From: Parasutterella muris
GTDB taxonomy: Bacteria > Pseudomonadota > Gammaproteobacteria > Burkholderiales > Burkholderiaceae_F
DNA length: 64,000 bases
Reading direction: 5' to 3'
Assembly (NCBI RefSeq): GCF_009767915.1
Contig: NZ_WSRP01000014.1
Span: forward strand, 1-64,000
How positions within the stretch are numbered: the first letter of the stretch is position 1; every line of letters begins with the position of its first letter. Both the position numbers and the translations under genes were made by a program. This document shows positions 1 through 64,000 of the stretch, in pieces. The notes under the pieces were generated by a model. That model was given only the letters and a program-made list of their open reading frames with translations. It was not told where the DNA came from and searched no databases.

Positions 1-65
1 TGAAACGCCTCCACGCCGATGATAGTGAGTTGTATTTCTTGCGAAAGTAGGTAGTCTCCGGGCTC
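1..65 (+). rRNA. rrf: 5S ribosomal RNA, 3' part (gene starts before the window)
   Basis: The first bases match the second half of a bacterial 5S rRNA: TGAAACGCC, then CGCCGATGATAGTG, then GCGAAAGTAGGT, ending in the 3' strand of the terminal helix. An intrinsic terminator follows directly. This places the end of an rRNA operon (presumably 16S-23S-5S) just left of the window. The exact 3' end is uncertain by a few bases because the 5' half needed for pairing is not visible. Confidence 0.9.
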
Positions 66-74
66 TCCATTCTT

Positions 75-110
75 AAAACCTCTTGCTGCGAACGCGGTGA
101 GAGGTTTTTT
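75..110 (+). terminator. Intrinsic terminator of the rRNA operon
   Basis: An 8-bp stem, AAACCTCT (76-83) with AGAGGTTT (100-107), closes a loop of about 16 bases and runs into a T6 tract. It lies just after 5S rRNA. Confidence 0.85.
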
Positions 111-365
111 CATTTCTGGTTTAAATCTGAATGCATAAATAATCCGAAAAAACCCTTATATTTAGGATAATTTATCGAATTTATTGCTCTTCTTGAGAAT
201 TAATAATTAATCTATTTAAATCATTTGGTTGACCTATTAATAATTCGTAAGTTAACAATAGTAAGCTAAGCATTAACCCTGAATAAAAAAATAATATATC
301 GACGAAACGTAAATAAAAGTGTATCTTTGTGTTCGCTCTAAAAACTTAAATCAGGAGATATCAAG

Positions 366-2015
366 ATGGCTCAGGCCCCCGAATTCAAATACGCCCCTAT
401 GTTCCAGATCGAAAAAGATGATACCGAGTACTATCATCTCTCCAGTGAATATGTCTCTCTGGGCGAATTTGAAGGTCAAGAAATTCTTAAAGTTGAACCG
501 GAAGCACTCACAATGCTTATTGAAAGAGCTTTCACTGATGTCAACTTTATGCTGCGTCGCTCCCATAATGAATGCGTCGCAAAGATTCTGAAAGACCCGG
601 AATCCTCTGAAAACGATAAATATGTCGCTTTGACAATGCTTCGCAACGCTGAGATTTCTGCTAAACGCGTCCTTCCGATCTGCCAGGATACCGGCACTGC
701 AATCATTCATGGCGAAAAAGGTCAGCGCGTTTGGACCAATTTTGAAGACGAAGAAGCAATTGCCCGCGGTGTTTACAACACCTACACACAGAACGCGCTT
801 CGTTATTCTCAGAATGCCCCGCTTTCTCTCTATAAAGAAATCAATACCCGCTGCAATCTCCCCGCTCAGATCGATATCGAAGCCACTCAGGGCGAAGAAT
901 ACCGCTTCCTGTGTGTAGTTAAGGGCGGCGGTTCTGCCAACAAGTCTTATCTCTTCCAGAAGACTAAGGCAATTCTTAATCCGAAAGCTTTGATCCCCTT
1001 CCTCTTCGAACAGATCAAGGGTCTTGGTACAGCTGCTTGCCCGCCTTACCATATCGCTGTCGTGATTGGCGGTACTTCTGCAGAAAAGACAATGCTGACT
1101 GTGAAGCTTGCTTCTACTAAGTACTACGACAACCTGCCGACAACCGGCGACGAAACAGGCCGCGCTTTCCGTGATGTTGAGCTCGAAAACAAACTGCTTG
1201 AACTTGCTAACAGCATCGGCTTAGGCGCTCAGTTCGGCGGCAAGTATCTTGCTCACGATGTTCGCGTTGTTCGCCTGCCGCGTCACGGCGCCAGCTGCCC
1301 GATCGGTATCGGCGTCAGCTGCTCTGCCGACCGTAACGTCAAGTGCAAGATCAATAGAGAAGGCCTCTGGATTGAACAGCTCGATACGAACCCGGGTGAA
1401 CTGATCCCTGAAGAATACAGAACTAAGGGCGAAGGCGAGACTGTTAAGATCGATCTGAATCAGCCGATGGAACAGATTCGTGCCGAACTGTCTAAGTATC
1501 CGGTTTCTACACGCGTTTCTCTGACCGGCAAGATCATTGTGGCTCGCGACATCGCGCACGCCAAACTTCAGGAACGTCTGGATAAGGGTGAACCCCTGCC
1601 TGACTACATTAAAGATCATCCGGTTCTCTACGCAGGTCCCGCAAAAACTCCCGAAGGCTATGCCTGCGGCTCAATGGGCCCGACAACAGCTAACCGTATG
1701 GATCCTTATGCTGATCCGTTCATGGCTGCCGGCGGTTCCTTCGTTATGATCGCTAAGGGCAATCGTACTGACGTAGTTACCGAAGCCTGTAAGAAACACG
1801 GCGGCTTCTATCTTGGAACGATCGGCGGTGTTGCCGCGGACCTCGCAGAAGAAGCTATCCGCAGCATTAAGTGTATTGAGTATCCTGAACTCGGTATGGA
1901 AGCGGTTTACGAAATTGAAGTGGAAGATTTCCCGGCATTCATCCTGGTCGATGACAAGGGCAACGACTTCTTCAAACAGCTCAAGCCCCTGCATCCGATT
2001 AATCTCGTCGACTAA
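366..2015 (+). CDS. fumA: Class I fumarate hydratase (iron-sulfur, FumA/FumB type)
   Basis: Interconverts fumarate and malate in the cytoplasm. At 549 residues it is almost exactly the length of E. coli FumA (548) and is alignable along its whole length, including the N-terminal DDTEYY segment and the C-terminal [18 protein letters not shown]. The three [4Fe-4S] cysteines are visible at C106 (ICQDTGTAI), C225 (ACPPYH) and C319 (GVSCSADRN). The start is set by AGGAGAT at 352-358. Class I fumarases are oxygen-labile and need no partner subunit, which suits an anaerobe. The gene is monocistronic: the rRNA terminator lies upstream and its own terminator follows. About 250 AT-rich bases upstream should hold its promoter, but I could not fix one with confidence. 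Confidence 0.96.
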
Positions 2016-2033
2016 TACTCGTCTTTGAGAACG

Positions 2034-2057
2034 GCCCGGCAAATTGCCGGGCTTTTT
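2034..2057 (+). terminator. Intrinsic terminator of the fumarase gene
   Basis: GCCCGGC (2034-2040) pairs with GCCGGGC (2046-2052) around a 5-base loop, followed by a T-rich tract. It lies 19 bases after the fumarase stop codon. Confidence 0.9.
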
Positions 2058-2151
2058 ATTTATGCAAACGGCTAAAATTTTCTCTCCCGGAAGCTGTTGC
2101 ATAGGTATCCGTATTTTTGTACAAATAGATAAAAACATAAGGCAGAGCAGA

Positions 2152-5100
2152 ATGAATACAGAAACAGAAAAATTAAAAAAGATTTTTTCTCTATGGAGAG
2201 ATATTGAGTGTCTGACCCCGTTCGAAATTCACGAAAATGATTTTGAATCTCTGCTGGACCCGAATAATTCTGCACATTCACCGCGCAGTTCTATTTTTAA
2301 ATGGGACGAAAAAAACAACCGCGGCCGAACTGCCTTTCAGCACGAACTTAATAAGTCGCCGGTCGGCACAGATACGGCAGAACACATCACGGTCTATACG
2401 ATCTGTGCAGGAGTGATTCCGACAGAACTCTACGTCAAACGGGTAGAAGAACTCCTGCGCAAACTGCGTCCTGACTGTTCAGAGTTTCTAAAAGACTATT
2501 CTTACGAACAGATGCGCAGTAACGGACGCATCGCGCTCGGCGGATTTCGCGTAAATCACTTTGGAAAATTCGTCCCGGATTCAATTCATATTTCCTACGC
2601 TTTTGCTTATTTGATTGAACTTTCAAGAATGGTGAAGGACAGGGAAAAGATCGCGGATCCCGTTTCTCAGGCCGTGTCCGTTGCGATTTCAATCCAAAGC
2701 AGGTTTTGGCCCGAACTGGATACGTCAATATCTTCTGCGGAGGACGCGCAGGCGGAGCTCCCTGACTCAAAAATTCTTTATCAGATGAAGTGCAGACGGA
2801 TGAAAGGCGCAAAAACTCGAGATGGAAAATCGAGAAGGATCATGCAGCTGAATGATCTTAGTCCCAGCCTTCCAATCTTTGATGCAAACATCGTCGACGA
2901 AATCGTGAAATTTTTGCTTAAAGAAGCAGAGCTGGATGTACCGTATGAAATTTGGGTGGCTAAACAGTTTCAGGTTTCAACTCAGCCCGCACCTATGCCT
3001 TTCATGAATTCGCCGTATGTAGTGGAGATAGAAAGAATCCTTGCGCTGCTTAAAGATAACTTTGCAAGCCCGGAAGATATTCTGAGCAAAATCACTTACA
3101 GTATCTTGGACGATTCTCCCGGTCCGGATCGCAAAGATATTCTGACTTCTCCCAAAGCATTTGCCGATTTGGCAAACCCTAAGCACTTTAATCTCGGACG
3201 CTGGCCAAATCTCATTCAGCACTATTTAGTTCCTCTGCAGCAGGCGGCAGTTGAAGCGATTTGTTCCTGTGATGATTATTCGCCGGTCGTTTCAATTAGC
3301 GGACCTCCGGGTACCGGCAAGACAGAAATAGTGAAAGAGCTTGTCGCTGATGTAGTGGTCAGAAGAGCGTTCGTGCTCAGCAAAATTAAAAATATCGGAG
3401 TTGAAGAATTATTTGACGATATCGCCGAAGGGCTGGCTCTCAAGTCGGAATTTTCAGAAGACTTCTCAATTATTGTTGCCTCCAACAACAATAACGCGGT
3501 TGAAAATATTACGAAGGAACTGCCTTATTCGTACGGATTTGAAAGGCAGACGTTTTATTTTCCGGAACTCGCTGATGAGTTAAATCACACGGAAGGCGCT
3601 TGGGGACTGATCTCTGCCGCTTTGGGAAAAGGCATAAACTGGCAGCGGTTTTATAAAACACTTTTTAGACGGAAGACGCTCGATTCGAACGGAACTAAGG
3701 TAAAAAAAACTTATCTCGAAGGATATCTGTTAGAGCAAAGAGATCAGGAAGGCGGTCAGGTTGCTGTTGAAAAGAAATGGGAGGAGCAGCGTGCAAATTT
3801 CAAAAAACTTCTTGGAGAAACAGTTTCTCTGCTTAAACAGCAGGACAGCATTTATAAGAATCAGCGTAAAGATCTGCCTGAGAGCGTCTCACAGAAGGTT
3901 CAGCAGCGCAGAAGCGGTCTATTGGACCAAATCTTTGCAGACGGTTTAGAAGACGAAGATGCACAGCCGATATCGTTGTTTGATTTTTCGACGCGGGGTG
4001 TAAAGGAAATCAACCATGAAAAACGCCTGTATTCGACTAAGGAAATTGATATCACGAGAACAGAGCTCTTTTTGAGCGCGCTTGAGCTTCATCGTCTGAC
4101 CATTCTTATTCATGCGAAGCGTTTTGTTCGAGCGATCGAGACCTGCAGTCTAGCATCGATGAGGAATGTCTCTTCGGTTTATCGAGCTCAAATGCTCGGG
4201 ACGATTACGTTTTTAGTTCCTGTTATTTCTACGACGTTTGCCGCGTCAGTCATTCGCTTTGGATGCTGTACAAAGAAAACGCTTCCGTGGGTTGTGATTG
4301 ATGAAGCTTCTCAGGCTTCGCCTCAGTCGGCACTTTGTCTTATGCAGAGAGCAAAACGGCTTATTGTGATTGGAGATACGCGTCAGCTTCCGCCGGTTGT
4401 TTCGCTTCCGCTCCCGATCATCGAGATGCTCATTGGAAAGGATAAATACTACGAACGATGGATATCACCGTATTGCAGCCTCCAAACTCTTGCGGATAAT
4501 ACCCAGGAGTACGGGACATGGTTTAGAAATTTCTCCGGCGGGAAAGAATGGACCGGACTTCCGCTGCGAGTACAGAGAAGGTCGATCAGACCGATGTTTA
4601 GAATTTCCAATGCTCTGTCATACTCCGGACAAATGTCTCTTCCCGGTCATTTGGAAGAAAAATTCAAAAAAGGGAAATTTATCCGTAGTTTTTGGCTTGA
4701 TGTCTCGCCTCAGTCTCCAAGCGACAGCAACTGTATTCCGGAGGAGATGGAAGCGGCGTCGCAACTGCTTGACTGGCTGGATAATGAGCTTGGCCGGACG
4801 GCTTTCTTTAATCGCGATTCCGAACCCAAAACGCTGATGATTTGTACGCCGTTTAGGGCAGTATCGGGTGCTCTGAAAGCTTCCGGGCTTACAAAGAATC
4901 GTATGAACTTTACGATAGAGAAGATTGGAACGATCCATACGATGCAGGGGCGTCAGGCAGATGTCGTAATTTTTATTTTAGGTTCGCGAAACGGCAAAGC
5001 CGGTTACTACGCAAGGAGCTGGGTCTGTGAACCGCCTAATCTGTTGAATGTAGCCGTAAGCCGTGCCAGAGAAACACTTATCGTTATTGGAAATTACGAA

Positions 5101-5193
5101 GACTGGCATTCTTTTATGCCGATGGGCACGGTAATTGACGCCCTGGAGCAGGATGGACTCGGTATTTTGACGGAATTACCGATAAATGGTTAA
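2152..5193 (+). CDS. Superfamily 1 helicase, Dna2/Upf1-like (AAA_11/AAA_12)
   Basis: About 1013 residues. An unrecognised N-terminal region of about 380 residues is followed by an SF1B-type helicase core: Walker A GPPGTGKTE (384-392), Walker B with DEASQ (from D717), motif III GDTRQLPP (741-748), motif V GTIHTMQG (ending near 933) and motif VI VAVSRAR (near 968-973). The roughly 325 residues between Walker A and B are a charged insertion. No nuclease domain is visible. The frame is open from 2044, but those codons overlap the fumarase terminator, so I chose ATG 2152; its Shine-Dalgarno (SD) sequence, AAGG upstream, is weak. Related helicases act in RNA/DNA metabolism or in phage defence. The substrate cannot be read from sequence, and there is no partner gene to decide. 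Confidence 0.85.
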   Translation: MNTETEKLKKIFSLWRDIECLTPFEIHENDFESLLDPNNSAHSPRSSIFKWDEKNNRGRTAFQHELNKSPVGTDTAEHITVYTICAGVIPTELYVKRVEELLRKLRPDCSEFLKDYSYEQMRSNGRIALGGFRVNHFGKFVPDSIHISYAFAYLIELSRMVKDREKIADPVSQAVSVAISIQSRFWPELDTSISSAEDAQAELPDSKILYQMKCRRMKGAKTRDGKSRRIMQLNDLSPSLPIFDANIVDEIVKFLLKEAELDVPYEIWVAKQFQVSTQPAPMPFMNSPYVVEIERILALLKDNFASPEDILSKITYSILDDSPGPDRKDILTSPKAFADLANPKHFNLGRWPNLIQHYLVPLQQAAVEAICSCDDYSPVVSISGPPGTGKTEIVKELVADVVVRRAFVLSKIKNIGVEELFDDIAEGLALKSEFSEDFSIIVASNNNNAVENITKELPYSYGFERQTFYFPELADELNHTEGAWGLISAALGKGINWQRFYKTLFRRKTLDSNGTKVKKTYLEGYLLEQRDQEGGQVAVEKKWEEQRANFKKLLGETVSLLKQQDSIYKNQRKDLPESVSQKVQQRRSGLLDQIFADGLEDEDAQPISLFDFSTRGVKEINHEKRLYSTKEIDITRTELFLSALELHRLTILIHAKRFVRAIETCSLASMRNVSSVYRAQMLGTITFLVPVISTTFAASVIRFGCCTKKTLPWVVIDEASQASPQSALCLMQRAKRLIVIGDTRQLPPVVSLPLPIIEMLIGKDKYYERWISPYCSLQTLADNTQEYGTWFRNFSGGKEWTGLPLRVQRRSIRPMFRISNALSYSGQMSLPGHLEEKFKKGKFIRSFWLDVSPQSPSDSNCIPEEMEAASQLLDWLDNELGRTAFFNRDSEPKTLMICTPFRAVSGALKASGLTKNRMNFTIEKIGTIHTMQGRQADVVIFILGSRNGKAGYYARSWVCEPPNLLNVAVSRARETLIVIGNYEDWHSFMPMGTVIDALEQDGLGILTELPING

Positions 5194-5273
5194 CAAGTAG
5201 ATACAATAACGAGAAATTAGGATGCGGCGCGAATTGCACAGCCAGGTCCGACAAGTCTCATGGAACTACTAGT

Positions 5274-6500
5274 ATGGATTCAGTGTTTTGGATTGTGATA
5301 GCGGCGATGGTTTTAATCGTCGTTCTCTTACGCTTTAAAGTTATTATCGGCTTATCGATTCTCTCGGGCGGCCTTTTGATCTGGCTGTTTGAGTCGAGAT
5401 CGCTGGAAATGCTTTGGAAGGCGATGCAGCAGACGCTGGTGATGCCGAGAACATGGGACCTAGTCCTGTGTTTGTATTTTGTGATGTGTCTTGAGGTTGA
5501 ACTGAGAAAGAGCGGATCGCTGCATGGAATGGTCGTCACGATGCGCAATATTTTCTCCAGCAATAAAGTGACGCTTGCGTTTATGCCGGCATTTTTAGGC
5601 TTGCTGCCTTCCCTTGGAGGCGCGCGTTTCTCCGCTCCGATTGTGAAGGAGGCGAGCGAAGGCATTGCCGTAGATGACGAAGAAAAGAGCGCTATTAATC
5701 TTTGGTTCCGTCATATTTTTGAATTTTCCAACCCTCTGATGCCCGGCGTCATTCTTGCCTGCGGTATTGCGAACGTCACAATTTCGGATCTGATCACACA
5801 CGTCGGCTGGGTTACGATTCTGTGTTTTGTTCTGGGTTGGATTGTTTTGATTCGTCCGCTCAGAATTACCGATCCGGAAAAAGCCACCAACACGACAAAC
5901 GATCACTCCATAGATTGGAAGAGTTTGTTCCTCGCTTTTGGCCCTATCATCGCCAGCTTTGTTCTGATTGTCGCCTTTAATATGCAGGCGGCTCTTGCGA
6001 TGGGATTGGTCGTAGTCGGTTTCATTCCGCTTTATTTCCTTTTCAAGCGTCAGATTCCTATTCTCAGTGTATTTACAGAGAGTTTGGACAAAAAGCTTTT
6101 CTTTAATGTGATCTGTATTCTGTATTTCATTCAGCTGTTGACCGTCATTGGAACACTGGATGAAATTGTGAATGCGTTTAATCATTCGAGTCTTCCGGCT
6201 CCTGCCATTGTTGCCTGTCTGGCCTTCATTTTTGGTGTGATGACCGGAATGGGACAAGGCTACATTGCGATTGTGATGCCGATCGTTGCTCTTATGGCAC
6301 CGGGAAATATTATCTTGGTTGGCATTACTATGGTTTACGGCTTAGTCGGTCAAATGATTACTCCGACTCACCTCTGCATTCTTGTAACGGTTGACTATTT
6401 CAAGAGCAGTCTGTGGAAAACGATTGGTAAATGTGCCTGGCTGTCATTTTTAACTGCGCTGATCTTTTCAGTTTGGACGTATTTCCGTTACTACAATTGA
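5274..6500 (+). CDS. DUF401 family membrane protein (putative transporter)
   Basis: A 408-residue polytopic inner-membrane protein with about ten or more hydrophobic segments. The signature LLPSLGGARFSAP (around residues 104-116) and the later GMGQGYIAIVMP segment fit the DUF401 family (also known as the AF0261-type hypothetical membrane proteins), which resembles ion-transporter-superfamily carriers. The substrate is unknown. It is 80 bases after the helicase and 25 bases before marC, so co-transcription with marC is likely. No clear ribosome binding site precedes ATG 5274; ATG 5261 is in another frame. Function is not assigned beyond membrane transport. Confidence 0.75.
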   Translation: MDSVFWIVIAAMVLIVVLLRFKVIIGLSILSGGLLIWLFESRSLEMLWKAMQQTLVMPRTWDLVLCLYFVMCLEVELRKSGSLHGMVVTMRNIFSSNKVTLAFMPAFLGLLPSLGGARFSAPIVKEASEGIAVDDEEKSAINLWFRHIFEFSNPLMPGVILACGIANVTISDLITHVGWVTILCFVLGWIVLIRPLRITDPEKATNTTNDHSIDWKSLFLAFGPIIASFVLIVAFNMQAALAMGLVVVGFIPLYFLFKRQIPILSVFTESLDKKLFFNVICILYFIQLLTVIGTLDEIVNAFNHSSLPAPAIVACLAFIFGVMTGMGQGYIAIVMPIVALMAPGNIILVGITMVYGLVGQMITPTHLCILVTVDYFKSSLWKTIGKCAWLSFLTALIFSVWTYFRYYN

Positions 6501-6525
6501 CGGATTGGACTTACGGAGGAGATAA

Positions 6526-7149
6526 ATGTCTCTTGCTGACTGCTTTGCGCTTTTTGTGAAGTTTTTCTTCCTGCTGACGCCGCCTTTTGTTATGTCCGCC
6601 TTCTTGTCGGTAACGAAAGACAATTCGATTAAAGAGCGCAATTATTTGGCGTTGTGGATTACTTTATGGATTTTGATTATTTCCGGAATATTGCTTTTCT
6701 TTGGCGGATTTATTTTCAAAATCTTTGGTATTACTCTTGATGCCTTCCGTGTCGGAACGGGCGCATTGCTTTTTCTAACGTCGGTCGGTTTGGTGAGCGG
6801 AAATTCCATCCGTGTTCCTCAGGGAGATTCTATTCAATCTCTTGCTGTGGTTCCAATGGCGATTCCAATCACACTTGGGCCTGCTTCAATCGGCGTACTG
6901 ATGGTTTACGGCGGCGAAATAAAAACAGGCCTTGGTTTCTTCCTTGCTTATCTTTCGATCAGTGCCGCGGTGATCTGTGTGGGCCTTCTTCTGTTTGTGT
7001 CGAACTATATTCAGAAGGCGATTGGGAAAAACGGCCTCGTAGTGCTGAGTAAGCTGACCGGTCTAATTCTCGCTGCGCTATCGGCTCAGATGATTTTCAT
7101 GGGGGCTGACGGTTTTCTTCAGGAGGCGATTAAGAACGCTTTAAAATAA
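6526..7149 (+). CDS. MarC family (UPF0056) integral membrane protein
   Basis: A 207-residue protein with about six membrane segments and the MarC-family features: an N-terminal segment ending in LLTPPFVM, a central FRVGTGALLFL helix and the VPMAIPITLGPASIG loop. MarC proteins were once linked to multidrug resistance in E. coli, but that role has been doubted; the transported substrate is unknown. The ribosome binding site CGGAGGA (6514-6520) is six bases before ATG. It follows the DUF401 gene by 25 bases, suggesting one transcript. Confidence 0.85.
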   Translation: MSLADCFALFVKFFFLLTPPFVMSAFLSVTKDNSIKERNYLALWITLWILIISGILLFFGGFIFKIFGITLDAFRVGTGALLFLTSVGLVSGNSIRVPQGDSIQSLAVVPMAIPITLGPASIGVLMVYGGEIKTGLGFFLAYLSISAAVICVGLLLFVSNYIQKAIGKNGLVVLSKLTGLILAALSAQMIFMGADGFLQEAIKNALK

Positions 7150-7196
7150 GTGTGTTAGCGGAAATAACCCCGTATTATTTGCTTACACAGCCTCTC

Positions 7197-7225
7197 TTGA
7201 ACAATTGAGCATCTTCGTGTATATT
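7197..7225 (+). promoter_or_regulatory. Sigma-70 promoter of the 37-residue membrane peptide gene
   Basis: TTGAAC (7197-7202), a 17-base spacer, then TATATT (7220-7225): five of six matches to TTGACA and five of six to TATAAT. An inverted repeat, AATTGAGC (7203-7210) and GCTCAATT (7231-7238), straddles the -10 box and could be an operator or, in the transcript, an early hairpin half. Confidence 0.65.
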
Positions 7226-7254
7226 GCTCGGCTCAATTAAAGGAGGGGTATAAC

Positions 7255-7368
7255 ATGGATAACGGAAGAACAGAAAACAAAGAGTCCGCTAAGATTATTG
7301 CGATATCCACAGTGATGTCTATGATCGGCAGCGCACTGCTTTTAGCTGTGTCGCATGTAATCGGCTAA
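7255..7368 (+). CDS. Small single-span membrane protein (37 residues), unrecognised
   Basis: ATG 7255 is preceded by a near-perfect SD sequence, AAAGGAGGGG (7239-7248 region). The 37-residue product has a charged N-terminus of about 12 residues (MDNGRTENKESAK) and then one hydrophobic helix of about 22 residues, so it should sit in the inner membrane. It has its own strong promoter upstream and an intrinsic terminator right after, so it is a stand-alone gene. I do not recognise a family. Small membrane peptides of this size often bind a larger transporter or sensor, but nothing here identifies a partner. The combination of promoter, ribosome binding site, ORF and terminator makes it credible despite its length. 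Confidence 0.7.
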   Translation: MDNGRTENKESAKIIAISTVMSMIGSALLLAVSHVIG

Positions 7369-7386
7369 TAAAATCGAAGTAAGTTT

Positions 7387-7423
7387 TAACCGTCTAGGCT
7401 GAAGAGGCCGGGACGGTTTTTTT
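7387..7423 (+). terminator. Intrinsic terminator after the small membrane peptide gene
   Basis: AACCGTC (7388-7394) pairs with GACGGTT (7412-7418), followed by a run of seven or more T. Confidence 0.85.
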
Positions 7424-7672
7424 GTTTATGGCGGTTCGTCGGAAAAATTTCGTTTCCGAGGCGGTCGTCCTGCAGGCTCAGAGCCGCGAAAAGACAACTG
7501 CCGCAGCCGGAGAAGGTTGTTCTGCTGAAGATAAGTCATGCGGGGAGTTTTTCGCGAAGATTCTGATTCGGGGTTTTGAGAAACCGCAGGCAAAGACAAA
7601 CAGATATCGACTGTGGTTATTCTGTGTATTAGATGATTGAAAACTCTGAAAACCCGCATGGATACTGGGTTC

Positions 7673-7747
7673 TGGCGGCCCCAACAGGAATCGAACCTGT
7701 ACTTCAGTCTTAGGAGGACCACGTTGTATCCATTCAACTATGGGGCC
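7673..7747 (-). tRNA. tRNA-Arg (anticodon CCT)
   Basis: Read on the minus strand, the 75 bases fold as a full cloverleaf: acceptor GGCCCCA with TGGGGCC, a D arm GTTG/CAAC, an anticodon arm with loop CTCCTAA and a T arm containing GGTTCGATTCC. The anticodon CCT reads the arginine codon AGG. The 3' CCA is encoded (7673-7675 on the plus strand). It is a single tRNA gene, not part of a cluster. Confidence 0.95.
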
Positions 7748-7909
7748 GGAGCGAGTAATTTTAAAGCATTTTTAATTTACGAGTTGGAACGTCTTCCAAA
7801 CAGGGCAAAATTCTTGTGGTTTGTGTCTGGAGACTTTTCGTTCAACAGGCCGAGGTTCTGAAGTGCGGCCTTATCCGGTTGTTTGAATCGGCTTAAAGGT
7901 TCTTTTTGT

Positions 7910-7927
7910 ACGGCAAAGCCGTTTTTT
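7910..7927 (+). terminator. Terminator-like hairpin with no upstream gene
   Basis: ACGGC (7910-7914), loop AAA, GCCGT (7918-7922), then T6. The stem is short but the T tract is good. Since no plus-strand gene lies before it, it might end an unrecognised short transcript or stop antisense transcription away from the tRNA. Confidence 0.45.
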
Positions 7928-8090
7928 AAGAGAAGGAAATCGCTATTTCGGCGGCTGTTTGAGTCTCTCAGCGGTCGGTACCGGAGACGCGCTGCTCAAT
8001 TTTCGATGGCATTTCTTCTTTGATTTTCGGCTCATGAGCGACGAAACCGACTCCCTGCTTCGAAGTCGGACACGGCAGTGAAAATATGAA

Positions 8091-8118
8091 TTAACACCTG
8101 CAGGCCTTTTGATAAAAT
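8091..8118 (+). promoter_or_regulatory. Probable promoter of parE-parC
   Basis: TTAACA (8091-8096), a 16-base spacer and TAAAAT (8113-8118). The expected start near 8125 gives a leader of about 37 bases before parE. Confidence 0.45.
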
Positions 8119-8161
8119 AGAACTTTGCGCTTTTGTCTTTTGTTTTACTTATTCCAACCGT

Positions 8162-10138
8162 ATGTCCGCAATTAATGAAGCAGCTCAAACCTACTCAGAA
8201 GGTTCCATCACAGTCCTAAAAGGTCTGGAGCCGGTTAAACAAAGACCGGGTATGTACACTCTGACGGATAGTCCGCTGCATATTATCCAGGAAGTTATTG
8301 ATAACTCCAGTGACGAGGTTCTTGCGGAATACGGAACAAAAATCATTTTTACCGAGTACGCGGACGGTTCAATCTCCGTTGAAGACGACGGACGCGGCAT
8401 TCCGGTCGGTCTGCATCCGCAGGAAAAGACTCCGGTGGTCGAATTGGTGTTCACACGACTGCACGCGGGTGGTAAATTTAATAAGAAAGAAGGCGGAGCA
8501 TACTCATTCTCCGGCGGTCTGCACGGCGTAGGCGTGTCTGTGACAAACGCTCTGTCAAACCGCCTGGAAGTTACCGTATGGCGTGACGGCCTCGAAAGTA
8601 CGATCGCTTTTGAAAACGGCTTTGTTAAAGAAGAGCTGAAAAGCATCAAATCTCCCAGGCCGAAGCGGGCCACAGGAACAAGAGTTCGCTGCTGGCCGAA
8701 TCCTAAGTACTTTGACAGCCCGAAGATTCCGCGGGCTCAGCTGATTCGTCTTCTTAGAAGCAAGGCAGTACTGCTCCCGGGCTGCGAAGTCATCTACATC
8801 AATGAAGCCGAAGACATTCGCCAAACCTGGAAATATACGGGCGGCCTCAAAGAGTATCTGCTCGATCAGGTTTCCGGTAAGTCGATCGTCACTCCGTTCG
8901 AAGCAAAAGGATATGCGACCGAAGAGGACGAAATGTTCCCAGAAGGAGAGGGCGCAGCCTGGGTTGTGACTTGGACGGAAGAAGGTAATCTCGAGCGCGA
9001 AAGCTACGTTAACCTGATTCCTACCCCGCTCGGAGGAACTCACGAAGCCGGTTTGAGAGACGGAATTTATCAGGCGGTCAGATCTTTTATGGAAACCCAC
9101 GGCCTCGGTGCCAAAGGTGTTCGTCTGATCGTCGAGGATGTGTTCGCAAGAGCAAGCTTCGTGCTGAATACGAAGGTTCTCGACCCTCAGTTCCAAGGCC
9201 AGGTTAAGGAAAAACTGATCAGTAAGGAAGCGTTAAAGCTGGTCTCTTCCTTCGTTCGCCCTCAGATGGAATTCTGGCTGAACAGCCATATCGAAGAGGG
9301 GAAGAAACTCGCCGAGATGTTTGTGAAACAGGCTCAGGCAAGACAGCATTCTTCTCAGAAAATTGAAAAGAAAAAAGGTTCGTCCGTCGCGGTTCTGCCC
9401 GGAAAACTGACCGACTGCACGAGCGGAGACATCACCAGAAATGAATTGTTCCTGGTGGAAGGCGACTCCGCGGGCGGCTCGGCAAAGAAAGGAAGAGATA
9501 AAGAATATCAGGCGGTTCTTCCGCTTCGAGGCAAGGTCCTGAATACATGGGAAGTGGACAGAAACCTGCTCTTTGGCAATAAGGAAGTTCATGATATTTC
9601 TGTTGCGATCGGTGTGGATCCTCATGCGGTTGGGGAAAAACCAGACATCTCCGGCCTGCGTTATGGAAAAATCTGCATCATGGCAGATGCCGACGTTGAC
9701 GGTTCTCACATCGAGGTGCTTCTTCTGACGCTTTTCTACCGTCATTTCTCCTACCTTATGGAGACTGGACACATCTTTATCGCGATGCCTCCGCTCTTTA
9801 AGATTAAAGTGGCTAAGACCGCGAAGAAAAAAGAGCGAAGAATTTACTGCCTTAACGAGGAAGAACTGAGACAGAATTTGGAAAGGCTTAAAAAGGAAAA
9901 GTACAAAGAAAATCAGATTGAAATCTCGCGTTTTAAAGGTCTGGGAGAAATGGATTGGCAGGAGCTGAAAGAAACTTCGCTTGATCCTGAAACCCGCAGA
10001 CTGCTGCCGATTAAAGTCGGCGCGCCGGGTGACGAGCTGACCGAAAAGGCGATGAATATTCTGATGGCCGGAAAAGAAGCGGATTCGCGCAAGGAATGGA
10101 TTGAACGTCACGGCGATCAGTTTGAACCGGATATTTAA
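8162..10138 (+). CDS. parE: DNA topoisomerase IV subunit B
   Basis: ATPase subunit of topoisomerase IV, which decatenates daughter chromosomes. At 658 residues it is slightly longer than E. coli ParE (630). The GHKL ATPase motifs are visible in the N-terminal domain (EVIDNSSDEVL; DDGRGIPVG; GGLHGVGVSVTNALS). The TOPRIM domain has EGDSAGGSAK followed by PLRGKVLNTWEV, the version typical of ParE rather than GyrB, and DADVDGSHIE for metal binding. It is followed 18 bases later by parC. No good ribosome binding site precedes ATG 8162 although the N-terminus aligns well, so translation may be inefficient or depend on other features. Confidence 0.95.
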   Translation: MSAINEAAQTYSEGSITVLKGLEPVKQRPGMYTLTDSPLHIIQEVIDNSSDEVLAEYGTKIIFTEYADGSISVEDDGRGIPVGLHPQEKTPVVELVFTRLHAGGKFNKKEGGAYSFSGGLHGVGVSVTNALSNRLEVTVWRDGLESTIAFENGFVKEELKSIKSPRPKRATGTRVRCWPNPKYFDSPKIPRAQLIRLLRSKAVLLPGCEVIYINEAEDIRQTWKYTGGLKEYLLDQVSGKSIVTPFEAKGYATEEDEMFPEGEGAAWVVTWTEEGNLERESYVNLIPTPLGGTHEAGLRDGIYQAVRSFMETHGLGAKGVRLIVEDVFARASFVLNTKVLDPQFQGQVKEKLISKEALKLVSSFVRPQMEFWLNSHIEEGKKLAEMFVKQAQARQHSSQKIEKKKGSSVAVLPGKLTDCTSGDITRNELFLVEGDSAGGSAKKGRDKEYQAVLPLRGKVLNTWEVDRNLLFGNKEVHDISVAIGVDPHAVGEKPDISGLRYGKICIMADADVDGSHIEVLLLTLFYRHFSYLMETGHIFIAMPPLFKIKVAKTAKKKERRIYCLNEEELRQNLERLKKEKYKENQIEISRFKGLGEMDWQELKETSLDPETRRLLPIKVGAPGDELTEKAMNILMAGKEADSRKEWIERHGDQFEPDI

Positions 10139-10156
10139 CGTATTGCGGACAGTCAA

Positions 10157-12907
10157 ATGGCAGAAAATAAAAAAAGAAAATTAACTGAAAAGGATCAAAC
10201 CAGCTTCTTTGATGAGGAAATGATGGCTGAAGAGCCTCAGATTCCGGAAGAAACTGACAGTGATACGAAAAAAAATACATCCGCTGACTCCGCTCAGGAG
10301 GAAGACATCGGTGCCGGCTCCGGTTTCCTGTTTGATTTAAACGAATACGGATCGGAAAGCGAGAGTGTCGAAGAAAAAGACACCGCTCAGACCGATTTGG
10401 CGGAGACTTTAGTCGCGCAGGCAGAAAGCGCCGCGGCTGAGCTGATTGAGCAGGACGCCAAAGACGAAGAAGCCGTAGTTGAAAAAGTTGAAGCGGAAAT
10501 CGTTGACGCGGAAATGGTCCCTCAGCCTGCGATGCTCAGCGGAACAGACATCGTTGAAGAGGCGATGAAGAACGCCGAAACGGATGTTGATGAACTGACA
10601 TTGGCTTATTTCGCAAGCCGCGCCTATCTGGAGTATGCGATTTCCGTCGTTAAGGGGCGCGCGCTTCCGGATGTCTGCGACGGCATGAAACCTGTTCAGC
10701 GCCGTATTCTCTACGCGATGAAGCGCTTGGGGCTGTCCCCGGACGCTAAAACCGTCAAGAGTGCGCGTGTCGTCGGTGACGTGCTCGGTAAATACCATCC
10801 GCACGGTGATTCGGCGGCCTATGACGCAATGGTGCGCTTGGCTCAGGACTTCACGATGCGCTACCCGCTGGTGCACGGTCAGGGCAACTTCGGTTCGGCC
10901 GACGGTGACGGCGCGGCCGCAATGCGTTATACCGAAGTAAAACTGTCTAAGTATTCGGAACTTCTGCTGAGCGAAATTGACGAAGGAACCGTTAAATTTG
11001 TCCCGAACTACGACGGCGCATTCAAAGAACCGACGCTTCTGCCGGCTCGCCTTCCGATGCTCCTTTTAAACGGCTCAAGCGGTATCGCGGTGGGTATGGC
11101 CACTGAGATTCCGTCTCATAACCTTAAAGAGGTCGCGGCCGCTACTGTCAAACTAATTGATCAGCCGGAAACGACAACGGAAGAACTTTTGGAAATTATT
11201 CCCGGTCCGGATTTTCCGGGCGGGGCCCAGATCATCTCGCCGCAGTCCGATATCCTTTCGGCTTATCAGTCCGGCTACGGTTCGCTTCAGCTTCGCGCGG
11301 TTTATCACTTCGAGGATTTGAGCCGAGGTCTCTGGCAGCTGGTGATTGATCAGCTTCCTTATAAAGTATCCGCGCAGAAAGTACTGTCGGAAATTGACTC
11401 TCTGACCAATCCGAAAGCATCATCCGGTAAAAAGACGCTGAGCGCCAAACAGCAGCAGGACAAGCAGCTTCTCATGAACGTGATCTCTTCTGTCAGAGAC
11501 GAATCAAACGGAGAGGCCGCGATTCGAATTGTTATTGATCCGAAGAGCAAAACGGTTGACCGGGATGAACTGCTGAATGTTTTATTCAGCAAGACCAGCC
11601 TTGAAGTCAGCTGTAAATTTAATCTCGTTCTTATCGGTGTTGACGGCAAGCCGAAGCAGAAAGGGCTCAGAGAAATCCTGAACGAATGGATTTCTTTCCG
11701 AATCAGAACAGTTCTTGCGCGATGCGGCTTCCGCCGAGAGGAAATCCGCGCGCGTATTCATGTTTTGGAAGGTCGTCTCACGATCATTATCGATATTGAT
11801 GAGGCAATCCGAATTATCCGTACAGCGGACGATCCTAAGGTCGGACTTATGGATCATTTCCATTTAACGGATAAACAGGCGGAAGACATTTTGGAAATCC
11901 GTCTGCGTCAGCTCTCCGGCATGGATCCGATCAAGATGCAGAAAGAGCTAGATAAGCTTCGCAAAGAAGAAGAGAGACTGACGGAGCTGATTGATAATGA
12001 CCGCAAGCTCAGAAAACAGATTATTAAAGAGATTGAGGAAGATTCCGAAACGTTCGGAGATGAAAGAAGAACGTTAATTGAGGAAGCGCAGACCGCGGCT
12101 CTGACCAAGCGTGTTGTGGACGAACCCGTCACTGTCATTATCAGTGAAAAGGGTTTTGTGCGCAGCAGAGGCGGTCATTCTATCGACTGCAAATCGATGA
12201 ACTATAAGCTCGGAGACGCCTATCGCATGTCGTTTGAGTGCCGCAGTGTCGACAACTTATATGTCCTCTCTGACAGCGGAAGAATTTACTGTGTTCCGGT
12301 TTCGCAGCTGCCGAGCGGACGCGGAGACGGAACACATATCAGCGCATTTGTTCAGCTTCAGGACGGCGACAGGCCGCTAGATTACTTTGCAGGTTCGGAC
12401 GATACAAAGCTTTTATTCTCTTCGGACAGCGGTGTGGGCTTTTTCTGCAAGGCGGGCGACCTTGCGGTTCGTCAAAAAGCCGGTAAGGCATTCTTTACGT
12501 TGGAAAAAGGCGCGAAGCCGCTTCCGATCCGTACGGTTTCCCCGATTACCGGATGGATCGCCGCGCTCTCAAGTTCAGGCAGACTGGTTGTCTTCTCCGT
12601 CGACGAGCTGAGCGCACGATCGAGCGGAGGCAAAGGCGTTTCGCTGATGATGATCAGCGAGGGAGAAAAGCTTGTTTCTGCGATCCCGATTGCGCCCAAC
12701 GGCGTTATTGTTGTCGGTAAGGGCAGAGGCGGAAAGATTCAGGAACTGGTGGTTGGTCCGCGTTCCGTTGAAGATTTCCGCACCAGAAGAGGCCGCAAAG
12801 GAAGATTTGTTGAAGCTCGCTGGACATTCCTGGAACTCAGACAGAACAAGCCTGAAAAAGAAATGTCGCCGGAAGAAAGAGCTCAGACAGAGTCAACCAT
12901 TATTTAG
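10157..12907 (+). CDS. parC: DNA topoisomerase IV subunit A, with a long acidic N-terminal extension
   Basis: DNA-cleaving subunit of topoisomerase IV. The conserved core begins near residue 150; the catalytic tyrosine is Y258 (AAMRYTE), whereas in E. coli ParC it is Y120. The protein therefore carries about 138 extra N-terminal residues, rich in Glu, Asp, Ala and Ser and apparently disordered. Total length 916 against about 752 in E. coli. Residues matching the quinolone-resistance positions are S219 and D223 ([12 protein letters not shown]), the drug-sensitive type at the serine. The C-terminal part is the beta-pinwheel DNA-wrapping region. ATG 10157 has only a weak SD; the ATG pair at residues 22-23, with GAGG before it, is an alternative that still leaves most of the extension. 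Confidence 0.93.
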
Positions 12908-12927
12908 CGAAATTCGGCAGCTGCAGC

Positions 12928-12967
12928 AACGCCCCGTTGATATCCTCAATTGGGGCGTTTCTTCTTT
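12928..12967 (+). terminator. Intrinsic terminator of parE-parC
   Basis: AACGCCCC (12928-12935) pairs with GGGGCGTT (12952-12959); the stem extends inward past a bulged T. It is followed by TTTCTTCTTTT, a broken T tract. Confidence 0.75.
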
Positions 12968-13022
12968 TGCCGCAGACGCTCAAATCTACAATGTAGACGT
13001 GCATTTTTATAAAGGTGCTGTG

Positions 13023-13895
13023 ATGCTGTGGAAAGACAGAGAAGGCAGTCAGAACGTTGAAGACCGAAGAGGTCAGGGCGGCGGAATGCCGGGCGGAAGA
13101 TTTCCTATGCCGCGAGGGAAATTCGGGCTTGCGGTCTTAGCGGTTGTGCTTGTCGCCGGTTATTACGGCATCGATCTCACACCGCTGCTGGGTCTGGACT
13201 CCTCGATGCAGACGCAGACCACTCAGTCCGTTCCCTACAAACCGACGGCTCAGGAGGAAGAACTTGCGAAGTTCTCTTCTGTTGCGCTGAAATCCACAGA
13301 GGACACCTGGGGAAGAATTTTCAGAAATTCCGGAAAGGCGTATACGCCACCGAAGATGGTTCTTTATACCGGTTCCACAAAGACGGCCTGCGGTTACGGT
13401 CAGGCGGCTATGGGCCCGTTCTACTGTCCGCAGGATCAGAAGCTTTATGTGGATTTGTCCTTCTATAAGGATATGCAGAAGAGGCTTGGCGGCGGAGGAG
13501 ATTTCGCGTTAGGTTATGTGCTGGCGCACGAAGTCGGACACCATGTCCAGAATTTGCTCGGCATCGCGCCTCAGGTTCAGAAACTGCAGTCGCAGGTGAG
13601 TCCGAAGGAAGCCAATCAGCTCTCTGTCCGTCTTGAACTTCAGGCCGACTGCCTCGCGGGTGTCTGGGGCCATCAAATGAATAAAGAAGGTATCCTTGAA
13701 AAGGGCGACTTGGAAGAAGCGCTTAAGACAGCGACTGCGATCGGAGATGACCGCCTGCAGAAACAAGCGCAGGGCAGAGTGGTTCCGGACAGTTTCACGC
13801 ACGGCTCGTCCGAGCAGCGCTATTACTGGTTTAAGACCGGGTTTGACAGCGGAAATCCGGAAGCATGCAATACGTTTGCGGCGGGCGCTAAATAA
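13023..13895 (+). CDS. YpfJ family neutral zinc metallopeptidase
   Basis: 290 residues. The N-terminus has the family signature ([15 protein letters not shown]) and then a glycine-rich linker and one membrane helix at about residues 38-56, so the catalytic domain probably faces the periplasm. The zinc motif is HEVGHH, with H169, E170 and H173; the downstream glutamate ligand probably lies in the ELQADCLAG segment. The frame is open upstream to 12672, but that part overlaps parC, and ATG 13023 has AAAGGT six bases before it. The physiological substrate of the YpfJ family is not known to me. It is a single gene after the parC terminator. Confidence 0.88.
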
Positions 13896-13915
13896 AAAAA
13901 ACGCTGCGGACAGCG
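13893..13915 (-). terminator. Intrinsic terminator of the aminotransferase gene (minus strand)
   Basis: On the minus strand CGCTG-TCCG-CAGCG is followed by T8ATTT. The T tract reaches the stop codon of the convergent peptidase gene. A second hairpin (GGCGTC/GACGCC, about 13927-13943) lies between it and the aminotransferase stop. Confidence 0.75.
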
Positions 13916-13952
13916 GCTTTCGGCGGGGCGTCTTTCGGACGCCCTTAATTAT

Positions 13953-15161
13953 TTATTTGGCCTCGCGGGCGTCGATTCTTTCTTTGACGAGCTGAGCGAG
14001 GATCTTAATACCGGCGTCAATCTTTTCCGGAGGAACGGTGACAAAAGACAGACGCATCTTATTGAGTTCCGGTTCATTAGCATAGAAAGCAGAACCCGGA
14101 ACATAGGCGACCTTACGATCGAGTGCTTCTTTCATCATCTCATCGGTATTGATGTATTCGGGCAGAGTGACCCAAATAAACATTCCGCCGTCGGGTTTAG
14201 TCCAGCTTGTTCCCTGCGGGAAGTATTTCTCGAGCGCTTCGAGCATACAGCTGCACTGTGTTTTGTAGAGTTCGCGAACGGCCGGCATATGCGCATTCAT
14301 CAGGCCGGTATCCAGGCAGCGAGCGGAAATCAGCTGCGTGAATGTGGAAGTGTGCAGATCAACCGCCTGTTTGAGTACGATAAGCGGATCAAGAGCGGTT
14401 TTGGGGCCGACGACATAACCGAGTCGGAATCCGGGGGAGAGGACCTTTGAGAAGGTACCCAAAGTTAACGTTCTTTCCGGAGCGTAGCAGCGGATCGGTT
14501 TCGGCGGCTGATGATCATACCAGAGCTCACCGTAGGGGTTGTCTTCAATAATCCAGAAATCGTATTCGCGGGCTTTTTCCGCAAGTTTCTTTCTTCTTTC
14601 TTCGGAAAGCGTAATGCCGGTCGGATTCTGGAATGTCGGAATCACGTAGGCGAAGCGGATGCCGCGGAATTCCGGACCGATTTTATCGGGGTTGAGGCCG
14701 TATTCGTCAGTCGGGATGGTTAAGAAAGTCGGTCTCTGCAGTTTGAAAGCGGAGAGCGCGCCGAGGTAAGTCGGATTTTCCACCGCGATGACGGAGCCCT
14801 CATCAACATAGGCCGAGCCGATGAGGTCCAGCGCCTGCTGAGAGCCGGAGACAATCTGAATATTGTCCGCTTCAACCGGAGCGCTCAATTCTGTTTCGCG
14901 TTCGGCGATTGCTTTTCTCAGAGCCGGTTCGCCTTCCGTGCTTGAGTACTGAAGCGCCTGAGCGCCGTGGTGTTCCAAAACCCAGTCAGTCGCTTTTTCA
15001 ATGGCTTCAACCGGAAAGCTTTTCGGTGAAGGCAGACCACCCGCGAAAGAAATAACGTCCGGTTTGGAAGCGAGCTTTAAAAGCTCGCGAATAATAGATC
15101 GTTGAGACCCGCGCGTGCGAACGGATTTCGGCGGGGTCGCGGAAAGTTCAAATTCTGACAT
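13953..15161 (-). CDS. PLP-dependent aminotransferase, class I/II (2-aminoadipate aminotransferase / MocR-related group)
   Basis: 402 residues of fold-type I aminotransferase. The pyridoxal-phosphate lysine is in GTFSKVLSPGFRLGYVVG; other landmarks are SFAGGLPSPKSFP near the N-terminus, GSQQALDLIG and PTFQNPTGITLS. This set matches enzymes annotated as LysN, aromatic or broad-specificity aminotransferases, so the substrate cannot be set from sequence. The frame extends to 15257, but I chose ATG 15161 because AAAGG lies seven bases before it and the N-terminus then fits the family. It is transcribed divergently from htpG. Confidence 0.88.
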   Translation of the reverse strand: MSEFELSATPPKSVRTRGSQRSIIRELLKLASKPDVISFAGGLPSPKSFPVEAIEKATDWVLEHHGAQALQYSSTEGEPALRKAIAERETELSAPVEADNIQIVSGSQQALDLIGSAYVDEGSVIAVENPTYLGALSAFKLQRPTFLTIPTDEYGLNPDKIGPEFRGIRFAYVIPTFQNPTGITLSEERRKKLAEKAREYDFWIIEDNPYGELWYDHQPPKPIRCYAPERTLTLGTFSKVLSPGFRLGYVVGPKTALDPLIVLKQAVDLHTSTFTQLISARCLDTGLMNAHMPAVRELYKTQCSCMLEALEKYFPQGTSWTKPDGGMFIWVTLPEYINTDEMMKEALDRKVAYVPGSAFYANEPELNKMRLSFVTVPPEKIDAGIKILAQLVKERIDAREAK

Positions 15162-15340
15162 TGATAGGCCTTTAATTATTGAATGCCTCGACGAACGCGA
15201 GGATAACTGAAATTTTTTAGCTGCTTTTGACAGTTCTACGTACAGGCATTGAACCAAAACGGGTAAGGGAAGAGGGTGAGTTCCCCTATTTGCCTATGCG
15301 CAGAAGATATTACAACAAAAGGTGTTTGAAAATTAGAAAA

Positions 15341-15371
15341 TTGACACCAAATAGAGTGTTAGATAGGTAAT
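15341..15371 (+). promoter_or_regulatory. Possible htpG promoter
   Basis: A perfect -35 box TTGACA at 15341-15346 lies 50 bases before htpG. The matching -10 box is poor (TAGGTA with a 17-base spacer, or GGTAAT with 19). I saw no clear heat-shock sigma-32 site. Confidence 0.35.
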
Positions 15372-15391
15372 TAATTTCTGTGAGGTTATTA

Positions 15392-17299
15392 ATGTCAGAA
15401 AACAAAAAAGAAACTTTGGGCTTCCAGACTGAAGTAAAACAAATGCTTCACCTGATGGTGCATTCGCTGTACTCCAATCGGGAGATTTTTCTGCGTGAAT
15501 TGGTTTCTAACGCTTCGGATGCTATTGATAAGCTGCGTTTTGCGGCGTTGGACAATCCGGCCTTGTTAAAACAGGATCCGCACCCGTCCATTCGTATTGG
15601 AGTGGATGAACAAAAACAGTTAATTACGATTAGCGATGACGGCATTGGCATGACGCGCAGTGAAGTCATTGAACACCTTGGTACGATCGCCAAGAGCGGC
15701 ACAAAAGAATTTTTTGCGCACCTTTCCGGTGATCAGCAGAAGGATGCTCAGCTGATCGGTCAGTTCGGCGTCGGTTTTTATTCTGCATTCATTGTCGCGG
15801 ACAAAGTTACCGTGATTACGCGCAAAGCCGGTGATCCGGCTGACGCCGCAACCATGTGGGAGAGCAGCGGAGAGGGCGAGTTCACGGTCGAAAATACAAC
15901 GCGTGACCACTTCGGCACGGATGTGATTCTTTCTATTAAGAGCGAAGACCGCGATCTGGTCAGCAAATACCGTATCCGCAATATTCTTCAGAAATACTCC
16001 GACCATATTTCCACGCCGATCCTGATGGGCAAAGACGAGTATAAGGAAGACAAATTAATTGAGACCGGTGAATGGGAAGCGGTTAACCAGGGCTCGGCCA
16101 TCTGGGCTCGTCCGAAATCCGAGATTACGGAAGATCAGTACAAAGAATTCTTCCATCACCTTTCCCACGATTCGAGTGATCCGCTTTGCTGGACGCACAA
16201 CAAGGTGGAGGGCCGCAACGAATATATTCAGCTGTTGTATGTTCCCTCGACCGTTCCCTATGATCTTTGGGACAGAGAGAGCGTGCACGGCTTAAAGCTC
16301 TACGTAAAGCGCGTCTTCATTATGGATGACTCGAGCAAGCTTCTGCCGAGATATCTGAGATTTATCCGCGGTGTTATTGATTCGGAAGACCTGCCGCTGA
16401 ACGTCAGCCGTGAAATTCTTCAGCAGACCCGCGATCTGCGTGTGATCAGAGACGGCACAACAAAGCGTGTGCTTTCCATGCTCGAAGACTTGGCCGCAAA
16501 CCGTGCCGCTGATTACGACAAGTTCTGGGCGATGTTCGGCAACGTTCTGAAAGAAGGCCTTGGCGAAGATCCGAGCAACAAGGACCGTATCGCCAAACTG
16601 CTGAGATTCGTTTCCACGTCAAGCGAAGGCAAACCCTCTGTCACGCTTGAGGGCTATATCAGCCGCATGAAGACCGGTCAGAACTCCGTTTACTACGTCA
16701 CAGGAGAAACCACCGAAGCCGCTGCCAAGAGCCCGCTTCTGGAACTCTTCAGAAAGAAGGATATTGAAGTGCTTCTTCTGAGCGGCCCGATTGACGAATG
16801 GATGACTCAGTTTATGACTGAGTTTGACGGCAAGCAGCTCGTCAATATCGCCAAGGGGGATCTCGATCTTGGAGAGCTTAGCGACGCTGAAGAGAAAGAA
16901 GAGAAAGCCAAAGTTCAGACGGAATATCAGCCCTTGGTGGAACGCTTCAAAGAGTCTCTTGGCGACGAGGTTGAAGATGTCCGCATGACGCTTCGTCTGA
17001 CGGATTCTCCGGCTTGCATCGTGACGGATCCGAACGCACTTAATCCGGCATTTGTTCGCATGATGCGCGCCGCGGGTCAGGATGTTCCCGATCCGAAACC
17101 GATTCTTGAGCTCAACCCGAACAATCCGCTGGTTTCCAGACTCAAGGAAAGCGGTGCCTTCTCCGGCGAGTGGGCAAAACTTCTGCTTGAGCAGGCTCAG
17201 CTGATGGCAGGCGAGCAGCTGAAGGATCCGGCCGGTTTCGTCAAGAGAATGAATCAGATGCTTCTTGACACGGCAAAGGACGGAACGACCATCAATTAA
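15392..17299 (+). CDS. htpG: Chaperone HtpG (bacterial Hsp90)
   Basis: 635 residues, the usual length of HtpG. The Bergerat ATP-binding fold shows ELVSNASDAIDKLR, DDGIGMTRSEV and GQFGVGFYSAFIVADKV in the first 130 residues, followed by the middle domain (GVIDSEDLPLNVSREILQQ) and the C-terminal dimerisation domain. It is a cytoplasmic chaperone for stress-damaged or late-folding proteins. GAGG lies six bases before ATG 15392; the in-frame GTG at 15380 overlaps that SD and is less likely. The gene is single and has its own terminator. Confidence 0.97.
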   Translation: MSENKKETLGFQTEVKQMLHLMVHSLYSNREIFLRELVSNASDAIDKLRFAALDNPALLKQDPHPSIRIGVDEQKQLITISDDGIGMTRSEVIEHLGTIAKSGTKEFFAHLSGDQQKDAQLIGQFGVGFYSAFIVADKVTVITRKAGDPADAATMWESSGEGEFTVENTTRDHFGTDVILSIKSEDRDLVSKYRIRNILQKYSDHISTPILMGKDEYKEDKLIETGEWEAVNQGSAIWARPKSEITEDQYKEFFHHLSHDSSDPLCWTHNKVEGRNEYIQLLYVPSTVPYDLWDRESVHGLKLYVKRVFIMDDSSKLLPRYLRFIRGVIDSEDLPLNVSREILQQTRDLRVIRDGTTKRVLSMLEDLAANRAADYDKFWAMFGNVLKEGLGEDPSNKDRIAKLLRFVSTSSEGKPSVTLEGYISRMKTGQNSVYYVTGETTEAAAKSPLLELFRKKDIEVLLLSGPIDEWMTQFMTEFDGKQLVNIAKGDLDLGELSDAEEKEEKAKVQTEYQPLVERFKESLGDEVEDVRMTLRLTDSPACIVTDPNALNPAFVRMMRAAGQDVPDPKPILELNPNNPLVSRLKESGAFSGEWAKLLLEQAQLMAGEQLKDPAGFVKRMNQMLLDTAKDGTTIN

Positions 17300-17328
17300 T
17301 GACTGATTGATCGCTGGTATTTATAAGG

Positions 17329-17356
17329 CGGACAGCTCAGGCGGCTGTCCGTTTTT
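17329..17356 (+). terminator. Intrinsic terminator of htpG
   Basis: CGGACAGC (17329-17336) pairs with GCTGTCCG (17344-17351) around a 7-base loop, then T5. Confidence 0.9.
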
Positions 17357-17428
17357 CATTTATGCTCCTAAAAGAGATTAGGGGCGAGTACTGTTAACAT
17401 AGCAGACTGTTTTGATGAGAGGTTCGAT

Positions 17429-18181
17429 ATGTCCAGACGCAAAAAAACACCGGTTGATTTTTCCGAACTTGGCGGTTTTCGATTCCTGCATTTCGGTACG
17501 GAGTGGATTCAGGGCGGCATGCGAATTAATCGTCCGTATCAGCTCGCGCTGGATTATCAGCAGTCGATGATGGCGCTGATGCTGTTTGTGCCGGAACCTA
17601 AAGAGATTCTGCAGCTTGGGCTGGGTGCCGGCGGTCTGGCCAAATACACATGGAAGTACTTTCCCGAGGCGAAGACGCGTGTGGTAGAGATCGCTGAAGA
17701 GGTCTACATGGCCTCGCGCATGTGGTTCAAGATGCCCGATGACGACGATCATCTGGAGACGATTTTTGAAGACTGCAAAAAGTATCTGGTCGGCGCGCAA
17801 AAGAGCGCGGACTGGCTGCTTACGGATATTTACGACGCAGAGGCGTGGGGGCCGGTTTACAACGACGTGCCCTTTTATCGGCTGTGCCGAAAGGCGCTTC
17901 GGGACGGAGGCGTTTCCAGCTACAACGTGTTCGGAGGAGAGGATTTCACGAAGAGTCTTGACGCGATCTCTGAAGCGTTTAACGGGCATGTGCTGGTGAT
18001 GCCGGAGGTCGCGGAGGGCAACCGCATTATTCTTGCAAAGAACGGTCCTAAAGAGACTTATCCCGCGGAGCTTCTGGATCAGAGGGCGGCTGAGCTGACC
18101 GCTTCGCGCAAGATCCCCGCAAAGAAACTTTTAAAGATGCTGCGCAAAGAGAACAATTTCAAAGGCGATATTGTTTTTTAG
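17429..18181 (+). CDS. Spermidine-synthase-like protein
   Basis: 250 residues with the Rossmann core of the spermine/spermidine synthase family: LQLGLGAGGLAKY (the nucleotide-binding loop), VVEIAEEV (acidic end of strand 2) and LLTDIYDAEAWGPVYND. In true spermidine synthases the loop reads GGGDGG; here it is GLGAGG, so the aspartate is absent, and the protein is short. It is probably a methyltransferase-like or uncharacterised member rather than a real SpeE; no speD lies nearby. GAGAGG precedes ATG. Single gene, convergent with the nth operon. Confidence 0.7.
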   Translation: MSRRKKTPVDFSELGGFRFLHFGTEWIQGGMRINRPYQLALDYQQSMMALMLFVPEPKEILQLGLGAGGLAKYTWKYFPEAKTRVVEIAEEVYMASRMWFKMPDDDDHLETIFEDCKKYLVGAQKSADWLLTDIYDAEAWGPVYNDVPFYRLCRKALRDGGVSSYNVFGGEDFTKSLDAISEAFNGHVLVMPEVAEGNRIILAKNGPKETYPAELLDQRAAELTASRKIPAKKLLKMLRKENNFKGDIVF

Positions 18182-18191
18182 GGTACGAGAC

Positions 18192-18219
18192 AAAAAAGCC
18201 GCCCGTTTAACGGCGGCTT
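18192..18219 (-). terminator. Intrinsic terminator of the fdxA-fpr-rnfB-nth operon
   Basis: On the minus strand AAGCCGCC pairs with GGCGGCTT (stem arms 18196-18203 and 18212-18219), followed by T4 and TGT. It lies between the convergent nth and spermidine-synthase-like genes. Confidence 0.75.
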
Positions 18220-18231
18220 ACAGGAACTCAT

Positions 18232-18909
18232 TTAGGTCCCGGGAATCATTTTTTTAACTTTCTTTTTCTCCGGCTTTACCAGAACTTTTTCTTTGTACTC
18301 GCAAAGATCATTGATGCAGCATTTCCAGCACTCCGGGCTTCTTGCCTTGCAGATGTAGCGGCCGAGAAGAATAAACCAGTGGTGCGCGTCGACGCGGTAC
18401 GGCAGCGGGGTGTAGCGCTCCATTTTTTTCTGAATTTCTTCCGGTGTTTTTCCCTTTGCGTAACCGGTGCGGTTGGCGACTCGAAAAACGTGCGTGTCCA
18501 CGGCGATGAGCGGATGATTGAATGCGACGTTCATCACGACACTGGCGGTTTTGCGGCCCACACCCGGCAGAGCGACCAAGGCTTCGAAGTCTTCCGGCAC
18601 CCGGCTGTCGTATTTGTCGATCAGTTCCTGACACAGCTGCATGACGTTTTTGGTTTTGCTGCGGAAAAGTCCGATGTGACGGACGATTTCCAGAAAATTA
18701 TCCGCGCCGAGTTCAAGAATTTTTTCCGGTGTGTTGGCAAGCGGAAACAGTACTCGGGTTGCTTCGTTGACGCTTTTATCGGTTGCCTGCGCGGAAAGAA
18801 CAACCGCGATCAGCAGTTCAAAGGGAGACGAGTACTCGAGTTCGCTTTTCGGGTTTGGGTTGTCAGCCTGCAGGCGCTGCAGGATTTCCAGTCTTTTTTG
18901 CGGGTTCAT
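18232..18909 (-). CDS. nth: Endonuclease III (DNA glycosylase/AP lyase)
   Basis: 225 residues. Removes oxidised pyrimidines from DNA and cleaves at the abasic site. The helix-hairpin-helix LPGVGRKTASVV carries the catalytic lysine, the catalytic aspartate is in AVDTHVFRV, and the [4Fe-4S] cluster motif C-x6-C-x2-C-x5-C (CKARSPECWKCCINDLC) is intact near the C-terminus. A lysine-rich tail of about 15 residues follows. The start overlaps the rnfB-like gene by four bases (18906-18909), so it is the last gene of the fdxA operon and is translationally coupled. Confidence 0.96.
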   Translation of the reverse strand: MNPQKRLEILQRLQADNPNPKSELEYSSPFELLIAVVLSAQATDKSVNEATRVLFPLANTPEKILELGADNFLEIVRHIGLFRSKTKNVMQLCQELIDKYDSRVPEDFEALVALPGVGRKTASVVMNVAFNHPLIAVDTHVFRVANRTGYAKGKTPEEIQKKMERYTPLPYRVDAHHWFILLGRYICKARSPECWKCCINDLCEYKEKVLVKPEKKKVKKMIPGT

Positions 18910-19472
18910 TTGTTTCGTTTGCGCTTGAGAAGAGCCGCCAGAAAATCCTTTTTATCTTTTTGGCTCTTTGAGTTGAGGCGTTCCTCTTCAAGGCGACTGC
19001 GTTCTTCCTTGCGCGCTTTGCCCCTGAGGTAGTTGCTACGGGAGCGCTGAGCAAGATCTTCCGTCCACGCTCTTGGAACCTCAATCATGCGGATACAGTC
19101 GACAGGGCAGGCGAGCTGACAGAGGCAGCAGCCGTTGCAGCGATCGGCGTCGACCATGTGCAGGTGCTTAGGCGCGCCGATAATCGCTTCGGTCGGGCAT
19201 GCGGCCACGCACAGCGTGCAGCCGATGCAGCGCTTGAGATCGATCTCGGCGATTTCGGGAGGAACGTGTCGGCCGCAGGTTTCGTCGAGCGGGAGTACTT
19301 CCCGGCCGAGCAATTGGGAGAGACGATAAATGACTGCGTCTCCGCCCGCAGGGCAGCGGTTGTGTTTTTCTCCGCCGGCGATCGCGCGGGCGTAATCGGC
19401 GCAGTCTTTATAGCCGCACTGACGGCATTGCGTCTGCGGCAGGATCGCTTCGATATCGACAGGATTAGTCAT
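18906..19472 (-). CDS. rnfB: RnfB/RsxB-like ferredoxin, soluble form
   Basis: 188 residues. An N-terminal four-cysteine cluster domain (CRQCGYKDCADYARAI with a later CP) is followed by two [4Fe-4S] ferredoxin motifs, CIGCTLCVAACP and CNGCCLCQLACP, and a highly basic C-terminal tail of about 45 residues. Compared with Rnf-complex RnfB the N-terminal membrane anchor is missing, and there are no rnfA, C, D, G or E genes beside it. It is therefore likely a free electron carrier. It overlaps fpr by eight bases and nth by four. The neighbourhood suggests it passes electrons between Fpr/FdxA and a client, perhaps the iron-sulfur cluster of Nth, but that is an inference. Confidence 0.85.
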   Translation of the reverse strand: MTNPVDIEAILPQTQCRQCGYKDCADYARAIAGGEKHNRCPAGGDAVIYRLSQLLGREVLPLDETCGRHVPPEIAEIDLKRCIGCTLCVAACPTEAIIGAPKHLHMVDADRCNGCCLCQLACPVDCIRMIEVPRAWTEDLAQRSRSNYLRGKARKEERSRLEEERLNSKSQKDKKDFLAALLKRKRNK

Positions 19473-20238
19473 TCCAGAGGTTTTCCGCGAGAAGGCTGCC
19501 GGGCTCGGTGCGACGGGGCGCTTTAAAGCCTTTGTCTTTCAGGATGGCTCGGGTTTCTTTGATCATATCGGGGTTGCCGCATAAAAGGACGCGGGCATTC
19601 TGAGGATCGAGTTTCAGCGCGGCGGCGTCTTCGAGCTCTCCGCCGACGATAAGTTTCGGGATGCGCTGAGAGAGGAACTGCGTTGCCTCACGCGTGACGA
19701 TCGGGATATAGATAAGCTCACGCTCGTTAGCGCCGGCCAAAGAAGAGTCGGTCCGGATTTTTTCAATTAGCTGAGTGTAGGCAAGGTCTTCGCTGCAGCG
19801 GACTGAGTGCACCAGTACAGTTTTACGCCACTTGAGCCAAGTGCTTTCCTCGCGAAGGATACTGAGAAAAGGCGCCAGACCAGTACCTGAACTCAGGCAC
19901 CACAGGCTTTCGCCCGCAGGCAGTCTCTCAGGGAGCATGCTCCCGAAGAGGTCGGGTTCAAGCCATACTGAGCTTCCCGCTTTAAGCGAAACAAGAAGCG
20001 GGGAGACAGTGCCGCCCTGAACTTCCACGATAAAGAATTCGAGGAAATTATCCTCGGGCAGAGAGACCATGGAATAAGCTCTGGCGCTGTATTGTCCGTC
20101 GGCTGTCGTTATGCCGAGGCGTACGAACTGACCGGGCTTAAATGTGAAGTCTCTCGGTTTTTCAAAGCGCAGGGACACAAGGCCCTTGCGCCATTCGCGT
20201 CTTTCCAGAAGGCGGATTTGGATGCGTTCTGCGCTCAC
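19465..20238 (-). CDS. fpr: Ferredoxin--NADP+ reductase
   Basis: 257 residues, the length of bacterial Fpr. An FAD-binding beta-barrel comes first ([19 protein letters not shown], then [10 protein letters not shown], the FAD-binding RxYS-type motif), followed by the NADP-binding part ([13 protein letters not shown] and LLCGNPDMI). It transfers electrons between NADPH and ferredoxin or flavodoxin. It overlaps fdxA by four bases upstream and the rnfB-like gene by eight bases downstream, which ties it to both ferredoxins in one operon. Confidence 0.93.
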
Positions 20239-20570
20239 TCGTCGAGTTCCTTCTTCAGGTACTGACGTTTATCGAGCACGTCTCTCCATTTTTCCGCTTC
20301 GTCGGTGTGCGGTTTCATACGAGTAATGGAAGGCCATACTCGGGCAAGTTCCGCGTTCAGGGCGATAAATTCCTGCTGATCTTCAGGAACATCCTCTTCA
20401 GCCATAATCGCGTTGGTCGGGCATTCCGGAATGCAGACCGCGCAGTCAATGCATTCATCCGGATCGATTACGAGGAAGTTCGGACCTTCGCGGAAGCAGT
20501 CAACCGGGCAGACGTCCACACAGTCGGTGTACTTGCAAAGGATGCAGGGTTCGGTCACAACATGTGCCAT
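20235..20570 (-). CDS. fdxA: 7Fe ferredoxin FdxA
   Basis: 111 residues. The N-terminus [27 protein letters not shown] and then [12 protein letters not shown] are those of the [3Fe-4S][4Fe-4S] ferredoxins of the FdxA type. The C-terminal 45 residues are helical and cluster-free as in the family. GGAG lies seven bases before ATG. First gene of the operon fdxA-fpr-rnfB-nth, divergent from pncB. Confidence 0.94.
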
Positions 20571-20754
20571 TCAGTAACTCCGTTTGTTCTTTGTTCATTA
20601 ATAGTCAAACCTGGTATTTTAAAACTTTTGAGGGCGTCAAAATCGGAGTATTTCCAATAGTAGGCAACATCTCTTCAGTCAATTAGAAAAAGCCAAGCCT
20701 CAGTGTCCTATACTCACTTTAGAAGATTTCAATTCACCTGATTGGAGTGACCTC

Positions 20755-21918
20755 GTGGTTATTGATTCACTGTTGGACACAGACTTATACAAATTCACCA
20801 TGATGCAGTGCGTGCTGCATCAGTTTCCTGCGGCTCAGGTTGAATATAAATTCAAATGCCGCAATGAAGGGACGGATCTGCAGGCCGTGATCGGTCCGAT
20901 CAACGAAGAGCTTGATCATTTATGCGCGCTTCATTTCCGCCGCGAAGAACTGGATTATCTGAGAAGTCTGAGGTTCATCAAAAGTGATTTTGTCGATTTC
21001 CTCGAACTCTTTCATTTGAAGCGCAGCGCGGTAAGCGTGACACGCGCCGAGGGCAGCGATACTGATATTGAGATCCGAGTACGAGGCCCGTGGCTGCACA
21101 CCATCATGTTTGAAATTCCGGTACTGGCGATTGTCTGCGAGTGCTACTACCGCAAATTCTATCCCGATACCGACTTCACGCTGGGTCGCGAGCGTCTTGC
21201 GCAGAAGATTGCGGATGTAAAAAAACATCCGGGTTTGGGCATTTCCGAGTACGGAACAAGACGGCGCTTTTCTAAAGAGTGGCAGAAAGAAGTGATCTGT
21301 ACGATGCGTGATCAGATGGGGCTGCAGTTTACCGGCACAAGCAATGTGTATTTCGCGATGACCGAGGGGCTCACGCCGCTTGGCACGATGGCGCATGAAT
21401 ATTTACAGGCCTGTCAGGCGCTCGGTCCTCGTCTGAGAGACTCTCAGAAGTACGCCTTTGAAATGTGGGCTAAGGAGTACCGGGGAGACTTGGGTATCGC
21501 ACTTTCCGATGTGTACGGCATTGACGCGTTCCTCTCGGATTTTGATATGTACTTCTGCAAGCTCTTTGACGGAGCGCGCCATGATTCGGGCGATCCTTAT
21601 CAGTGGGGCGAGCGAATTATTGAGCACTATAAGAAAAATCGCTGTGACCCGCGTACAAAGACCCTGATCTTTTCCGACATGCTGAATATTCCTAAAACGA
21701 TCAGTCTGTATGAACGCTTTAACGGAAGAATTCGGGTGGGTTTTGGTATTGGAACCAATCTTGTCAATGACGTCGGGGTGCCCGCGCTGCAGAATGTGCT
21801 GAAACTTGTGCGCTGCAATGATCAGCCGGTGGCGAAAGTTTCAGATTCGCCCGGAAAGAGCATGTGCGAAGACGAGTCGTATTTGAACTATCTGAAAAGC
21901 GTTTTCAACATGCGATAA
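20755..21918 (+). CDS. pncB: Nicotinate phosphoribosyltransferase
   Basis: 387 residues. Forms nicotinate mononucleotide from nicotinate and PRPP in the NAD salvage pathway. Landmarks are [13 protein letters not shown] at the N-terminus, EYGTRRRFS in the active site with the phosphorylated-histidine region, [16 protein letters not shown] and the [12 protein letters not shown] segment. The start is GTG 20755, with GGAG (20744-20747) seven bases before it. Divergent from fdxA over a 184-base intergenic region, in which I saw no riboswitch. Confidence 0.95.
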
Positions 21919-21983
21919 ATTAATGCCGCAGAGTAAAATTTGATAGACTTCGTGCTTATTTCTTGAATAAGAAGATTTTTTCT

Positions 21984-22026
21984 CCCGCGTTTGTGCGACA
22001 GACGCGGGGGTTGTCCTTTTTTATTC
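21984..22026 (+). terminator. Hairpin after pncB, possible terminator
   Basis: CCCGCGT (21984-21990) pairs with ACGCGGG (22002-22008) around an 11-base loop; a T6 tract comes about nine bases later, further than usual. It could instead be part of the leader of the following antiporter gene. Confidence 0.5.
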
Positions 22027-22112
22027 GATCGTTAAGCTCGACGGGACTTTTCAGTTGGCAAAAGCACGGACCGACTGATGGGATCGTGGGCAGCATTTTT
22101 TTAAGGAAAATA

Positions 22113-23531
22113 ATGATCAACAAATCGATAGGGGCTGTGCTCGCGGCTGCTCTGGGCGCGTTTTTGCCGATGACGGCGAATGCGGCGCTTCCGGGCAGTG
22201 AGCTTTCCCTTTGCTGGGCAATTCCTTTTGCGGGAATTCTTTTAAGTATCGCCCTCGGACCTTTGCTTTTTGCCCATTTCTGGCATAAGAACTACGGCAA
22301 GATCGCGCTTGGCTGGGCCATTCTTTCGGCGGTTCCGCTGTTTGTGTTTTACGGTTCCGACACCAGTATTCACGCATTAGCGCACGCACTGCTCGGCGAT
22401 TACGTTCCCTTTATTATCTTTGTGGGCTCGCTCTACATTGTTGCGGGCGGTATTCATCTGAAGGGATCTTTTGTCGGCAAACCGAAGCTCAACACAACAT
22501 TTCTTCTGACGGGCGCGGTTCTCGCAAACTTCATGGGCACAACCGGCGCCGCGATGCTTCTGATTCGTCCGCTGCTCTCTGCCAACCGCATGAGACGCTA
22601 TCAGATGCATACCTATATTTTCTTTATTTTCATTGTCGCCAATATTGCCGGTTCTCTGACTCCGCTCGGCGATCCTCCGCTTTTCTTAGGCTTCCTGAGA
22701 GGCGTCACATTCTTCTGGACCGCTCAGCACTTATGGGAAGTGACCGGACTTGCGGTCGGTATGCTCCTGGTTATTTACTTCCTGCTTGACAGCTACCTGT
22801 ACCGCAAAGAGCTCAAAGACAACGAAGAGCTGAAGAAGCCCGCCGGCAATATTCCGGTTGGTTTTGAAGGTGTTGTGAACTTTGTTCTTCTGGCTCTGAT
22901 TATCGGCGCGGTCCTTCTTTCCGGTTTCTGGAAGAGCGGTGTCGAGTATGAATTCCTCGGCAACCACTTCAAGCTTGAGTCTTTAGTACGTGACGGCATT
23001 TTTGTGCTCGCCGCGATTCTTTCTCTGGTTTTGACGAAGAAAGAATACAGAGACGCGAACCAGTTCTCATGGGAGCCGATTTTGGAAGTCGGCAAGCTCT
23101 TCTTCGGCATTTTCGTGACGATTGTGCCGGTGCTTGAGATGCTGAGAGCGGGTTCTTCCGGCGCGTTTGCTCCGGTTGTTGCTCTAGTTTCCGACGCGAA
23201 CGGACAGCCCATCAATGCGGCTTACTTCTGGCTCACCGGCATGCTTTCCAGCTTCCTTGATAACGCGCCGACCTATCTCGCGTTCTTCAATCTTGCCGGC
23301 AATGATCCGACTTTCCTGATGACCGGCGGAGCGCATACCCTGATGGCGATTTCCATGGGCGCGGTGTTTATGGGCGCGATGACCTACATCGGCAACGCTC
23401 CGAACTTCATGGTGGTCAGTATCGTTCAGAACCGGGGTGTCCGTATGCCGAGTTTCTTCGGCTTCATGGCCTGGTCCTACGGTATTTTGGTACCGATCTT
23501 CCTGGTGCTGACTTACATTTTCCTAATGTAA
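22113..23531 (+). CDS. nhaD: Sodium:proton antiporter, NhaD type (ion transporter superfamily)
   Basis: 472 residues, polytopic. A signal-peptide-like first segment ends in MTANAA, as in NhaD proteins, and is followed by about 12 membrane helices. The segments NFMGTTGAAMLLIRPLL, SLTPLGDPPLFLGFLRG and SSFLDNAPTYLAFF match NhaD antiporters, which export sodium in exchange for protons. The frame is open from 21963; I chose ATG 22113 because AAGGAA lies just before it and the signal segment then starts the protein. The neighbouring genes do not suggest another ion. Confidence 0.82.
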   Translation: MINKSIGAVLAAALGAFLPMTANAALPGSELSLCWAIPFAGILLSIALGPLLFAHFWHKNYGKIALGWAILSAVPLFVFYGSDTSIHALAHALLGDYVPFIIFVGSLYIVAGGIHLKGSFVGKPKLNTTFLLTGAVLANFMGTTGAAMLLIRPLLSANRMRRYQMHTYIFFIFIVANIAGSLTPLGDPPLFLGFLRGVTFFWTAQHLWEVTGLAVGMLLVIYFLLDSYLYRKELKDNEELKKPAGNIPVGFEGVVNFVLLALIIGAVLLSGFWKSGVEYEFLGNHFKLESLVRDGIFVLAAILSLVLTKKEYRDANQFSWEPILEVGKLFFGIFVTIVPVLEMLRAGSSGAFAPVVALVSDANGQPINAAYFWLTGMLSSFLDNAPTYLAFFNLAGNDPTFLMTGGAHTLMAISMGAVFMGAMTYIGNAPNFMVVSIVQNRGVRMPSFFGFMAWSYGILVPIFLVLTYIFLM

Positions 23532-23549
23532 TTTCCGCCTGAATCCCAA

Positions 23550-23584
23550 ACGGGTCTGATGCGCTTGTGTCAGACCTGTTTTTT
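23550..23584 (+). terminator. Intrinsic terminator of the NhaD-type gene
   Basis: A 10-bp stem, ACGGGTCTGA (23550-23559) with TCAGACCTGT (23570-23579, one G-T pair), followed by T6. Confidence 0.9.
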
Positions 23585-23686
23585 GCGTGCAAAACGGTGC
23601 GGCAAGTCACTGACGGCGCATTCGATTTGTTAAGATTCACGAAGATAAGTACTGCATATGCGGCACACTTCTGTTGACACGCGTTT

Positions 23687-24382
23687 ATGACATACAACCA
23701 TTATTATCAAGAGGATTCGGATGTCGGATTAAAGCTTGCTGCGCTTTTTCTGCAGCTGAGCCGCAATCCGTCGGCGCTCTCCAAAGCGGAGTGGGATTTT
23801 CTGAACATGATTCCGATCGGAACTCTGGTTCGGGAAGCTTCGATTTCCCGCAAAGAAGCGGTTCATGTCCTTAATCAGATTGACCGGCTAGAGGCTGACG
23901 TCAGCCGTATGGGTCGGTTTGAGCATTTGACAGACGCGTTTATGATGTGGATTGTGGGCGGAAGCTTTATTTTGGCGGCGGTTCTTCTGGCGGTTTTGTC
24001 GATCCCTGAATCGGTTGCGGGACGAGTTTCCATTCCGATCAGCATCGGCGTGGGCCTGTTTTTTATTTTCATTCCGCTGGTGAGCCGTAAGCGAGCGATG
24101 TCATACAAGATTGACTGTTTCAGAGAGACCATTATTAACATCTTAGGCACCGGTCTCATGAAACGAAGCGTGCTGACCACGGATGCGGTCATCCGTGAGC
24201 TTGACCGGCATGAGCCCGAAAAAACGCTTAAAAAAGTCATTGAGAAATTTTTAGCGGCAGAAGGGCGCCGGTATCCGAAATATGAAGAAAAGTGCCTGAT
24301 GGAACAGCTCCTTGACGGCTATCGACTGAAACTTAGCGATCTGTCGCTGCTGCAGGCGGTCGGGAACAGTGAACAGCCATGA
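23687..24382 (+). CDS. Membrane protein of unknown function, two membrane spans
   Basis: 231 residues that I do not recognise. Residues 1-80 look soluble and helical. Two hydrophobic helices lie at about 84-106 and 113-133, and a charged, helical C-terminal domain of about 95 residues follows. The stop overlaps the start of the zinc-exporter gene by four bases (24379-24382), so the two are coupled and may work together. The SD before ATG 23687 is poor. A TTGACA at 23674-23679 lies right before the start and would suit a promoter only for a shorter protein, so the start is uncertain. Confidence 0.65.
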   Translation: MTYNHYYQEDSDVGLKLAALFLQLSRNPSALSKAEWDFLNMIPIGTLVREASISRKEAVHVLNQIDRLEADVSRMGRFEHLTDAFMMWIVGGSFILAAVLLAVLSIPESVAGRVSIPISIGVGLFFIFIPLVSRKRAMSYKIDCFRETIINILGTGLMKRSVLTTDAVIRELDRHEPEKTLKKVIEKFLAAEGRRYPKYEEKCLMEQLLDGYRLKLSDLSLLQAVGNSEQP

Positions 24383-25296
24383 ATTTAGAGAGTCAGCTTA
24401 CCAAGCATTTTCACGGTGACAGCAGCTATACCCATCAGGGCGGCGGAACATCCAAGAAAGTGCTTATTGCCGCGGTGTGTTTAACGCTTGGCTATGCGCT
24501 GGTTGAAGCGGTCGGCGGTTTTTTATCCAATTCTCTAGCGCTTATTTCAGACGCCGGTCACATGGTAACGGATTCGGCTTCGCTGCTTTTTGCGCTGGCG
24601 GCGAATCTCCTGGCGGCTCGTCCGGCAACTGGAAAGTATTCATTCGGTCTGGCCAAGGTCGAAGTACTGGCCGCGCTCATCAATGCGATTGTGATGTTCG
24701 GGGTAGTCGGCTGGATTGTTTTTGAAGCGGTTGAGCGATTTACCGATCCGCAGAGCGTAAACGGCGCGAGTGTGTTTATCGTGGCGACGGTTGGTCTGAT
24801 TATCAACATTGTGGTCGCCAAGACACTTTCACACGATAAGGACAGTCTGAATACACGGGCGGCGCTTCTTCATGTGCTTGGAGATTTGCTCGGCTCGGTG
24901 GCTGCGATTATTGCGGGCGCTGTGATTTATTTCGGCGGTCCGACGGTTGTGGACCCGATTCTGTCGATATTTGTGAGTCTGCTGATTTTGAACTCTTCGT
25001 ATCACGTGCTTCGTGATTCCGTACATTTGCTTTTAGACGGTGTTCCCGAGGGGATTCCTTACGCGGAGGTCGGATCAGATCTTGAACGGATTCCGAATGT
25101 GTATGCCGTGCATGACCTGCACATTTGGGATATGACGCCCAATGAAATAGCGTTGTCGGCGCACGTGCTGATTGAGGATATGAACACTTGGGCGGAAGTA
25201 CTTGAGCAGTGCCGTCAAATGCTGGAAACGCGGTACGGTATTTCGCACATTACGCTTCAGCCGGAGCCTGCCTCTTCGAAGACTGAGACGCATTAA
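24379..25296 (+). CDS. Cation diffusion facilitator, zinc exporter type
   Basis: 305 residues with six membrane helices and a cytoplasmic C-terminal domain. The metal site residues are in helix 2 (SDAGHMVTD, an HxxxD motif) and helix 5 (HVLGD, also HxxxD); this His-Asp pair on each helix is typical of zinc-selective members such as ZitB/CzcD. It exports zinc (or a related divalent metal) from the cytoplasm in exchange for protons. The N-terminus has a few histidines (KHFHGDSSYTH). Start codon overlaps the upstream membrane-protein gene. Confidence 0.88.
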   Translation: MNLESQLTKHFHGDSSYTHQGGGTSKKVLIAAVCLTLGYALVEAVGGFLSNSLALISDAGHMVTDSASLLFALAANLLAARPATGKYSFGLAKVEVLAALINAIVMFGVVGWIVFEAVERFTDPQSVNGASVFIVATVGLIINIVVAKTLSHDKDSLNTRAALLHVLGDLLGSVAAIIAGAVIYFGGPTVVDPILSIFVSLLILNSSYHVLRDSVHLLLDGVPEGIPYAEVGSDLERIPNVYAVHDLHIWDMTPNEIALSAHVLIEDMNTWAEVLEQCRQMLETRYGISHITLQPEPASSKTETH

Positions 25297-25373
25297 AGCG
25301 CTGAGTAGCTCCGTGTTTGCCCTTTTTGTGTCCGCGTACATGTATCAAACCGTCAGAACGAACCTCGAGCGGG

Positions 25374-25401
25374 TTACAAATTAGGACACTAAAGTTATAA
25401 T
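25374..25401 (+). promoter_or_regulatory. Probable promoter of pyrG-kdsA-eno-ftsB
   Basis: TTACAA (25374-25379), a 16-base spacer and a perfect TATAAT (25396-25401), about 60 bases before pyrG. Confidence 0.55.
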
Positions 25402-25404
25402 TAG

Positions 25405-27111
<1,707 letters not shown>

Positions 27112-27114
27112 TTT

Positions 27115-27972
27115 ATGAAGCTTTGCGGTTTTGAAGTCGGTCTGAATCATCCGTTTATTTTGCTGGCTGGCCCCTGTGTCATCGAGAGCGAGCAGTTGGT
27201 TCTTGATATTGCCGGCAAGATGAAGGAAGTCACCGATAAACTTGGGATTCCCTATATTTTTAAGGCGAGCTATGACAAAGCGAACCGTTCCTCGGATCTG
27301 AGTTTCCGAGGTCCGGGCATGCAGAACGGTCTGCGTATTTTGGAAGAAGTTCGCCGTCAGATTGGAGTTCCCGTCGTCACAGACGTGCATACGGCCGAAG
27401 AAGTGCCTGAAGCAGCCGCTGTTGTGGATTTGCTTCAGACTCCGGCGTTTTTATGCCGACAGACTGACTTTATCGTCGCGTGTGCAAGAAGCGGCAAGCC
27501 CGTCAATATTAAGAAGGGTCAGTTTCTTGCGCCGCAGGATATGAAGCAGATTGTTCTGAAGGCGCGTCACGCTGCCAAAGAAGCCGGCCTGGATGAAGAC
27601 CGTTTTATGGTTTGCGAAAGAGGCGCGAGTTTTGGCTACGGCAATTTAGTCGCGGACATGCGCAGTCTGGTGATTATGCGTGAGTGCAATGCGCCGGTGA
27701 TTTTTGACGCGACGCATTCCGTGCAGCTTCCCGGCGGACAGGGAACTTCTTCGGGCGGCAAGCGCGAATTTGTTCCGCCGCTTGCGAGAGCGGCCGCCGC
27801 GGTCGGTGTTTCCGGTTTCTTTATGGAAACGCATCCGAATCCGTGCTGCGCCAAGAGCGACGGTCCGAACATGGTTCCGCTTGACAAGATGGAAGAGCTT
27901 CTGACCACGCTCAAGCAGATCGACACGCTGGTTAAGACCGGTGATCAGTTTTTAGAAAATCAATTACGTTAA
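27115..27972 (+). CDS. kdsA: 2-dehydro-3-deoxyphosphooctonate aldolase (KDO-8-phosphate synthase)
   Basis: 285 residues. Condenses phosphoenolpyruvate with arabinose 5-phosphate to make KDO-8-phosphate for lipopolysaccharide, so the cell is Gram-negative. Landmarks: [11 protein letters not shown] at the N-terminus, [34 protein letters not shown], and [11 protein letters not shown]. The asparagine of KANRSS marks the metal-independent type. It begins three bases after pyrG with its SD inside the end of pyrG, so it is coupled. Confidence 0.96.
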
Positions 27973-29283
<1,311 letters not shown>

Positions 29284-29288
29284 TATTT

Positions 29289-29594
29289 ATGTCACGCTAT
29301 AACCGCAAGGTCAATCTGACTGTTCCTCGTCTTCTCGCGATTCTGCTTCTCGGCTTAGTCGCCGCGATTCAGTATCCGCTTTGGAAAGGCAAGGGCAGTG
29401 TCGCGAATCTTGCGGAGTTGCGTGCCCAGGTTGATGAGCAGAAGCGCATCAACAAAGCGCTCGAAGAAGAGCTTGATCGACTCTCCGCGGAGGCCGAGAG
29501 CCTTCGCGGCGGCGAGCAGGCGATGGAGAGCCGGGCGCGCAGCAGGCTGAACATGATTAAGGAAAACGAAGTGCTGATTCGGTTAAAACCATAG
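29289..29594 (+). CDS. ftsB: Cell division protein FtsB
   Basis: 101 residues. A short cytoplasmic N-terminus, one membrane helix at about 12-28 and a periplasmic coiled coil (heptads in residues 38-75), ending with ARSRLNMIKENEVLIRL, which matches the conserved end of FtsB. FtsB forms a complex with FtsL and FtsQ in the divisome. Five bases after eno, the usual place for this gene in proteobacteria. Confidence 0.92.
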   Translation: MSRYNRKVNLTVPRLLAILLLGLVAAIQYPLWKGKGSVANLAELRAQVDEQKRINKALEEELDRLSAEAESLRGGEQAMESRARSRLNMIKENEVLIRLKP

Positions 29595-29617
29595 CAGTGC
29601 TTTAATGACTCAGCGAG

Positions 29618-29649
29618 ACGGACTGCCTTTGACGACAGTCCGTTTTTTT
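29618..29649 (+). terminator. Intrinsic terminator of the pyrG-kdsA-eno-ftsB operon
   Basis: ACGGACTG (29618-29625) pairs with CAGTCCGT (29636-29643) around a 10-base loop, followed by T7. Confidence 0.9.
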
Positions 29650-29726
29650 GTGTACTCAGATTAGCCGATTCGGGATCGAACGGACTCTGAGATTCAATAT
29701 GCTTGAAGCAACTCGGAGGACAGATT

Positions 29727-30629
29727 TTGATTCAGCCGCTTACGATTGCAGATTACGCCCGCAGGCATAAACTTTGGGCGTGTTTCTGCGCTTTATTTTT
29801 TCTGATTGTTTTCTTTAGCTGCGCGAGAGCTGTCTATGACATTCTCGTTCTCAACGAGAAAGCGCCGCTCTATGCTTTAGGCGCGGGCATGGTCGGGTTT
29901 GCCGCCACCGCTGCGGGCTCGATTCCCGGGCTCTTCATGAACAAGCTTTCGGATCGAACTGAGGATCTGATGTTAGGAAGCGCGGCCGGAATGATGATCG
30001 CGGCAGCCTTCTTCTCTCTTTTGATGCCGGCGCTGGAAGCGAGCGATAAGCTTTTTGCCAATGAATGGCTTTCAATGGCGTGGGTCATATTCGGCATATT
30101 TCTCGGCATTGTGTTTTTGCTGGGCATCAACGCCATTACGCCGCATGAGCATTTTGAGAGCGGCGCGGAAGGGCCGGAAATCCAGGTTCGCGACGGGATT
30201 TGGCTGTTTGTGCTTGCAATTATTATTCACAACGTTCCTGAAGGCATGGCGATGGGTATTTCATTTGCCGCAGAAGATATGCAGATTGGCGTTCCGCTGA
30301 CCGCGGCGATCGCTCTGCAGGATCTGCCTGAGGGGCTAGCGGTTGTTCTTGCGCTCTGTACAACGAACATTTCACGTGTGAAAGCTGTCATGATCGGCGT
30401 GCTCTCCGGGCTCATGGAGCCGATTGGCGCCTTATTCGGAGTCAGTCTTACCGCGCAGCTCGGCTATGCCTACCCGCTCGGTTTAGCGCTGTCAGCGGGT
30501 GCGATGTTCTTTGTGGTCTTCCACGAAGTGATTCCGGAGACTCATCGCAGAGGCCATCAGACCGCCGCGACGCTGGGTCTGATGTTTGGTTTTTGTCTGC
30601 TGATGGTATTGGATCGAGGGCTCGGTTAA
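29727..30629 (+). CDS. ZIP family metal transporter (TTG start)
   Basis: 300 residues with about eight membrane helices. The metal-binding helices are recognisable: HNVPEGMAMGISF (helix 4), LQDLPEGLAVVLAL (helix 5) and FHEVIPETHR, as in ZIP carriers of the GufA/ZupT kind that import zinc or other divalent metals. The best start is TTG 29727: GGAGGA (29715-29720) lies exactly six bases before it. The in-frame TTG at 29703 is upstream of that SD and has none of its own. A weak start codon may keep expression low. Confidence 0.85.
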   Translation: MIQPLTIADYARRHKLWACFCALFFLIVFFSCARAVYDILVLNEKAPLYALGAGMVGFAATAAGSIPGLFMNKLSDRTEDLMLGSAAGMMIAAAFFSLLMPALEASDKLFANEWLSMAWVIFGIFLGIVFLLGINAITPHEHFESGAEGPEIQVRDGIWLFVLAIIIHNVPEGMAMGISFAAEDMQIGVPLTAAIALQDLPEGLAVVLALCTTNISRVKAVMIGVLSGLMEPIGALFGVSLTAQLGYAYPLGLALSAGAMFFVVFHEVIPETHRRGHQTAATLGLMFGFCLLMVLDRGLG

Positions 30630-30689
30630 ATATTTCGTGACGGTAAGTCGCTAGAATGTAGGAATTGCTCAATCCTTGGATTTATCGTC

Positions 30690-31772
30690 ATGACAAGACC
30701 TATTCGTGCCGTTATTGATTCTTCTGCGCTTTTAAGAAACATTGAACGTCTTCGTGAAAAAGCCGGAGCGCGTTTTTTTTGGGCGGTTGTTAAGGCGGAC
30801 GCATACGGACACGGACTTATCGGTCTTTTGCCGGTCTTTGACAAAGCGGTTGACGGTCTTGCGCTGCTCGATCCCTCCGAAGGCGTGCAGGCGCGCAAAG
30901 CGGGCTGGCGCAAGCCCATTCTTCTGATTGAAGGCGTTTTCAGTGAAGCGGATATTCAAACCGCATCCGAGTATGACTTTGAAACATTGATTCATCAGGA
31001 GCGGCAGATTGAGTGGCTTGAGCGCGCGCAGCTTAAAAAACCGCTTCGCGTGCATGTGAAATGCAACACCGGCATGAATCGTTTGGGTTTTAGGCCGGAT
31101 CGGATTCAAGGCGTGCTTGAGCGGCTTCAGGCAATTCCCAATGTGGTAGTCGCGGATATTTTGGCGCATTTTGCGAACGCTGAATTGACCTATCCTCAGG
31201 ATCGGCCGGTGACGGTTGAGAAGCAGCTTGCGGCCCTTCAGGCGCTCAGAGCGTATGGGAATATGTGTCTGTCCAATACTGGAGCCATTCTTTGGCATCC
31301 CGAGGCGCTGGATCATGCGGTGCGCGCAGGCATTGCAATGTACGGTGTAAGCCCTGATGGAAACATCACATCCGAAGCCCTTGGAGTTGAGCCTGTGATG
31401 AATTTCGAGAGTGAGATTATGGCGCTGCAGGATCTCGAAGTCGGAGAAGCGGTGGGCTACGGCTCCAAATTCATCGCGCAGCGGCCGACGCGTCTGGCGA
31501 TTGTCGCCTGCGGCTATGCGGACGGCTATCCGAGGAAATCGGGCAAAGACCGCAAAGTTTTTGTTGAAGGGCGTTTTGCCCCGGTGGTTGGCAATGTTTC
31601 GATGGATATGCTGACGATTGATGTGACGGATGTGCCGCAGGCGGGCTTAGGCAGCAGAGTGGTCTTTTGGGGCAGGGAGCTTTCAGTGAACGAAGCGGCC
31701 GCGTCATTTGACACCATCGGTTATGAACTACTATGCGCGGTAGCCAAGCGCGTTCCCCGCGTTTTGAAGTAA
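30690..31772 (+). CDS. alr: Alanine racemase
   Basis: 360 residues. Makes D-alanine for peptidoglycan. The PLP lysine is K35 in AVVKADAYGHG, with Y39 also conserved. The C-terminal domain contains YGSKF and CGYADGYPR, and GNVSMDMLTIDVTD carries the second-subunit catalytic region. A single gene, 60 bases after the ZIP transporter and convergent with the TauE/SafE gene. Confidence 0.96.
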   Translation: MTRPIRAVIDSSALLRNIERLREKAGARFFWAVVKADAYGHGLIGLLPVFDKAVDGLALLDPSEGVQARKAGWRKPILLIEGVFSEADIQTASEYDFETLIHQERQIEWLERAQLKKPLRVHVKCNTGMNRLGFRPDRIQGVLERLQAIPNVVVADILAHFANAELTYPQDRPVTVEKQLAALQALRAYGNMCLSNTGAILWHPEALDHAVRAGIAMYGVSPDGNITSEALGVEPVMNFESEIMALQDLEVGEAVGYGSKFIAQRPTRLAIVACGYADGYPRKSGKDRKVFVEGRFAPVVGNVSMDMLTIDVTDVPQAGLGSRVVFWGRELSVNEAAASFDTIGYELLCAVAKRVPRVLK

Positions 31773-31883
31773 CCGCCCCGGTATTTTCCCGTCGAACGCT
31801 CCTGCCGCTGTGACTTTATTGATATTCAATATTTTCTCAATATTGCGCTGTAACCGTTAGGTTCTGAAGCGCTGAGCATTCTC

Positions 31884-32675
31884 TTAGATAACAAATTTAA
31901 CGACCAGCGATACGAGGAGCATGAAGAGCACGACATAAAGCATATTGCGTATCAGACGCGGGCCGACTTTTACCGCATAGGCGGCTCCGAGATGGTTGCC
32001 CAGAATGCTGGCAATGGCGCAGGGAACCGCAAGCGCGTATACAACGGTTCCGGCCGATGCAAAGGTTGTGACTGCGCCGAGATTGCCCGCGATATTGAAC
32101 GCCTTGGCTGTGCCGGAAGATTTCACTAAACCCGCATGGAGCAGCAGATGGATTCCGATCAGAAAGAAACTTCCCGCGCCGGGCCCGAAAAACCCTTCGT
32201 AGAAGCCGACGGAAAGACCGATCGCGCTGACTCGCCACCAAAGTCCTTTCTTCGGAAGCGGCTGATCGTCCAGCTTTAGGGCTCCGCAAAAGAGCGAGAT
32301 CAGAAGCCCGAGCGGCAGCATAAAAATCATGATGATCGTCATCAGTTCATTTGAGAGAAGAAGCGTGACGCCGGAAGCGCCCGCAGCGCCCAAGTAGGAC
32401 GTGATAACGCCGAGTATGACGACTTCTTTTATGACGGCTCCTTTTCTCCAAAAGGTGATAAGCGCAGTCAGTGAACCGAGACAGGAAGAGAGTTTGGCTG
32501 TGCCGAGCGTGTAATGCGCGGGAAGTCCCAGCAGAAGAAGCACGGGCATTGTGATGAGACCGCCTCCGCCGGCGATAGAGTCGACGAATCCTGCAATAAA
32601 GAAGGCTGCGCAGCAGATCAGAATGATGGTTAAGGTGATTTCCATGGATTGAGCTTTTTTGTGGTTTACCAACAT
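31884..32675 (-). CDS. TauE/SafE (YfcA-like) membrane permease
   Basis: 263 residues, about eight membrane helices, with the family signature AGFVDSIAGGGGLITMP in helix 1, GTAKLSSCLGSL and the second-half repeat EGFFGPGAGSFFLIG. Members export sulfite, sulfoacetate or other organosulfur compounds; the substrate is not shown here. ATG 32675 has AGAGGA just before it but at short spacing; ATG 32645, directly before the first helix, is an alternative that fits family length better. It is divergent from the sensor kinase gene. Confidence 0.82.
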   Translation of the reverse strand: MLVNHKKAQSMEITLTIILICCAAFFIAGFVDSIAGGGGLITMPVLLLLGLPAHYTLGTAKLSSCLGSLTALITFWRKGAVIKEVVILGVITSYLGAAGASGVTLLLSNELMTIIMIFMLPLGLLISLFCGALKLDDQPLPKKGLWWRVSAIGLSVGFYEGFFGPGAGSFFLIGIHLLLHAGLVKSSGTAKAFNIAGNLGAVTTFASAGTVVYALAVPCAIASILGNHLGAAYAVKVGPRLIRNMLYVVLFMLLVSLVVKFVI

Positions 32676-32754
32676 TATCCTCTTTGCTGTTTGATTTTAT
32701 GAAAGTCCGTAGTATGGAAAACGCCAAGCGAACGGCCTGCGAAATTAGGAGATA

Positions 32755-32970
32755 ATGAGTCGAGCTTCCTTCTTAAAAAGCGACTGTCCATGCGATTTCG
32801 TACGATCCTTTTCTGCATTTCTGCGGCCGCCGCGACCTTCCCGTGTGTTGTGCTCGGGCTGCTTCAGTATTCGTCAGCACAGAATGAGCTCGCAAAGGAA
32901 GAAACCAATCGAAAGCAGATTTCGCTGTATGTTTCCGATCGCCTTGATGCAAAGCTCGAGTCTTCTCTAA
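32755..32970 (+). CDS. Possible leader ORF overlapping the sensor kinase start, doubtful
   Basis: TAGGAG (32746-32751) lies three bases before ATG 32755, but the frame read from there (71 codons) is not the kinase frame. The product would be an unremarkable basic peptide. The kinase ATG at 32790 has no SD. The frame may be a leader whose translation opens the kinase start, or a one- or two-base error or mutation may have separated the SD and ATG from the kinase frame. Confidence 0.25.
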   Translation: MSRASFLKSDCPCDFVRSFSAFLRPPRPSRVLCSGCFSIRQHRMSSQRKKPIESRFRCMFPIALMQSSSLL

Positions 32971-34895
32971 GACTGATCAGCGTTGCCGCCGAGTACTTTA
33001 AGGAGGAGCGTCATCAGCAGGAAAAACTCTCGAGGCATTTAGATGAACTCAGACGAAGCGCGCCCGAAATTCTGAACATCCATTTCGATGATGCTGAGGG
33101 CAGAAGCGTCGCCTTTTCTCCGCGGTTCAATGATCGAGGGGAGCCGAACTTCGGAATTTCACATAACGGTCGGGACCATTGGAAAGGAGCGGGAAGCTCC
33201 GATGTCACCGTGTCCGGGCTTGTCCATGCGGTTGGTGCGACCCGCAGCGATATTGTCAACATCACTAAGTCTGTGTACGAAGGATCGGAGTTTTTGGGTT
33301 TGGCGGTGGCGGCGCTCGATTTGAGGGAGCTTTCCGATTCGGTTTTGAAGGATTTGCCTGATGACAAGTTTCGAATCGCGATTTTTGACCGCAGGGGCAG
33401 AGAAATTTTTTCTTCATCCGCAAAAGGAACCGGTGCAGTGAACCTGACTTCTTCGGAACTGAAAGTGGTCACGAAGGGTGCCTCGGCCATATCGATCAAC
33501 GGTTTTCTCGGCATACTTCAGCCGCTGAGCCGCTCAGACTGGCTGGTTGGCGTGTTCTCAAGCGAGACAGATCGAGCCGGTGTCTATAAGAAACTGATTT
33601 TTAACAATCTAATCGTCTGGCTCTTTACCGCGTGTACGGCAATTTTGTTCGGATATGCCGCTTCCGTATCGGTGGCGCGTGCGGTGGAAAAGCTCTCAAA
33701 GCAGATGCAGGCGGGCAGAAGTCTTCCGGATAAATCCGAACGAGTACGCTCTCCTAAAGAAATCGTTCAGCTTCAGGTGCTTTACAGCCGTATGCAGAAG
33801 AAATTGAACGAAGCCACCGAGAGGCTCAGTCAGCTGAATCGATCCTTGGAAGATAAAGTGCAGGCTCAGGTGGATGTGATTCATAAACAGGAGTCGATGC
33901 TGCGCGTGGTCTTCTCGGATATTAGCGAGGGTGTCGTTCTTCTTAATAGAGAAGGCGGTATTTTGTTTTCCAATAAAGCGGCCAAGGCAGTGCTCTCTGA
34001 TCGCTCCCTCAAGCTTGATGAGGTTATTGAAGCAGCCATCGCCAACCCGTTTGGGAAAATTTTCCGTGAACACGAGAAAGTTATTTATGAATTACGCGCT
34101 CTGAAGATCGATAAAGACGACTTAGTCGTTGTGTTGATGCGGGACGCCACATCCGAGGTTCAGGTCGATAAATTAAAGGATGAGCTGATCGGTGTTGCGG
34201 CGCACGAACTCAAAACGCCGCTTTCCTGTATTCGTCTCGAAGCGGAATATCTGCGCAACAACTCCGACCGTGACGCGCTGAAATCTTCAGCTCAGGCGCT
34301 GCTTGATGAAGCAGACGAAATGAAGTCTTTAATTTCCCGCTGGCTTGATGTGGCAAGACTTGAGTCCGGCTCCTATATGATTCATCGGGAGCTTTGTCTC
34401 ATAAAACCGCTTATTTCAAAGGCGCTTAAACGTTTTCTTCGGCAGGATGACTTCAGCTGCGAGGTATCTATCAGCGAAGAGGCTAAAGCCGCGTTTATCG
34501 ACAAACAGGCGTTTCTGCAAATACTCCTGAATTTGTTTTCCAACGCGGACCGTTACCGCTCGGCGGAAAGGCCTTGTCGGGTGTCACTGCATGCGGAACG
34601 AAGAGAGGACCGTCTTGTCATTACAATTGCTGATAATGGAATCGGGATGGAACGCGCTGATTGCGAAAAGGTTTTTGATCGGTTCTATCAGTGCAGAATG
34701 GATTCTGCGCGCAGGATCAGCGGAACAGGGCTCGGGCTCTTTATTACCAAGCGGCTTGCAGAACTTCATGAGGGAACGATTTCGGTGCAAAGTACGCCCG
34801 GAGTCGGATCGGTTTTTACAATTGAATTACCCATTTTTTTAAAACCCGGCGGAGATAATGATGAACAGCATCAGACCGACAGTCCTGATTATTGA
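32790..34895 (+). CDS. Membrane sensor histidine kinase
   Basis: 701 residues. Membrane helix 1 at about 5-25, a periplasmic sensor region of about 235 residues (Cache-like by size and position), helix 2 near 265-290, a HAMP-like linker, a coiled coil and a short PAS-like segment, then HisKA with H472 in AAHELKTPLS, and a HATPase domain with NLFSNADRY, ADNGIGM, DRFYQ and GTGLGLFI. It phosphorylates the response regulator encoded next, whose start lies inside its last codons. The reductase and cytochrome genes just downstream are the obvious candidate target. No SD precedes ATG 32790 (see the overlapping ORF at 32755). Confidence 0.9.
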   Translation: MRFRTILFCISAAAATFPCVVLGLLQYSSAQNELAKEETNRKQISLYVSDRLDAKLESSLRLISVAAEYFKEERHQQEKLSRHLDELRRSAPEILNIHFDDAEGRSVAFSPRFNDRGEPNFGISHNGRDHWKGAGSSDVTVSGLVHAVGATRSDIVNITKSVYEGSEFLGLAVAALDLRELSDSVLKDLPDDKFRIAIFDRRGREIFSSSAKGTGAVNLTSSELKVVTKGASAISINGFLGILQPLSRSDWLVGVFSSETDRAGVYKKLIFNNLIVWLFTACTAILFGYAASVSVARAVEKLSKQMQAGRSLPDKSERVRSPKEIVQLQVLYSRMQKKLNEATERLSQLNRSLEDKVQAQVDVIHKQESMLRVVFSDISEGVVLLNREGGILFSNKAAKAVLSDRSLKLDEVIEAAIANPFGKIFREHEKVIYELRALKIDKDDLVVVLMRDATSEVQVDKLKDELIGVAAHELKTPLSCIRLEAEYLRNNSDRDALKSSAQALLDEADEMKSLISRWLDVARLESGSYMIHRELCLIKPLISKALKRFLRQDDFSCEVSISEEAKAAFIDKQAFLQILLNLFSNADRYRSAERPCRVSLHAERREDRLVITIADNGIGMERADCEKVFDRFYQCRMDSARRISGTGLGLFITKRLAELHEGTISVQSTPGVGSVFTIELPIFLKPGGDNDEQHQTDSPDY

Positions 34896-35574
34896 TGACG
34901 AAAGCAAGATCAGGCGCCTTCTCTCTCGTTCACTCGACGGTTTCGGATTTGATGTTCTCCTGTCTGCGTCGGCCGAAGAAGCAATGTTTCTGCTTGAGAA
35001 GAGCAAACCGGACATTATCATTCTTGACTATATGATGCCGGAGGTTGACGGACTGACATTTCTTAGTGAGATGCGTAAAAGGTACTCGATTCCGACGATA
35101 TTCTTATCGGCTCGTGATGAAGTCCGCATTAAAACAAAGGCTTTGGAGCTCGGAGCCGATGACTACGTCGTCAAACCGTTTTCGATGGAAGAGCTGACGG
35201 CGCGTATCAAAGCGGTATTGAGAAGAAGCCGCGTTAATTCGGAAAAGGCACCCGAACAAACTGTGCACAACGGAGACTTGGTGATGTTCCCGGATCGAAG
35301 AATGTGCCGCTACAAAGATGCGGATATTAAGTTTGCGGATACCGAATTCCGTCTGCTGCTGGTTTTAAATAAACGTCCTGGAACAATCTTCACGCATGAG
35401 GATTTGCTTCGTCAGGTGTGGGGCGCGGAATATATCGGCGAGCTCAATTATCTTCGCGTGTCTTTTTCCCGCATTCGCAAAAAGCTGACGGAGGCGGGCT
35501 TGGCCGGAACGGCGATCGCATCCTACTCCGGCATCGGCTACTACATTGAAGATCTTTCGGAAGAAGTTTTGTAG
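34861..35574 (+). CDS. OmpR-type response regulator
   Basis: 237 residues. Receiver domain with the acidic pair in LIIDDESK, the phospho-acceptor D56 in ILDYMMPEVDG, the switch serine in FLSARDE and the lysine of VVKPFS. A winged-helix DNA-binding domain follows (FTHEDLLRQVWG, then YLRVSFSRIRKKL and SGIGYYIED). It starts within the 3' end of the kinase gene; GGAG fits ATG 34861 (six bases) better than ATG 34858 (three bases). It resembles KdpE-type regulators but no kdp genes are here. It probably controls the reductase operon starting 100 bases downstream. Confidence 0.92.
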   Translation: MNSIRPTVLIIDDESKIRRLLSRSLDGFGFDVLLSASAEEAMFLLEKSKPDIIILDYMMPEVDGLTFLSEMRKRYSIPTIFLSARDEVRIKTKALELGADDYVVKPFSMEELTARIKAVLRRSRVNSEKAPEQTVHNGDLVMFPDRRMCRYKDADIKFADTEFRLLLVLNKRPGTIFTHEDLLRQVWGAEYIGELNYLRVSFSRIRKKLTEAGLAGTAIASYSGIGYYIEDLSEEVL

Positions 35575-35676
35575 CGTTTTTTTAATCTTTTTGAAAAATT
35601 CGTGGCGGCTTGGAAACATCTTTGCGCCACACTGAGGGTCATATAAAACCATTTCTCAACACTAGGAGAAAAATAT

Positions 35677-37200
35677 ATGACCTCATCTCTTTGCAGACGC
35701 AAGTTCCTTCAGACGGCAGCCGCGGCCGCGGCGGCCGCGGTCTCCGCAGGCGGCGCGCAGGCTCAGGACAAACCGTCCTTTGACGAGACATTCGACATTA
35801 TTGTGGTTGGCAGCGGTATTGCCGGAACAATGGCCGCGCTGAGCGCAGCTGAGCAGGGCGCCAAAGTGCTCATGATTGAGAAGATGAGCCGTCTTGGGGG
35901 TACCTCCCGCATCAGCGGCCTGAATTTTGCCTGTGTCGGATCTCCCGCGCAAAAGGCCAAAGGCATTCAGGATTCTCCGGAGCAGCTTGCCTCTGACATG
36001 TACAAAGTGTCCGGCTCTATGGGCGACTATGAGAAAGCCCTGGAAATGGCGAAAAATACCGCCAGAGCAGAAGCGTTTATGACTGCAAGAGGCGTTAAGT
36101 GGGACGGACGGCTTCTGAAGCTCGGCGGTCACTCCCAGCCGCGCGTGCTGATTTCCGAGGGCGACGGCGCCGGTCTTCTGAACGCGCTGTGGAAGTACAT
36201 GGAAGGTCTTAAGAACGTGACCGTTCGAGTGCACTGCAAAGCCGATGAAGTCCTCTTTGATGATAAGAAAGCGGTGGTCGGTCTGAAAGTCAGAGAGAAT
36301 TATTACTTTGATACGCCTGAGAGCGACGATCTGACCAATCGTACGGGCGTGGAGAAAAAGATCCGCGCCAATCAGGGCGTCATCTTCGCGACCGGCGGTT
36401 ACGCCAGAGACAAAGCATTTCGTTCTGCGGAAGTTCCGTTTCTTGCCGGCGTGGCGACAACGACAAATCCCGGCGCGACTTCCGGCGCGCTCAAGATTTT
36501 AGTGAAAGCGGGCGCTCAGCCGATGCATTTGTCCTTATTCCGTTTCGCTTATCCGCTGCCGACTGAAGATATGATCTGGGGCGTTATGATCGATCCGGCG
36601 ACAAGCCGCAGGTTCCTGAATGAGGGGCTCACGAGAAACGCGCTTGCGCAGTCGGTTCTTCTGAGAAGAATGACTAACGGCGATAAAAAGCCCTTCATTA
36701 TTTACGACGAAAAAGCGCTCGGCAAATTCCACAACCTTAATCGTGTCCAGCGTTCTCTGAACGGCCTCAACGGTATTGACGGCACGATGTACAAGTACGA
36801 TTCGCTGAAAGATTTGTGTGCGGCGTACGGCGCTGATCCCAAAGTTGTCGCTGATGAGCTTGAAAAGTACAACAAACTGATTGCAGCCGGCAAAGACTCC
36901 GATTTTGATAAGCAGATGGAGCGCTCCGGAAGGAAAGTGCAGACGCTCGACTTAAGCGGTCCGCTTTATGCGATGGTCATCAATCCGCGGTTAAATTACA
37001 CGCCCGGCGGAATTCGTACGGACCTCAGGGGCCGCGCGATCGCGCTTGCCGACGGCAAACCGATTGAAGGACTTTATGTCGTCGGAGAGGCCTCCGGCGG
37101 TCTTCACGGACAGGAACGCATGACGGCCTGCTCAATGCCCGAATGCTGTGTATTTGCCATGCTTGCGGCGGAAAACGCGGCCCAGCGTAAGCGTCAATAG
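35677..37200 (+). CDS. Tat-exported FAD reductase of the fumarate reductase/flavocytochrome c family
   Basis: 507 residues. A twin-arginine signal (CRRKFLQTAA, R7-R8) with an alanine-rich helix and a cleavage site after about residue 30 (GGAQAQ) sends it folded to the periplasm. FAD binding is shown by DIIVVGSGIAGTMAALSA (about 40-57) and the GEASGGLHGQERM end. Of the family's catalytic residues, arginines are kept in the SRRFLNEG segment (R311/R312) and in HGQER (R481), but where fumarate reductases have HHTMGG this protein has N440-Y441-T-P-G-G. The natural acceptor is therefore probably not fumarate. Electrons should come from the tetraheme cytochrome encoded next. ACTAGGAGAAAA precedes ATG 35677. 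Confidence 0.88.
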   Translation: MTSSLCRRKFLQTAAAAAAAAVSAGGAQAQDKPSFDETFDIIVVGSGIAGTMAALSAAEQGAKVLMIEKMSRLGGTSRISGLNFACVGSPAQKAKGIQDSPEQLASDMYKVSGSMGDYEKALEMAKNTARAEAFMTARGVKWDGRLLKLGGHSQPRVLISEGDGAGLLNALWKYMEGLKNVTVRVHCKADEVLFDDKKAVVGLKVRENYYFDTPESDDLTNRTGVEKKIRANQGVIFATGGYARDKAFRSAEVPFLAGVATTTNPGATSGALKILVKAGAQPMHLSLFRFAYPLPTEDMIWGVMIDPATSRRFLNEGLTRNALAQSVLLRRMTNGDKKPFIIYDEKALGKFHNLNRVQRSLNGLNGIDGTMYKYDSLKDLCAAYGADPKVVADELEKYNKLIAAGKDSDFDKQMERSGRKVQTLDLSGPLYAMVINPRLNYTPGGIRTDLRGRAIALADGKPIEGLYVVGEASGGLHGQERMTACSMPECCVFAMLAAENAAQRKRQ

Positions 37201-37210
37201 GAGAAAATCA

Positions 37211-37615
37211 ATGAAGACAATACTCAAAACCTCAGTCCTGCTGTGTTCGCTCATTTTTGCCGCTGCCGCTTCCGCTCAGATGCCGCAGATGAGTAAGCAT
37301 GCACAGAGAAATATTCAATGCACAGGCTGTCATCAGAACGGAACGTTTGCACCGGTACCGACCGCGCAGTGCGTCACCTGCCACAATCAGGATCAGCTTG
37401 CGAAAAGTACGGAACGTCTTAACTACACGTCCCGCATGAAAAATCCTAAGACGGGCGAAGTGAAGGAGCATATCGCTTTAGTGAATCCGCACGACAGCTA
37501 TCATTTCGGCCGTACGGAGGACTGCACCGACTGCCACAGAGAGCATAGGGCAAGCGTTAATGACTGCGCGACGTGCCACGACGTTAAAGCGTGGAATATG
37601 AAAGATCCGAAGTAA
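37211..37615 (+). CDS. Periplasmic tetraheme cytochrome c
   Basis: 134 residues. A Sec signal peptide (cleavage after SAQ or ASA near residue 22) and four CxxCH heme sites: 37-41, 54-58, 105-109 and 119-123. Additional histidines (for example H30, H87, H94, H98, H112) can serve as second ligands. The layout resembles the cytochrome domain of soluble flavocytochrome c fumarate reductases, here on its own polypeptide. TAGGAG (37199-37204 region) lies before ATG 37211, overlapping the stop of the flavoprotein gene. It should pass electrons from a membrane quinol dehydrogenase to the reductase. Confidence 0.92.
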   Translation: MKTILKTSVLLCSLIFAAAASAQMPQMSKHAQRNIQCTGCHQNGTFAPVPTAQCVTCHNQDQLAKSTERLNYTSRMKNPKTGEVKEHIALVNPHDSYHFGRTEDCTDCHREHRASVNDCATCHDVKAWNMKDPK

Positions 37616-37629
37616 CACGCTATAAACAA

Positions 37630-37669
37630 AAATGCCTTCGAGTCCTTGCGGAATCGAAGGCATTTATTT
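37630..37669. terminator. Bidirectional terminator between the cytochrome gene and hslO
   Basis: AAATGCCTTCGA (37630-37641) pairs with TCGAAGGCATTT (37654-37665), a 12-bp perfect stem. T-rich tracts flank it on both strands, so it can stop both convergent genes. Confidence 0.88.
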
Positions 37670-37681
37670 ACCTAGAAGCGG

Positions 37682-38632
37682 TTACTGAGGACGCTTCGGA
37701 TCAGCGCCCTTGGCGCCGGCGTCCGGATTGGCCTCGATAAAGAGCGCTTCAACTTCTTCAGGCGTGTACGTCTGTGTCTGGTTGCAGAAGCGGCAGGTGA
37801 CATCGATCTTGCCTTCGGCTTTGATGATATCCATACATTCTTTATAGCCGAGCTGCTGCAGCATGGACGAAGTTCTTTCGCGTGAGCAGTTGCAGCTGAA
37901 GCTGACGTCGTCCTCGGCGATCGGTTTCATTTTTTCCTGCCAGAAGAGGCGATGCAGAAGTTCCGGCGCGGCCAGCTCCAGAAGTTCTTCGTTCTTGACG
38001 GTATTGGCGACCTGAATGATTCTGCCCCAGGCGTCAGGGTCATTGGCTTCGGCGGCTGTTCCGCCGGTACCCGGCATCTTCTGAACCAGAAGTCCGCCGA
38101 TCTTTTGGCCGTTTGCGGCAAGCCAGAGTTTGGTTTCGAGCTGTTCGCTTCGTACCATGTAGCCCTCGAGATTTTCCGCGACGGTGGCGCCGGACAGAGG
38201 CACGATGCCCTGATAGGGCTGGACGCCGGCTCTGCGGCCTTTAGGATCAAGAATAATGGCGCACTGGCCTTTTTTGTCCTGATTGATCAGCGCCTGCAGG
38301 TCCATATCCGGAGTGATTTCTGCACCCTCGCGAAGCTGAGCCATAGCGCGGACCGAAAGCGGTGTTCTGACTTCGACTACGATCAGCTGAATCGGACCGG
38401 AGCCTTTAACCTGAAGGATCAGAGCGCCGTCGAATTTGATAGTGCTTGATAAAAGAAGCGCACCGGCAGCAAACTGTCCGAGCAGCGAAGCGACATTTTC
38501 CGGGTATTTATGGAAACGAATCATGTTCTGCCATTCGTCAGAGGACTGAACGACGGCGCCGCGAACCGGAGCTCCTTCAAAGAGGAACTTAATCATGCGG
38601 TTCGAAAGGTTTTCTTGTTTATTTTCTGTCAT
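37682..38632 (-). CDS. hslO: 33 kDa redox-regulated chaperone Hsp33
   Basis: 316 residues. Holds unfolding proteins under oxidative stress. The redox-switch zinc site is intact: CNC (in SFSCNCSRERTS) and CRFC near the C-terminus. The N-terminal dimerisation part carries FLFEGAPVRGAVVQ. I chose ATG 38632; the frame could also begin with a TTG two codons earlier. No typical SD is visible. An inverted repeat that looks like a TetR-type operator lies 25 bases upstream. Confidence 0.94.
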   Translation of the reverse strand: MTENKQENLSNRMIKFLFEGAPVRGAVVQSSDEWQNMIRFHKYPENVASLLGQFAAGALLLSSTIKFDGALILQVKGSGPIQLIVVEVRTPLSVRAMAQLREGAEITPDMDLQALINQDKKGQCAIILDPKGRRAGVQPYQGIVPLSGATVAENLEGYMVRSEQLETKLWLAANGQKIGGLLVQKMPGTGGTAAEANDPDAWGRIIQVANTVKNEELLELAAPELLHRLFWQEKMKPIAEDDVSFSCNCSRERTSSMLQQLGYKECMDIIKAEGKIDVTCRFCNQTQTYTPEEVEALFIEANPDAGAKGADPKRPQ

Positions 38633-38656
38633 ATTCAATTTATCTACAACTAAGTC

Positions 38657-38670
38657 ACTGACTGGTCAGT
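38657..38670. promoter_or_regulatory. Palindromic operator candidate upstream of hslO
   Basis: ACTGAC-TG-GTCAGT: two 6-bp arms in perfect inversion around two bases, of the kind bound by TetR-family repressors. A possible -10 (TAAAAT on the minus strand, about 38671-38676) is directly beside it, so a bound protein would block hslO transcription. No tetR gene is in the window. Confidence 0.4.
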
Positions 38671-38916
38671 CATTTTATCGACTGCTCAAATTACTTAGTA
38701 ACCAAAATGTCCAAAACGGTCTCAATCTTACCAGTCGTGTCCATAGTGCGAAGAAGGCGGAACATGCGGATCCCAGGCAGGTTCTTCGCTCGCAGTGTTT
38801 GTAAGCGATTGTTTAGCACGCTTAGTAAAGTCGGATCCGTCTTAAGACTAAGTGAGGCAAAATCGCGGAAGGAAATCTAAGATTCGCTTTCCAAAGAGAC
38901 AGATCAGTTTTGCAGA

Positions 38917-38962
38917 AGCGGCCCTCCGCTGATAAAAAATCTAGCGCAGCGGACAGTTTTTT
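38917..38962 (+). terminator. Possible attenuator-like hairpins before the PHP phosphoesterase gene
   Basis: Three segments can pair in two exclusive ways: AGCGG (38917-38921) with CCGCT (38926-38930), or TCCGCTG (38925-38931) with CAGCGGA (38947-38953), the latter followed by T6 (38957-38962). The second form looks like a terminator. Confidence 0.3.
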
Positions 38963-39124
38963 AAGACAAAAACGGTAATCTGTTCGATGAGATATGAAAC
39001 TGCGCAGCTGCAGGAATCGTCTTTCAATTAACCTGATCTTCCTTCAGCGGCCGCGGAATACATTGATAAAGAGTGCGGCTGGTGTGTCGCTGAAGTCGCG
39101 GGCAGCTCAGCAAAAGAGGTAAGT

Positions 39125-39964
39125 GTGAAAGAGTACAAGAGAGCGGATTTGCATATGCATTCGATTTTTTCTGACGGAGTACTGACTCCGGAGGAATTGG
39201 CTAAAAAAGCGTATGACAATGGTGTGGAGCTGATTTCGCTTACCGATCACGACGAAACGGCAGGTTTGGAAAGAATGAAAGACGCGGCTTCAGAGCTTGG
39301 TATGGACTTTGTGACCGGCTGTGAAGTCAGTACGGATTTCGCTCACGTGCCGATCCACATTGTGGGTCTGAATTTCGACCAAAAAAATGAAGCACTGCAG
39401 AACCTTCTCAAAGATATTCGGGCAAAACGTTTTAATCGCGCCCTCAAAATGGCAGAGAAGTTTGAAGAACTCGGACTGCACGGAGCTCTGGAGGGTGCTC
39501 GGGAGCAGGCGGCAAATTCCATGCTGCTCGCAAGGCCTCATTTTGCGGATTGGCTGGTAAAAATCGGGAAGGCCGAAGATCGACAGGACGCTTTTCGCAA
39601 ATGGGTCGGCACCGGCAAACCGGCCTATGTGCCGAGAGAAACTACCCCGATCGCCGCGGCTGTCAGAGCAATATCGGATGCGGGCGGCATCACTGTCTTA
39701 GCGCATCCCGGACGCTACCCGCTCAAGAGGTGGGCATTTGATGAGATGTTTGCGCAGTTCACAGCCGCAGGCGGGAAAGCTTTTGAGGTGACGACAGGAA
39801 GTCATAAGCCCGGCCAGGCTGAAATTTACGCCAAGATGGCTGAGAAGCTGGGATTCTGGGTCTCCACGGGAAGTGATTTTCATTTTGAAGGTTCGCCTGC
39901 GCAGCTGGGGCTTCAGGGCGATCTCCCGTCCAATCTTGATCCGGTTTGGCGCCATTTCTCGTAG
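39125..39964 (+). CDS. rnm: PHP-domain phosphoesterase (RNase AM / nucleoside bisphosphate phosphatase type)
   Basis: 279 residues. Metal-binding PHP motifs: DLHMHSIFSDG with H10 and H12, SLTDHDE, GCEVST, RPHFADWL, LAHPGRYP and GSDFHFEG. The closest family is E. coli YciV (RNase AM, formerly TrpH), which hydrolyses 3',5'-nucleoside bisphosphates and trims RNA 5' ends. Start is GTG 39125, with AGAGG five bases before it. In many proteobacteria this gene stands near a yciO-type gene, as here (325 bases downstream). Confidence 0.88.
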   Translation: MKEYKRADLHMHSIFSDGVLTPEELAKKAYDNGVELISLTDHDETAGLERMKDAASELGMDFVTGCEVSTDFAHVPIHIVGLNFDQKNEALQNLLKDIRAKRFNRALKMAEKFEELGLHGALEGAREQAANSMLLARPHFADWLVKIGKAEDRQDAFRKWVGTGKPAYVPRETTPIAAAVRAISDAGGITVLAHPGRYPLKRWAFDEMFAQFTAAGGKAFEVTTGSHKPGQAEIYAKMAEKLGFWVSTGSDFHFEGSPAQLGLQGDLPSNLDPVWRHFS

Positions 39965-40289
39965 CTTCGAACGGTCAGGGCTGCCTGAACTCGTCCATGC
40001 ATCAAAAACATAAGATATCTCGGCACAGTCGGCGCCGGAAAGTCTGATCCTATTTCATCGGCTTCGTCTTTTTGTCTGTGAACTTTAGACGACGAAAATG
40101 CGCTGAAGAAATCCGCAAAGCAATGCGTCATAACAGGACCTAACGCTCTTGTCAGGGCAATATGAGAAATCTACAATGAATCCGCGTTTTGTCCGGCAGC
40201 AGACAAGGCAGGGCAATTATCAGGCAGGCCTCGAAGGATCGGGGATTTATACAAAGATTAATTAATAACGAATTCAATAGGAGTCAATC
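39965..40289. other. Intergenic region before the yciO-like gene
   Basis: 325 bases with no gene, no clear hairpin terminator and no convincing promoter. A frame at 40189-40515 runs out of frame through the next gene and is not credible. Confidence 0.5.
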
Positions 40290-40913
40290 ATGGGATATAT
40301 TCTTCAGGTTATGCCTGACAGTCCTCAGCCGCACCGAATTAATCAGGCAGCGGAGCTCCTCAGCCGCGGTCAGGTCGCGGCAGTTCCGACAGATACCGGA
40401 TTTTCTTTGGTGTGTCGTCTCGATGACAAAGAAGCACTGGATAAAATTAGAAAGATTCGTCAGCTTGGTGAAAAAAAACACTTTACGCTTCTGTGCGAAT
40501 CTCTCTCTCAGATGAGTCATCTCGCCAGAGTCAACAATACCGGTTACCGTATGGCAAAAAGCGTGACGCCGGGACCTTATACATTCATTTTGGAAGCGAC
40601 GCGCGAGGTGCCTCGCCGTCTCGCACATCCTTCAAAAAAAACAATCGGACTCAGAGTTCCATCAAATAAAGTACTTCATTCACTGCTGGAAAAAATCGGA
40701 GAGCCGCTTATCGGTACAACGGTGATCATGCCGGGGGAAGAAGAGGCGCTTTCCTCCGCTTGGGAAATTCAGGACCGTATCGGAGATCAGCTGGCATTTG
40801 TGCTCGACGACGGAAGCTCCGCAATCGGAGACACGACTGTAGTGGATCTTTCGGGCGACGCTCCGGAAATCGTTCGAGAGGGACTCGGAAGCGTCAAGGC
40901 GCTCGGTCTATAA
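40290..40913 (+). CDS. yciO: Sua5/YciO/YrdC family protein (YciO type)
   Basis: 207 residues. The fold of threonylcarbamoyl-AMP synthases: AAVPTDTGFSLVCRL for nucleotide binding, KHFTLLCESLSQMS, PGPYTFILEA and IGLRVPSN. The length and VPTDTG-type motif fit the YciO branch rather than TsaC proper, so it may or may not make threonylcarbamoyl-adenylate for tRNA t6A. AATAGGAG precedes ATG. It heads a run of same-strand genes with the site-2 protease and methyltransferase. Confidence 0.85.
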   Translation: MGYILQVMPDSPQPHRINQAAELLSRGQVAAVPTDTGFSLVCRLDDKEALDKIRKIRQLGEKKHFTLLCESLSQMSHLARVNNTGYRMAKSVTPGPYTFILEATREVPRRLAHPSKKTIGLRVPSNKVLHSLLEKIGEPLIGTTVIMPGEEEALSSAWEIQDRIGDQLAFVLDDGSSAIGDTTVVDLSGDAPEIVREGLGSVKALGL

Positions 40914-41005
40914 CCGCACATTTGCTAACAAAACAGAAGGCCGAGAGCGGACCGCAATTGATTAGAGTAAGAAATTACGAATAATTATTGGAATAAAGAA
41001 AAAAC

Positions 41006-41659
41006 ATGGATATTGCTTCAATCATTCAGACGATCACGGTGTACGCGATTCCTCTGATCTTTGCGATCACCATCCACGAGACGGCGCACGGCTATGTCGC
41101 CAGGATGTGCGGAGACCCAACTGCCTATATGCTCGGGCGTCTGACGCTCAATCCGATTAAACACATCGATCCGGTCGGAACCATTCTGGTTCCAGGCGCG
41201 CTTCTTATCATGAGCGCGGTCACCGGCATGAGCGGCATCATTTTCGGATGGGCAAAACCGGTTCCGATCAATTTCCGCAACCTGCGCAATCCGAAGACCG
41301 ATATGATTTGGGTCGCGGCGGCCGGCCCCGGCGCAAATCTTGTTCAGGCGGTTATTTGGGCGATTATTTTGAAGATTCTTTTTATTGCCGGCATTGACAG
41401 CGACTTTCTCGCGCAAATGTGTCTTGCCGGCGTGAGCTGCAATATCGTTCTGATGGCGCTGAATCTGATTCCGATTCCTCCGCTGGACGGAGGACGAATC
41501 GTAACAGGTCTGTTGCCTCCCGGAATGGCCTGGCAGTATTCAAGAATTGAGCCCTACGGAATGTATATTCTTTTTGCGCTGATTCTTACCGGCACGCTTT
41601 CTTTCTTCATGAGACCGTTCATGCACTTGGGAAGCTCCATTGTCAGACTTTTCCTGTGA
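41006..41659 (+). CDS. Site-2 protease family (M50B) membrane metalloprotease
   Basis: 217 residues, about six membrane helices. The zinc motif HETAH (H24, E25, H28) lies in the first helix, and the third-ligand motif is in NLIPIPPLDGGRIV. It is the short form without PDZ or CBS domains, of the RseP-unrelated group common beside yciO and trpS in betaproteobacteria. The substrate is unknown. About 90 bases after yciO and ten bases before the methyltransferase gene. Confidence 0.88.
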   Translation: MDIASIIQTITVYAIPLIFAITIHETAHGYVARMCGDPTAYMLGRLTLNPIKHIDPVGTILVPGALLIMSAVTGMSGIIFGWAKPVPINFRNLRNPKTDMIWVAAAGPGANLVQAVIWAIILKILFIAGIDSDFLAQMCLAGVSCNIVLMALNLIPIPPLDGGRIVTGLLPPGMAWQYSRIEPYGMYILFALILTGTLSFFMRPFMHLGSSIVRLFL

Positions 41660-41669
41660 GTAAAAAAAG

Positions 41670-42230
41670 ATGAAAGAGCCGTATATTCCGAGCGAACACT
41701 CGCTCAAAGGACTGAAGGGGGCCCCCTCCGAATGGGTGAAGCGTTTTATTCCGAAGCTGCCTAAAGGCGGCAGAGTTCTGGATCTGGCCTGCGGCTGCGG
41801 ACGCAACACGCGTCTTTTGGCCTCCTGCGGTTTTGAAGTGGTGGGCGCCGATATTGATGAGCGCTGCCGCCCCTACATCGAAGCAATCCCCGGGGCCGTT
41901 TTTGTTCAGGCCGACTTTGAGGGCAGCCCTTGGCCTTTTGAACCGAAAAGTTTTGACGCGGTTCTGGTGAGTTTCTATCTGGAGCGTCGTTTGTATCAGA
42001 ACCTCTTTGAGGTTTTGAAAGAAGACGGATTCCTGATCTACGAAACGTTCATGCTCCCTTATCCCGGATTTGACGGCAATCGCGCGAAGAACCCGGACTT
42101 TGTTCTGAAGCCGCTTGAGCTTATCGATGTGTACCGTGATCAGATGGAAATTCTTGCTTACGGACAGGAGTTAGGAGAAAAGGGGGACTGCTTCCAGCAG
42201 TTTTTAGCTCAAAAATCCCTCAGGTCCTAG
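41670..42230 (+). CDS. Class I SAM-dependent methyltransferase
   Basis: 186 residues. The SAM-binding motif I is VLDLACGCGRNTRLLA; VVGADID is the acidic motif; the FDAVLVSFYLER segment is motif IV. It resembles the small TehB/UbiE-like methyltransferases; the substrate is not evident. It begins ten bases after the protease gene and is likely co-transcribed with it. Confidence 0.8.
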   Translation: MKEPYIPSEHSLKGLKGAPSEWVKRFIPKLPKGGRVLDLACGCGRNTRLLASCGFEVVGADIDERCRPYIEAIPGAVFVQADFEGSPWPFEPKSFDAVLVSFYLERRLYQNLFEVLKEDGFLIYETFMLPYPGFDGNRAKNPDFVLKPLELIDVYRDQMEILAYGQELGEKGDCFQQFLAQKSLRS

Positions 42231-42324
42231 TGTTTTGCTCGCATAATCATTTTTAAAACAACGGATAGGCGTTCTTATTCGTTAAAATGGAGCAACTCAA
42301 TCTATCAAGTCTCAGGAGAGAAGA

Positions 42325-43206
42325 ATGATTAAAGGAAGTATTGTTGCACTTGTGACGCCGATGTTCGAAGACGGATCGATTGATTACGATTCCTATCGAA
42401 ATCTTATCGAGATGCACATTGCTGCCGGCACAAACGCGATTGTGGCGGTTGGTACCACCGGTGAGAGCCCGACGGTGGATTTTCCCGAACATAACGAGCT
42501 GATTCGCGTTGCGGTGGAAGCGGCGGCCGGTCGTATTCCTATTATCGCCGGTACCGGATCCAACTCCACGCGCGAAGCGATTGAATTAACCGAATATGCC
42601 GCAAGCGTCGGCGCGGCAGCCTCTCTTCAGGTTGTTCCTTATTACAACAAACCGACTCAGGAAGGTCTGTATCAGCATTTCAAAACAATCGCCGAAGCGG
42701 TTGATCTGCCGATGATTCTTTACAACGTACCGGGAAGAACCGTTGCGGATCTGAAAAACGACACCATCCTGCGTCTTGTCGAAGTTCCGGGCATTATTGG
42801 TGTCAAAGACGCGACCGGAGACTTGGCGCGTGCGGCAGATTTGATGAGCCGTCTTGCTAAAGACAAAGAATTTGCGATTTACAGCGGCAACGACGATTCC
42901 GCGCTTGCGCTGATGCTCATGGGCGGCAGCGGCGTGATTTCCGTCACCGCCAACGTCGCGCCTCGTCTGATGTCTGAGATGTGCGAGCTTGCTCTGCAGA
43001 ATGATGTGATGGGTGCCCGTGCGATCAACGACCGTCTGATGGCGCTCCATAAGGAACTCTTCTGCGAACCTAACCCGGTTGCTCCGAAGTGGGCGCTTCA
43101 GCGCATGGGTCTGATCCCGGGCGGTATTCGCCTTCCGCTGGTGCCGCTTTCACCGAGTAAGAGAGAGCAGGTTGAACGTGCGCTGCAGATCGGCGGCTGT
43201 ATTTAA
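42325..43206 (+). CDS. dapA: 4-hydroxy-tetrahydrodipicolinate synthase
   Basis: 293 residues. Condenses pyruvate and aspartate semialdehyde on the lysine/diaminopimelate pathway. The Schiff-base lysine is K161 (GVKDATGD) and the proton-relay tyrosine is Y133 (YNVPGRT), the same numbers as in E. coli; GTTGESPT is the substrate loop. CAGGAGAG lies before ATG 42325. It is followed by bamC, as in many betaproteobacteria and enterobacteria. Confidence 0.96.
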
Positions 43207-43222
43207 TCGGTAAGTTTTTAAA

Positions 43223-43266
43223 TTAAGGCGGCATAGTCTAAAATGACCGCCTTAAATCAATTTTTG
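43223..43266 (+). terminator. Inverted repeat between dapA and bamC, possible partial terminator
   Basis: TTAAGGCGG (43223-43231) pairs with CCGCCTTAA (43247-43255) around a 15-base loop, followed by ATCAATTTTT. The loop contains TAAAAT, which could be a -10 box for bamC, so the repeat may be an operator instead. Confidence 0.4.
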
Positions 43267-43298
43267 TATCCCGACCAAGGGAAGATTTGGAGTTCAGA

Positions 43299-44474
43299 AT
43301 GGGCAGATTTCCTCTGCGAGCTTTAACCCTGGCTGTAGCGGCCGTATCGTTAACCGGCTGTCAGTATTTAGGTTCTAAATTTACTGACGAGAAGATTCAG
43401 TATGAAACCACTTCCAGCCGTGCGCCTTTAGAAGTTCCTCCGGATTTGTCTCAGATCCCGGTTGATGATCGCTTTACGGTTCCCGGCAAGCCTCAAGTTG
43501 TGACAGCGACACAGGTTGCGGATGTCGAGGAAGCCCGCAAGGCTGCTGCCGGAGTTCAGGCTGAAGTCGGCGCCGCTGCTCCGGTCCTGCCGAAGACAGT
43601 CATGACCAAGATCATTAAGGAAGACGGCCAGCGTTACCTGCAGGTCAATCTCCCGCCCGATCAGGTCTGGGAAAATGTTTTAGATTTCTGGCCTTCCGTC
43701 GGACTTCAGGTCGAACGTGAAGATCCGAGAGCAGGCGTGATGGAAACAAACTGGGCGGAAAACAAGGCTAATCTGCCGCAGGATATTATTCGTGCGACGC
43801 TTGGCAAGATCCTTGATACCGTGTATTCCACTGGCGAAAGAGATCGCTACCGCACCCGCTTGGAACGCAACGCCAACGGCGGAACTGATATTTATGTGAC
43901 GAACCGCCGCATGATCGAGGTTTATACCAACAGTTCCGAAGAACACACCGCTTGGCAGCCCGCTCCCGCAGATAAAGAGCTGGAAGCCGAAATGCTGACG
44001 CGTCTCTCGCTGCGTTTGGAAAACGACTACAACCCGAAACAGAAGACACGTGAAGAAATCGAAAAACAGCCTGCACTTCAGAAGGCACAGCCGGTTTATA
44101 TCAGCCGCGAAATCAGAGGCGCTGACGGCAAGACCGAGGCGCTTGAAGTTGATGAGCCGTTCGATCGCGCTTGGCGCAGAGTCGGTGTCGGTCTTGATCG
44201 AGTCGGTCTGACGATTGCCGACCGTGACAGAGCACAGGGCATTTACTTTATCCGCTACCTTGACCCGGATTACGAAGTTAAGAAGAGAAATGATGAAGGA
44301 CTGTTTGCTCGCTGGTTCGGAAAAGAAAAACCGATCGATGCTCCGCTGTATCGCGTATGTCTGACTTCCGACGGAGATAAGACAAAGGTTACGGCAATGC
44401 CCGACAGCGATAAGACAGATCCGCTGAGTACCTCTTCGAGAATCCTGAATCTGCTCCAGGAACAGATTCGCTAG
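43299..44474 (+). CDS. bamC: Outer membrane assembly lipoprotein BamC
   Basis: 391 residues. A lipoprotein signal with lipobox LTGC (cysteine about residue 22), then the conserved unstructured segment (EVPPDLSQIP, FTVPG) and two helix-grip domains, the second beginning near YISREIRG. BamC is part of the BAM complex that inserts beta-barrels. The start is ATG 43299: GGAG (43289-43292) lies six bases before it, while the in-frame TTG 43287 overlaps that SD. Confidence 0.9.
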   Translation: MGRFPLRALTLAVAAVSLTGCQYLGSKFTDEKIQYETTSSRAPLEVPPDLSQIPVDDRFTVPGKPQVVTATQVADVEEARKAAAGVQAEVGAAAPVLPKTVMTKIIKEDGQRYLQVNLPPDQVWENVLDFWPSVGLQVEREDPRAGVMETNWAENKANLPQDIIRATLGKILDTVYSTGERDRYRTRLERNANGGTDIYVTNRRMIEVYTNSSEEHTAWQPAPADKELEAEMLTRLSLRLENDYNPKQKTREEIEKQPALQKAQPVYISREIRGADGKTEALEVDEPFDRAWRRVGVGLDRVGLTIADRDRAQGIYFIRYLDPDYEVKKRNDEGLFARWFGKEKPIDAPLYRVCLTSDGDKTKVTAMPDSDKTDPLSTSSRILNLLQEQIR

Positions 44475-44492
44475 TCAGTTAATCAAAACACA

Positions 44493-44519
44493 AACCGGAT
44501 AAATGCTATCCGGTTTTTT
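44493..44519 (+). terminator. Intrinsic terminator of bamC
   Basis: AACCGGATA (44493-44501) pairs with TATCCGGTT (44507-44515) around a 5-base loop, then T5. Confidence 0.9.
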
Positions 44520-44532
44520 CTTAGGTGAAGCT

Positions 44533-45012
44533 ATGAGAAGAACCGACCGAGAAGTTACGGATATTGGAATAATCAAAGATGTCCTTGATCACTGCCAGGC
44601 GGTGACTTACGGCCTCTATGACGGCAAAGAGCCTTACTCCGTACCGATGTCCTTCGGCTATGAAATGACTGAAGACGGAAAAATGCGTTTTTACAGTCAC
44701 TGCGCTCATGAAGGCAGAAGACTCAGTATTCTGAGAAACGGACATGATCGTGCAGCTGTCAGCGCTTTCTGTGACGGCAAACTGTATCTCGATCCGGTGG
44801 TGGTCTGCCGCAGCGGATTTTCTTACCGCAGTTTCATGGGAAGCGGACGGCTCCGTATTGTAGAAGACGCTCAGGAAAAAGCGCACGGACTTAAAGTTGT
44901 CTTTAAGCATTATTCGGGTATTGAAGAAAACTTCACTGAAGAAATGACAGAGGCGGTTGAAGTTCTGTGCATGGAGCTTGAGAGTTTCTCCTGCAAAATT
45001 TGTGTGAAATAA
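44533..45012 (+). CDS. NimA-like pyridoxamine 5'-phosphate oxidase family protein
   Basis: 159 residues of the split-barrel flavin-binding fold: MRRTDREVTD at the N-terminus, YGLYDGKEPYSVPMSFGYE, FYSHCAHEGRR and SVMGSGRLRI-like (here FMGSGRLRIVED). These match the Nim/PNPOx-like group, some members of which reduce nitroimidazoles; the natural substrate is unknown and drug resistance cannot be assumed. ATG 44533 has AGGTGA before it; the in-frame start at 44503 lies inside the bamC terminator. Confidence 0.82.
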   Translation: MRRTDREVTDIGIIKDVLDHCQAVTYGLYDGKEPYSVPMSFGYEMTEDGKMRFYSHCAHEGRRLSILRNGHDRAAVSAFCDGKLYLDPVVVCRSGFSYRSFMGSGRLRIVEDAQEKAHGLKVVFKHYSGIEENFTEEMTEAVEVLCMELESFSCKICVK

Positions 45013-45095
45013 CCGATCTGAGCGGATTTTGCGCTGTCCTGCCGTTTTTAGGACGTAGGATAAGCCGATTGAAATACTGAGAAGAAGAGATAACT

Positions 45096-45617
45096 ATGGA
45101 ACAAACAACCATTGGTCCGGATACAGTTGCCTGGCTGCAGATCGATATGTTCGATCTCAAAGGCGAAGAAATTGAAAAAGGCCCCGCTGAAGGTATCCCG
45201 GTGCTTTTCGGACACGGCGATATTTTTCCGGCTCTGGAAAAAGCACTCCTGGGCAAGAAAGAAGGAGATGTTGTCAACGTTACGCTGGAGCCTGAAGACG
45301 CGTTTGGCGAGAGCGATCCGGAGCTGATTAAGGCGGTCCCGCTGAATCTTCTCGGTGACAACGTGGAAGAGGGGATGAGGCTTGAAGGTGTTCCCAACGA
45401 CCCGACAGACGAACATATTTATACGGTAATCGGAAGCGACGAGAACCGCGTTTATCTTGACGGCAACCATCCGCTTGCCGGATGGTCGCTCAAGTTCATC
45501 ATCAAGGTTTTGAAGGTTGAGAAAGCCACACCTGAGGAAGTCGAAGAAATGGAATCCTCGGAAATGATGCCGGACTTCCTTCAGGTCGCGGATGTGACGC
45601 GCAAAGATATCGAATAA
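45096..45617 (+). CDS. FKBP-type peptidyl-prolyl isomerase, SlyD-like
   Basis: 173 residues. The FKBP core (FGHGDIFPALEKALLGKKEGD) is interrupted by the insert-in-flap domain (EPEDAFGESDPELI...), ending in VYLDGNHPLAGWSLKF, which is diagnostic of SlyD/FkpB proteins. Unlike E. coli SlyD it has no histidine/cysteine-rich metal tail; the C-terminus is acidic. It speeds proline isomerisation and acts as a chaperone. GAGAAG precedes ATG. It ends nine bases from the convergent mutS stop, leaving no room for a terminator between the two. Confidence 0.88.
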   Translation: MEQTTIGPDTVAWLQIDMFDLKGEEIEKGPAEGIPVLFGHGDIFPALEKALLGKKEGDVVNVTLEPEDAFGESDPELIKAVPLNLLGDNVEEGMRLEGVPNDPTDEHIYTVIGSDENRVYLDGNHPLAGWSLKFIIKVLKVEKATPEEVEEMESSEMMPDFLQVADVTRKDIE

Positions 45618-45626
45618 GGTCTCGAT

Positions 45627-48257
45627 TTATCGGAACTGTTTCGCGGTTTTCTGAAGCTCAGCAAGCGCTTCCCAAGCCTGACGCGGCGATAAATCATCCA
45701 GATCGATATCTTCGATCTTATCAAGGAGCTCATTGAGCTCCGTTTCTTTTTCCGCAGCCTGCTCGAACTGAGGTTCAGCCGGTGCGCAGAACAAGTCGAG
45801 CTGCCGATCATCGGTCTGAGCGGCCCTCTCTTCCAATTTTTCTAAAACTTTTGATGCGCCGCGAATGACATTTCTCGGAATTCCGGCAAGTTTTGCCACA
45901 GCGATGCCGTAGCTCTGGTTAGCGGCTCCTTCACGGATTTCGTGCAGAAATACGATGTCGCGGTTGGTTTCTGTAGCCGCGACGTGCATGTTGACAACGT
46001 TCGGCACGGTTTTTTCCAGCTGCGTCAGCTCGAAATAATGCGTCGCAAAAAGCGTGAAGCACTGACGATTGACGGCCAGATCCTCAGCAATGGCGGCGGC
46101 AAGCGACAAACCGTCAAAAGTCGATGTGCCTCGGCCCACTTCATCCATCAGCACAAGACTGCGATCCGTCGCCTGACGAAGAATAGAAGCGGTTTCGGTC
46201 ATCTCCACCATGAATGTCGAGAGTCCGCGCACTAAGTCGTCGGCCGCGCCGATGCGTGTCAGAATCTTATCAATCGGTCCGATCTCAGCATAATCCGCAG
46301 GCACAAAGCTTCCGCTGTAGGCAAGCAGCACAATCAGCGCGATAGAGCGCATATAGGTTGATTTACCGCCCATGTTCGGACCGGTGATGATGTGCAGCTT
46401 TCTCTGTGCGGACAGCTCGCAGTCATTAGGCACGTAGTTCTCAATGGTGCGTTCCACCACTGGGTGTCTGGCGCCTTTGATATCGATGCCGGGATTGAGT
46501 GTGAATTCAGGCTTCACCCAGCGATAAAGGTCGGCGTGTGTCGCAAGCGACGAGAGCGCGTCAAGAACACTCACCGCGTGCGCGGACTCAAAGAGTTCGG
46601 TGACGTACTTTTTGCACTCTTCAACGACTTCATCGAAAAGCTGCTTTTCAAGCGCTTTTGAACGCTCTTCGGCGCTGACCGCTTTATCCTCAAATTCTTT
46701 TAATTCGGGCGTGATGTAGCGTTCAACGTTTTTCAGCGTCTGACGTCTTCGGTAGTTGTCGGGTACTTTATCGATCTGTGCCTTAGAGACTTCGATAAAG
46801 TAGCCGTGAACCGAGTTAAACTCCACACGCAGAGTAGGGATCCCGGTTCTTTCCTTTTCTTTGGCTTCATATTCGACAAGGAATTTGCCGCCGTGATCTT
46901 TGATTGCTCGAAGGTCGTCAAGCTCTGCGCTGTAGCCTTCGGCGATGACGCCCCCGTCCCGGATAAACGTATTGGGTTCTTTTTTGATTGACTTGTCGAG
47001 CAGATCGTAGAGACTCTGAGGAAGCGGCAGTTTCTCAGCGGTGTTCGCAAGCAGCGGCGCGGCAAGTTTCTGAATATTCTCCGTCAGGACATTTAGAGAC
47101 GGGATGCAGTCTCTGAGAGAGGCGAGCTCACGCGGCTTGACGCTCGATAGCGCGATTCGTGTCGCGGTTCTTTCAAAATCCGGTATGGACTTTAAGAAGT
47201 CCTGAATATTTTCCAATTCAGGCATCGACTCAAGCAGAATTTCGATCGCGTCGCTTCGAGCCGATGCGGTTTTCTGAGCGCTTGCCGGTGATGTGAGCCA
47301 TGAGAGCAGTCTTCTGCTGCCCATCGCGGTTTTGCAGTGATCCAGCGTCGAGAGCAGGGTATTGGTTTGTTCTCCCCGCAGCGTGCGGGAGATTTCCAGA
47401 TTGCGGCGGCTTGCCGCATCCAAACCGAGGTGCTCGCTGTCTGTTTCACGGACGATGCCGGTGATGTGCGTGAGCTCAGTACCCTGCGTTCCGCGGGCAT
47501 ACTCGGCGACAACGCCCGCCGCAGTGATTAAGAGATCAGAGTCGCTGATGCCGAAAGGCTCCAGGGTCGATGTTCCGAACTGCGACAGCAGCGTTTTTTC
47601 TGCCCGCACCCGATCAAAGTGCCAGTCGGGAAGCGCCGTCACGCTTCTGTCCGGAAAGACTCTTTCCGCGGTGTCCCTCATGGAATCGGGAATCAGGATT
47701 TCCGAGGGATTGATGCGTTCGATCTCGCTCATCAGCGCGCTTTCGTCGGTTTCGATCGCTTTGAAAACGCCTGAAGAAATAATCATCCAGGACAGACCGA
47801 TCTTGCCTTTTTTCCCGGAAGCATAGAGAGCCAGAAGACAGCTTTCGCTTCTCTCGCTCAGAAGGCTTTCATCGGTAAGGGTTCCGGGCGTAATCGTGCG
47901 GACCAGTTTCCGATCCATAGTGCCCTTGCCCGGTACGCCGATTTGTTCGCAGATGCCGACGCTGAAGCCCTGATTTACGAGGCGAAGCAGGTACTGATCA
48001 AGAGTTGTATACGGAATGCCCGCCATCGGAATGCGCGCTCCGCTCACGAGCGCGCTTCTTGAAGTCAGTGTCAGCCCGAGCGTGCGGTGCACGGTTTCCG
48101 CATCGTCAAAAAACGTTTCGTAAAAATCCCCCATGCGATAGAGAATGAGCAGTCCGGGGTTGGCCTGCTTAATTTCGACGAACTGTCTCATCGCCGGTGT
48201 GAAGCTGAGCAGCTGGTTTTCGTCAATATCTTCGAATCGGATGGACTGAGCGGACAT
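45627..48257 (-). CDS. mutS: DNA mismatch repair protein MutS
   Basis: 876 residues (E. coli 853). Mismatch recognition residues F45-Y46-E47 are in MGDFYETFF. The connector, lever and clamp domains follow, then the ATPase with Walker A GPNMGGKST (626-634), Walker B LVLMDEVGRGTSTFDG and FATHYFEL. A C-terminal segment resembling the MutS tetramerisation region (DIDLDDLSPRQAWEAL) is present. mutL is not in the window. No clear SD is visible before ATG 48257. Confidence 0.97.
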   Translation of the reverse strand: MSAQSIRFEDIDENQLLSFTPAMRQFVEIKQANPGLLILYRMGDFYETFFDDAETVHRTLGLTLTSRSALVSGARIPMAGIPYTTLDQYLLRLVNQGFSVGICEQIGVPGKGTMDRKLVRTITPGTLTDESLLSERSESCLLALYASGKKGKIGLSWMIISSGVFKAIETDESALMSEIERINPSEILIPDSMRDTAERVFPDRSVTALPDWHFDRVRAEKTLLSQFGTSTLEPFGISDSDLLITAAGVVAEYARGTQGTELTHITGIVRETDSEHLGLDAASRRNLEISRTLRGEQTNTLLSTLDHCKTAMGSRRLLSWLTSPASAQKTASARSDAIEILLESMPELENIQDFLKSIPDFERTATRIALSSVKPRELASLRDCIPSLNVLTENIQKLAAPLLANTAEKLPLPQSLYDLLDKSIKKEPNTFIRDGGVIAEGYSAELDDLRAIKDHGGKFLVEYEAKEKERTGIPTLRVEFNSVHGYFIEVSKAQIDKVPDNYRRRQTLKNVERYITPELKEFEDKAVSAEERSKALEKQLFDEVVEECKKYVTELFESAHAVSVLDALSSLATHADLYRWVKPEFTLNPGIDIKGARHPVVERTIENYVPNDCELSAQRKLHIITGPNMGGKSTYMRSIALIVLLAYSGSFVPADYAEIGPIDKILTRIGAADDLVRGLSTFMVEMTETASILRQATDRSLVLMDEVGRGTSTFDGLSLAAAIAEDLAVNRQCFTLFATHYFELTQLEKTVPNVVNMHVAATETNRDIVFLHEIREGAANQSYGIAVAKLAGIPRNVIRGASKVLEKLEERAAQTDDRQLDLFCAPAEPQFEQAAEKETELNELLDKIEDIDLDDLSPRQAWEALAELQKTAKQFR

Positions 48258-48281
48258 ATGAAACGTCTCTCTGAATAAACA

Positions 48282-48311
48282 AAGAACCTTCTAATACTGC
48301 AGAAGGTTCTT
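48282..48311 (-). terminator. Terminator-like hairpin between suhB and mutS
   Basis: AAGAACCTTCT (48282-48292) pairs with AGAAGGTTCTT (48301-48311), an 11-bp perfect stem with an 8-base loop. On the minus strand it is followed by TTGTTTATT, a weak T tract, so suhB transcripts may end here or read through into mutS. Confidence 0.6.
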
Positions 48312-48332
48312 GATAAATGCAAATAAAAAAAA

Positions 48333-49259
48333 TTACTCGGACTGAGGTCTGATGACTTTCATCATATCGGCATAGACCTTCGGTGTCGCGGCAACGATTT
48401 CGCCCTTGGAGAGGTAATCGCCCTCGCCGGAGAAATCGGTCACGATGGCGCCGGCTTCACGAGCGATCAAAGCTCCTGCGGCGATATCCCAAATCTTGAT
48501 GCCTTTTTCCCAGTAACCGTCGAAGCGGCCGCAGGCGGTCCAGCATAAATCCAGGGCAGCGGAGCCGCATCTTCTGAGGCCGCAGGTGTTTTCCATCATT
48601 TTCTTCATGGTTTCCATGTAGGCGCCGTAATCGTCACCTTCACGGAACGGGAAACCGGTTGCGACCAGCGCATCCTGAATAGAAGTCAGACTGGAAACGC
48701 GGATTCTGCGTTCGTCCAGGTAAGCGCCTTTGCCTTTCTCGGCGGTAAAGAGCTGGTTGCGGTTGGCATCATAAACGACGCCGCACTGAGGAACTCCGTC
48801 TTTGAGAAGCGCGATGGAAACGGCAAAAACGTCGATGCCGTGGATGAAATTAGTGGTTCCGTCAAGCGGATCGACAACCCAGAGATATTCAGCGCCGACA
48901 GTACCGCTTTCTCCGCTTTCCTCACCGAGGATCGCATGATTCGGGAAAGCCGTTTTAATGGTTTCGGTAATGACGCGTTCGCATTCCTTATCAACCTCGG
49001 TGACATAATCGCCTGCGGCCTTGTTCGTGATGTGCAGGCGGGTTCTGTCGCGGAAAGCCATCATCTGAATGCGGGCAGCTTCTCTTGCTGCTTTAATCGC
49101 GATGTTAAGCATGCCGCTGTTCTGCATCGGCATTGTCGGAGCAGGTCTGAACAATTTTTTTTCTGCGGACCGTTCTTTTGTCTTAGCGGAAGCGGAGCGC
49201 TTGCCCGCACCGGATTTCGCGCGCTGCGGCTTGGCTGCGGGCTTATTAGTAACTGCCAT
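48333..49259 (-). CDS. suhB: Inositol monophosphatase family protein SuhB, with a basic N-terminal extension
   Basis: 308 residues. The metal and catalytic motifs are intact: GEESGESG, WVVDPLDGTTNF and WDIAAGALIAREAG. SuhB proteins normally begin near MLNIAIKAAREAA; here about 49 residues precede this, rich in Lys, Ala, Arg and Ser, resembling a histone-like tail. The ATG at 49259 has a good SD (AGAGG, five to six bases away), so the tail is probably translated. Besides phosphatase activity, SuhB in E. coli binds the rRNA transcription antitermination complex, so a nucleic-acid-binding tail would be sensible, but that is inference. Confidence 0.93.
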   Translation of the reverse strand: MAVTNKPAAKPQRAKSGAGKRSASAKTKERSAEKKLFRPAPTMPMQNSGMLNIAIKAAREAARIQMMAFRDRTRLHITNKAAGDYVTEVDKECERVITETIKTAFPNHAILGEESGESGTVGAEYLWVVDPLDGTTNFIHGIDVFAVSIALLKDGVPQCGVVYDANRNQLFTAEKGKGAYLDERRIRVSSLTSIQDALVATGFPFREGDDYGAYMETMKKMMENTCGLRRCGSAALDLCWTACGRFDGYWEKGIKIWDIAAGALIAREAGAIVTDFSGEGDYLSKGEIVAATPKVYADMMKVIRPQSE

Positions 49260-49339
49260 TTAAACCTCTGTAAGAATCGGATGCACCGAAATAGGTGCTT
49301 TAAACTAGTATGCGATTTTAACGCAACCACAGGCAATAT

Positions 49340-50131
49340 ATGGAATTTGTCACTCACGGCGGGCGGATCCGTTTCATCCTTGTTTCTCCGAGTCACCCGG
49401 GCAATATCGGAGCCGCCGCTCGGGCGATCAAGACCATGGGTTTTGATCGGCTTTATGTTGTCAATCCCCGTCATGAGGATTATCGGGAGAACGCAGACGC
49501 GCTCGCATTTTCAACGCACGCGGCCGACGTTCTGAAAAAGAGCGTGTCCGCTCCGACACTGCTTGAAGCGCTTGACGGTGTCTCTTTTGCCTGTGCGCTG
49601 TCCGGCTATGACCGTGAATACGGACCTCCGCTTAAAGATCTTCAGAGCAGCTGCGAGGAGGTTCGCGATCGTCTGGAGCGATTTGAGGACGCTGAGATCG
49701 CTTTTGTATTCGGCACTGAGAGAAGCGGTCTCACGAATGAGGAGATGGAGCTCTGTCAGCTCTGTACGGCGATACCCGCCAATCCCGAGTGCGATTCTCT
49801 TAATTTAGCTCAGGCTGTGCAGGTCACGGCGTATCAGCTTCAGCAGACGCTTCGCGGAAGGGCGCTTGACGCGCATGCGCATCGTTTTGAAGATGAAGAG
49901 CCCGCCAAAGTTGAAGCGATCGAAGGACTCTTTGAGCACTTGGAAAAAGCGATGATCAGCTGCGGGGCGCTTAATCCGCAGCAGCCCAAATTTATGATGC
50001 CGAAACTCAGAAGAATCTTGTCGAGATCGGGGCTTTCGTCCTCAGATGTCGATATGCTAAGAGGTATCTGCGGGGCAATTATCTGCCCGAGGGAAGAAAG
50101 AGCCGGCAGAAAAACTCAAAGAAACAAGTAA
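49340..50131 (+). CDS. trmJ: tRNA (cytidine/uridine-2'-O-)-methyltransferase TrmJ
   Basis: 263 residues of the SPOUT class. Landmarks are [22 protein letters not shown] at the N-terminus, [15 protein letters not shown], and [16 protein letters not shown], which form the trefoil-knot SAM site. It methylates position 32 in the anticodon loop of tRNAs. A C-terminal helical domain of about 90 residues follows. Divergent from suhB and eight bases before cysE. Confidence 0.92.
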
Positions 50132-50139
50132 GGAAAAGC

Positions 50140-50829
50140 ATGTTCAGCAGAATCAAGGGAGACGTAGACTCAATTTATGAACGAGACCCGGCGGCGCATT
50201 CCAAATGGGAAGTACTGCTGTGTTATCCGGGGCTTCATGCCGTGATGGCGCATCGCGTCTCTCATTGGCTGTGGCAGAAGAATTGGCGCGTCTGCGCCCG
50301 CTGGCTCTCGCAGGTCAGTCGGTTTTTAACCGGGATTGAGATTCATCCGGCAGCTAAGATCGGAGACAGAGTGCTGATCGACCACGGGATGGGCGTCGTG
50401 ATCGGCGAGACCGCTGAAGTAGGTGATGACTGCACGATTTATCACAGTGTGACCCTCGGCGGTACGTCCCTTGAGAGTGGGACGAAGCGTCATCCGACGA
50501 TCGGACGCAACTGTATTATCGGCGCGGGCGCCAAAGTGCTTGGCGGCTTCGAAGTCGGCGATAACTGCCGTATCGGCAGCAACGCTGTGGTGATTAAGCC
50601 GCTTCCGGCTAATTCAACCGCGGTTGGTAATCCGGCACGAATTGTCGATAAGAAAAAGAGCGCCGAGAAAAAAGCGGTCGAAGATGCAAAAGCTCAGGTT
50701 CGGCTTGCCGCCTACGGTATCGTCGCCAATGAGGAAGACCCGTATGTGCTGAAGCTCAAGCAAATGGAAGCAAAGCTTGCGGAACAGCAGGCAAGAATAG
50801 AAGCGCTGGAAAAGAGCTCAGCAAAATAA
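50140..50829 (+). CDS. cysE: Serine O-acetyltransferase
   Basis: 229 residues. First step of cysteine biosynthesis. A helical N-terminal domain ([23 protein letters not shown]) is followed by the left-handed beta-helix with hexapeptide repeats ([46 protein letters not shown]). The catalytic aspartate and histidine lie in LIDHGMG and GTKRHPTIG. After the usual end (VGNPARIV) there is an extra charged coiled-coil tail of about 60 residues ([12 protein letters not shown] to the end). AAGGAAAAGC precedes ATG; co-transcribed with trmJ. Confidence 0.94.
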
Positions 50830-50862
50830 GACGATTAAGTCTTTGTATTACACGAGAAGTAA

Positions 50863-50899
50863 AAAAATAACGGCAGTCCGCGAGGCTGCCGTTATTTTT
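50863..50899. terminator. Bidirectional terminator between cysE and the acyl-CoA synthetase operon
   Basis: AAAAATAACGGCAG (50863-50876) pairs with CTGCCGTTATTTTT (50886-50899), a 14-bp stem with A- and T-tracts on the two sides. Confidence 0.88.
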
Positions 50900-50934
50900 A
50901 GGGCGGCCTGACAGGACCGCACCGTTGGGTTAAT

Positions 50935-52767
50935 TTAGGGTTTGTTTTGAGGAACCGTATAGAGTTCTTCAATTTCCGCCGCAAGACGCTCTTTAATGAT
51001 GGGGCGGCGCAGCTTCATAGTGACTGTCAGCGCGCCGTTATCCACATTCCAGCCCTCACGAAGGAGGCGGACATTTCGCGGAATTCCGTACTGCGGGAAA
51101 TTCGCGGCGGCTTTCTTCAGGCGCTTCAGGGCGGCCATTCTAATGTCTCGGCGCATCATTGCGCTGTCGTCCTTCGGATCAATACCGTGCTCTGCGGCAA
51201 AATGTTCCCATTCTTTTTCGTTTACGACAGCAAGAGCTGTAATAAAGGGACGGCCTTCACCGACGGCCATGACCTGTTCAAAGAGCGGGTCTGTCTGTAT
51301 AGCGAGCTCCAAGTCAGTCGGCGAGATTTTTTCTCCGGTCGAAGTCACAATGATTTCCTTGATACGGCCCTTGATTCGGATGCGTCCGGCGTCCGAGAGC
51401 TCTGCCTGATCTCCGGTGCGGAACCAACCGTCTGAGGTAAAGGCCTCTGTGGTCGCTTCGGGACGTTTCCAGTAACCCTTCATGACCGAGGGTCCTCTCA
51501 CCTGAAGCTCATCCATATCACCAAGGCGTACTTCGATTTTTTCAAGCGGTTCTCCGACGGTTGTCGGATTGTTAGCGCCCTGACGATTGACGGAAATCAC
51601 AGGGGCGGTTTCTGTGAGACCGTACCCCTGTCTGATATCGATACCCATGCCGCAGAAGAAGTGGCCGATTGCGTTATTCAGCGCGGCGCCGCCCGCGACC
51701 GCGGTTCTCAGGCGGCCGCCAAAGAGCTTGAGAATCTGTTCGCTGAATTTGGGCAGGATGTAGGGCGCTAGGAATTTGTCCATCCAAGAGTAGGAGGAAG
51801 AGGGAATGGCCAGATCGTTTTCTTTGCAGAACTTTCTCCAGCCGATAATCTCGGCCTGATCAGCAAGAGAAGCAGTAAATCCGCCTTTGTTTCTTAACGA
51901 ATGTTTGATCTTGTTGTAGAACTGTTCAAAGACTCGGGGAACCGCAACGAAGATCGTGGGGCGAATGATCTGAAGATCTTCCGGCAGCTTGAGCACGGAA
52001 CGGGCGAATCCGACCTCTGCGCCAAGATTCAGCGCGTTATAGATGGTGACGGTTCTTTCGAAGGTGTGCGAGAACGGCAGGAAAGAAAGGAACACATCAT
52101 CCGGCCCCATATCGAGTGCGTTGGAAATGCCGATCGTGTTGGCAAATATGTTGCCGTGCGTCAGCATGACGCCTTTGGGTTTGCCGGTGGTACCGGATGT
52201 GTACACAATGGCGGCAAGACTTTCGGAATCAATGTACGGGTCTTCGATCTCAGTGCCGCTGCCCGCGTTAAGCCAATCAGAGAGGTTATAGACCGGAACG
52301 GGAGAATCTTTATCAGCCGTATCGGCATCTTCTCCGGAAGTGATGACCGCTTTCAGATTAGGGTAGTCGCGCTCGGCGTTGAGCATCGCGTTCCAGCGCA
52401 ACGTGCGCGGGACAAAAAGGATTTTTGCTTCCGAGTTATTCAGAATGAATGCGCTTGACGCCGGGGTGTCGACCGCGTGCAGCGGCACCGGGACCAGGCC
52501 CGAGCTCAGAAGCGAGAGATCAGCGAGCGCGGCGGTGGTGGAATTGGGCATCAGTATAGCCGCATGATCGCCTTGCTTCAGGCCGGAAGCGGCAAGCGCT
52601 TTTCTCCAGCGCATCACACCGTCTCCAAACTCCTTCCAGGTCATTGTGACCCAAGCGTTGGTTTTGGCGTCAAATTCGCGGTAAGCGACTTTATCGGGAC
52701 GAATTCGGATGTTTCTTCTGAGCAGGTCGGGAAGCACCCTGGGTTCTATGGAATTTTCGGCTGTCAT
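50935..52767 (-). CDS. Long-chain acyl-CoA synthetase (AMP-forming), second copy
   Basis: 610 residues of the adenylate-forming superfamily. Signature A3 is VYTSGTTGKPKGVMLTH; SHTFERT, the GYGLTETAP motif, GWFRTGDQAEL and GRIKEIIVTSTGEKISP follow. The match is to the FadD15/AACS-like branch that activates long-chain fatty acids. Its ATG directly abuts the stop codon of the upstream paralogue (52768), and the two proteins are alignable throughout, so they arose by tandem duplication. Little else in the operon tells which fatty acid each uses. Confidence 0.9.
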   Translation of the reverse strand: MTAENSIEPRVLPDLLRRNIRIRPDKVAYREFDAKTNAWVTMTWKEFGDGVMRWRKALAASGLKQGDHAAILMPNSTTAALADLSLLSSGLVPVPLHAVDTPASSAFILNNSEAKILFVPRTLRWNAMLNAERDYPNLKAVITSGEDADTADKDSPVPVYNLSDWLNAGSGTEIEDPYIDSESLAAIVYTSGTTGKPKGVMLTHGNIFANTIGISNALDMGPDDVFLSFLPFSHTFERTVTIYNALNLGAEVGFARSVLKLPEDLQIIRPTIFVAVPRVFEQFYNKIKHSLRNKGGFTASLADQAEIIGWRKFCKENDLAIPSSSYSWMDKFLAPYILPKFSEQILKLFGGRLRTAVAGGAALNNAIGHFFCGMGIDIRQGYGLTETAPVISVNRQGANNPTTVGEPLEKIEVRLGDMDELQVRGPSVMKGYWKRPEATTEAFTSDGWFRTGDQAELSDAGRIRIKGRIKEIIVTSTGEKISPTDLELAIQTDPLFEQVMAVGEGRPFITALAVVNEKEWEHFAAEHGIDPKDDSAMMRRDIRMAALKRLKKAAANFPQYGIPRNVRLLREGWNVDNGALTVTMKLRRPIIKERLAAEIEELYTVPQNKP

Positions 52768-54615
52768 TTATTTTCCAAAATTTTTATAAAGGTTGTCGAT
52801 ATCTGTCTGATTATCCGCAACGATAACGCGGCGTTTGATTTTGAGCGTCGGAGTCAGGGCGCCGTTATCAATTGTCCACGGCTCAGAGAGGAGCTTAACC
52901 GCACGCGGTACGCCGTACTGAGGGAACTGTCGGCAGTCAGATTTCAAACGTTTGAGGACCGCGCGTATCACCGTGCTGTTGGTCATGATGTCCGGATCGT
53001 TCGGGTCCAAAGAGAGCTGCTTCACAAAATCCGCAAACTGATCTTGGTTCACTACGAGCAGCGCGCAGATAAACGGCCGATTGTCGCCGTAGATCATCGC
53101 CTGATCAAACAGCGGGTCAGTTTCAATCGCCTGTTCGATGTCAACGGGCGGAACTTTTTCGCCGGTCGACGTTACGATAATTTCCTTAATTCGGCCTTTG
53201 ATTTTCAGGTATCGGCCTTCTCCGATTTCTGCCTGATCTCCGGTTGAGAGCCAGCCCTCAGGACTGATGGTTTTAGCGGTATCTTCCGGTCGCTTCCAGT
53301 AACCCTTCATGACTTGAGGACCTCTGACGAGAAGCTCGTCTTTGTCTCCGATTTTTGCTTCGATGCCGGGAAGGATTGGTCCGACCGTATCCGGATGGTT
53401 GGCGCCTATTTTATTGACAGAAATGATCGGCGAAGTTTCAGTCATGCCGTAGCCCTGATAGATTTCCACGCCAAGTCCGATCAGTGTGCGCGCGACATCC
53501 GTACTTAGGGCCGCACCTCCGGAGACGGCGACGCGCAGTCTGCCGCCGAATGAATTTCTGATCTGATTGCGGACGGTTTTGTTGTAGAAGGGATCAAGCA
53601 GATCGTCGAGCGTATTGATAAACGGATTGTGAGCGGCTAAGCCGTTGCGGCGCTCAAAACGGCGGTAGCCCGCATTGACGGCGCTGTTAAAAACAAACTG
53701 CGCGGCAGATCCCTTCGTTTTCAGGCGTTCTTTAATCTTGGCCGCGACTTTTTCGTACACACGCGGGACCGACATCATGATAGTGGGACGAGTATGTTTT
53801 AAATCATCAAGGATTCGGGTGACGCCGCGGCTGAACGTCACTTTATTTCCCATGCCGAGACCAATGTAGTAAGAGGTTGTGCGCTCAAACGTGTGTGAAA
53901 GCGGCAGGAATGAGAGCCACTCGTCTCCGCCGACCGGCGCAAGGTTGTAGAGCAGGGCGGATATGTCGCTCATGATATTTTTATGCGTCAGCATAACGCC
54001 TTTGGGTTTGCCGGTCGTGCCGGACGTGTAGACGAGAGCAGCAAGGTCCTCTTCGGTCGGGCCCTCGAAAGGGAGAGTGCTTTCCTGTCCCCTTGCGAGC
54101 CACTCGTTTAACCCGAGTGTTTCGACGCCGCTGCTGCTGATGCCTTCGCCTTCGTCATCGATAAAGACAACGGTTTTAAGGTGTGGCAGATCGATTCCGG
54201 CCTGTTCGATGGCATGCCAGCGGGCTCGATTCAGGATAACCAGAAGTTTGGTTTCTGAGTCGTTCAGAATATATGCGCAGTTTGCGGCGGTGTCGATGAT
54301 ATGAAGCGGAACCGGGACGCGTCCTCCGATGAGTGTGCCCTGGTCAAAGCAGACCGCAGCGATGCTGTTGGGAAGCAGCATTGCCGCTTTGTCGCCTTTT
54401 TTAAGTCCGCTCGCGGTAATGGCTTTGTGCCACAGCTGAGCGCGCTCCCAAAGTTCTTTGAAAGAAAGCGTGACCCATTCCTGTTTTTTGGCATCATATT
54501 CGCTCAGCGCGGGATCGTCTCCCCGAATGCTGAGGTGGTGAGAAATGAGTTCGGGAATAATGGAAAGTTTTCTAATTTCAGCGGCTCTTTCCCGGCTGTC
54601 GTCAAACATTGTCAT
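52768..54615 (-). CDS. Long-chain acyl-CoA synthetase (AMP-forming), first copy
   Basis: 615 residues, paralogous to the next gene. It has VYTSGTTGKPKGVMLTHKN, LSHTFERTTSYYIG, GYGMTETSPIISVNK, GWLSTGDQAEIG and KIKGRIKEIIVTSTGEKVPP, with the catalytic lysine expected near the C-terminal TPTLKIKRR. It activates fatty acids to acyl-CoA by way of the acyl-adenylate. It starts two bases after the stop of the antitoxin-like gene, so the three genes form one coupled operon. Confidence 0.9.
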   Translation of the reverse strand: MTMFDDSRERAAEIRKLSIIPELISHHLSIRGDDPALSEYDAKKQEWVTLSFKELWERAQLWHKAITASGLKKGDKAAMLLPNSIAAVCFDQGTLIGGRVPVPLHIIDTAANCAYILNDSETKLLVILNRARWHAIEQAGIDLPHLKTVVFIDDEGEGISSSGVETLGLNEWLARGQESTLPFEGPTEEDLAALVYTSGTTGKPKGVMLTHKNIMSDISALLYNLAPVGGDEWLSFLPLSHTFERTTSYYIGLGMGNKVTFSRGVTRILDDLKHTRPTIMMSVPRVYEKVAAKIKERLKTKGSAAQFVFNSAVNAGYRRFERRNGLAAHNPFINTLDDLLDPFYNKTVRNQIRNSFGGRLRVAVSGGAALSTDVARTLIGLGVEIYQGYGMTETSPIISVNKIGANHPDTVGPILPGIEAKIGDKDELLVRGPQVMKGYWKRPEDTAKTISPEGWLSTGDQAEIGEGRYLKIKGRIKEIIVTSTGEKVPPVDIEQAIETDPLFDQAMIYGDNRPFICALLVVNQDQFADFVKQLSLDPNDPDIMTNSTVIRAVLKRLKSDCRQFPQYGVPRAVKLLSEPWTIDNGALTPTLKIKRRVIVADNQTDIDNLYKNFGK

Positions 54616-54617
54616 TG

Positions 54618-54908
54618 TTATCTCGCAGAAATCGGCTTATCCCGGACAACAAGGTCGAGGTCTAAGGCAGAAAGAATTTTAAGAATGGTCGCAAATTCCG
54701 GTGAACGCGTTCCCGAGAGCGACTTATAGAGGCTTTCTCGAGAAAGGCCGGTTTCTCTGGCAAGACGCGACATGCCGTAATTTTTGGCAAGAGCGCCGAG
54801 CGCGAGAATAATCTGCGCAGCATCGTCCTGGGTGCGGTCAAGGATGTCGTTGAGCGTTCTCGCTTCCGCCGACTCCGCCCGCACCGGGAAGTCTTGTATT
54901 TGTGACAT
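54618..54908 (-). CDS. Orphan HigA-like addiction-module antidote protein
   Basis: 96 residues. The second half is a helix-turn-helix (YGMSRLARETGLSRESLYKSLSG, then SPEFATILKILSALDLDL) of the family annotated as putative addiction module antidote proteins, normally encoded after a RelE/HigB-like toxin. No toxin is present: upstream there is only an unrelated 273-residue protein, and downstream, two bases away, is an acyl-CoA synthetase gene. I chose ATG 54908 (GGGA about eight bases before) over the in-frame GTG 54929. It may have been recruited as a repressor of the synthetase operon. Confidence 0.8.
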   Translation of the reverse strand: MSQIQDFPVRAESAEARTLNDILDRTQDDAAQIILALGALAKNYGMSRLARETGLSRESLYKSLSGTRSPEFATILKILSALDLDLVVRDKPISAR

Positions 54909-55015
54909 GGTTATTTCCCGTTGTTTCACAAGTATCAGGGCTGAAGTGTAGCCTACAGGATACAGAAGCAGCGGAAGTTCGCGTAGAAGCGTAGATACGG
55001 GTTTGCCGCAATGAT

Positions 55016-55837
55016 CTACTGGTTAAAGCTGTACGGGCTGACAGAGTAGACGTATTCAGGGATAGTCTCTCTTTTCTGAACTTCTGAGGGCGGCGTCATG
55101 TTCTGGCTGGCAAGGAAGTTCTTGACAGCGCCGACGGAGCGATCGATGAACTTTTCGGTCAGAAGTTCAATTAGGCGATAGGTGTTTCCGCTTTCGTCAT
55201 GAAAGTTGGGATAGTCGGTGAAATCGTAATCGATCAGATCTTCAACGGAGAGGCGGCCGTCGGTGACGGTAAAGTACTGCTGCACCGAGGCGAATTTTTC
55301 GCCCTGAGGGTCGACAAGATGTGCGGTCAGGCGGAAGTCGAGCGAATCGTCCATAAAGGAAAGATCGTCGGATTCTTCCGCGTCAAAGAGTTTTTCTCTT
55401 GACACGGAATCCACAAGAAGGTCGGCCTGACGGATACGCGCCCAAAGAGCGTGGCAGTCATATTTTTTAAGACGGTAGCTCTGAGCTTTGATACGGAAAG
55501 TCGCCTCGCCGTCTTCATCGTGACCGAAGTCAGCGGTGAAGTTGTTGATTAGATCATCGGCATGAGCGAGCGCCTCATCGGTCGGGAAAACGGCTCCGGC
55601 GTTATTCAGAATAGAAAGACAGCGCAGCAGTCTTCTTGTGTCATAGCCTTTACGGTCAAGTTTTACCTGTTCGAATGCATACTGGCCGGCAATCTGACCG
55701 GCAGTAAAACGAACGCCTTCTTCACGATAATCAGCAGGCAGGGCGCTGATGAACTCAGCGACGCGTTCGAGCTGTCCGCAGCCGTATACGGCGAGACAAA
55801 TCGCGGGCAAAGTTCGATTCGGAGTAGTGAGGCGCAT
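55016..55837 (-). CDS. Hypothetical protein, 273 residues
   Basis: I do not recognise a family. The protein is acidic and soluble, without a signal peptide or membrane helix; the N-terminus has MRLTTPNRTLPAICLAVYGCGQLE, the middle is rich in Asp and Glu, and the end has EYVYSVSPYSFNQ. Codon usage resembles that of its neighbours and the frame is open over its whole length, which supports a real gene. It lies 107 bases before the antitoxin-like gene on the same strand and could share its transcript. Confidence 0.7.
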   Translation of the reverse strand: MRLTTPNRTLPAICLAVYGCGQLERVAEFISALPADYREEGVRFTAGQIAGQYAFEQVKLDRKGYDTRRLLRCLSILNNAGAVFPTDEALAHADDLINNFTADFGHDEDGEATFRIKAQSYRLKKYDCHALWARIRQADLLVDSVSREKLFDAEESDDLSFMDDSLDFRLTAHLVDPQGEKFASVQQYFTVTDGRLSVEDLIDYDFTDYPNFHDESGNTYRLIELLTEKFIDRSVGAVKNFLASQNMTPPSEVQKRETIPEYVYSVSPYSFNQ

Positions 55838-56220
55838 TGCAAAAAACTAAGTAAAAATTAAACGGGGAATACATTGTACCGATTCAAAAAATAGATTGTG
55901 CGCAACAAAGAGGACAGATACAAAAAAATAAAACAAAAGACGAAAAACTGCGCAGCGGTATGATTTTCAAACGCTACGAACAAATCAGCTGAAAAGTTGA
56001 ATTTTGAAATCTTCGTATAGAAAGTAATTTACCCTTTTTAGCCTGGTTTGTGACTAGAAAATTCCATTTGAATACTTTTGAAAAACTAAATAGTGTCAAT
56101 TTAATGAAATCAATCATGAAATAAAATTGAAAAAATCTTGATATATTTATTAATTATTTATCTAAAATTATTGAAATTTGATTAACAACTTGTTTCTTAT
56201 TAAATTTTCTTGTTTCAATT

Positions 56221-56250
56221 TTGCAAAAAGAAAATTTTTTTATGTATTCT
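56221..56250 (+). promoter_or_regulatory. Promoter candidate of the intergenic small RNA
   Basis: TTGCAA (56221-56226), an 18-base spacer, and TATTCT (56245-56250), each four of six matches or better to consensus. Expected start near 56257. Confidence 0.4.
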
Positions 56251-56256
56251 ATTGGC

Positions 56257-56360
56257 ACTGTCTTATTAAATGCGTTTCTCCTCTATTTAACGCGAGATAC
56301 CTCCGGTTGGTCCCGGATGGTATGTCTAAGACCCAAAAACCGCCGGCAAGGCGGTTTTTT
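56257..56360 (+). ncRNA. Candidate small RNA, about 104 nt
   Basis: A promoter-like pair of boxes is followed by a well-formed hairpin: ATACC TCCGG (56297-56306) with CCGGA T GGTAT (56313-56323), ten base pairs with one bulge and a 6-base loop. It ends in a strong terminator, AACCGCC (56338-56344) with GGCGGTT (56350-56356) and T6. The segment is GC-rich inside AT-rich DNA, as expected of a structured RNA. I do not recognise a known riboswitch or RNA family; the next gene, nrdD, is over 700 bases away, so it is unlikely to be a leader. Confidence 0.5.
56338..56360 (+). terminator. Intrinsic terminator of the candidate small RNA
   Basis: A 7-bp GC-rich stem (AACCGCC with GGCGGTT, loop GGCAA) and T6 at 56355-56360. 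Confidence 0.8.
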
Positions 56361-57026
56361 CTTGCCTTCGATATTTTGATCTCGCAATTGCTGAAGAAAC
56401 ATCGAGGCTGCATTGGAAACGCCAAGCGTCCGGGATGTTATAAATTCATCCAGCAGCGGTTCACTAAAGGGACCTTTTTGCGGTCCTTTGAACTGGAGAA
56501 CAGTTCACCGGGCAGCTATTTGATAAAAATCTCATTAGAACTATCCCTAATTAGGACTATTCCTTATCTGTAAAGAAGTGAATTTAATTTAATTTGACAC
56601 CAATAAAATATAAATCTAATGAAAAATTTAAGCGTATATCTAAAAAACAATAATTAAAAAATATACTCTCTTTTTTAGATTTGTTTCTCTTAAAAGACGG
56701 ATTCTTCGTGCATACCGATAACTTCATGTTTTTATAAAAGAACTTTATTTGTTAGTTTTTATGCTCTCTAGCCTAAATTTTTAATCTGTCAGGACAATGA
56801 ATCCGGGTCTGCTGAATTCAGTCCGAATATCTTGCCTTCAACATCTTGTGTTTTGTCTGAGCTGATCAAACTCCGATTGCTAAAAGTTATCCGTATGAAA
56901 TGACGGAAAAAAATTGAAATGACGCACCCACAATCCTTAGCGGTTCTCCAATAACCCTTTATTTAGTTGCAATGATTTGCTAACCTACAATTGATTGTGT
57001 TCATAATGAGCGAGGCCGTTTGTATA

Positions 57027-57067
57027 TTCAAAGTTTGCATAGTAGTATCGAGGCCATCAACTTTGAA
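57027..57067 (+). repeat. Inverted repeat in the nrdD leader
   Basis: TTCAAAGTT (57027-57035) and AACTTTGAA (57059-57067), perfect 9-bp arms 23 bases apart. The right arm ends 12 bases before the ribosome binding site. CGAGGCC also occurs twice (57011-57017 and 57049-57055). This may be an operator or a leader hairpin that controls nrdD. Confidence 0.45.
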
Positions 57068-57093
57068 CCAGAATTTTCCAAACGGAGTGATTA

Positions 57094-59109
57094 ATGAGCC
57101 TATCTATAGTGATGCCGCTTCACGTAATCAAGCGTGACGGTACCGTAAAAGACTTTGACATGAATAAGATTTCCGCGGCCCTGGCTAAAGCCGGCGCTGC
57201 GACCGGTGAATTTGATGACGCCACTGCCAACCGGATCACGCATGTTGAAGTGATGGAAAGGCTCAAACAGTACACAACACCGACCATTGAGCAGATTCAG
57301 GACGCGGTGGAAAACGCACTTTTTGATACGGGTTACCGTAAGACGCTGCGTGCTTATATTGTTTACCGCGAACAGCGTGCAAAAGCCCGCGACGCCCGCC
57401 GCAGTCTCGTTGATGTGGAAAGCTCCATGAACGAATATCTGCAGCAGCTTGACTGGCGCGTCAATGCGAACGCCAATCAGGGCTATTCTCTGGGCGGTCT
57501 GATTCTGAACGTTTCCGGTAAGGTTGTTGCCAACTATTGGCTCAGTTACGTTTATCCGAAAGAAGTCGGTCAGGCGCATCGTGAAGCTGATATTCATATT
57601 CATGATTTGGACATGCTTTCCGGCTACTGTGCCGGCTGGTCGCTAAAGACACTGCTCAACGAAGGTCTTAACGGTGTTCCCGGTAAAGTGGAAGCGGGCG
57701 CTCCGAAGCATTTGACCAGTGCGATCGGCCAGATCGTCAACTTCCTCGGCACAATGCAGAACGAATGGGCCGGAGCTCAGGCGTTCAGCTCCTTTGACAC
57801 GTATCTTGCTCCGTTCGTCCGTGTGGACAACCTGAGCTACAAGGAAGTTCGTCAGTGCATTCAGGAACTCATTTACAACCTGAACGTTCCGAGCCGCTGG
57901 GGCACACAGACGCCGTTTACCAATCTCACATTCGACTGGGTCTGCCCGGAAGATTTGAGAGAACAGCACCCTCTCATCGGCGGAGAAGAAGCCGACTTCA
58001 CATACGGTGAACTTCAGGAAGAAATGGCGATGATCAACCGCGCCTACATTGAAGTGATGCTTGAAGGCGACGCAAAGGGCCGCGTGTTCACATTCCCGAT
58101 CCCGACTTACAACATGACGCCGGATTTTGATTGGGACAGCCCCAACGCGCGTCTGCTTTTCAGTATGACGGCCCGCTACGGTCTTCCGTACTTCCAGAAC
58201 TTCATCAATTCGGAACTGAAGCCGAATATGATTCGTTCCATGTGCTGCCGTCTGCAGCTTGACCTCCGCGAACTTCTTAAACGCGGCAACGGCTTATTCG
58301 GTTCAGCCGAACAGACCGGCTCTCTCGGAGTTGTCACGATTAACTGCGCTCGTTTAGGTTACGTGTTCGCGCAGGACGAAGAAGGTCTTTTCAAGCGTCT
58401 TGATTTTCTTCTTGACTTAGCCCGCAACAGCCTTGAAATCAAGCGCAAGGTTATTCAGAGACACATGGATCAGGGGCTCTTCCCGTATACAAGACGTTAT
58501 CTCGGAACGCTGCGCAATCATTTCTCGACGATCGGTGTCAACGGTATGAATGAAATGATCCGCAACTTCACACAGGATAAGGAAGACATCACAACGGAAG
58601 CGGGTCACGATTTTGCAGCGCGTGTACTTGACCATATCCGTGAAAAGATGGTCATGTTCCAGGAAGAAACCGGCCATATGTATAATCTTGAAGCAACACC
58701 AGCCGAGGGCACGACTTATCGTTTTGCCAAGGAAGACAAGAAGCGCTTCCCCAAGATCCTTCAGGCAGGCACGCCGGATCATCCCTACTATACCAACAGC
58801 TCTCAGCTGCCGGTAAGCTACACGGACGATCCGTTCGAAGCGCTCGAAATGCAGGAAGATTTGCAGAAGAAGTACACTGGCGGTACAGTGCTTCACCTTT
58901 ACATGAACGAAGCGATTTCGAGTCCCGAGCTCTGCAGCGATATCGTTCGCCGCGCGCTGACGAATTTCCGTCTTCCGTACATTACGATTACGCCGACCTT
59001 CTCGGTATGTCCGAAACACGGCTATATCCCGGGCAACCATGAGTTCTGTCCGAAGTGCGACGCCGAACTGATCGCAAAGAAGAAGCAGGAAATGGCCCAG
59101 GCCTCTTAA
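57094..59109 (+). CDS. nrdD: Class III (anaerobic) ribonucleoside-triphosphate reductase, catalytic chain without its glycyl-radical domain
   Basis: 671 residues. Reduces ribonucleotides to deoxyribonucleotides without oxygen. An ATP-cone fills residues 1-95 (HVIKRDGTVKDFDMNKI). The barrel has C179 (SGYCAGWSLK) and C384/C385 (MIRSMCCRLQ), which correspond to the active-site cysteines. A zinc-ribbon-like end has C639, H642, C652 and C655 (CPKHG and CPKC). In usual NrdD proteins the glycyl-radical loop (RVxGY) follows this; here the protein stops 16 residues after the zinc motif. The missing part is encoded by the next gene. CGGAG lies before ATG. Confidence 0.93.
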   Translation: MSLSIVMPLHVIKRDGTVKDFDMNKISAALAKAGAATGEFDDATANRITHVEVMERLKQYTTPTIEQIQDAVENALFDTGYRKTLRAYIVYREQRAKARDARRSLVDVESSMNEYLQQLDWRVNANANQGYSLGGLILNVSGKVVANYWLSYVYPKEVGQAHREADIHIHDLDMLSGYCAGWSLKTLLNEGLNGVPGKVEAGAPKHLTSAIGQIVNFLGTMQNEWAGAQAFSSFDTYLAPFVRVDNLSYKEVRQCIQELIYNLNVPSRWGTQTPFTNLTFDWVCPEDLREQHPLIGGEEADFTYGELQEEMAMINRAYIEVMLEGDAKGRVFTFPIPTYNMTPDFDWDSPNARLLFSMTARYGLPYFQNFINSELKPNMIRSMCCRLQLDLRELLKRGNGLFGSAEQTGSLGVVTINCARLGYVFAQDEEGLFKRLDFLLDLARNSLEIKRKVIQRHMDQGLFPYTRRYLGTLRNHFSTIGVNGMNEMIRNFTQDKEDITTEAGHDFAARVLDHIREKMVMFQEETGHMYNLEATPAEGTTYRFAKEDKKRFPKILQAGTPDHPYYTNSSQLPVSYTDDPFEALEMQEDLQKKYTGGTVLHLYMNEAISSPELCSDIVRRALTNFRLPYITITPTFSVCPKHGYIPGNHEFCPKCDAELIAKKKQEMAQAS

Positions 59110-59144
59110 TACACAGATTTATTGACTTTGACAGGAGCAGCAAA

Positions 59145-59324
59145 ATGGATGAAAGAGCAAAAGAACAGGAAATCACACTGAAAGACGAAGAACGCACAAA
59201 ATGCGAAATCTGGACACGCGTGATGGGTTATCACCGTCCTACATCTTCCTTCAACATTGGCAAGCAGGGCGAATTCGCCGAACGCAAGTACTTTGTTGAA
59301 AGCAAGTGCGGCTGTGGTAAGTAA
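59145..59324 (+). CDS. Separate glycyl-radical domain of class III ribonucleotide reductase
   Basis: 59 residues. It carries the C-terminal motif of NrdD: RVMGYHRPTSSFN (25-37), with the presumed radical glycine G28, then IGKQGEFAERKYF. Cysteines are at 20, 55 and 57. It starts 35 bases after the nrdD stop in a different frame, and AGGAG (59133-59137) lies seven bases before ATG 59145, so it is its own gene, not readthrough. Together with NrdD it makes up a normal-length enzyme (671 + 59). An intrinsic terminator and nrdG follow. Presumably the peptide docks onto NrdD and NrdG forms the radical on it. Confidence 0.88.
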   Translation: MDERAKEQEITLKDEERTKCEIWTRVMGYHRPTSSFNIGKQGEFAERKYFVESKCGCGK

Positions 59325-59350
59325 TCCTTAACCACTTGTCGTTCAGTACG

Positions 59351-59378
59351 AAGCCTCCGCATGATCGGAGGCTTTTTT
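59351..59378 (+). terminator. Intrinsic terminator between the glycyl-radical gene and nrdG
   Basis: GCCTCCG (59353-59359) pairs with CGGAGGC (59366-59372) around a 6-base loop, then T6. nrdG begins 12 bases later, so its expression from the nrdD promoter must depend on readthrough. Confidence 0.88.
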
Positions 59379-59390
59379 AAAGGCCAGAAG

Positions 59391-60164
59391 ATGTCAGAAA
59401 AAAAGAGGGAAATCATCGAAATTGAGGAAGTCAGCAGCAAACCGGCTGAAGCGTTAGTCGTCGGCGGACTGGTCCGCTTCACAACGATTGATTTTCCCGG
59501 AAGCCTGGCGGCTGTCGCATTTATTCAGGGCTGTCCCTGGCGTTGCGTCTACTGTCAGAACAAAGAACTTCAAAGTCGTCGGCCAGACGCAGAGACCGAT
59601 CAGGTGAGCTGGGCTTACATTGAGCGGTTTCTTTCGCGCCGAAAAGGGCTGATTGACGGTTTTGTGTTCAGCGGGGGAGAGCCCTGTGTTGATCCCGCGC
59701 TCGCTGACGCGGTGAAGAGGGTCAAAGCACTCGGCTATAAAGTCGGACTGCACACCGGTGGGATGTATCCGGCGCGCCTAGCAGAGATTCTCCCGTATTT
59801 GGACTGGGTCGGCCTTGACATCAAAGCGCCTCTGTCCGAAGAAGAGACCTATGACAGAGTTGTCGGAAGAAAAGGTTCGGCGCAGAAAGTCAGAAAATCA
59901 CTTTCCCTGTTGCTTGCTTCCGGAGTCGCTCTGGAGACACGCACGACAGCGCATCCTGATTATCTCAGTGAAGCACAGATCGTCAAACTTGTGAAGGAAT
60001 TGAAGGAGGCCGGCGTGCGCACATTTGCGCTTCAGATTTATCGCCAGCCGAGAGAGCTTCCCGAGGAGGAAGTGTTGGAGCGCGTCGGCGCGCACTATCC
60101 GAATCCGCAGGCTCTGGATGAGCTGAAGGCGCTTTATCCCGAATTTATTCTCAGGCGTCCGTAG
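59391..60164 (+). CDS. nrdG: Anaerobic ribonucleotide reductase activating protein (radical SAM)
   Basis: 257 residues. Radical-SAM enzyme that makes the glycyl radical. The cluster motif is CPWRCVYC (C48, C52, C55) preceded by DFPGSLAAVAFIQG, and FSGGEPCVDP is the SAM-binding motif. It has the longer form (NrdG2-like) compared with E. coli NrdG (154). The start is ATG 59391; the in-frame ATG at 59361 lies within the terminator before it. Its SD is weak. The radical glycine it activates is on the separate 59-residue protein. Confidence 0.88.
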   Translation: MSEKKREIIEIEEVSSKPAEALVVGGLVRFTTIDFPGSLAAVAFIQGCPWRCVYCQNKELQSRRPDAETDQVSWAYIERFLSRRKGLIDGFVFSGGEPCVDPALADAVKRVKALGYKVGLHTGGMYPARLAEILPYLDWVGLDIKAPLSEEETYDRVVGRKGSAQKVRKSLSLLLASGVALETRTTAHPDYLSEAQIVKLVKELKEAGVRTFALQIYRQPRELPEEEVLERVGAHYPNPQALDELKALYPEFILRRP

Positions 60165-60179
60165 CTTTGAACAAAACAC

Positions 60180-60239
60180 ATACCGGCACTTGGCAGGAAG
60201 AAGCTCAAAAACAGTCCTGTTCGTGTCGGTATTTTTTTT
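60180..60239 (+). terminator. Intrinsic terminator of nrdG
   Basis: ATACCGGCAC (60180-60189) pairs with GTGTCGGTAT (60223-60232, one G-T pair), with an inner CAGGA/TCCTG helix, then T8. Confidence 0.85.
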
Positions 60240-60299
60240 GTTTTCGTTAAACTGAGCCGAGTATCACGTTAAACAGTATCAACGCATCGGAGAGGAACC

Positions 60300-60911
60300 A
60301 TGCAGAAATTCAAGCCGGACAACTTTAAGCGCAGTGTTTATCTCGCTGTTGGTGTTTTTGCGGTTGTCGTCGCTCTCATCAAAGGCGTGTATGGTCCGGG
60401 AGAGACTCAGACGATCGAGCTGAATCGCCCGGGTGAGCAGGTTCAGCAAGTCGATAAGGAAGGCTTTAAGTTAATTCACGCGACCGTGACGCGTGTTCCG
60501 GATGGCGATACGGTTTACATCAAGACTTCCAACGGGCGCGAAGAGCGTGTGAGACTGCTTGGCATAGACGCTCCGGAGGGCAAGATGCCTTATGGAAACA
60601 AAAGCCGCGACAACCTCTACCGCATGCTGAAAATGAACGGATTTAAAGCAGAAGTTGCTTACCGCGAGAAAGATCAGTACGGACGCTTGGTCGGCAAGCT
60701 TATGACCGATGGGAACGATCTGAACTATGCCCAGGTTAGAGACGGATATGCTTGGGTTTATACGCCGTATGTGAAGGATATGATGAGTTCTGATCGGATG
60801 GTGTACCGAGATGCGGAATCTGCGGCGAGAAGAGAGAAGCTCGGTCTTTGGCAGGATCCTAATCCCGAACGACCCTGGGAGTGGCGCCGAGCTCACCCGA
60901 GAGCGAATTAG
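60300..60911 (+). CDS. Thermonuclease family protein, membrane-anchored
   Basis: 203 residues. A single membrane helix at about 12-30 precedes a staphylococcal-nuclease-like domain. The catalytic residues are in place: R85 and E93 (VRLLGIDAPE) and R129 (KDQYGRLV), with the calcium aspartates in PDGDTV and GID. It probably degrades nucleic acids outside the cytoplasm. GAGAGG lies before ATG. Single gene, convergent with the next ORF. Confidence 0.88.
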   Translation: MQKFKPDNFKRSVYLAVGVFAVVVALIKGVYGPGETQTIELNRPGEQVQQVDKEGFKLIHATVTRVPDGDTVYIKTSNGREERVRLLGIDAPEGKMPYGNKSRDNLYRMLKMNGFKAEVAYREKDQYGRLVGKLMTDGNDLNYAQVRDGYAWVYTPYVKDMMSSDRMVYRDAESAARREKLGLWQDPNPERPWEWRRAHPRAN

Positions 60912-60922
60912 TCCGTACTTTT

Positions 60923-61360
60923 CTATTGAATCCGACAGGTTTCCGGTCCTTCCGGATTGAGTTCAAAGCAATCCGGGGAGAGAAGTACGGCAACGAAACC
61001 GGCTCCGTTAGGCGAGGCCGCAAAAATCGGAAGATCAAATCCTTGTCCGGTCTTAACGGCGACCTCTGCGAGCACCTCTGAAACTTCCGGAAGCGGCAGG
61101 AGAATTTCCGGTTTCACCCACATCTTTTCGACTTCTGTTGAGAAGAACGAGGTACCCATGCCAGTCTCGTGTTCGTGGATTTCATCGAGTTTTCTGCTTC
61201 CGAGATACTCAAGGTTAGCAATGATCTGCTGAGCTTTTTCATCCTTCAGATAGCTAAAGATTAGCACTCGGCATTTTTCTTTCAGACGATACGATGTGAA
61301 CGGTTCTGACCTTTTGTCGGAAAAATCAATCGGTCTTCCTTTTACAGGCTGTTTGCTCAT
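60923..61360 (-). CDS. Hypothetical protein, 145 residues
   Basis: I do not recognise this protein. It is soluble, with no signal or membrane segment. The start MSKQPVKGRPIDFSDKRSEPF is basic; the middle (KDEKAQQIIANLEYLGSRKLDEIHE) looks helical. It is on the minus strand 11 bases from the convergent thermonuclease gene. Codon usage resembles its neighbours, and the upstream bases AGAAATG give a modest SD. Could be a small regulatory or housekeeping protein of the lineage. Confidence 0.6.
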   Translation of the reverse strand: MSKQPVKGRPIDFSDKRSEPFTSYRLKEKCRVLIFSYLKDEKAQQIIANLEYLGSRKLDEIHEHETGMGTSFFSTEVEKMWVKPEILLPLPEVSEVLAEVAVKTGQGFDLPIFAASPNGAGFVAVLLSPDCFELNPEGPETCRIQ

Positions 61361-61419
61361 TTCTTCTCATTAAATTTATCTTTCCGACCATTGTAGCGGA
61401 TCGGTTTATATAAAAAATA

Positions 61420-61448
61420 AACGCCCTTGCGGGCGTTTACTTAGAGCA
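61420..61448 (-). terminator. Intrinsic terminator of the NhaC gene
   Basis: On the minus strand AAACGCCC-GCAA-GGGCGTTT (stem arms 61429-61436 and 61441-61448) is followed by ATTTTTTATA. Confidence 0.88.
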
Positions 61449-61453
61449 GGTAA

Positions 61454-63028
61454 TCAGCTTACTCTGACATCGCTGTGAATTTGCGCTGCGTAGGCTTTGA
61501 CATTAAAGCTTCGCTTCCACATAAAGGCGAGGAAGAGGACAAAGCATGCGGCCGTTGCGCCGAAACTGAGGACCCAGCTTCCCTTTGTAAAGCCTGCAAC
61601 AATGTAGCCGACGAAACAGCAGCAGGCAATGAACCACGCGTAGGGCAGCTGCGTTGTGACGTGTGAAATATGACTGCAGCCGCTTCCCGCACTTGACAGA
61701 ATCGTCGTATCGGAGATTGGAGAGCAGTGGTCGCCGAAAACGGAACCTGCCAGCGTAGCGGAGAGGCAGACGATCGTGAGCGAGGGATCGACAGCGGCAG
61801 CGACGGGAACCGCGATCGGAATCAGAATGCCGAAAGTGCCCCAAGCGGTTCCGGTGGAGAAGCTAAGGAAGGCAGCGATTAAGAAGATCGCAGCAGGCAG
61901 GAAGATATCGAAACCGGAGCCGCCGGCAACGAAAGCCTGTACGAAATTCTGAGTGAGGAGCAGATCGCGGCAGACACCCGAGAGTGTCCAGGCAAGAACG
62001 AGGATCACGTTTGCGGGCAGCATGAGCTTCATGCCTTCGATTGTGCCTTCCATGAAGTCATGGAACGTAACCACACGACGCGGGATGTACATTAAGAAAG
62101 CGACGGCAAGCGCGCCGAAAGAGGCCCAGACCAGCGCTTTGGAAGCGGTGCAGTTGCCGAGCGCTGCGATCATAGTGTGGTACTGCGGATCTTTGCCCCA
62201 GTAGCCGCCGTCATAAAGGAAAGCGAGTACGGCAAAAACGACAAGCGCAATAAGAGGAACCAGCATATCCCAAATCGTGCCTTTTTCGCTTTGGGCATGT
62301 TTGCTGCGGTCGATATTTACCTTCTGCTCTTCGGCCACGTTTTTGGAGAGCGCGTTTTCTTCTGCGAGCTTCATCGGGCCGAAATCTCTGTTGGTCCAGC
62401 AGAGGTAGATCACGAGCAGCAGGCAGAAGATCGCGTAGAAGTTGTATGGGATCGTGGAGACAAATGCCTGGAAATCGCTTTGGAAAGCACCAGTTGATTT
62501 CAAAGAGCTTCCGACGGCGGCCGCCCAGGATGAGACCGGAGCGATAATGCACATCGGCGCGGCGGTTGAGTCAATGATGTAGGCGAGCTTTTCTCTCGAG
62601 ACCTTATAGGAATCGGTGAGCGGCTTCATGACGGTGCCGACTGTCAAGCAGTTGAAGTAGTCATCGATAAAAATAAAGAAACTCAGGGCGCACGTTGAGA
62701 GTACGGAGGTTTCTCTGCTTTTAATCTTTTTGCGTGCGATTTCTCCGTATTTCTTAGTGCCGCCCGACATGTTGAGAACATAGACAAGCGCACCGAGGAG
62801 CGTACAGAAAAGCAGGATCTGGAAATCGACTTTTTCGCCCATGAGGGAAAAGGTGACATCCAGCATTTTGATGAGGGGATCGGGAACGCCCGAACCGAAC
62901 GTATAAATGCAGGCCCCCGAGAAAATGCCGATCAGAAGGGAAGAAAACACTTCCTTAGTGATCAGAGCCAGAATAATCGCGATAATTGGCGGCAATATGG
63001 AGAGCCAGCCTGCGGCAAAAGGTTCCAT
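61454..63028 (-). CDS. Na+/H+ antiporter, NhaC family
   Basis: 524 residues with about 11-12 membrane helices. Landmarks are LPPIIAIILALITKEVFSSLL at the N-terminus, FFIFIDDYFNCLTVGTVM, STAAPMCIIAPVSSWAA and GSVFGDHCSPISDTTILSSAG, which are typical of NhaC-type sodium (and sometimes malate-lactate) antiporters. It complements the NhaD-type protein at 22113. Single gene with its own terminator. Confidence 0.9.
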   Translation of the reverse strand: MEPFAAGWLSILPPIIAIILALITKEVFSSLLIGIFSGACIYTFGSGVPDPLIKMLDVTFSLMGEKVDFQILLFCTLLGALVYVLNMSGGTKKYGEIARKKIKSRETSVLSTCALSFFIFIDDYFNCLTVGTVMKPLTDSYKVSREKLAYIIDSTAAPMCIIAPVSSWAAAVGSSLKSTGAFQSDFQAFVSTIPYNFYAIFCLLLVIYLCWTNRDFGPMKLAEENALSKNVAEEQKVNIDRSKHAQSEKGTIWDMLVPLIALVVFAVLAFLYDGGYWGKDPQYHTMIAALGNCTASKALVWASFGALAVAFLMYIPRRVVTFHDFMEGTIEGMKLMLPANVILVLAWTLSGVCRDLLLTQNFVQAFVAGGSGFDIFLPAAIFLIAAFLSFSTGTAWGTFGILIPIAVPVAAAVDPSLTIVCLSATLAGSVFGDHCSPISDTTILSSAGSGCSHISHVTTQLPYAWFIACCCFVGYIVAGFTKGSWVLSFGATAACFVLFLAFMWKRSFNVKAYAAQIHSDVRVS

Positions 63029-63150
63029 GAGTATTTTTTGAGAAGTTATAGAGACAAGTTAATAATTTTAGCCCAGCTCCGGCCCTGATATTCAAGAGAA
63101 AGAAAAGCCTCCGCACTGCGGAGGCCTGCTGATCGTACGATCAGAACAAA

Positions 63151-63708
63151 TTACATAACGCGGCTGCGGTATTCGTCTGTTCTTGTATCGATTTCAATCT
63201 TGTCGCCGGTGTTCACGAAAGCCGGAACCTGGATGATGTGGCCGGTGGCGAGCTTAGCGGGCTTCATGACCTTGCCGGAAGTGTCACCCTTAACTGCGGG
63301 TTCTGTATAAACAACTTCGCGAACGAGGATTGTCGGCAGTTCGATGGAGATGGCGCGGCCGTTGTAAAGAACGACTTCAGCCTTCATGCCGTCTTCAAGA
63401 TACTTGAGGACGTCTTCCATGACTTCTGCTTCAACTTCGTACTGGTTGTATTCTTCGTCCATCCAAACATACAGAGGATCACCGAAGTAGGAATAAGAAA
63501 CTTCCTTCTTATCGAGGATGATGTCTTCGAAACGGTCATCAGCGCGATAAACAGTTTCTGTACCGCCGTTAGAGAGAAGGTTCTTCATTTTGAGCTTAAC
63601 GGTGGAGGCACCGCGGCCGCCCTTGCTGTATTCGGACTTCAAAACAACCATCGGATTGTTGTTAATCATCACGACGTTGCCGACGCGAAGTTCTTGTGCT
63701 GTCTTCAT
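63151..63708 (-). CDS. efp: Elongation factor P (arginine-32 type)
   Basis: 185 residues. Binds ribosomes stalled at polyproline and restores peptide-bond formation. Three OB-like domains; the tip of domain I reads SKGGRGAST, with arginine at position 32. In E. coli the modified residue is lysine; arginine here is the type rhamnosylated by EarP. The upstream gene on the same strand indeed looks like earP. TGAAAG precedes ATG 63708. Confidence 0.96.
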
Positions 63709-63722
63709 AATTCTTTCACTAG

Positions 63723-63751
63723 ATTAAAAGTTAACGTTCTCGCCGATGCAA
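63723..63751 (-). promoter_or_regulatory. Possible promoter just before efp
   Basis: On the minus strand TTGCAT (63751-63746), a 17-base spacer and TTTAAT (63728-63723). It would start transcription only about eight bases before efp, which is short, so this is doubtful. Confidence 0.25.
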
Positions 63752-63782
63752 ACAGGGGCGAACAAAATTTTTTTCAAGCTGA

Positions 63783-63998
63783 CTATTTTAGCTTTAATTC
63801 AATAAATTTGCACAGATTTTCACTAAGAGATCCAATTGCGAGGAGATCATTTCTCCAAGACTGTGAGCATATTGAAAGTTCTTCAGTACTGTTTCTCCAT
63901 TGAGGCCACAGTCTTGGAATCTCCTCAGGTCTTTCGTTCCACGCAATATTCATCTCAAGCCACAGGGGCTGAAGCTCACCGTAGCTCGATGTCAGTCT
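63783..63998 (-). CDS. earP: Probable EarP (EF-P arginine rhamnosyltransferase), C-terminal end only
   Basis: An open minus-strand frame enters from the right edge and stops at 63783 (TAG), giving about 71 C-terminal residues. Its pattern, LWPQW followed by a polar helix, then SQSWRNDLLA and SLSENLCKFIELKLK at the end, resembles the end of EarP. The position, directly upstream of an efp with Arg32 and on the same strand, is the known arrangement. EarP transfers rhamnose from dTDP-rhamnose to Arg32. Recognition is by context and weak similarity because only the tail is visible. Confidence 0.6.
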   Translation of the reverse strand, partial: RLTSSYGELQPLWLEMNIAWNERPEEIPRLWPQWRNSTEELSICSQSWRNDLLAIGSLSENLCKFIELKLK

Positions 63999-64000
63999 TG

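What the first reader, a model, noticed from the sequence alone, without database searches (positions are those of the whole stretch)
57094..59324. Class III ribonucleotide reductase split into NrdD and a separate 59-residue glycyl-radical protein
NrdD ends 16 residues after its zinc motif without the RVxGY radical loop. That loop (RVMGYHRPTSSFN, G28) is in its own ORF at 59145-59324, in another frame, with AGGAG seven bases before ATG. The strong ribosome binding site, the intact motif and the 35-base gap argue for two proteins that assemble, rather than a sequencing error. A diffusible radical domain that could be replaced when damaged by oxygen, as YfiD does for pyruvate formate-lyase, is an attractive idea. 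I am not sure whether split NrdD enzymes have been described in related bacteria.
Basis: partly seen in the sequence, partly recalled or inferred. Interest (0 to 1): 0.85.

Follow-up and report, generated by a model that had tools for sequence, protein, structure and literature searches.

The report
Two-part anaerobic DNA-building-block enzyme
In many bacteria the oxygen-sensitive radical part of the anaerobic enzyme that makes DNA building blocks is a separate small protein, and some phages carry only that small part, so it may be exchangeable.

Summary
The window holds an NrdD core (57094-59109) without a glycyl-radical site, then a 59-residue ORF (59145-59324) that carries it, then NrdG. 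The split is widespread: in an order-wide sample of 160 genomes, 47 match NrdD; 40 are split, 4 have only fused NrdD of other subfamilies, 2 a fused form nested in this clade, 1 the domain alone. In 104 of 114 loci the small gene lies within 1.5 kb of the core, in all three relative frames, so frameshift or readthrough cannot be the rule. In five genomes the only small gene of this type lies away from the core. 43 of 44 phage records searched whole carry the radical domain and no core. Best reading: a two-protein class III ribonucleotide reductase whose radical subunit acts in trans. A YfiD-like replaceable part, also supplied by phages, is plausible but unproven; there is no biochemistry, and AlphaFold docking was mixed. 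I saw no description in ten searches of an open library, although public annotation already calls the small ORF nrdD in some genomes. New variant of a known kind.

The parts
57094..59109 (+). NrdD core, 671 aa: ATP-cone, barrel, finger loop and zinc ribbon, no glycyl-radical site
   Evidence: PF13597 positions 2-529 of 562; NF006126 1150 bits
57121..57381 (+). ATP-cone (residues 10-96)
   Evidence: PF03477, 78 bits, cut-off 25.8
58243..58248 (+). finger-loop cysteines C384-C385 (SMCCRL), expected thiyl-radical site
   Evidence: sequence; role from established knowledge of class III RNR
59008..59058 (+). zinc-ribbon motif C639-x2-H642 ... C652-x2-C655
   Evidence: sequence
59133..59137 (+). Shine-Dalgarno AGGAG for the small ORF
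   Evidence: a match of 4 or more bases in 102 of 104 loci, starts being chosen by a score that favours it
59145..59324 (+). separate glycyl-radical protein, 59 aa
   Evidence: PF13597 positions 530-562, 31.6 bits; 13 synonymous to 1 non-synonymous difference over 35 codons against a congener
59226..59228 (+). Gly28 codon, expected radical site
   Evidence: RVMGY; invariant in 104 of 104 loci, which were picked by a motif that includes it
59350..59375 (+). stable hairpin followed by a T run, between the small gene and nrdG
   Evidence: -16.4 kcal/mol, z -4.7; the consensus terminator scan did not list it
59391..60164 (+). NrdG-type activase (NrdG2)
   Evidence: TIGR02495, 188.7 bits, cut-off 131.15

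Best explanation
This is a class III (anaerobic) ribonucleotide reductase made of two polypeptides that act in trans. The large NrdD core binds nucleotides and carries the finger-loop cysteines; the small 59-residue protein carries the glycine. NrdG puts the radical on Gly28 of the small protein, whose hairpin docks into the core barrel beside C384/C385 and there forms the thiyl radical that starts reduction. Shown here: the sequence anatomy, the conservation, and the genetic separability of core and radical gene. Inferred: physical assembly, activation by NrdG and catalysis. Because it is a separate, cheap protein, an oxygen-damaged radical subunit could be replaced without making a new core; this last step is a hypothesis.
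For: Both ORFs together cover the NrdD family end to end. 104 of 114 loci have a small ORF within 1.5 kb of the core, relative frames 28/30/46. Order sample: 40 of 47 NrdD-matching genomes split; the 12 whose core and small gene share a frame were read and all have a stop between. pN/pS 0.17 over 153 pairs of 18 loci. Five genomes whose only small gene of this type is unlinked to the core: G036, G046, G049, G274, G319; in the last two it lies beside an nrdG. A fused form nested in the clade in G343 and G383: two parts that fuse in a relative usually work together. Phage records with the radical domain alone: 43 of 44. Cupriavidus necator H16 has the split on pHG1, and a genome paper says NrdDG is essential for complete denitrification there (PMC2864759, passages). 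A tethered model puts G712 about where T4 G580 and P. copri G711 lie.
Against: No biochemistry or proteomics. The first AlphaFold job gave pLDDT near 30 for the radical region; the second gave 52-78 in its best model, and AlphaFold knows NrdD folds. In the tethered model a stop codon was read as Gln, so it is not a true complex. The fused form in G343 and G383 shows that separation is not required. The C. necator claim comes from a paper citing an older study that I could not read.
Confidence: 0.9

Rival explanations
1. The small protein is an exchangeable spare part: it is lost when oxygen cuts it, and extra copies (second chromosomal copy, prophage or phage copies) top it up, as YfiD and T4 Y06I do for pyruvate formate-lyase.
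For: Second stand-alone copies in genomes with a split NrdD: next to a phosphoribosyltransferase gene (L135, L136, L062) and beside phage lysozyme genes (L014, L143, L144); one just upstream of nrdA and nrdB genes in Magnetospirillum fulvum. Phage stand-alone copies. The YfiD authors write that spare parts for other glycyl radical enzymes are possible, only two for pyruvate formate-lyase being validated (PMC8683613, passages).
Against: The core has no radical domain of its own, so the small protein is needed even without damage, unlike YfiD. No expression or damage data. In the order sample only 3 of 40 split genomes (G000, G339, G366) show an additional small gene.
Confidence: 0.45
2. Neutral gene fission: a permanent two-subunit enzyme with no exchange and no special advantage.
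For: The split cores group together; the genes stay close in 104 of 114 loci; one genus re-fused them.
Against: Stand-alone phage copies, unlinked genes and an independent second fission in another NrdD subfamily (L132, L133) suggest that separability is used.
Confidence: 0.45
3. Sequencing error, programmed frameshift or stop readthrough makes one fused protein.
For: Adjacent ORFs in the window; some relatives have both in one frame with a stop between.
Against: Relative frames 28/30/46 over 104 loci and gaps of -41 to +260 in 101 of 104; unlinked copies.
Confidence: 0.02
4. Split-intein trans-splicing rejoins the halves.
For: None found at the break.
Against: By eye the core ends in a short variable tail and the small protein begins with a short variable leader; neither is long enough for an intein half. 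The intein-like insert seen lies elsewhere, in the prophage core.
Confidence: 0.01

Closest known systems
Single-chain class III RNR (NrdD), e.g. E. coli, phage T4, T. maritima, P. copri
   Same: ATP-cone (where present), barrel, finger-loop cysteines, zinc ribbon, RVxGY glycine, NrdG
   Different: the glycyl-radical site is on a second, 59-residue protein; the closest fused relatives outside the clade among those fetched are 48-49% identical in the core; a fused form inside the clade is 73% identical
YfiD/GrcA and T4 Y06I, autonomous glycyl radical proteins of pyruvate formate-lyase
   Same: small free-standing glycyl-radical protein acting on a large enzyme; phage-encoded versions
   Different: belongs to the NrdD family (PF13597), not PF01228; its partner lacks a radical domain altogether, so it is expected to be obligatory
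Split class II RNR NrdJa/NrdJb of Pseudomonas aeruginosa
   Same: an RNR catalytic chain split into two consecutive genes
   Different: a different class and domain; [quoted passage not shown]
Phage nrdD genes in pieces
   Same: nrdD in pieces
   Different: mostly introns or inteins, in phage phiAS4 fragmentation of unknown cause (PMC3653736, passages); here one domain is a separate conserved gene

Membership tests
class III RNR, enzyme system | NrdD catalytic core (PF13597) | tested here: met
   599 bits, positions 2-529
class III RNR, enzyme system | finger-loop cysteine(s) | tested here: met
   SMCCRL, C384/C385
class III RNR, enzyme system | zinc-ribbon ligands | tested here: met
   C639, H642, C652, C655 by sequence only
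class III RNR, enzyme system | RVxGY glycine present in the system | tested here: met
   Gly28 of the small ORF, 31.6 bits
class III RNR, enzyme system | NrdG activase | tested here: met
   188.7 bits, over cut-off
class III RNR, enzyme system | reduction of NTPs with a glycyl radical | not testable with these tools
   needs EPR and an activity assay
single-chain NrdD | glycyl-radical site on the same chain as the core | tested here: not met
   core stops at 59109; site in another ORF
YfiD/GrcA family | Gly_radical domain PF01228 | tested here: not met
   small protein matches PF13597, no PF01228 listed up to E 10; none in the genome at E 0.001
YfiD/GrcA family | backs up an enzyme that has its own radical domain | tested here: not met
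   core lacks it
YfiD/GrcA family | restores oxygen-cleaved enzyme | not testable with these tools
   bench assay needed

The most novel reading that the evidence does not exclude
The radical subunit of this split class III RNR is an exchangeable, mobile cofactor protein. Phages of bacteria with split NrdD carry only this small subunit (42-87 residues in 66 phage ORFs), and in anoxic infection plug it into the host core, charged by the host NrdG, to keep or raise dNTP supply. As far as I could search, this would be the first spare-part or takeover system for a ribonucleotide reductase.
Probability: 0.5. Interest if true: 0.9.

Novelty: new variant of a known kind. Interest (0 to 1): 0.8.

Why it matters
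A review describes class III RNR as NrdD plus NrdG and lists only class II as split (PMC4009431, passages). Here the radical domain is a separate gene in 40 of 47 NrdD-matching genomes of one order sample and in Cupriavidus necator H16, so enzymes treated as complete may lack their radical site on paper: the C. metallidurans genome paper names NrdDG as Rmet_5137 and Rmet_5139 and nowhere mentions Rmet_5138 (that this is the small gene is my inference). A radical held on a detachable subunit makes two open questions testable: whether spare-part repair exists for glycyl radical enzymes other than pyruvate formate-lyase, and whether phages take over anaerobic dNTP synthesis with one very small gene.

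Tried and rejected
Sequencing error, frameshift, readthrough: rejected as a rule by conservation, random frame and unlinked copies. Long open frames that looked fused (L057, L068, L110; several rows): on reading, core and small ORF are separated by a stop. Split intein: none seen at the break. GrcA/YfiD membership: not met. Search of the small-protein profile against PDB sequences at E up to 1: no hit. Small protein against annotated phage records by tblastn at E 1e-5: no match in 50,697 records, although IMG/VR has 200 relatives. Consensus promoter and terminator scan: about as many as in shuffles. First AlphaFold job did not place the radical region. Not counted as unlinked: G414 (core and small gene at contig ends), G327 (about 2.2 kb apart) and G014 (both at contig ends). 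L063 and L139, where the position of the second copy relative to the phosphoribosyltransferase gene was not clear in my listing, were left out. Whether Pseudomonas aeruginosa NrdD is split was not tested. The literature statement rests on ten searches of an open-licence library, of which I saw listings, plus passages of fourteen papers and the outline of one; three papers sought by id were not held, among them the 1999 C. necator study, so an earlier description cannot be excluded.

Full report
Observation. The window carries an NrdD of 671 residues (57094-59109) and, 35 bases on in another frame, a 59-residue ORF (59145-59324) with AGGAG seven bases before its ATG. Pfam NRDD covers the large protein at positions 2-529 and the small one at 530-562, both over the cut-off. 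The core keeps the ATP-cone, the finger-loop cysteines C384-C385 and the zinc motif C639, H642, C652, C655; the small protein holds Gly28. NrdG follows. A stable hairpin (59350-59375) lies between the small gene and nrdG, although the consensus scan did not list it.

Not an error. All 3 genomes of the genus searched are split. In the family search 43 of 67 genomes have a PF13597 match; by my sorting 38 have the same split (in G014 the two parts lie at ends of two contigs), 2 (G009, G010) have only a different NrdD subfamily that is split at the same place, G016 shows fragments, and G022 and G050 only fused NrdD of other subfamilies. Several of the 38 also have a fused NrdD of another subfamily. 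Named records place the family as Sutterellaceae (equal contig lengths suggest that G064 is Turicimonas, G021 Duodenibacillus, G004 Parasutterella secunda, G007 Candidatus Aphodousia).

Breadth. I examined 114 loci: those 80, 23 family loci, 8 further ones and 3 of the genus. 104 have a core and a small ORF within 1.5 kb; 5 have no core in the locus (L049, L062, L063, L112, L113) and 5 have a core without a nearby small ORF of this type (L019, L021, L027, L038, L039). At least five contigs occur twice in this set (for example L028 and L042) and the loci were found by motif, so the counts are not independent. ATG in 103 of 104 and a Shine-Dalgarno match of 4 or more bases in 102, but starts were chosen by a score that favours both. 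The relative frame, which does not depend on the start chosen, is 28/30/46. Gaps run from -41 to +260 in 101 of 104; L070, L073 and L129 are longer, two of them (L070, L129) with a disturbed core. Annotated plasmids show the same in Cupriavidus necator H16 (676 aa, then 66 aa named nrdD, then activase) and Paracoccus ferrooxidans, where the small ORF is 'hypothetical protein'.

Frequency. In an order-wide sample 47 of 160 genomes match. 40 are split; the 12 of these not yet read whose core and small domain share a frame were fetched and all 12 have a stop between (G013 and G018 were read). Six have only fused NrdD: four of other subfamilies, 23-24% identical to the window core (G270, G316, G393, G401), and two of this very clade (G343, G383; one genus), 73% identical, in which the zinc motif runs on into CEIWTRVMGYHRP. 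One (G411) has only the small gene with an nrdG-like gene on a short contig. In a phylum-wide sample 14 of 150 match: 6 split (window genome included), 8 fused.

Origin. In a tree of 49 chosen cores the 38 split ones form one group (SH-aLRT 97); without the prophage row support falls to 85. With the two fused clade members added and only L146 and L151 as outgroup, split and re-fused cores together stand apart (100), and the two fused ones lie inside, among betaproteobacterial split cores (the forks around them have support 84 to 88). So a single fission followed by a re-fusion in one genus is the simplest reading, but the trees are quick ones with long branches. The second split type falls elsewhere. 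The break lies between the zinc ribbon and the radical strand: the fused outgroup L146 reads CATCGEETEVYSRVVGYFRPV in one chain, whereas split cores stop soon after CPKCD and small proteins bring ER-x-x-C before E[VI]WTRVMGYHRP. G383 keeps that RQPC in its fused chain, as expected if it was split before. Arg -11, Cys -8 and the block around the glycine do not vary in 104 loci; 5 of 66 phage proteins lack the Cys. That this Cys helps to tie the chains, perhaps at the zinc, is a guess.

Selection. Over 35 codons of the small gene, 18 family loci give pN/pS 0.17 (153 pairs); against the congener L012 there are 13 synonymous and 1 non-synonymous differences.

Separability. In G046 and G049 the core is followed directly by nrdG, and the only small gene of this type lies elsewhere, behind a helicase gene (DinG-like by eye); in G036 the core is again followed by nrdG and the small gene lies beside sbcD. 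In G319 the core is on one contig and small gene plus nrdG on another; in G274 they are about 9 kb apart. These five genomes show that the halves can be encoded independently; all but G274 and G319 also have a fused NrdD of another subfamily. Other genomes have a second small gene besides the adjacent one: beside a phosphoribosyltransferase gene (L135, L136, L062), beside phage lysozyme genes (L014, L143, L144), or upstream of nrdA and nrdB in Magnetospirillum fulvum (L049).

Phages. IMG/VR has 200 relatives of the small protein; 80 were kept. Of these, 10 lack the exact motif, 17 are cut upstream, 52 show no core upstream and 1 (L161) has one. I searched 44 of the last 53 whole: 43 have only the radical domain (records of 5.7 to 108 kb, some near-duplicates), 1 (G216, a prophage like one in the window's own genome) has a core too. 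29 of the 44 were searched for the NrdG2 model: no match in the 28 stand-alone ones, weak radical-SAM matches in G216. Of 10 neighbouring proteins from six records, 8 match PHROGs, 7 with a phage function: tape measure, tail, tail fibre, virion (weak), head-tail adaptor, DNA polymerase, clamp loader. The best PHROG for the small proteins is phrog_4132, 'unknown function'. Limits: IMG/VR records may be fragments, hosts are unknown, the scan needs the motif so variants are missed, and annotated phage records gave no match.

Structure. A tethered model (L075, stop read as Gln) was run twice. The first placed nothing in the radical region (pLDDT about 30). The second, with 56 rows, reached mean pLDDT 76.7 in its best model (the other four 67.8 to 71.2) and block means of 52-78 over residues 691-740. 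It aligns with P. copri NrdD 8p2s_B at Z 30.7, 3.1 A over 551 residues (94-736 on 85-735), and with T4 NrdD 1h7b at Z 29.4, 2.6 A over 472 residues (128-719 on 26-587). Near these range ends G712 would correspond to P. copri G711 and T4 G580 (number recalled), assuming no gap there. This is moderate support only.

Mechanism. Core plus radical protein, charged by NrdG, would work like any class III RNR but in trans. The window's genome has one class I-like NrdA (assigned by eye) in a PF02867 search and no PF01228 protein, so the split enzyme is its likely source of dNTPs without oxygen. [quoted passage not shown] necator H16 (PMC2864759, passages); as that NrdD is split, a split enzyme evidently works in a cell, but the original study could not be read. 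Replaceability after oxygen damage, and supply by phages, are the interesting next steps and remain hypotheses.

Literature. In ten full-text searches no title, abstract start or passage that I saw describes a split class III RNR with a separate radical protein. PMC4009431 (passages) names only class II as split. PMC8683613 (passages) calls spare parts for other glycyl radical enzymes possible. Public annotation already names the small ORF nrdD in C. necator, so the gene is not unknown, only unexplained as far as I could see.

Noticed in passing
L011 (G000:C135:26000-38000, reverse strand): A prophage-like region of the same genome carries a second split NrdD whose core has an intein-like insert of about 141 residues at the finger-loop cysteine, plus its own separate radical ORF; a near-identical element is in IMG/VR (L161).
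   Followed up: partly
L132, L133, L134 (G009, G010): A different NrdD subfamily (772-residue frame) is independently split at the same place; the radical ORF reads RRITGYLVG and starts just behind the core stop; G010 has another such ORF on a small contig.
   Followed up: partly
L011, reverse strand, 10998-12002: A phosphoesterase-like prophage protein seems to begin a second intein-like insert, and two radical SAM (SPASM-like, by eye) proteins lie in the same prophage.
   Followed up: no
L049:5659-9272: Magnetospirillum fulvum has an extra radical small gene just upstream of nrdA and nrdB genes, besides a normal split NrdD.
   Followed up: partly
L014, L112, L143, L144, L248: Small radical genes sit beside phage lysozyme or GH19 endolysin genes; the Succinivibrio MAG of L112 shows no NrdD core in a PF13597 search.
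   Followed up: partly
L266, L267 (G343, G383): Natural fusion of core and radical domain nested inside the split clade.
   Followed up: partly
59350-59375: Hairpin with T run between the radical gene and nrdG could uncouple nrdG expression from the core.
   Followed up: partly
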